The position numbers were made by a program, and so were the translations under genes. This document shows, in pieces, positions 1 through 21,099 of a DNA stretch of 21,099 nucleotides. Under the pieces are notes generated by a model. That model made no database searches and was not told the DNA's origin. It was given only the letters and a program-made list of their open reading frames with translations. The DNA comes from a virus, in the IMG/VR virus record IMGVR_UViG_3300009169_000119, positions 1-21,099 of that record; one strand, 5' to 3'. Numbering within the stretch: position 1 is the stretch's first letter; each line of letters starts with the position of its first letter.

Positions 1-98
1 CGATGTGGGAATGCGAACGCTGCCTCGCCCTGCTGCCGTGCGAACGTCACGACGACGACGGCTCGACCAACGAACGAACCAACCAGAAGGAGACCACC
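1..98 (+). other. Left edge: possible 3' end of a truncated upstream gene
   Basis: The reading frame of the next gene stays open to the window edge and has coding-like G/C third positions. It would encode a short CxxC-type stretch (WECERCLALLPC) upstream of the strong ribosome binding site at 87-95. A second frame stays open and stops with TGA at 100-102, which would give an ATGA overlap with the gene starting at 99. I cannot tell which frame, if either, is the end of a real upstream gene. Confidence 0.3.
87..95 (+). promoter_or_regulatory. Ribosome binding site, AAGGAGACC box
   Basis: AAGGAGACC followed by exactly three bases and then ATG. The same nine bases with the same spacing occur before the genes starting at 398, 4737 and 6240. 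It fixes the start of this gene at 99 rather than at the ATG at position 3. Confidence 0.75.
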
Positions 99-311
99 AT
101 GAACACCCATCCCGACCCCGTCGATCTGCTGAGCGACGACTGGCGCACGCTCGTCGAGACCGCCAACCTCGATTGGCAGGTCAACCAGTACGTGTACTTC
201 ACCGGCAAGGCGCACGAGCACTCGTCGAACGAGATCAAGGCCGCAGCGATCGCGTCGATCGCCCGCCGCCAACACGGCGACGAGTTCGACAAGGCGGTGG
301 CCCGGTACTGA
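99..311 (+). CDS. Hypothetical protein, 70 aa
   Basis: A 70-residue soluble protein starting MNTHPDPVDLLSDDW. It has an acidic N-terminal half and a predicted helical C-terminal half (SNEIKAAAIASIARRQHG near residues 43-60). The start is chosen from the AAGGAGACC box ending three bases before the ATG. I see no membrane segment, cysteine motif or family signature. It lies just upstream of the DUF932-type gene and is separated from it by a strong hairpin, so the two may be expressed at different levels. Function unknown. Confidence 0.75.
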   Translation: MNTHPDPVDLLSDDWRTLVETANLDWQVNQYVYFTGKAHEHSSNEIKAAAIASIARRQHGDEFDKAVARY

Positions 312-317
312 GCGACG

Positions 318-357
318 CCGTGTCCGGCACGGACGACGGACGCCGTGCCGGGTACGG
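318..357 (+). terminator. Strong hairpin after gene 99-311 (terminator or attenuator)
   Basis: Bases 318-332 pair with 343-357 as a 15-bp stem. Nine central pairs are perfect (CCGGCACGG with CCGTGCCGG), there are two G-U wobbles, and four more outer pairs. The loop is 10 bases. It begins 7 bases after the stop codon at 311. There is no T-run behind it, so it may be a U-less terminator, an attenuator or an mRNA-stability element. Confidence 0.5.
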
Positions 358-371
358 TGCCACTCGGCACC
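356..371 (+). promoter_or_regulatory. Second small hairpin before the DUF932-type gene
   Basis: GGTGCC (356-361) and GGCACC (366-371) form a perfect 6-bp stem with a 4-base loop. Bases 356-357 are shared with the foot of the preceding long hairpin, so the two structures compete at their junction. The hairpin ends 15 bases before the AAGGAGACC box at 386-394. Confidence 0.35.
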
Positions 372-397
372 CAACCACCTCAAAGAAGGAGACCAAC

Positions 398-1480
398 ATG
401 CCCGCATATTTCGACACAGGATTCTCGGTCCGGCAGCCCATGTGGCACGGACTCGGAACGATCCTCGACGAGTACCCCGAAACCTGGGACGACGCCCGCC
501 GCATCGCCGGACTCGAATGGGAGCCGGAACTTCGACCGCTGGTCGAGGTGCGATGCGGCGACTGCCACCGGGTGCTGACCGCCGACGACCTCGACCTCGG
601 GGTCTGCGGGAACACGGTTCCCGGCGACGACGGCCAACCGACGACCTGCATGGGAACCCGCCCGGTCATCGGACGGGTCGACGACGGCGAACAGCGCGTC
701 ATCCGGAACGACACCGGACGCCACCTCGGAACCGTGTCCGGCCAGTTCTCGCTGGTCACGCACGCCGAGATGGGCGAGGTGCTGGAGGCGCTGATCGACT
801 CGGACTCGAACCTGAAGTTCGAGACTGCCGGATCGGTCCGCGACGGACGACAGGTCTGGGCGCTCGCCTACCTCGACGAACCGGAACAGATCGCCGGGGA
901 CAACTCGGAGACGTTCCCGTTCCTCGCCGTGCTGAACTCGCACGACGGAACCGGCGCGATGAAGGTCGTGAACACGTCCGTTCGGGTCGTCTGCTGGAAC
1001 ACGTACAACGCCGCCTCGATGGAAGGAGAACGAACCGGCAGGCAGTACACGTTCCGGCACGTCGGCAAGGTCTCGGAACGGATCGAAGAAGCGAAGGCCG
1101 CGATCAAGGGCACACGCGCCGATCATCGGCGCTGGGTCGAGATGGCGAACCGCCTCGCGTCGTTCCGGATCGACACCGCCGCAGTCGAGAACTTCGTCTA
1201 CCTGACGATCCCCGAACCGCCCGCGGACGTCACGTCGAACCGGGTCAAGAACAACATCGAGTCGGACCGTGCGACGCTGCGGACGATCATCAACGGCGTC
1301 CAGAACGACGCCCACCGCGGCACGGCCCTCGGGCTGGTCGAGGCAGGCGTCGAGTACCTGGATCACGGGCGGCGCTTCCGGAACCGGGGCACGCTGATGA
1401 ACCGGACCATGCTCCGGTCGGAACCGCTGAAGGCGCGGATCGTCCAGAACGCCCTTGAGGTCGCAGGGGTGCAGTCATGA
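398..1480 (+). CDS. DUF932 / phage-plasmid-like protein
   Basis: A 360-residue protein of the DUF932 (TIGR03299, 'phage/plasmid-like protein') family. The family is common on phages and plasmids and its biochemical role is not settled. Family hallmarks are the N-terminal WHGLGTIL (residues 16-23), the repeated structure around LGTVSGQFSLVTHAE, the NSHDGTGAMKV block and the VRVVCWNTYNAA block. A strong AAGGAGACC box three bases before the ATG supports the start. Unusually, residues 53-84 carry four cysteines (C-x2-C-x13-C-x13-C) between the usual first and second conserved blocks, which looks like an inserted zinc-binding loop. The gene overlaps the next one by 4 bases (ATGA). Family assignment is firm; function is not. 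Confidence 0.85.
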   Translation: MPAYFDTGFSVRQPMWHGLGTILDEYPETWDDARRIAGLEWEPELRPLVEVRCGDCHRVLTADDLDLGVCGNTVPGDDGQPTTCMGTRPVIGRVDDGEQRVIRNDTGRHLGTVSGQFSLVTHAEMGEVLEALIDSDSNLKFETAGSVRDGRQVWALAYLDEPEQIAGDNSETFPFLAVLNSHDGTGAMKVVNTSVRVVCWNTYNAASMEGERTGRQYTFRHVGKVSERIEEAKAAIKGTRADHRRWVEMANRLASFRIDTAAVENFVYLTIPEPPADVTSNRVKNNIESDRATLRTIINGVQNDAHRGTALGLVEAGVEYLDHGRRFRNRGTLMNRTMLRSEPLKARIVQNALEVAGVQS

Positions 1481-1752
1481 GCGCCGACGTGATCGCCATC
1501 GACGGATCGGTCACCACGCCGAAGCCGACACCAGGCACGCTGACGATGACCGACAAGGCTGCGGACACCGTTCGGCTCTGGCTGCTCGACGAGTCGACGT
1601 CGACGAACGACCTGACGCACTGCCTGATGACACTGCTCCGGATGGGTGCCCGCGGCTACTACGAGTCGACCGATCTCGTCACGTTCGACACACCCTCGCT
1701 GACGGTCGGCATGTACCGCGACCGGAAGGGAGACGTATCGCTGAACTCGTAG
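1477..1752 (+). CDS. Hypothetical protein, 91 aa
   Basis: A 91-residue protein that starts inside the stop codon of the DUF932-type gene (ATGA overlap), so it is probably translationally coupled to it. After a Thr/Pro-rich N-terminus, residues about 28-85 (DKAADTVRLWLLDESTSTND onward) look like a small folded alpha/beta domain. No catalytic motif or membrane segment is seen. It is the last gene before a 204-base non-coding gap carrying a hairpin and the glf promoter. Function unknown. Confidence 0.7.
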   Translation: MSADVIAIDGSVTTPKPTPGTLTMTDKAADTVRLWLLDESTSTNDLTHCLMTLLRMGARGYYESTDLVTFDTPSLTVGMYRDRKGDVSLNS

Positions 1753-1772
1753 CCACCACCAGAGATTCACGC

Positions 1773-1814
1773 ACGGAGGACCGGAACGCCGAACGCACGG
1801 CACCGGTCCTTCGT
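1773..1814 (+). terminator. Hairpin between gene 1477-1752 and glf
   Basis: Bases 1773-1784 pair with 1803-1814 as a 12-bp stem with one G-U wobble; the core is AGGACCGG with CCGGTCCT. The 18-base loop can form a further 4-bp stem (1788-1791 with 1798-1801). It begins 21 bases after a stop codon and lies upstream of a separate promoter, as expected for the end of a transcription unit. There is no T-run, so this is inference from position and structure. Confidence 0.5.
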
Positions 1815-1925
1815 CGCGTCTGCAACACTGTTCGACGTGATCCGACATGACGTGCCACCGATCGACTCCGAGGGGCCGGACCCCGCGTGGCCGGCTCGGT
1901 CGACGCTGCGCCCGGTACGGATGCC

Positions 1926-1939
1926 GACGGGAACCCGTC
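1926..1939. promoter_or_regulatory. Operator-like palindrome in the glf promoter
   Basis: GACGGGAACCCGTC has perfect 6-base arms around a central AA. It ends two bases before the candidate -10 box TAGCAT. A repressor dimer bound there would cover the promoter spacer. A hairpin with a 2-base loop is not realistic, so a DNA-level operator is the better reading. No second copy was noticed. Confidence 0.35.
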
Positions 1940-1941
1940 TG

Positions 1942-1947
1942 TAGCAT
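1942..1947 (+). promoter_or_regulatory. Candidate -10 box (TAGCAT) for leaderless glf mRNA
   Basis: TAGCAT fits the actinobacterial -10 pattern TANNNT and ends 9 bases before the glf ATG. Transcription would start at or next to the start codon. No Shine-Dalgarno sequence precedes this ATG. No clear -35 hexamer was seen at the usual distance. Confidence 0.45.
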
Positions 1948-1956
1948 TCGCCAGCG

Positions 1957-3093
1957 ATGGGAAGGTTCGGGATCGCCGGGGCGGGTATCTCAGGTGCGGT
2001 GATCGCACGACAGTTGGCTGACGCCGGGTTCGGCGTCCACGTCTACGAACGTCGCGACCACGTCGCCGGGAACTGCCACACCGACCGCGACGAGACCGGC
2101 GTGATGCGGCACCGGTACGGACCGCACATCTTCCACACCGGGAACGTCGACGTGTGGGAGTTCGTGAACCGGTTCGCCGACATGGTGCCGTATCGGCACC
2201 GCGTGAAAGCGGTCGCCGCCGACGGACACGTCTACTCGCTGCCGATCAACTTGCACACGATCAACCAGGCGTTCGGGACGGCGTTCGGACCGTGCGAGGC
2301 GCGGTCGTTCATGCAGTCGATCGTCGAACCGATCGCGGAGCCGGCCAACTTCGAACAGGCCGCGCTCGCGTCGGTCGGTCGACGCCTCTACGAACTGTTC
2401 TTCGAGGGGTACACGCTCAAGCAGTGGGGGATTCATCCGTCGGAACTGCCGGTGGACGTGTTCCGCCGACTGCCGATCCGGTTCAACTACGACGACGGGT
2501 ACTTCAACCATCCGTGGCAGGCGATCCCCCGGCACGGGTACACGGCGATGATCGAACAGATGCTCGACCATCCGCACATTCACGTCCACCTCGGAACCGA
2601 GTACCCGCACGGCGACCACCGGCACACGATCTGGACGGGTCCGCTCGACGCGTTCTTCGAGCATCGCTACGGACGCCTCTCCTACCGGACGCTCGACTTC
2701 GTGGACGTTCACGCCGACGGCGACGTGACCGGCGCTCCCATCGTGAACTACACGGCCCAGGACACACCGTGGACTCGGACGACCGAACACAAGCACTTCG
2801 CTCCGTGGGAGGTTCACCACCGGTCGACCGTCACCTACGAGTCGTCGCGACTCGCCGGACCAGACGACGACCCGTTCTACCCGATCCGCCTCGCGGACGA
2901 TCTCGACATCCTCGACGAGTACCGGCGACGCGCGCGGCAACGAACTGACGTCACGTTCGTCGGACGCCTCGCGACGTACCGCTACCTCGACATGGACGTG
3001 TCTGTGGCCGAAGCACTCGACGCCGCCGACGCGATCCGCCGCCACACGTTCGATGGCGGCTTCATCCCGGCGTTCACACACAAGGAGAACTGA
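1957..3093 (+). CDS. glf: UDP-galactopyranose mutase
   Basis: This flavoenzyme interconverts UDP-galactopyranose and UDP-galactofuranose, the donor of Galf residues. The 378 residues match the usual length. The FAD-binding Rossmann motif GIAGAGISG is at residues 5-13, followed by an acidic strand end YERRDHVAGN. Other family blocks are YGPHIFH (54-60), FEGYTLKQWG (149-158), FNYDDGYFNHPWQAIP (176-191), NYTAQDTPWTRTTEHKHF, and the C-terminal GRLATYRYLDMD (336-347), so the active site looks intact. There is no Shine-Dalgarno; a -10 box 9 bases upstream suggests a leaderless message. The stop overlaps the next start by one base (TGATG). It heads an operon with a ParB-like gene and a predicted DNA glycosyltransferase. 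In many actinobacterial hosts Galf builds the cell-wall galactan, so a role in host-envelope or virion glycans is an alternative to DNA modification. Confidence 0.93.
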   Translation: MGRFGIAGAGISGAVIARQLADAGFGVHVYERRDHVAGNCHTDRDETGVMRHRYGPHIFHTGNVDVWEFVNRFADMVPYRHRVKAVAADGHVYSLPINLHTINQAFGTAFGPCEARSFMQSIVEPIAEPANFEQAALASVGRRLYELFFEGYTLKQWGIHPSELPVDVFRRLPIRFNYDDGYFNHPWQAIPRHGYTAMIEQMLDHPHIHVHLGTEYPHGDHRHTIWTGPLDAFFEHRYGRLSYRTLDFVDVHADGDVTGAPIVNYTAQDTPWTRTTEHKHFAPWEVHHRSTVTYESSRLAGPDDDPFYPIRLADDLDILDEYRRRARQRTDVTFVGRLATYRYLDMDVSVAEALDAADAIRRHTFDGGFIPAFTHKEN

Positions 3094-3803
3094 TGGCTGC
3101 CCGCAAGACGACGACCGAACCGCAACTCGAACTGGTCCCGCTCGACGAGTTGAAACCGAACCCGCGGAACGCGAAACGACACGCCCCGCAGACGATCGGC
3201 CGCTCGATCGACCGGTTCGGGATGATGGAGCCGGTCATCGTCGACCGCCGAACCGGCTACCTCGTTGCCGGCCACGGCCGCACCGAGTCGATCGCCGAGA
3301 TGCGCGACTCCGGAGCGAAACCACCAGTCGGGATCACCGTCGACGACAAGGGACGCTGGCTCGTTCCGGCGATGACGAACTGGGCCTCGAAGAACGACGC
3401 CGAGGCCGACGCCGCGATGATCGCATTGAACCGCACCACCGAGATCGGCGGCTGGGACAACACGGCGCTGTTCGCGGTGCTCGACTCGCTCGAAGATGCC
3501 GACCTGCTCGCCGGGGTCGGCTACACGGAGTCCGACATCGACCTGTTGCGCCGCATCCACGAAGCGGACGAACAGTTCACGATGGACTTCTCCGACGTGA
3601 TCGACGAGTTCCTCGACTCGACCGGAACCGGTGACGAGTCGTTCCGGCAGGTCGCGTTCCGAGTGATGAAGGTGACGTTCTACGACGAGGACGGCGCACG
3701 CAAGTTCTTCGACGCGATCGGACGCAAGTACGACCCCGACATCAAGATGATCGGCTACCCCGACGGCCTCAAGCGCGGCAAGGTGGCGGACTTCGATGCC
3801 TAA
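3093..3803 (+). CDS. ParB-like N-terminal domain protein
   Basis: A 236-residue protein. Residues about 12-115 form a ParB/Srx-type domain: VPLDELKPNPRNAKRH, then IGRSIDRFGMMEPVIVD, and the diagnostic AGHGR at 59-63. The C-terminal half (from about residue 140) has no recognisable DNA-binding HTH, so this is not a classical partition ParB. Phage ParB-like proteins of this type are found beside DNA-modification enzymes and methylases and may act on or bind DNA; their exact activity varies. A Shine-Dalgarno AAGGAG lies 5 bases before the ATG. The gene overlaps glf by 1 base and the glycosyltransferase by 8 bases, so the three are very likely co-translated. No parA partner is present. Confidence 0.85.
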   Translation: MAARKTTTEPQLELVPLDELKPNPRNAKRHAPQTIGRSIDRFGMMEPVIVDRRTGYLVAGHGRTESIAEMRDSGAKPPVGITVDDKGRWLVPAMTNWASKNDAEADAAMIALNRTTEIGGWDNTALFAVLDSLEDADLLAGVGYTESDIDLLRRIHEADEQFTMDFSDVIDEFLDSTGTGDESFRQVAFRVMKVTFYDEDGARKFFDAIGRKYDPDIKMIGYPDGLKRGKVADFDA

Positions 3804-4686
3804 GCCGACGCGCTCGAAGTACCCGGTCTACATCCCGACGAAGGGACGACCGGAACGGCAACTCACCGCGAAGTACCTGCTGTCGATCGGCATCGTCCCG
3901 AACCTCGTGGTGCAGGACGACCAGTACGACGCCTACGCGAAAGCGAACCCAGAGTGCAACGTCCTCGTGTGGCCGGAACGGTTCTACGACGAGTACGAGA
4001 AGACCCCGTCGATGGTCGACGGCGAAGGCCGGTTCCCGCACCCCACTGCCGGGGTCGGTCGGAACTTCGCGTTCGAGCACTCGTTCGAGGCCGGCCACAA
4101 GTACCACTGGACGATGGACGACAACATCTACGACTTCATCGTCATGGATCACGGCGTGTTCAAGTACTCGCGGACGCAGACGCCGATCGTGTGGCACGAA
4201 CAGTTCGCCGACCGTTGGGTGAACCTCGGCGGGTTGTGCCTCGCGCAGTCGACGTTCATGAGCCGGACGAACGACCGCGTGTCGGAGACGTCGAAGAAAC
4301 TGGTGCTGAACACGCGCCTGTACTGCGCGCAACTGATGAACGGCGAGATGATGGCGTCGACCGGACTGCGGTGGCGGCGCGGCCTGAACGACGACACGAT
4401 CTTCTCGATCGACATCCTCAAGACCCGGTACTGGTGCACCGTGCAGTCGTACACGGTCGGCATCAAGAAGGTCGGCACGTCACGCAAGGGCCGGCTCCAA
4501 GGTGGGATGACCCAGTACTACGCGAACGGCGGGTTCATCCGGAAGGCGGCGGAACTCGTGCGGTGTCATCCGGACGTCGCCACGACCGTCGTGAAGTTCC
4601 AACGCGTCCACCACCATTGCGACTTCTCGTCGTTCGATCAGCAGTTGATCCCCGTCAAGCAGCCGAAGTCACGCACCCGGCGCTAA
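3796..4686 (+). CDS. TET-associated-type glycosyltransferase (TAGT), predicted DNA-base glycosyltransferase
   Basis: A 296-residue GT-A-fold protein. Residues 11-18 (VYIPTKGR) form the first strand and nucleotide-binding loop typical of the TAGT family. WTMDDNIYDF (105-114) carries the DDN triad, equivalent to the metal-binding DxD. A conserved second half follows (AQSTFMSR, then LNTRLYCAQLMN and RRGLNDDTIFSIDILK). TAGT enzymes were predicted from phage gene neighbourhoods to glycosylate oxidised or hydroxymethylated bases, beside TET/JBP dioxygenases and ParB-like genes. Here the ParB-like gene overlaps by 8 bases and a UDP-Galf-producing mutase starts the operon, so UDP-galactofuranose is a natural donor candidate. 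No dioxygenase or DNA methylase is in this window. Family call is by motif reading; the substrate is inference. Confidence 0.75.
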   Translation: MPKPTRSKYPVYIPTKGRPERQLTAKYLLSIGIVPNLVVQDDQYDAYAKANPECNVLVWPERFYDEYEKTPSMVDGEGRFPHPTAGVGRNFAFEHSFEAGHKYHWTMDDNIYDFIVMDHGVFKYSRTQTPIVWHEQFADRWVNLGGLCLAQSTFMSRTNDRVSETSKKLVLNTRLYCAQLMNGEMMASTGLRWRRGLNDDTIFSIDILKTRYWCTVQSYTVGIKKVGTSRKGRLQGGMTQYYANGGFIRKAAELVRCHPDVATTVVKFQRVHHHCDFSSFDQQLIPVKQPKSRTRR

Positions 4687-4736
4687 CGGATGGTACGGTT
4701 CCCGTCGTTCCGATCCGACGAACGAAGGAGACCGAA

Positions 4737-4910
4737 ATGATCGAACACACGCACCGCTGGAAGCAGGCCGACGAGGAAACGGTGTTCTGCCGGATCTGCG
4801 GCATCGAACCGTGGCAACGCGACCAACTCGACGTCCAATGCGAGATGGAACGCCGCCACATACGGGTCGGCTTCGAGAACGCCCGTCGACGACTCGGACT
4901 CACGCGATGA
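4737..4910 (+). CDS. Small Cys/His protein, 57 aa
   Basis: A 57-residue protein starting MIEHTHRWKQADEE. Its N-terminal half has a histidine pair (HTH) and one C-x2-C pair (CRIC, residues 18-21), which could be a small metal site; the C-terminal half is an Arg-rich helix. The exact AAGGAGACC box (4725-4733) lies three bases before the ATG. A 50-base gap separates it from the TAGT gene, and it overlaps the next gene by 4 bases (ATGA). No family recognised. Confidence 0.7.
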   Translation: MIEHTHRWKQADEETVFCRICGIEPWQRDQLDVQCEMERRHIRVGFENARRRLGLTR

Positions 4911-5284
4911 GCGTCGTCCTGTTCGCCGGGCAGTACGAACCGGCAGGCGGCTGGCACGACTACATCGGCGAGTTCGCCACGATCGTCGACGCACGCCGCC
5001 ACGTCGACGAAACCCGCACGGTGACGGTCCACGAACCCAAGACGGTGACGTACAACTCGCGGCTCGTCATGTCGACGCAATCGGAACCGCGAGAACGACG
5101 GATCGGCGACCGGTTCAACGCTGGTCGCCCGGGGACGGTCATCGCGATCGACGACGACGCCGAGACGTACACCGTCGAGTTCCCGGCGCACACCGACGTC
5201 AACCACGCCTACGACTGGGCGCACATCGTCGAAGCCGGCACGATCGTCGAGTACTGGAACGAAGGCATGGGGTGGACGACGTGA
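4907..5284 (+). CDS. Hypothetical protein, 125 aa, SH3-like C-terminus
   Basis: A 125-residue protein coupled to both neighbours (ATGA at its start, GTGA at its end). The N-terminal 45 residues (MSVVLFAGQYEPAGGWHDYI) form a small alpha/beta unit. After a polar linker, residues about 64-100 (IGDRFNAGRPGTVIAIDDDA) read like a small SH3/KOW-type beta barrel, a fold often used to bind nucleic acid or peptides. No catalytic motif is visible. Its place in a run of small nucleic-acid-type genes suggests an accessory DNA-metabolism role, but that is only context. Confidence 0.7.
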   Translation: MSVVLFAGQYEPAGGWHDYIGEFATIVDARRHVDETRTVTVHEPKTVTYNSRLVMSTQSEPRERRIGDRFNAGRPGTVIAIDDDAETYTVEFPAHTDVNHAYDWAHIVEAGTIVEYWNEGMGWTT

Positions 5285-5448
5285 ACTGCTACCTGTGCGG
5301 TGCTGAACTCGGCATCTGGACCGCACCCGGCCAGAACGGCACCGACCAGGAATGGAAGCGTGCCTTCGTCGTCGACGGACGGTCCCGACTGAAGTGCGCC
5401 GATCGACGCTGCTGCAAGGCGCGCCAGGCGAACGGCAACACGGCATGA
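5281..5448 (+). CDS. Small cysteine-rich protein, 55 aa (GTG start)
   Basis: A 55-residue protein with a GTG start inside the previous stop codon (GTGA overlap). It ends in an ATGA overlap with the next gene, so it fills the space exactly. It begins MNCYLCGAELGIW (C-x2-C) and has three more cysteines near the end (KCADRRCCKARQ), a likely zinc-binding miniprotein. The length and start codon make it easy to miss. Coding is supported by the perfect four-base overlaps at both ends and the paired cysteines. Function unknown. Confidence 0.7.
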   Translation: MNCYLCGAELGIWTAPGQNGTDQEWKRAFVVDGRSRLKCADRRCCKARQANGNTA

Positions 5449-5720
5449 GGTCCGACGCCGCCTGCCCGAACTGCGGTCGACCGATCCGACGGGCGATCCA
5501 CGCCGCCACCCGCCAACCGGTACTGCTCGAACCGCGGGCCGACCTCGACGGACGCTACGGAGTCGTCGACTTCCAACAGCCACGCACCGGCACCTACTCG
5601 ACACCGATCGTGGCGATGAACCCGACACGCGACGTGATCCCGACCCGATACAACCTCCACCGATGCGACGCCGACGCGACCACTACTCGGGCGACTACCA
5701 GACCCGCCGCCGACGCCTGA
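5445..5720 (+). CDS. Zinc-ribbon-like protein, 91 aa
   Basis: A 91-residue protein with CPNCGRPI at residues 7-14 and a distal RYNLHRC (about 68-74), giving a likely C-x2-C plus H-x-C metal site around a short beta-rich middle. This layout resembles small zinc-ribbon proteins common in actinobacteriophages near HNH and terminase genes. The last 18 residues (CDADATTTRATTRPAADA) are low-complexity and overlap the next gene's 5' end by 58 bases in another frame. The true C-terminus therefore adds little, or the overlap is a recent extension. The gene starts in an ATGA overlap. Confidence 0.7.
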   Translation: MRSDAACPNCGRPIRRAIHAATRQPVLLEPRADLDGRYGVVDFQQPRTGTYSTPIVAMNPTRDVIPTRYNLHRCDADATTTRATTRPAADA

Positions 5721-5959
5721 TCCGGACCGCTCACCCCGGTTCGATCTGCTGGCGATGCGGACGCACCCTCGCCGACCACCCGCCGCACCGGAACGGACGC
5801 CGCCCGTACTGGACAGCCGGCCACGTCCGCGACGGCGACCCGACCTCACCGCTCATGCTCGAAGCGTCCACCTGCAACTACAAGGCGGGCGGTCGACTCG
5901 CCGCCGAACGACGCCGACGACGCAACGGCAACCCGACCAGTCGACGATGGCTGCCATGA
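5663..5959 (+). CDS. HNH endonuclease-like protein, 98 aa
   Basis: A 98-residue basic protein. Residues 29-32 are CWRC, followed by WTAGHVRDGDPTSPL (H54) and a distal STCNYKAGGR (71-77), the CWxC / xxGH / CN-K pattern of actinophage HNH proteins of the beta-beta-alpha-metal fold. The first 20 residues are Arg-rich and lie within a 58-base overlap with the preceding gene, with no good Shine-Dalgarno, so the start may be downstream. It overlaps the next HNH gene by 4 bases (ATGA). HNH proteins just upstream of terminase genes often assist genome cutting during packaging; which of the two HNH genes does so here is unclear. Confidence 0.72.
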   Translation: MRRRRDHYSGDYQTRRRRLIRTAHPGSICWRCGRTLADHPPHRNGRRPYWTAGHVRDGDPTSPLMLEASTCNYKAGGRLAAERRRRRNGNPTSRRWLP

Positions 5960-6228
5960 GCCGCAACCCGATGCCACCCGAACGACACGACCAGGCGATC
6001 ACCGCAGCCGGCTACCGCTGCACCGCCTCCACGTACGGGTTCGGATCGACCCGACCGTGCGCCGGACGCCTCGTCGTCCACCACAAGAAGGTGCGCGGCA
6101 TGGGCGGCACCGCCGACCCGACGATCCACGACCTCGACAACCTCGCCGTACTGTGCGACGAACACCACCGAGAAGTACACGCCAACCCAACCCGCGCCTA
6201 CCAGTGCGGCCTACTGATCCGACGATGA
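5956..6228 (+). CDS. HNH endonuclease, 90 aa
   Basis: A 90-residue protein with a near-complete HNH motif. VVHHKKVRGMGG has the catalytic HH (42-43), HDLDNLAVLC contains the central Asn (N62), and CDEHHREVHANP gives the metal-binding histidines (70, 71, 75). A C22/C35 pair in the N-terminal half may add a structural metal site. It starts in an ATGA overlap with the other HNH gene and is followed by the winged-helix gene at 6240. Family call is strong. The role is probably in DNA packaging or DNA processing, judged from its position before the terminases. Confidence 0.85.
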   Translation: MSRNPMPPERHDQAITAAGYRCTASTYGFGSTRPCAGRLVVHHKKVRGMGGTADPTIHDLDNLAVLCDEHHREVHANPTRAYQCGLLIRR

Positions 6229-6236
6229 AGGAGACC
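6228..6236 (+). promoter_or_regulatory. Ribosome binding site deciding the start at 6240
   Basis: AAGGAGACC sits three bases before the ATG at 6240. An in-frame ATG at 6225 overlaps the previous stop but has no site in front of it. The box has the same spacing as at three other genes, so 6240 is preferred. Confidence 0.7.
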
Positions 6237-6239
6237 CCG

Positions 6240-6761
6240 ATGACCACCCACCCGAACCAACCCGGCCTGTTCACCACACCCGACGAGATCGAACGCAACC
6301 CGATCCGACCCTACGCAGGCGACCACGGCGACGCAGGCGGCAACCGAGGCAAGACCACACTGCCGAAGGCCCAAGCCGAAGTCGTCCAACACCTGACCAC
6401 CGCGACGATCACCGGCCACACCGTCAAAGAACTGTGCACCATCACCGGACGACACCACGGCTCCGTGTCCGGCAGCCTGTCGGAACTCCACCGCGGCGGC
6501 ATCATCCAACGCCTGACCACCCAACGCCAACACTGCTCCGTGTACGTCCTCCCCCAGTACGTCCTCCACCGCACCACCATCGCCCCCGCCCCCACCAAGG
6601 CAGCACTCGGCAACCTCCTCGCCGAACACCAGACCGCCATCGCCACCGCGATCACCGAACTCGAAACCATCGCCGACTGGCTCGACGGCTACGAGAACGG
6701 ACGCAGCCAACCCGTCCACGCCGTCATCGACCTACTCGAACGACTCACCACCAACCACTGA
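6240..6761 (+). CDS. Winged-helix DNA-binding protein, 173 aa
   Basis: A 173-residue protein. Residues about 43-106 form a winged helix-turn-helix: helix AQAEVVQHL, then VKELCTITG, recognition helix RHHGSVSGSLSELHRGGI and the wing IQRLTTQRQHCSVYVL. The N-terminal 40 residues are polar and probably disordered. The C-terminal helices (TAIATAITELETIADWLDGY) may dimerise. It is the last gene of the left operon, followed by a hairpin and the terminase operon promoter, so it could regulate that promoter. A replication or packaging role is equally possible. Codon use is notably ACC/CAC-rich compared with the structural genes. Confidence 0.75.
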   Translation: MTTHPNQPGLFTTPDEIERNPIRPYAGDHGDAGGNRGKTTLPKAQAEVVQHLTTATITGHTVKELCTITGRHHGSVSGSLSELHRGGIIQRLTTQRQHCSVYVLPQYVLHRTTIAPAPTKAALGNLLAEHQTAIATAITELETIADWLDGYENGRSQPVHAVIDLLERLTTNH

Positions 6762-6783
6762 TTGTTTCGACACCCCACCCCCT

Positions 6784-6811
6784 AGACGGCCCAGGCCCCA
6801 GACTGGCGTCT
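6784..6811 (+). terminator. Hairpin plus pyrimidine tract, likely terminator of the left operon
   Basis: AGACG (6784-6788) and CCAG (6791-6794) pair with CTGG (6803-6806) and CGTCT (6807-6811). This gives a 9-bp stem with a two-base bulge and an 8-base loop. It is followed directly by a CT-repeat pyrimidine tract and starts 23 bases after the stop codon at 6761. Confidence 0.5.
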
Positions 6812-6912
6812 CTCTCTCTAAGCCTCGGCGGGGATCGCCGGGTGTGTTCGTACCCGGGCGTGCCGTTGCACACCGGAGAACTGCACTGAGCGCCCGCTGC
6901 GGAGGCTCTGTG

Positions 6913-6918
6913 TACGCT
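6913..6918 (+). promoter_or_regulatory. Candidate -10 box (TACGCT) for leaderless terS mRNA
   Basis: TACGCT (TANNNT) ends 8 bases before the terS ATG. The only purine-rich candidate ribosome site, GGAGG at 6901-6905, lies 21 bases away, too far to serve this ATG. No clear -35 hexamer was seen. Confidence 0.45.
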
Positions 6919-6926
6919 GCTCCGGT

Positions 6927-7265
6927 ATGGCGACAGTCGAACCGGACCGACCGTTGGGCCGTTACGGACGGGCGATGTGGGACGAGGTCCACGCGTCCGG
7001 CGAGGTGAAGGGATCGCTGGAACCGTTGCTGATGTTGTGCGAACGGCTCGACGAGCGGTTCCGGCTTCGTGCGGCGATGAACCGGATCGACGACGCGGGT
7101 CAGCCGGTTCCGGCGACGTCGGATCAGCACGGCGCGCTGCGGGCGCTCGAAGCACAGATCGAGGCGGCGTTCCGTGACCTCGGCATCCGCACGATCCTGC
7201 CGAACCGGGGCGCGGCGGCGACGTCGGACAACTGGGCGGCGGAACTTGCCGCGCTGCGTGGATGA
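6927..7265 (+). CDS. terS: Terminase small subunit (putative)
   Basis: A 112-residue mostly helical protein directly upstream of, and overlapping by 4 bases (ATGA), the large terminase gene. That is the standard place of the small subunit, which recognises the packaging site. Residues about 10-75 (GRYGRAMWDEVHASGEVKGS, then LMLCERLDERFRLRAAM) and LRALEAQIEAAFRDLGI match the helical pattern of P27-like actinophage small terminases. Apparent leaderless start (TACGCT box 8 bases upstream). Assignment rests mainly on position, size and helical layout. Confidence 0.75.
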   Translation: MATVEPDRPLGRYGRAMWDEVHASGEVKGSLEPLLMLCERLDERFRLRAAMNRIDDAGQPVPATSDQHGALRALEAQIEAAFRDLGIRTILPNRGAAATSDNWAAELAALRG

Positions 7266-8776
7266 AAGGCCCGCGCGACTTCGTTCCCCCGCGGATCGGG
7301 ACGCCGCGTGATCCGGACTCGCCGACGCTCGGGCCGCAGATCGCACGGATCTCCGAACTGCTCGGCGAGTCGTTCATGCCCCACCAGCGGCACATCGTCG
7401 ACGTCGCCTACGAACTGAATCCCGACGGGCGACTGAAGTACGACGAGATCGTCTGCACGATGATGCGCCAGTCCGGCAAGACGACGCTGGTGCGGGCGAA
7501 GTCCGTGTGGCGGTGTTCGACCGGTCAACAGGTGTTCGGCACCGATCAGGTCTCGGTGTACACCGCGCAGAAACGACAGGACGCCCGCAAGCGGTTGCAG
7601 CGCGACGTCGTCCCGCGGCTCCGCAAGGCACCGATGTTCCGCGAGATCGCCGACTCGCGCCGGACGCCCGAAACGATGACCGACTGGAAGGTGTCGATGA
7701 ACAACGGGCAGGAACACGTGATGTTCGGTCCGTCGTCGTATCTGCAGATCGAGACCCCGAACCGTGAGGCCGGCCACGGCGACACGATCGACGACGCCAC
7801 GATTGACGAGGCGTTCGCGCATCGGAACGACGAGGTGGAACAGGGCCTCGCGCCGACGATGTTGACCCGCGCCGGGAAGCAACTGTGGGTCGTGTCGACC
7901 GCGGGCGACGACCAGTCGTTCTACCTGTGGCCGAAGATCCGTGACGGTCGGTCGGCGGTCGAGTCCGGCGTGGCCGGGAACGTCGCCTACTTCGAGTGGT
8001 CGTTGCCACCGGAGGCCGACATCGACGACGAGAACGCCTGGTGGGAGTTCATGCCCGCGCTCGGTCGCACGATCGACGTCGACACGCTGCGACGCGAATT
8101 GGCGAAGGCGCGACGTCGGACCGACGAAGATGGTGAGGACCTGTTCCGTCGAGCAAACTGCAATCAGTGGGTGAGAATTCCGATCATGAGCGACGACGAC
8201 CAGCCGGCTGTAATCGACCCCGAACTGTGGCAGTCGTTGACCGACCCGACGGCACGGATCGTCGGAGACATCGCGCTCGGTGTCGACCAGTCGCCGCAGC
8301 ATCGCACGCACTATCTCGCCGTCGCCGGTCGCACCGCCGACGGTCAACTGCTTGTCGAAGTGATCCACGAGCAGCGTTCGTCGATCGGCCTCGAAGATCG
8401 GATCGACGAGGCCATCCAACGGTTCTCGCCCGTGCGTATCGCCTGGGACAACGGCTCGTCGCGCGTGCTCGCGCCCATGTTGAACCGGGTCGTCGGCGAC
8501 CGGACCGACATGCTGCAGCCGTACTCCGGTCGCGACTGGGCCGCGGCGTGCGAGTCGTTCTACAACGGCGTCAACGAGCACGTCGTCTGCCACCTGAATC
8601 AGGACTGGCTCACGTTCGGGATCGAAGGCGCGATGCAGAAGCGCCGGGGTGACGCCTGGGTGTGGGATAGGCTCACCGCAACGTCGGACATCGCGGGACT
8701 GTGCGCTGCCACGGCGGCATATCGAGCGATCGAGACCTACACACCGACCGAGGACGAAGCGTTCTATGTCTACTGA
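7262..8776 (+). CDS. terL: Terminase large subunit
   Basis: The 504-residue ATPase-nuclease motor that pumps and cuts phage DNA at the portal. Residues 68-75 (MRQSGKTT) form the Walker A-like motif, and TIDDATIDEA (175-184) contains the Walker B region and catalytic acid. LWVVSTAG (209-216) fits the coupling motif. The C-terminal RNase H-like nuclease begins at IALGVDQSPQHRTHYLAVAG (Asp342), with a second acidic site in RIAWDNGSS (Asp396). Length is normal and all motor and nuclease elements appear intact. It overlaps terS by 4 bases and the next small membrane gene by 11 bases. Confidence 0.93.
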   Translation: MKGPRDFVPPRIGTPRDPDSPTLGPQIARISELLGESFMPHQRHIVDVAYELNPDGRLKYDEIVCTMMRQSGKTTLVRAKSVWRCSTGQQVFGTDQVSVYTAQKRQDARKRLQRDVVPRLRKAPMFREIADSRRTPETMTDWKVSMNNGQEHVMFGPSSYLQIETPNREAGHGDTIDDATIDEAFAHRNDEVEQGLAPTMLTRAGKQLWVVSTAGDDQSFYLWPKIRDGRSAVESGVAGNVAYFEWSLPPEADIDDENAWWEFMPALGRTIDVDTLRRELAKARRRTDEDGEDLFRRANCNQWVRIPIMSDDDQPAVIDPELWQSLTDPTARIVGDIALGVDQSPQHRTHYLAVAGRTADGQLLVEVIHEQRSSIGLEDRIDEAIQRFSPVRIAWDNGSSRVLAPMLNRVVGDRTDMLQPYSGRDWAAACESFYNGVNEHVVCHLNQDWLTFGIEGAMQKRRGDAWVWDRLTATSDIAGLCAATAAYRAIETYTPTEDEAFYVY

Positions 8777-8933
8777 ACCCGACGAGACACCGGACCGACG
8801 CCTCGGCCTCGGCGACGCCTTCCAGGCAGCCGGCCTTGTGCTGGTCACGTCCGGTGTGGCAATGGTCGATCTGGCAGCCGGCTTCATCGCTGCCGGGATC
8901 GCATGTCTGTGGATCGGCTGGTCGACGTCGTGA
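8766..8933 (+). CDS. Small two-helix membrane protein, 55 aa
   Basis: A 55-residue protein with a charged N-terminus (MSTEPDETPDRRLG) and two closely spaced hydrophobic stretches, AGLVLVTSGVAMV and AAGFIAAGIACLWIGW, suggesting a hairpin of transmembrane helices. It overlaps terL by 11 bases, and its stop overlaps the preferred portal start (GTGA). Short membrane proteins at this spot between terminase and portal recur in actinobacteriophages; their role is unknown. Confidence 0.7.
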   Translation: MSTEPDETPDRRLGLGDAFQAAGLVLVTSGVAMVDLAAGFIAAGIACLWIGWSTS

Positions 8934-10309
8934 GCCTGCTCAAGTTCCCGGCACGGTCCGTCGAGCAGCGGTTCTCCTACGACGCGTTGGCGGCGCTCGC
9001 GAAGGCGTCGAAGGCGTCCTACGGTTCGCTCGTCGACGAGGACTCGGCGATGCGTCACGACGCCGTCTGGTCGTGCCGGACGAGGATCGCGCAGGACATC
9101 TCCATGATGCCGGTCGACGTCATCCGCTACGTCGGCGGCACCCGCCAGGACGTGACGCCGCAACCGCAGATCATCGCGACGCCGTCCGTGTGGGTCGACT
9201 CGATCGACTGGCGCTACCAGGTCGTCGACTCGTGGCTCGGCTGGGGCAACGCCTGGGGCCTCGTGACCGAGGCGACCGCAGCCGGCTACCCGGCACGCAT
9301 CGAACTGTTGGCACCGTCGGCGGTGTCGCCGTCGGCAGGTTCAGCACCGGGCAAGTTCATGGTGACCGGTCACGGCGAGGAAGAACTGTGGCCGGTCGGT
9401 CGCCTGTGGCACGTCCCGGCGTTCACGCCTCCCGGTTCGATCCTCGGATTGTCGCCGATCGGACTGCACGCGGCGACGATCTCGACCGGTATCGCAGCCG
9501 GCACCTACGGCAAGGGCTTCTTCGACGGCGGCGGGCATCCGACCGGCATCATCTCGCCCGGTTCGGACCCCGGCGAGACCGGTGCGGAACGACTCAAGAG
9601 CCGCTTCATGGAGATCACGCAGGGCGGTCGCGAACCGATCGTGCTGCCGAAGGACACGACCTACATTCCGCTGCAAACCAACCCGACCGACTCGCAGTTC
9701 CTCGACACGCAGCGGTACTCGGTCGAGCAGATCTGCCGGATCTTCGGCGAGGACCCCGCCGACCACGGCTCGTCGAGCGGCGGTTCGTCGATCACGTATG
9801 CGAACCGGACCGACGCCGAACTCGCACGGTTCAAGCGCCGCCAGTTCTGGGTGACGAAACTGCAGAAGGAACTCTCGAAACTGATCGCCGAGCCGCAGCA
9901 GGTCAAGTTGAACACGTCGTCGACGCTGATGATGACGGCGATGGAACGGCACACGCTCCACAAGTTGCGGCTGGACTCCAAGACGATCGCCGTCAACGAG
10001 ATCCGCAGAATCGAGGACGAGCCACCGTTCGATGGTGACGAGTACGACCAGCCGGGCGTCCCTGACGGAACGACCGCCGAGGCCGAGATCGAACGGCAGG
10101 CGGTGATTCTCCAGAAGATGTACCTGTCGGTGGGGGTCGTCATCACGACGGACGAGGCGCGCGACATGGCTCGTCGAGCGGGGATCGAACTTCCCGACGA
10201 GTACGACCCGGCGCTCCTCGGCCTGACGAAGCCGCAACCGGAGACGCCGCAGGCAGTACCATCGGCGGGCGAAGGAGAGGACGACGACGATGACGACGCA
10301 TCCGACTGA
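8930..10309 (+). CDS. Portal protein (HK97 family)
   Basis: A 459-residue portal, the dodecameric ring through which DNA enters the head. Family features include the N-terminal AMRHDAVWSCRTRIAQDIS, then PVDVIRYVGG, the WHVPAFTPPGSILGLSPIGL block, GGHPTGIISPG and the C-terminal half LDTQRYSVEQICRIFGEDPA. I prefer the GTG at 8930, which overlaps the previous stop as GTGA and gives MSLLKFPARS. An in-frame ATG at 8903 would add 9 residues and overlap more. The extreme C-terminus is an acidic run (EGEDDDDDDASD) whose codons also hold the ribosome site of the protease gene, with a 20-base overlap. Confidence 0.92.
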   Translation: MSLLKFPARSVEQRFSYDALAALAKASKASYGSLVDEDSAMRHDAVWSCRTRIAQDISMMPVDVIRYVGGTRQDVTPQPQIIATPSVWVDSIDWRYQVVDSWLGWGNAWGLVTEATAAGYPARIELLAPSAVSPSAGSAPGKFMVTGHGEEELWPVGRLWHVPAFTPPGSILGLSPIGLHAATISTGIAAGTYGKGFFDGGGHPTGIISPGSDPGETGAERLKSRFMEITQGGREPIVLPKDTTYIPLQTNPTDSQFLDTQRYSVEQICRIFGEDPADHGSSSGGSSITYANRTDAELARFKRRQFWVTKLQKELSKLIAEPQQVKLNTSSTLMMTAMERHTLHKLRLDSKTIAVNEIRRIEDEPPFDGDEYDQPGVPDGTTAEAEIERQAVILQKMYLSVGVVITTDEARDMARRAGIELPDEYDPALLGLTKPQPETPQAVPSAGEGEDDDDDDASD

Positions 10310-11084
10310 CAATCTGGTTCGTAAGCGGTACGGCGACGACGCGGCGCTGCTCCGTTCCGACGACGCCGACGGTGGAACCGGTCGCACCCTGTTCGGTCAC
10401 TTCGCCGTGTTCGACCGGTGGACCGAGATCGACTCGTGGTACGAGGGCCGGTTCATCGAACGGGTCGGTGAGAAGGCGTTCAACCGGACCTTCAAGGAGC
10501 GCGGCGACAAGATCCGAGTCCTGTACGACCACGGCCACGACCCGTCGATCGGGAACAAGCCGCTCGGTGCGCCGGACGTGCTGCGTGTCGACAAGGGCGT
10601 GGGTCCGTACTACGAGTCCGAACTGTTCGAAGCCAACTACGTCGACGAACTGATCCCGGCGCTGCGCGCGAAGCAACTCGGCGCATCGTTCCGGTTCAAG
10701 GTGACCGGCGAGGAATGGGTCGAGCCGAAGCGGTCGACCGACCGCAACCCCGACAAGTTGCCGGAACGGACGATCACGGACGTCGACCTCTACGAGTTCG
10801 GTCCGGTGACGTTCCCGGCCTACGAAGATGCGAGCGCGGGTGTCCGGTCGGGTTCCGACCAGTTCATCGAACGCTTGCTCGCCGACGAGACCGTCCTGGC
10901 CCGCTACATCGAGCGTGCAGGGCCGTCCGTCGCCGCATCATTCCTCGCGTCACTGTCGACCGTCGGTCACGGTGTCGTTCATGTCCGTGACGTTCCCGCC
11001 GTCGGTGGTTCGGAGTCGGACGACGCACGCGCATCCGCGCGGGCGATCGCACGAGCACGCCACGCGTTGCTCGCCACCATCTGA
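10290..11084 (+). CDS. Prohead protease (HK97 type)
   Basis: A 264-residue serine protease of the HK97 prohead-protease family (peptidase U35/S78), which processes the capsid during maturation. LFGHFAVFDRWTEI (34-47) is the conserved N-terminal strand, LYDHGHDPSIG (79-88) has the candidate catalytic histidine (H81 or H83), and KQLGASFRF has the candidate serine (S133). DLYEFGPVTFPAYEDA (167-181) is the usual block after it. The C-terminal 70 residues are Ala-rich and probably a non-catalytic tail. A GAAGGAG site within the portal C-terminus precedes the ATG. It sits between portal and capsid, as in HK97. Confidence 0.92.
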   Translation: MTTHPTDNLVRKRYGDDAALLRSDDADGGTGRTLFGHFAVFDRWTEIDSWYEGRFIERVGEKAFNRTFKERGDKIRVLYDHGHDPSIGNKPLGAPDVLRVDKGVGPYYESELFEANYVDELIPALRAKQLGASFRFKVTGEEWVEPKRSTDRNPDKLPERTITDVDLYEFGPVTFPAYEDASAGVRSGSDQFIERLLADETVLARYIERAGPSVAASFLASLSTVGHGVVHVRDVPAVGGSESDDARASARAIARARHALLATI

Positions 11085-11100
11085 ACTGGAGATACCCACC

Positions 11101-12486
11101 ATGAACCTCATCGCAGAACTCCGCGCCGCCATCGAGGCGCTGTACAACGAGCGCCAGGAACTCATCGACGAACTCGACACGCTCGGGTCCGACGGCGAGA
11201 CCCGCAGCGCCGACGAGATCACCGCCCGCGCCGACGAGATCACCGCCCGCGCCCGCGAGATCGCCACCGACATCGAGGCTCGGGAAACCCGCCTCACGGA
11301 ACTGGAAGCACTCGCCGCCGCACGCGACGCCTCGCCGAAGGGTCCGAACTTCATCCGCAAGCCGGACGCCCCGCGCACCGCCGACGACGTCCGCTCGATG
11401 AACGCCTCGCAGTTGACCGACGTGCTCGCACGTTCGTTCGACGAGGCCGGCATCGACGGCACCGCCGCACTGCAGACGGTTCGCCGTCACCGCAAGGACC
11501 GCGACTGGCTGGTGAACATCGCCGCCCGGTCGACGGACGTCTACACCGAGGCGTTCGGCAAGATGATGACCGGACGCGAGGCGTTCCTGACCGACGAGGA
11601 ACGAGCCGCGATCGCGGTCGGCACCTCGACGCAGGGCGGCCTTCTCGTCCCGACCCATCTCGATCCGACGCTGATCATCACGAACGCTGGCACCGCCAAC
11701 GTCATCCGGCAGATCGCCCGGGTCGTGACGCTCACCCGCGAGAACGAGTGGAACGGCGTCACGTCGGCAGGCTCGAACTTCTCCTGGGATCAGGAGATGA
11801 CCGAGGTGTCCGACGACTCGCCGGACTTCGGTGACGTGTCGATCAAGACCCACATCGGTCGCGGCTTCATCCAGGCGTCCTACGAGGCGTTCGAGGACAT
11901 CGCCAACCTCGCGTCGGACGTCGCGATGATGATGGCCGACGGACGCGACCGGCTCGAAGCAGCCGGCCACGCGACCGGCTCGGGCACCAACCAGCCGTTC
12001 GGCATCTTCACGGCGCTCGACGCGAACACGAACGTCGAGATCGTGTCGACCACGGCAGCGGTCATCGGCCTCGCCGACCTGCAGAGGGTCAAGCGGGCCG
12101 TTCCGCAGCGTTGGCGGAACCGTGGCGTCTGGCTCGGGAACCCGCTGTTCGTCGACGCGACGAAGGCGTTGGAGCCGACGAACTACCCCGACGTGGCGAC
12201 CGGCAACCCCGATCGTCTGCTCGGACGTCCGGCCTACGAGACCGACGATGCACCCTCGGCACAGACCACCACGGTCCGTGACAACATGCTGGTGTACGGC
12301 GACTTCTCGAACTACATCATCGTCGACAAGCCGGGCAGCACCACGCTGGACTTCATCCCGAACCTGTTCTCGACGACGACCAACCTTCCGGACGGTCGCC
12401 GCGGCTGGTTCATGAGGTTCCGTTCGGGTGCCGACTCGGTGAATGACCTCGCGTTCCGGCTCTTGCAGGACAAGACCACGGCGTGA
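11101..12486 (+). CDS. Major capsid protein (HK97 fold)
   Basis: A 461-residue capsid precursor. Residues 1-75 form a charged coiled-coil delta domain (scaffold) likely removed by the upstream protease. The HK97-fold part is marked by VGTSTQGGLLVPTHLDPTLI (173-192), AGSNFSWDQEMTEVSDDSPD and TDFSN-like block YGDFSNYIIVDKPG near the C-terminus. Residues 37-50 are a duplicated heptad (ADEITAR twice). The start is supported by GGAG nine bases before the ATG. A stem-loop follows the stop, consistent with high, partly terminated transcription of this abundant protein. Confidence 0.93.
   Translation: MNLIAELRAAIEALYNERQELIDELDTLGSDGETRSADEITARADEITARAREIATDIEARETRLTELEALAAARDASPKGPNFIRKPDAPRTADDVRSMNASQLTDVLARSFDEAGIDGTAALQTVRRHRKDRDWLVNIAARSTDVYTEAFGKMMTGREAFLTDEERAAIAVGTSTQGGLLVPTHLDPTLIITNAGTANVIRQIARVVTLTRENEWNGVTSAGSNFSWDQEMTEVSDDSPDFGDVSIKTHIGRGFIQASYEAFEDIANLASDVAMMMADGRDRLEAAGHATGSGTNQPFGIFTALDANTNVEIVSTTAAVIGLADLQRVKRAVPQRWRNRGVWLGNPLFVDATKALEPTNYPDVATGNPDRLLGRPAYETDDAPSAQTTTVRDNMLVYGDFSNYIIVDKPGSTTLDFIPNLFSTTTNLPDGRRGWFMRFRSGADSVNDLAFRLLQDKTTA
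11209..11250 (+). repeat. 21-bp exact tandem duplication in the capsid delta domain
   Basis: Bases 11209-11229 and 11230-11250 are identical. Each encodes the seven residues ADEITAR, and a diverged third unit (AREIATD) follows. The seven-residue period keeps the coiled-coil register, so the duplication lengthens the scaffold helix without breaking it. Confidence 0.9.
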
Positions 12487-12511
12487 CCTGATCCTCGACC
12501 GGCGCGCTCTC

Positions 12512-12544
12512 GGGCAGGTGGCGCGTCGGTCGGGGAACCTGCCC
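12512..12544 (+). terminator. Hairpin after the capsid gene (terminator or attenuator)
   Basis: GGGCAGGT (12512-12519) pairs perfectly with ACCTGCCC (12537-12544) over a 17-base loop. A second copy of AACCTGCCC (12547-12555) offers an alternative pairing partner. It starts 26 bases after the capsid stop. Lack of a T-run and continued genes downstream suggest partial termination or mRNA stabilisation. Confidence 0.5.
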
Positions 12545-12572
12545 TCAACCTGCCCACGAAGGAGAAGTACAC

Positions 12573-12770
12573 ATGGGAACCGTCAGACCGAAGGCCACGA
12601 TGTCCGCCTACTTCGAGTCGTTGGACTCGTTCGTTCCGTTGCGTCGAGGTGACGCCTGGGACAGCGACGATCCGCTCGTGCGTGAGCGTCCGGACCTGTT
12701 CGAGCATCCCGTCGAGCAGGCGACAGCCGCGCCCGGCGAGAAGCGTTCGACCCGGCGTCCGCAGTCGTGA
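12573..12770 (+). CDS. Hypothetical protein, 65 aa
   Basis: A 65-residue polar protein (MGTVRPKATMSAYFESLDSF) with no cysteines or membrane segment. A GAAGGAG site lies before the ATG, and its stop overlaps the next gene's GTG start by 4 bases (GTGA). Position directly after the capsid gene suggests a small head-related protein, as seen in other actinophages, but no family is recognised. Confidence 0.7.
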   Translation: MGTVRPKATMSAYFESLDSFVPLRRGDAWDSDDPLVRERPDLFEHPVEQATAAPGEKRSTRRPQS

Positions 12771-13561
12771 TCGACGGATCAGTCTCCATCGGGTTCATCC
12801 ACGACGGATCAGTCCGAGCGACGTTCTTCACCCGGTTCACGGAACTGGTGCTGTTCGACCTGGCGAACAACCAACGGCTGTTCTCGCACGACAAGTTCTG
12901 GCTGCAGGGCCAGTACGGATCGGGCGGCATCGTGCAAGGCCGGAACGACATCGCCCGCGCGATGTGTGAAACGTCGTCGGCGGAATGGCTGCTGTGGATC
13001 GACACCGACATGGGGTTCGACCCCGATCTCGCGGATCGGCTGATCGACGCCGCGGACCCGGTCGAGCGTCCGGTCGTCGGCGCGCTCTGCTTCGCGCAGA
13101 AGAACGACGGCGGCAAGCCCTACGGGGCGCGCTGGTTCCGGACGCAGCCGACGATCTACCTGTGGGTCGATCAGGGCGAGGACGTCGGGTTCACGCCGCG
13201 GTTCGACTACGAGCGCGACGCGATCGTGCAGTGCAACGCGACCGGGTCGGCGGCGATCCTGATTCACCGGACGGTGCTCGAACGGATGCGGGACGAACTC
13301 GGCGCTGATTGGTACACGCCGATCAAGCACAAGTCCGGCACCGTGTTCTCGGAGGACCTGTCGTTCTGCATGAGGCTGATGACGATGGGTGTGCCGGTGT
13401 TCGTCGACACCTCGGTCAAGACGACGCACGACAAGTTCGGGATCTTCCTCGACGAGGAGCAGTACGACCGGGAGCGCGCCGCGGCGAAGGCCGGCCAACC
13501 GATGCCCCCGCCGATCCCTCGGGTCACGCTCGATCCTGGCTTCATGGAAGCGAAGGGCTGA
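12767..13561 (+). CDS. GT-A glycosyltransferase in the structural operon
   Basis: A 264-residue glycosyltransferase with a GT-A (GT2-like) fold. Strand VSIGFIHDG begins the nucleotide-binding half. WLLWIDTDMGFDPDLADRLI contains the metal-binding DTD (79-81). GSAAILIHR and SEDLSFCMRL (ED at 196-197) form the acceptor and catalytic region, and TTHDKFG supplies the third metal-ligand histidine (H221). It starts with GTG in a GTGA overlap. The 5' end contains a repeated 12-mer encoding DGSV twice (12773-12784 and 12803-12814), so the exact start is slightly uncertain. With the methyltransferase behind it, it could glycosylate capsid or tail proteins; a separate predicted glycosyltransferase (3796-4686) may act on DNA. 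Substrate unknown. Confidence 0.82.
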   Translation: MIDGSVSIGFIHDGSVRATFFTRFTELVLFDLANNQRLFSHDKFWLQGQYGSGGIVQGRNDIARAMCETSSAEWLLWIDTDMGFDPDLADRLIDAADPVERPVVGALCFAQKNDGGKPYGARWFRTQPTIYLWVDQGEDVGFTPRFDYERDAIVQCNATGSAAILIHRTVLERMRDELGADWYTPIKHKSGTVFSEDLSFCMRLMTMGVPVFVDTSVKTTHDKFGIFLDEEQYDRERAAAKAGQPMPPPIPRVTLDPGFMEAKG

Positions 13562-14124
13562 TGTACTCGGAGGCGTCGTTCACGCGGCCACGTCCGGACT
13601 GCCCGCACCCCGAACGGTGGACGGCGCTCGACCCGCAGGCAACCGAGGTCGAAGTGATCGTGCTGGTCGCGGCGCTGATCGGTGCGTTGCAGCCGGACGT
13701 CGTCATCGAGACCGGGACGTACACCGGGGCGATGGCGCACACGATCGGCGAGCAGTTGCGACACAACGGGCAGGGTCGACTCGTGACGATGGAACCCGAC
13801 GTCGACCGGTCGCGCGCCGCTGTCGAACTGTGCGCCGGTCTGCCGGTGACGGTGCTGACCCGACCGAGCCTCGACGTGTCGCCGGACGAGATCCGGTCGC
13901 TCGCTCCCGGCCACGTCGGGTTCGCCTGGTTCGACTCGCTGACCGAGTTGCGTGCCGCCGAGTTCGATCACTTCCTCGAACTGTTCGACGCGCGCACGGT
14001 CGTCGGCTTCCACGACGCGGGTCCGCATCACGGTCCGTGGTCGAACCGAGTCCGCACACACCCGCGGCTCCGGACGATCGACCTGCCGACACCCCGCGGC
14101 TGCATCCTCGCGCAGGTCGTATAG
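13561..14124 (+). CDS. SAM-dependent methyltransferase, class I
   Basis: A 187-residue Rossmann-fold methyltransferase. Motif I is VVIETGTYTGAMAHTIG (47-63), the acidic end of strand 2 is LVTMEPDVDRSRAA (E78), motif post-II is VGFAWFDSLTEL (D125), and VVGFHDAGPHHG (148-158) follows. The order resembles O-methyltransferase/cephalosporin-hydroxylase-type phage enzymes rather than a DNA-base methylase, because the N6A/C5 catalytic motifs (DPPY, PCQ) are absent. It overlaps the glycosyltransferase by 1 base (TGATG), suggesting joint action such as methylating the sugar that enzyme adds. It is the last gene of its operon. Confidence 0.78.
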   Translation: MYSEASFTRPRPDCPHPERWTALDPQATEVEVIVLVAALIGALQPDVVIETGTYTGAMAHTIGEQLRHNGQGRLVTMEPDVDRSRAAVELCAGLPVTVLTRPSLDVSPDEIRSLAPGHVGFAWFDSLTELRAAEFDHFLELFDARTVVGFHDAGPHHGPWSNRVRTHPRLRTIDLPTPRGCILAQVV

Positions 14125-14148
14125 ACCGCCAGTCGCCGGATCGGGCGC

Positions 14149-14171
14149 TGTGTTTCGATCTCCGAAGCGCA
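14149..14171 (+). terminator. Hairpin after the methyltransferase gene
   Basis: Bases 14149-14157 pair with 14163-14171 as a 9-bp stem, including two G-U wobbles, around the 5-base loop ATCTC. It begins 25 bases after the stop codon and closes the terminase-capsid operon by position. There is no T-run. Confidence 0.45.
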
Positions 14172-14469
14172 ACACGTCCGACCGGTGCGACGACCCACGC
14201 GACTCGGGAACGGCCCCTGAGCGGTCGAAACGTGCAGAAAGTCGCCGAAAGATACAGATCCGGCGCTTTTCGCTCTCGGGCCGCTCCCTGCCAGCCTCTC
14301 GTGTGCGACCCGCTCTATGAACGATCATCCATCTCGGTCCGCTCGAGTGCGGCAGGTGCCATCGTGGCCGGTAGCGGTGTCGCACTCGTCGCACTGCTCT
14401 GAATAGGAGCGGAGCGATCTCGGCATTCCGGTAGATAACAACTGTGTGTATCGCCGTGGCCGGTATTCC

Positions 14470-14478
14470 GTGAATCAC
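14470..14478. promoter_or_regulatory. Palindrome GTGAATCAC, candidate operator 1
   Basis: GTGA and TCAC arms around a central A. Here the palindrome extends by one base on each side (CGTGAATCACG). It is 64 bases upstream of an identical 9-mer at 14534-14542. Confidence 0.4.
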
Positions 14479-14533
14479 GCGTCGACTGCGAGAAGCGGCA
14501 CAGAATAGGTGCGGCGGTCGGCGTCGCATTCCG

Positions 14534-14542
14534 GTGAATCAC
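14534..14542. promoter_or_regulatory. Palindrome GTGAATCAC, candidate operator 2
   Basis: An identical copy of the 9-base palindrome, ending 8 bases before the candidate -10 box at 14551-14556. A bound protein would sit across the promoter spacer of the tail operon. Confidence 0.42.
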
Positions 14543-14550
14543 TCGGCGGC

Positions 14551-14556
14551 TACGCT
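14551..14556 (+). promoter_or_regulatory. Candidate -10 box (TACGCT) for the leaderless tail operon mRNA
   Basis: TACGCT, the same hexamer as before terS, ends 7 bases before the ATG at 14564. No Shine-Dalgarno sequence is present in front of that ATG or of the in-frame GTG at 14534. Confidence 0.45.
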
Positions 14557-14563
14557 TCGTCGC

Positions 14564-15184
14564 ATGGGCTACTGCACGCCGAAAGAAGTGCTGGCGCGGA
14601 TGGGTCGCGACGCCACCGTGACGGCGTCCGCGAACCAGCAAGTGACGGACGCGATCGAGGCCGCGACAGCCGGCATCGTCGAGGACTGCCATCGCACGTT
14701 CGACGCTCCCGCCGACGATCCGGAGACGCGGGTGCTGCCGGTGATCGGTCGCGGCACGCGGCTGTACATTCCGGATCTGATCTCGGCGGTGTCGATCGCT
14801 CTCGACTACGACGACGACGGAACCTACGAGACCGTGTTGACGAGCGCCGACTACGAACTCGACAACTGGCACGCCGAGACGTATGTGAACGAAGCCGGCG
14901 AGCGCGCGGTGTGGCCGTTCGAGTTCGTGTCGCTGCTTCGTCGTGGTGTGCCGACCGGCGCGCGTCGCCGCCTCGTGCAGATCGAAGGAACGTGGGGGTG
15001 GCCGACGGTGCCGGCTGCGATCAACCAGGCGTGTTCGATCCTGGCGACCCGGCTGATGCAGCGAATGTCGGCGGCACCGTTCGGTGTGCAGTCGTTCGGC
15101 GAACTCGGCGCGCAGTCGATCCGGTCGTCCGACCCTGACTACATGACGCTGATCGGCCCCTACCGAAAGACGGGCATCGCGTGA
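14564..15184 (+). CDS. Head-tail adaptor (gp6-like connector)
   Basis: A 206-residue protein with the layout of HK97-gp6-like head-tail connectors. The N-terminal helices (CTPKEVLARMGRDATVTASA, QQVTDAIEAATAGIVEDCHR) are followed by a beta-rich middle (VLPVIGRGTRLYIPDLISAV) and a C-terminal helical segment (AINQACSILATRLMQRM). It would sit under the portal as the first adaptor ring. The ATG at 14564 is preferred over the in-frame GTG at 14534 because of the -10 box just upstream and because the GTG lies inside the palindrome. It overlaps the next gene by 4 bases (GTGA). Confidence 0.8.
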   Translation: MGYCTPKEVLARMGRDATVTASANQQVTDAIEAATAGIVEDCHRTFDAPADDPETRVLPVIGRGTRLYIPDLISAVSIALDYDDDGTYETVLTSADYELDNWHAETYVNEAGERAVWPFEFVSLLRRGVPTGARRRLVQIEGTWGWPTVPAAINQACSILATRLMQRMSAAPFGVQSFGELGAQSIRSSDPDYMTLIGPYRKTGIA

Positions 15185-15561
15185 GCGCCGAGACGATCCT
15201 GGCGGCGGCGGTGTTGGAGGCGTGCGAGGTCGAGGCGTCGTTGCCGTATCGGCCCGCGAACCTGACGCACCGGTTGGCGTTCGTCGCGCCGTCCGACGTG
15301 TGGAAGCAGTTCGACGAGGACTCGGCCTACTGCGAGATGAGCGTCGGTCTGGACGTGTACCTCGTCGCCGGTTCCGCCGACGTCGTCGAGTCGTTCAACT
15401 GGCTCGACGAACAGACGACGATCCTGATGGATGCCGGACCGATCGACGTGGGCACGGACACGGTCACCGCTGCCGAGGTCGCCGCCCCGTTCATCTTCTC
15501 GGACGGGACAGGTGCGTCGTATCTCACGGCGCGTGTGACATACTCTCGGTTCAGGAGTTGA
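15181..15561 (+). CDS. Tail-terminator-like / head-tail joining protein
   Basis: A 126-residue protein with a GTG start in a GTGA overlap. The pattern of an N-terminal helix, a strand (HRLAFVAPSDVWKQFDE), a long strand (CEMSVGLDVYLVAG), a helix (VVESFNWLDEQTTIL) and a final strand (GASYLTARVTYSRF) fits siphophage tail-terminator or minor-capsid joining proteins. Gene order (after the adaptor, before the tail tube) supports this. Sequence identity to a named family is not obvious by eye. The end of the gene carries the AGGAG site of the next gene. Confidence 0.6.
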   Translation: MSAETILAAAVLEACEVEASLPYRPANLTHRLAFVAPSDVWKQFDEDSAYCEMSVGLDVYLVAGSADVVESFNWLDEQTTILMDAGPIDVGTDTVTAAEVAAPFIFSDGTGASYLTARVTYSRFRS

Positions 15562-15565
15562 CGAC

Positions 15566-15760
15566 ATGGCGACACGATCCAAGTTCCGAGCAGTCCGAGG
15601 GTTCTCGGTCGGCGGCGCTCACTTCGAAGAGGGCGACGTCGTCGACGGGATGCCCCTGGAGATCGTGCTCGCCTTCGGAGACACCTTCGTCAAGGCCGAC
15701 ACCGCCCGAACCCGCAAGCAAGCCGACGGCGAACAGTCGCCCGAAACCACGGAGGAATGA
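15566..15760 (+). CDS. Hypothetical protein, 64 aa
   Basis: A 64-residue protein: a short beta-type domain (KFRAVRGFSVGGAHFEEGDV) followed by a charged, probably disordered tail (RTRKQADGEQSPETTEE). AGGAG (15553-15557) lies 8 bases before the ATG. The small 'VGGxxFEEGDVV' barrel-like segment resembles short proteins found in phage head-tail regions. Function unknown. Confidence 0.65.
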   Translation: MATRSKFRAVRGFSVGGAHFEEGDVVDGMPLEIVLAFGDTFVKADTARTRKQADGEQSPETTEE

Positions 15761-15763
15761 GTC

Positions 15764-16135
15764 ATGGGTGCAAAGCGTCTCTACGCCCCGTCCATCCTGA
15801 TCAACTCGGTCGAGTACCAGTGCAAGGCGCGCAGCGTGTCGCTGGAACCGGGCGACTGGATCAACTTCTGCGAGCAGGAGTGGACGTTCGCCGCCGAGAT
15901 CGAACTGGGCTACGGCTCCGGTGAGTCGTGGACGTTGCTCAACACACTGTCGGGAACGAACACGACCGTCGTGCTGAAGCCGGAGAACACGACGACGACG
16001 ACGACGAACCCGGCCGCGACCTTCCAGATGCGGGTGCCGGCCATCCCGTTCATGACTGCCGCAGCGCGCGGTGAGCGGATGATCATCCCGCTCGAAGTCG
16101 TGACCGAAGCCGCCCCGGTGTTCACGACGACCTGA
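15764..16135 (+). CDS. Major tail (tube) protein candidate, 123 aa
   Basis: A 123-residue beta-rich protein (APSILINSVEYQCKARSVSL, then EQEWTFAAEIELGYG, FQMRVPAIPF and RMIIPLEVVTEAAPVF). Small size, beta content and position before the gp10-like, chaperone and tape-measure genes make it the best candidate for the tail tube subunit. GGAGG lies 8 bases before the ATG. A run of six threonines flanked by asparagines (NTTTTTTN) marks a probable loop. No second tail-tube candidate is seen in the window. Assignment is by position and fold pattern. Confidence 0.62.
   Translation: MGAKRLYAPSILINSVEYQCKARSVSLEPGDWINFCEQEWTFAAEIELGYGSGESWTLLNTLSGTNTTVVLKPENTTTTTTNPAATFQMRVPAIPFMTAAARGERMIIPLEVVTEAAPVFTTT
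15989..16006 (+). repeat. (ACG)6 triplet repeat in the tail-tube candidate
   Basis: Six consecutive ACG codons give a Thr6 stretch. The triplet unit means length changes by slippage would stay in frame. Confidence 0.9.
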
Positions 16136-16137
16136 TC

Positions 16138-16530
16138 GTGGCCGTCCCGACCGTCAAGGTCGAGGGAGCGCGCGAACTCCGTCGGGCACTCAAGAACGTC
16201 GAGACCGGCACCGCCGACCTCAAGAGCGTTCACGCCGACGCCGCGAAGATCGTCGAGCAGCGTGCGTCGGAACTGGTGCCACGCCGATCCGGTCGGCTGG
16301 ACTCGTCGCTCCGGTCGACCGGTCAGGCCCGCCAGGGTGTCGTGCGTGCCGGTCAGGCGTCGGTGCCCTACGCCGGGGTGATCCACTTCGGTTGGCCGGC
16401 TCACAACATCGCTCCGCAACCCTTCCTCTACGATGCGCTCGATCAGCGAACCACCGAGGTTGTCGACCTGTATCAAGAACGGGTCGATCGGCTGATCAAG
16501 GACAACGGACTCAAGGGAGGCGTCACATGA
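16138..16530 (+). CDS. HK97 gp10-like protein
   Basis: A 130-residue protein of the HK97-gp10-like family of head-tail/tail completion proteins. Hallmarks are VKVEGARELRRALKNVE at the N-terminus, the central AAKIVEQRASELVPRRSGRL (residues about 36-56), SLRSTGQARQGVVRAG and VPYAGVIHFGWPAHNIAPQP (residues about 77-97). It has a GTG start only two bases after the previous stop and no clear ribosome site, so translation is probably coupled. It ends in an ATGA overlap with the tail assembly chaperone. Confidence 0.85.
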   Translation: MAVPTVKVEGARELRRALKNVETGTADLKSVHADAAKIVEQRASELVPRRSGRLDSSLRSTGQARQGVVRAGQASVPYAGVIHFGWPAHNIAPQPFLYDALDQRTTEVVDLYQERVDRLIKDNGLKGGVT

Positions 16531-16862
16531 GGTTGAAACTGCGGATCACGACCGAGGCCGGTCAGACGAGCGAGGTGTTGGTGCGACCGAGAACACAGGT
16601 CGCGTTCGAGCGGCACTTCTCGACACCGGAGAAGCCGGTGCGACTCGACCAGGGTGTCGGCATGGAGCATCTGTTCTGGCTGGCGTGGCACGCGTCGAAG
16701 ATCGGCGAGTCGTTCGACCAGTGGCTCGAAACGATCGACGAGGTGAAGCCGATCGTCGAGGACGACGAGGAAGTGGACGGCCCTTTGGACACGGCTCCGC
16801 TCTCTGGAACGTCGTTGCGGCCACCATCGAATCAGGGCACGGTTTCGCTTTCGATCAGTTGA
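16527..16862 (+). CDS. Tail assembly chaperone, zero-frame product
   Basis: The 111-residue short form of the siphophage tail assembly chaperone, which loads on the tape measure during tail assembly. The N-terminal part (EVLVRPRTQVAFERHFSTPE) and HLFWLAWHASKIGESFDQWL match the common pattern of this protein in actinophages. After the slippery site at 16781-16787 the zero frame continues only into a low-complexity tail ending SLSIS. The gene lies directly upstream of the tape measure gene, the standard position. It starts in an ATGA overlap. Confidence 0.82.
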   Translation: MRLKLRITTEAGQTSEVLVRPRTQVAFERHFSTPEKPVRLDQGVGMEHLFWLAWHASKIGESFDQWLETIDEVKPIVEDDEEVDGPLDTAPLSGTSLRPPSNQGTVSLSIS

Positions 16863-16945
16863 TGGACGACGGGGATCTCTACACCGTCGTCAACGACTAC
16901 CTACACTGGCGGGCACGGCAGCAGCAGCGCCGGAACCGCCACTGA
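16527..16945 (+). CDS. Tail assembly chaperone, -1 frameshift fusion product
   Basis: A -1 slip on CCCTTTG would join the first 87 residues to 52 residues read in the -1 frame (GHGSALWNVV to QQRRNRH), giving 139 residues. The added part, ALWNVVAATIESGHGFAFDQ followed by DDGDLYTVVNDYLHWRARQ, resembles the second half of known chaperone fusions, and that frame has no usable ribosome site of its own. This is the conserved G/GT arrangement of siphophages. The efficiency cannot be judged from sequence. Confidence 0.75.
16781..16787 (+). promoter_or_regulatory. -1 frameshift slippery heptamer CCCTTTG
   Basis: A perfect X-XXY-YYZ heptamer in the correct register: zero-frame codons CCT TTG, and after slippage CCC TTT. 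The -1 frame is then open to the stop at 16943-16945. No obvious stimulatory hairpin was seen just downstream. Confidence 0.75.
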
Positions 16946-16970
16946 GACGACACGAGAGGAATGACGACCG

Positions 16971-19394
16971 ATGGCGAAGTCCGTGATCGACGTCAAGATT
17001 CTCGGCGACAACAAGGGCCTGTCGTCGGCGCTGTCGGACTCGGAGAAGTCGGTCGGCAAGTTCGCGGCGGCGGCGGTCGCGTCGTTCGCCGCTCTCGGTG
17101 TGGCTGCCGGTGCGGCCCTGTTCAAGATCGGCGAGTCGTTTGATGCCGAGTACGACAAGATCCGTGTCGCGACCGGCGCGACCGGCGACGCGCTCGACGG
17201 GTTGCAGGACTCGTTCAAGAACGTTCTGAAGGAAGTTCCCGCGTCGTTCGACGACGCCGGGACTGCCATCGGCAATCTGAATCAGCGGCTCGGGCTGACC
17301 GGGAAGCCGCTCGAAGATCTCGCCGGTCAGTTCTTGAACCTGTCGCGGATCACCGGGACGGACGTCGCGCAGAACGTCGACGAGATCACCCGCGTGTTCG
17401 GTGACTGGGGTGTCGCCGTCGAGGATCAGGCGGCGTCGATGGATGCGCTGTACCGGGCCTCGCAGGCGTCGGGCATCGGACTGAACGATCTCTCCTCCTC
17501 GGTCGTTCAGTTCGGTGCGCCGCTCCGCAACCTCGGGTTCGGGTTCGACGAGTCGTTGGCGCTGCTCGCGCAGTTCAACAAGACCGGCGTGAACACCGAG
17601 ACCGTGTTCGCCGGACTGAAGAAGTCGGTCGGCACTCTGGCGAAGGCCGGTGAGGACGTGCCGACTACGTTCCGTCGGATTGTCGGCGAGATCGAGGCGC
17701 TCGGCCCCGGTTCCGATGCGACCCGGCTCGCGATCGAACTGTTCGGGCAGCGTGCCGGACCCGACCTCGCGGACGCGATCACCTCGGGCAAGTTCGCGCT
17801 CGACGACATGATGGCGGCGATCACCGACGGTGCGGACACGATCAACGGGGCGGCGAAGGACACCGAGGACTTCGGCGAGAAGTGGACGCGGATCAAGAAC
17901 CGGGTGCTGGTCGCGCTCGAACCGCTCGCCATCCGCGTGTTCGACGCCGTCGGATCGGCGATGGATCGACTCGGGCCGATCATCGAGGACGTCGTGAAGT
18001 GGCTGTCGACGAATCTGCCGAAGGCGGTGCAGGCGATCCGGTCGGCGTGGGATCGGTGGGGCCAGCCGGTCGCCGACGCGATCATCGACGCGTTCGGTGA
18101 CGTCGTCGATTGGGTGAGGCGGAACTGGCCGCAGATCCAGAAGATCGCCGAGGACGTGTTCGAGGCGGTGTCGGACGCAGCCGGCACGGTCGTCGAGTTC
18201 TTCCGCGACGCCTGGCCCGTCGTGCAGGACGCCGTGTCCGCGACGTTCGATTGGATCACGACCCACAAGGACGAGGTGATCGGTGCGCTCATCGCTCTCG
18301 GCATCGCGGCGGCGACCGTTCTCGTCCCGGCGTTCATCGGATGGGCGGCGGCGGCGACGGCGGCGGCGGCAGCGACGCTCGTGGCGGCGGCACCGTTCGT
18401 CCTGATCGGCGCGGCCATCGCCGCGATCGGCGCGGCGCTCGTGTGGGCCTACCAGAACGTCGAGTGGTTCCGTGAAGCGGTCGACACGGTCGCGGCGTTC
18501 TTCGTCGACACGGTGTGGCCGATCCTTCAGCAGACCGCCGAGGTCGTGATGTCGGTCGTCGGCGGCATCGTCGAGTTCGTCCGCGAGAACTGGGACACGA
18601 TCCAGACGATCATCGTCACCGTGTTCACCTACGTTCGCGACTTCGTGACCGACATCTGGGACGCCATCTGGGAGATCGTGTCGGGTGCGATCGAGGCGAT
18701 CCGTGGCGTGATCGACGTCGTGACCGGTCTGATCAAGGGTGACTGGGGTCAGGTGTGGGAAGGGATCAAGTCGATCTTCACCGGGGTGTGGGACACGATC
18801 AAGGGTGTGGTCGACCTGGCGATGGCCTACGTCGGGCGGGTGATCCGACTCGGCATCGACGGGATCAAGTTGGCGTGGGAAACGGTCTGGCAGGCGGTGT
18901 CGAACTTCGTGTCCGACCGGTGGGAGGACATCAAGACGTTCGTGTCCGACGGCGTCTCGGACATCGTCGGGTTCGTGACCGGCCTGCCGGGGGAGATTGC
19001 GTCGGCGGTCGACGGCGCGTGGGACGCGATCTGGGATGGCTTCAAGGGGGCGATCAACAAGATCATCGACGCGTGGAACCGGCTCTCGTTCAAGTTCCCG
19101 GAGTTCTCCGGCGACTGGAACGGCCCGATCCCGGGCGGTTCGTTCACGGTCGGCGGGTGGACGCTCTCCGTTGCCGGTGCGGGACTGTCGATCCCGCGCC
19201 TTCACGACGGCGGCATCGTGCCGGGTGCGCCGGGTTCCGAGATGCTGGCGATCCTCGAAGCCGGCGAACGGGTCACTCCGGCTGACGCCGTGAACCGACC
19301 GATCGTGTTGGTGATCGAAGGTCGACCGTTCACCGCGATGATCGCTGAACACGAACGTGAACAGGTGGCCGAACTGATGGCAGGTGCCCGATGA
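16971..19394 (+). CDS. Tape measure protein
   Basis: An 807-residue tail length ruler. At the usual spacing of about 0.15 nm per residue it predicts a tail of about 120 nm. The N-terminal TP901-type core includes DKIRVATGATGDALDGLQDS, then FLNLSRITGTDVAQNVDEIT and QASGIGLNDLSSSVVQFGAP. The middle holds a long Ala-rich hydrophobic segment (from about residue 435 to 495), followed by repeated WxxI-type helices (WDAIWEIVSGAIEAIRGVID) and a C-terminal GGIVPGAPGSEMLAILEAGE block. GAGAGG about 11 bases before the ATG is a weak ribosome site. It overlaps the minor tail gene by 4 bases (ATGA). It is the longest gene here. Confidence 0.93.
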   Translation: MAKSVIDVKILGDNKGLSSALSDSEKSVGKFAAAAVASFAALGVAAGAALFKIGESFDAEYDKIRVATGATGDALDGLQDSFKNVLKEVPASFDDAGTAIGNLNQRLGLTGKPLEDLAGQFLNLSRITGTDVAQNVDEITRVFGDWGVAVEDQAASMDALYRASQASGIGLNDLSSSVVQFGAPLRNLGFGFDESLALLAQFNKTGVNTETVFAGLKKSVGTLAKAGEDVPTTFRRIVGEIEALGPGSDATRLAIELFGQRAGPDLADAITSGKFALDDMMAAITDGADTINGAAKDTEDFGEKWTRIKNRVLVALEPLAIRVFDAVGSAMDRLGPIIEDVVKWLSTNLPKAVQAIRSAWDRWGQPVADAIIDAFGDVVDWVRRNWPQIQKIAEDVFEAVSDAAGTVVEFFRDAWPVVQDAVSATFDWITTHKDEVIGALIALGIAAATVLVPAFIGWAAAATAAAAATLVAAAPFVLIGAAIAAIGAALVWAYQNVEWFREAVDTVAAFFVDTVWPILQQTAEVVMSVVGGIVEFVRENWDTIQTIIVTVFTYVRDFVTDIWDAIWEIVSGAIEAIRGVIDVVTGLIKGDWGQVWEGIKSIFTGVWDTIKGVVDLAMAYVGRVIRLGIDGIKLAWETVWQAVSNFVSDRWEDIKTFVSDGVSDIVGFVTGLPGEIASAVDGAWDAIWDGFKGAINKIIDAWNRLSFKFPEFSGDWNGPIPGGSFTVGGWTLSVAGAGLSIPRLHDGGIVPGAPGSEMLAILEAGERVTPADAVNRPIVLVIEGRPFTAMIAEHEREQVAELMAGAR

Positions 19395-20896
19395 CTACGC
19401 AATCCATCGTCGTGGATGGTCTCGTCGACCAGGGTGGGATGACGGTCGTCGGTGCGGCGAGTGCCGTCGCCGCGTTGACCGACGGTTCCGACTCCGGCTA
19501 TCTGCGGTCGTTCGGTTCGGCGCGCACCGCCGTGTTCGACTGTTCGACGTTCACGCTGCCGACCGAGGCGCGGGTGATCCTGACGCGATGCTCGATGCGT
19601 GTCCGGATGGAGTCCGGTGTGTTGTCGTCGGCCACCGTCAGGTACCTACCGCCGACCGGGACCTACTACTCCTACCGGAACGTGTACCCGCTCGGTTCGG
19701 CGTGGGAGTCGTTGATCGGCACCTACCAGTCGTCGACCGGCCTGCCGGACACGCAGGCGAAGATCGACGGCGCGCGCCTGTCGATCGGGCTTCAAGGGGA
19801 CGTGTCGTCGATCACGGCGCACGTCATCTACGTCGCGAAGCCGGTCACGGCGATCACGACGATCCCCGACAACACGACGACGAACATCATCCCGGTCGCG
19901 TGGACGAACACACTCGACGGCGACGGTGGCGGGCAGACCACCTACGAGGTCAAGGTGTTCACCGACGCGCAGTACGGCGCGGGCGGGTTCGACCCGGACA
20001 CGTCGACGCCGTATTGGACGACCGGCATCGTGACCGGGACGGTCCTGACGGTGAACACCGGGGTGCTCGTCAACGACACCTACCGCGCCTACGTCCGTGT
20101 CGCCCAGACGCCGAGCGTCGGCGGTCTGTTCTGGTCGGCGTGGTCGTTCGACACGTTCGTGGTGAACGTGTCGACCGCCGACGTGTCGACCGTGACGCCT
20201 ACGCCGTCGAACACGAACGCCAACATCTCGGTCGTCGTCGCACGCAACACCGGCTCGTCGGCGTGGAACTTCGTCGAGGTCGAACGGTCGACCGACGCCG
20301 GAACGACGTGGCTGCCGGTGCGTGGCGCTACCTACGTCGACGCGACCGGCAGCGCCAACTCGTTCACGGTCGTCGACTACGAGACCGGCAACGGCCAATC
20401 GGTGCTGTACCGGGCGCGTGCCACACGCATCGTGAACGGATTGCCGATCACCGGGTCGTGGGTGCAGTCGTCGCCTGCCGTGTCGTGGACATCGGCGTCG
20501 GCGTGGCTCAAGTCGCCCCTGGTTCCGGCGCACAACCTCGCCGTCGACGTGGATCGCCCGTTCCAGACGCGCACGTACGGGACGCGTGTCGGCGTGTTCG
20601 ACGTGATCGGTTCCGAGACGCCGGTCGTCGTCACGGATGTCGTCACGAAGCCGTCGCAGACGCTGACGATCGACACGATCACCGAGGCCGAGTCGAACAA
20701 TCTGCTCACACTGCTCCGTGACTCGATCCTGTTGTACTGCCCGACGAACTGCGAAGGGTCGACGGCGACCCAATACGTGGCCGTGACCGGCCTGTCGATG
20801 ACGCCGACGCAGGTGCGCGGGATCGTTCGCCGTCGGTGGTCGGTGTCGATCGTCGACATTGCGGCACCGGCTGATCCGTCGGCGAGCGCGCCGTGA
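19391..20896 (+). CDS. Minor tail protein with fibronectin-III-like repeats
   Basis: A 501-residue protein starting in an ATGA overlap with the tape measure gene. Residues 1-150 are a beta-rich N-terminal domain (SGYLRSFGSARTAVFDCSTF). From about 150 there are two Fn3-like units: one with IPVAWTNTLDGDGGG and TYEVKVFTD, the second with SSAWNFVEVERSTDAGTTWL and VLYRARATRI. The C-terminal 130 residues (KPSQTLTIDTITEAESNNLL) form a further beta domain. Position after the tape measure fits the distal tail or tail-tip module. It ends in a GTGA overlap. Not assigned to a named subunit. Confidence 0.8.
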   Translation: MTTQSIVVDGLVDQGGMTVVGAASAVAALTDGSDSGYLRSFGSARTAVFDCSTFTLPTEARVILTRCSMRVRMESGVLSSATVRYLPPTGTYYSYRNVYPLGSAWESLIGTYQSSTGLPDTQAKIDGARLSIGLQGDVSSITAHVIYVAKPVTAITTIPDNTTTNIIPVAWTNTLDGDGGGQTTYEVKVFTDAQYGAGGFDPDTSTPYWTTGIVTGTVLTVNTGVLVNDTYRAYVRVAQTPSVGGLFWSAWSFDTFVVNVSTADVSTVTPTPSNTNANISVVVARNTGSSAWNFVEVERSTDAGTTWLPVRGATYVDATGSANSFTVVDYETGNGQSVLYRARATRIVNGLPITGSWVQSSPAVSWTSASAWLKSPLVPAHNLAVDVDRPFQTRTYGTRVGVFDVIGSETPVVVTDVVTKPSQTLTIDTITEAESNNLLTLLRDSILLYCPTNCEGSTATQYVAVTGLSMTPTQVRGIVRRRWSVSIVDIAAPADPSASAP

Positions 20897-20991
20897 GGGT
20901 CGCGTCCGAGGCGTTCGCTCACGTCGTCGCGTCGTCGCATCGTGTCGCCACTCGGGTCGATGTTGTGTTCGACCGGGAGGTGGTCGTCTGA
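20893..20991 (+). CDS. N-terminal fragment of a DUF5047-like tail protein
   Basis: GTG start in a GTGA overlap with the previous gene; 32 residues beginning MRVASEAFAHVVASSHRVAT and reading on to VDVVFDREVVV before a TGA at 20989-20991. The opening 'VSxxFxxxVxxSHxVxxRVDVxxDGEVV' pattern is the usual N-terminus of DUF5047-type phage tail proteins. The same frame continues after the TGA with a sequence that fits the rest of that domain, so this looks like one gene interrupted by an in-frame stop. Confidence 0.55.
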   Translation: MRVASEAFAHVVASSHRVATRVDVVFDREVVV

Positions 20992-21000
20992 GGTGTGGCG

Positions 21001-21099
21001 ATGGTCGACGGGCAGGGGTCCTACGACGGGACGGCCGCGAGGCTCGCACGGTTCTCGGGAGCGGTCGCCGATCCGTTGCAGGTTCCGACCGGACCCGAC
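21001..21099 (+). CDS. Continuation of the DUF5047-like tail protein, partial at window edge
   Basis: Open to the window end, in the same frame as the fragment 20893-20991. It begins MVDGQGSYDGTAARLARFSG and ends in the block AVADPLQVPTGPD, which resembles the 'VDGxVxxDxTAxxRRxxxxxxxDPxxVP' part of DUF5047-like proteins. GAGG at 20990-20993 lies 7 bases before this ATG, so independent re-initiation after the TGA is possible. It is truncated by the window, so its length is unknown. Confidence 0.5.
   Translation, partial: MVDGQGSYDGTAARLARFSGAVADPLQVPTGPD

Follow-up and report, generated by a model that had tools for sequence, protein, structure and literature searches.

Why should a phage encode a UDP-galactopyranose mutase in the same gene block as a ParB-like protein and a TAGT-type glycosyltransferase? 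The question is raised by a stretch of 21,099 nt, here called the window, which takes up an entire viral record rather than a piece of a longer contig, and so offers no sequence upstream of position 1. The best explanation for this trio, which we judge somewhat better than evenly balanced, is that it forms a DNA galactofuranosylation cassette. The mutase, Glf, would convert UDP-galactopyranose to UDP-galactofuranose (UDP-Galf). The TAGT, a GT-A enzyme, would then move galactofuranose from this donor onto a base of the phage DNA, whichever base that may be. The ParB-like protein, the usual partner of TAGTs, would probably hold or position the enzyme on the DNA, and the resulting galactofuranosyl base would block restriction and Cas nucleases.

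The cassette and its proteins

The relevant genes of the window are as follows.

395..1480, + strand: DUF932 protein (PF06067, E 3.6e-45), context outside the proposed pathway
1957..3093, + strand: Glf, predicted UDP-galactopyranose mutase, 378 aa (PF03275; Klebsiella UGM 3gf4/2bi7)
3093..3803, + strand: ParB-like protein, 236 aa (phrog_620, phrog_723, N-terminal part of phrog_498)
3796..4686, + strand: TAGT glycosyltransferase, 296 aa (PF20691; phrog_842, E 1.4e-27; GT-A fold model)
6927..7265, + strand: small terminase subunit candidate, context (phmmer)
7262..8776, + strand: terminase large subunit, context (phrog_9, E 4.8e-59)
12767..13561, + strand: second glycosyltransferase, with capsid genes on one side and head-tail genes on the other (phrog_34859 glycosyltransferase, E 7.6e-18)
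13560..14124, + strand: class I methyltransferase-like protein, whose gene overlaps the preceding one (motif reading only)

The cassette runs 5' to 3' on the plus strand as Glf, ParB-like protein and TAGT, with Glf overlapping the ParB-like gene by 1 nt and the latter overlapping the TAGT gene by 8 nt. An AAGGAG motif lies directly 5' of the ATG of the ParB-like gene. The window Glf matches PF03275 over its full length (Pfam profile, E 2.6e-66), carries an FAD-binding domain (NAD_binding_8, E 1.5e-18), and aligns across residues 6-374 with the Klebsiella UGM structures 3gf4/2bi7 (E ~1e-125). When residue equivalences were read by hand off this alignment, K. pneumoniae Y155, W160, R174, Y185 and N270 corresponded to window Y152, W157, R171, Y182 and N264, and R280, Y314, R343, Y349 and D351 to R274, Y308, R337, Y343 and D345. 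The protein is hence a predicted UDP-galactopyranose mutase in which all the catalytic and binding residues that were checked are present.

The TAGT scores well above threshold against PF20691 (E 6.7e-23; 82.1 bits, cut-off 27.5). Among 35 diverse TAGTs, D109, N198, D200, H272 and H273 are invariant and D108 is conserved at 90% or more; residues 108-110 form the acidic metal motif DDN. Its predicted structure (pLDDT 86.8, pTM 0.88) matches GT-A enzymes in the PDB. A single-sequence viral scan using the window TAGT as query found no relative, and the large terminase, used likewise, found remote relatives only. The ParB-like protein had no Pfam match, but matches several PHROG ParB families (best phrog_620, E 1.8e-27). 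Where there was room upstream of the TAGT, a ParB gene lies directly before it in 73 of 75 L005-type loci and 37 of 71 window-type loci. We infer that this protein is the DNA-binding partner of the TAGT. The preliminary description had reported three overlapping genes, a mutase with an intact-looking active site and a TAGT: its coordinates are exact, all 10 of the K. pneumoniae UGM residues checked are retained, and profile and fold agree on the glycosyltransferase.

Around the cassette, homologues of the DUF932 protein account for 16 of the collected ORFs, and are found near ParB-TAGT in other phages too. The cassette is upstream of the packaging genes, as it is in L005, L201 and L264, three other loci of the collection. 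The small terminase candidate had no PHROG match, and its phmmer matches are ORFs just 5' of large-terminase candidates in TAGT loci.

Glf beside DNA glycosyltransferases in other phages

The trio is found again, rearranged as ParB-TAGT-Glf, in L005, where the TAGT is 18% identical to that of the window, and in L201, where Glf (PF03275, E 6.3e-30) is very diverged, with a branch of 5.6 on the Glf tree. Nevertheless, Glf is a rare add-on to TAGT loci, with one instance among the 2,711 ORFs of 198 such loci. As approximately 396 of these ORFs are adjacent to a TAGT, the rough chance of a Glf being in contact is about 15%, and hence a lone contact among 198 unbiased loci proves nothing.

Glf is also coupled to other glycosyltransferases and to pyrimidine hydroxymethylases. 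Firstly, in four cyanophage-like contigs (L004, L017, L018 and L019), Glf overlaps by 4 nt a homologue of the T4 DNA alpha-glucosyltransferase (phrog_2888, E 1.5e-86; PDB 1y6f, E 9.5e-11), the Pfam AGT score of which is just below the cut-off. Elsewhere, the 159-kb L019 record encodes a member of the thymidylate-synthase family in which Asn is changed to Asp, as is typical of hydroxymethylases. Secondly, three consecutive genes of Lactobacillus brevis phage ATCCB encode a homologue of pyrimidine hydroxymethylases, for which CMP 5-hydroxymethylase is the best match of known structure (E 2.9e-27), a homologue of the DNA beta-glucosyltransferase (1bgt, E 3.9e-43), and Glf. Thirdly, L046 has a run of genes that abut or overlap: first a hydroxymethylase (5jnh, E 5.3e-46), next Glf and a PF13524 glycosyltransferase, and then a kinase-like protein and an NAD-epimerase. 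L078, which also has Glf and a hydroxymethylase, is similar. Profile comparison did not tie the L046 and L078 glycosyltransferases to AGT or BGT, and a structure model of the former was discarded as too poor for use (pLDDT 39). In Aeromonas phage 25 and in Erwinia FBB1, the genes that follow Glf had no convincing Pfam family, and PDB matches to the latter offered nothing useful.

The coupling of Glf to TAGT, AGT, BGT and hydroxymethylases in several lineages is independent support for UDP-Galf being the donor. This kind of pairing in several unrelated viruses points to a DNA coat of galactofuranose, an unusual form of galactose with a five-membered ring, in some viruses, and no report of this sugar on phage DNA was found in the literature searched. 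A single origin of the Glf genes linked to DNA glycosyltransferases is unsupported, since this label requires 6-7 changes on the Glf tree. Nor can Glf alone serve as a marker of DNA modification, as most of the 80 viral Glf collected do not adjoin recognised DNA glycosyltransferases.

Possible other roles for the mutase, and the base-preparing step

Many of these viral Glf are in other gene clusters, and one phage's Glf has been interpreted as a host cell-wall enzyme (PMC6630229). Such cases would fit a Glf that alters the host surface, for superinfection exclusion or receptor change, independently of the TAGT. This is very unlikely for the window, where Glf overlaps the ParB-TAGT block upstream of the terminase, and given the repeated coupling of Glf to DNA glycosyltransferases and hydroxymethylases elsewhere.

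The preliminary description also considered that the second glycosyltransferase might use Galf on virion proteins. In such a reading, Glf would feed this enzyme, which with the methyltransferase-like gene would decorate capsid or tail protein, and the ParB-TAGT pair would be a separate DNA modifier drawing on a host UDP-sugar. The position of that glycosyltransferase among structural genes fits this proposal, as does L264, which is related to the window in its structural module and has ParB-TAGT but no Glf. Similarly, in L006 and L021-L033 a Glf 51-52% identical to that of the window is just after the large terminase, accompanied by GT2-like, DUF3431 and Methyltransf_24 genes. However, the window's second glycosyltransferase and methyltransferase have no detectable homology to the Glf neighbours in L006, L022 and L027, and the methyltransferase-like protein was without a match in Pfam and PHROG searches. 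Furthermore, Glf overlaps the ParB-TAGT block some 9.7 kb from the second glycosyltransferase, and Glf-TAGT contact is repeated in L005. The alternative is therefore weakened, and we consider it unlikely.

If the TAGT does use UDP-Galf, its acceptor must be considered. As described earlier, TET/JBP, C5-methylase and hydroxymethylase genes were not recognised among the window genes scanned. TET/JBP, the partner expected from the preliminary description, was not found in 41 ParB-TAGT records or in 13 records of Glf loci, in searches where the Tet_JBP control matched nowhere and the ParB-TAGT records may be fragments. In the same 41 possibly fragmentary records, the thymidylate-synthase family was not found and a C5-methylase was present in five. 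Hence these searches brought out no base-preparing enzyme shared by the ParB-TAGT phages. Pfam surveys, which covered four records and the genes 5' of ParB-TAGT, showed none that recurred among the listed families. In favour of the proposal, other donor-type genes near ParB-TAGT include a phosphatase-cytidylyltransferase fusion and an epimerase. The earlier proposal that Glf feeds the TAGT thus stands in part: the coupling of donor enzyme and transferase recurs elsewhere, but the anticipated TET/JBP partner was not found with it in the records searched.

These absences would fit a ParB-TAGT system that places Galf on a target needing no preparation, such as a protein, or an unprepared base through novel chemistry, and the structural matches of the TAGT include protein and lipid glycosyltransferases. 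This is nonetheless distinctly improbable, as the T6 member of the TAGT family attaches the second glucose to DNA cytosine that is already glucosylated (PMC13216743), and the ParB-like protein also matches the N-terminal part of phrog_498, a phage DNA methyltransferase family. A broader form of the favoured reading, held tentatively and at slightly less than even probability, is that DNA galactofuranosylation evolved repeatedly, through Glf joined to TAGT, AGT, BGT or others, with the ParB-TAGT lineage employing a novel base-preparation step.

Significance and comparison with known DNA-sugar systems

The phage DNA sugars in the literature covered are glucose and arabinose; a hexose in furanose form would be a decoration new to DNA. 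If the proposal is true, the furanose donor enzyme travels in the same cassette as the transferase, providing a sequence rule for prediction, namely Glf beside a DNA glycosyltransferase. Defences specific for glucose, of which Brig1 and GmrSD-type enzymes are examples, might be countered by the modification, and the cassette might supply new DNA-labelling enzymes. Galactofuranosylation can be tested directly, since ATCCB is in culture and has the genes of the proposed module side by side.

The TET/JBP-TAGT systems, reportedly predicted by Iyer et al. 2013, resemble the window in having a TAGT-family enzyme with ParB-like neighbours, and may differ in the TET/JBP component, which was not found in the window genes scanned or the 41 ParB-TAGT records. 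To our knowledge, the addition of Glf was not part of those systems. Rhizobium phage RL38JI, in which dC is replaced by three modified residues and the DNA is tabulated as variably glycosylated 5hmC (PMC7067960, PMC5977210), encodes Glf and two thymidylate-synthase-family genes. The presence of Glf in a phage with modified DNA favours the proposal; a difference is that this Glf does not adjoin a recognised glycosyltransferase.

RB69-type phages carry arabinose on DNA cytosine and have candidate genes for sugar-donor synthesis (PMC6024577). They therefore share with the proposed cassette a non-glucose DNA sugar and phage genes for making its donor, but the sugar is arabinose and the proposed donor genes are not mutases. 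Their proposed transferase, ORF003c, is described with two Rossmann-like folds (PMC6024577), unlike TAGT. The TAGT family is that of the T6 second-glucose enzyme, and phage glycosyltransferases act on hydroxymethylated DNA (PMC13216743, PMC13390438). A pyrimidine hydroxymethylase was not seen in the 21-kb window, and is present in ATCCB, L046, L078 and the L019 record. T-even glucosylation, by T4 AGT and BGT and T6 TAGT on 5-hydroxymethylcytosine, is alike in that AGT and BGT homologues adjoin Glf in L019 and ATCCB. Yet whereas the T-even phages draw on host UDP-glucose, the window cassette would bring its own mutase to make a furanose donor.

The overlapping Glf, ParB-like and TAGT genes

The preliminary description had proposed an overlapping trio at 1957-4686, comprising a UDP-galactopyranose mutase (Glf), a ParB-like protein and a TAGT glycosyltransferase. 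This was borne out by profile searches, with the genes arranged head-to-tail on the + strand and overlapping by 1 and 8 nt:

1957-3093, + strand: Glf, UDP-galactopyranose mutase (PF03275, E = 2.6e-66)
3093-3803, + strand: ParB-like protein (ParB-like PHROG families, best E = 1.8e-27)
3796-4686, + strand: TAGT (over the Pfam cut-off, 82 versus 27.5 bits)

Klebsiella UGM structures align to nearly the full length of Glf (E about 1e-125). The mutase active site had been described as intact-looking, and all ten Klebsiella residues compared are indeed retained (Y155, W160, R174, Y185, N270, R280, Y314, R343, Y349 and D351; alignment counted by hand), with functional roles we take to be those generally known for UGM. 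The ParB-like protein matched no Pfam model in the profile search. The TAGT assignment held under both profile and structural comparison: the DD of the DDN motif, N198, D200, H272 and H273 are conserved across 35 diverse relatives, and the confident predicted model (pLDDT 86.8, pTM 0.88) finds its best PDB matches among GT-A enzymes, for example collagen galactosyltransferase, LARGE1 and B4GALNT1, at TM-scores of about 0.4, a fold-level similarity only.

In the proposed pathway, Glf would turn UDP-galactose into the donor, UDP-galactofuranose, and TAGT would move galactofuranose onto a prepared base in DNA, to which the ParB-like protein would bring it. The sequences support the enzyme families and residues of this pathway; we infer the donor, the acceptor, the role of ParB and a protective function.

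The window spans the entire 21,099-base virus record; in it, the trio is followed by small genes, including an HNH endonuclease, and then by terminase, portal, protease, capsid, head-tail connector and tape measure genes. The nearest structural relative found, L264 (contig JADGHD010000056.1, binned with a Frankia MAG), carries ParB-TAGT upstream of its terminase, a candidate small terminase, and terminase, portal, protease and capsid genes, without Glf. ParB-TAGT is the core in this relative, and Glf looks like an addition in the window. The host is probably actinobacterial, given this Frankia-binned relative and the window's GC content of about 66%.

Glf beside DNA glycosyltransferases and hydroxymethylases

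Glf also contacts TAGT in L005, a 9,986-base viral contig:

387-1247: ParB
1237-2097: TAGT (PF20691, E = 2e-34)
2094-3245: Glf, followed by terminase-like and portal-like genes

Identity to the window's proteins is 18% for TAGT and about 50% for Glf, and the gene order differs from that of the window. A further locus, L201, has the order ParB, TAGT, Glf, with a 4-nt overlap of Glf and TAGT; its Glf (PF03275, E = 6.3e-30) is very diverged in the Glf tree, so its sugar may differ.

Other glycosyltransferase families adjoin Glf elsewhere. In L004, L017, L018 and L019, close relatives carrying photosystem and topoisomerase genes and therefore counted as one lineage, Glf shares a 4-nt overlap with a homologue of the T4 DNA alpha-glucosyltransferase (phrog_2888, E = 1.5e-86; solved AGT structures, E = 9.5e-11; Pfam AGT 23.1 bits, slightly under the 25-bit cut-off). 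The 159-kb L019 record encodes one thymidylate-synthase-family protein, in which Asp replaces the Asn of thymidylate synthase, a change that marks pyrimidine hydroxymethylases, although by score alone thymidylate synthases are still its best match. Three genes follow one another in Lactobacillus brevis phage ATCCB (MK504445). The first, annotated as thymidylate synthase, encodes a hydroxymethylase homologue that among solved structures matches CMP 5-hydroxymethylase best (E = 2.9e-27); the second product is homologous to DNA beta-glucosyltransferase (PF09198, E = 9e-22; 1bgt, E = 3.9e-43), and the third is Glf (PF03275, E = 1.1e-77). The main text of one L. brevis phage paper naming ATCCB contains no word starting galacto-, glucosyl- or modif-. 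What looks like a complete pathway within one operon lies at L046:8968-14268, where abutting or overlapping genes encode a hydroxymethylase (CMP 5-hydroxymethylase 5jnh, E = 5.3e-46), Glf, a glycosyltransferase (PF13524, below cut-off), a kinase-like protein, an NAD-epimerase and a thymidine kinase; the genes around Glf in L078 are related. Asp aligns at the key site in all four hydroxymethylase-like proteins. The base in ATCCB and L046 would be a hydroxymethylpyrimidine.

Five cultured phages with Glf each carry thymidylate-synthase-family genes: one in ATCCB, and two each in FBB1, Aeromonas phage 25, RL38J1 and phiM9. In RL38JI DNA, three modified residues replace deoxycytidine (PMC7067960), a modification tabulated as variably glycosylated 5hmC (PMC5977210). 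An uncharacterised phrog_14998 protein directly follows Glf in Erwinia phage FBB1 (L175:5017-6078), where the genes overlap by 1 nt, and in Aeromonas phage 25 (L174:5058-6134); by position only, it is a candidate DNA glycosyltransferase.

When 88 Glf rows are placed on a maximum-likelihood tree (INDEPENDENCE), the ten linked to DNA glycosyltransferases need seven label changes, at least six of them forced by well-supported branches, which fits either repeated gain of the link or fewer gains with several losses.

The ParB-TAGT pair

Besides the loci reached through Glf, scans of viral and genome contigs yielded 198 TAGT loci. Among loci with room upstream, a ParB-like gene lies within 1.5 kb upstream of TAGT, often abutting it, in 73 of 75 L005-type and 37 of 71 window-type loci, counts that are lower bounds from one-sequence ParB searches. 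The commonest downstream cluster, lying about 1.3 kb beyond the start of TAGT, is a candidate large terminase by position and length. A histidine-phosphatase and cytidylyltransferase fusion (L220:1905-2891 cluster), which adjoins the ParB-like gene, is found near TAGT in 33 loci, and an NAD-epimerase cluster is represented in four; both are possibly other donor-making add-ons. On a 115-kb viral contig (L195:5419-10843), five tandem TAGT ORFs, which may build a multi-sugar chain, lie beside a ParB-like gene.

Against the proposed pathway, a search of 41 ParB-TAGT records, which may all be fragments, gave no common base-preparing enzyme for these phages: neither Tet_JBP, for which the control gave no match anywhere, nor the thymidylate-synthase family was found, and a C5-methylase occurred in five.

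Alternative roles of Glf and relation to known phage modifications

Glf alone is not diagnostic of DNA modification, as no recognised DNA glycosyltransferase appears in most of the 80 top viral Glf loci. The 2,711 ORFs of the 198 TAGT loci also include only a single Glf, whose contact with TAGT could arise by chance with a probability of roughly 15%; weight therefore falls on the additional contacts in L005 and the window, together with the links to other families of glycosyltransferase.

At 12767-14124 in the window, between capsid and head-tail connector, a glycosyltransferase overlaps a class I methyltransferase-like gene, an arrangement that resembles virion glycosylation pairs. That Glf instead serves virion glycosylation through this second glycosyltransferase (12767-13561) is a live alternative, because in a different Glf lineage and viral family (L006, L021-L033) Glf closely follows the large terminase, with GT2-like, DUF3431 and Methyltransf_24 genes. 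However, the second glycosyltransferase has no detectable homology to the Glf neighbours of that lineage. DNA galactofuranosylation is the favoured reading for the window.

The literature searched, which covered few subscription papers or preprints, contained nothing relevant linking galactofuranose or Glf to phage DNA modification, and the sole phage paper found to discuss Glf assigned it a role in the cell wall (PMC6630229). A 2026 paper raises the possibility that solitary TAGTs are novel transferases (PMC13216743). Phages are already known to glycosylate DNA; using a furanose donor made by a dedicated mutase would, if true, be a new form of this.
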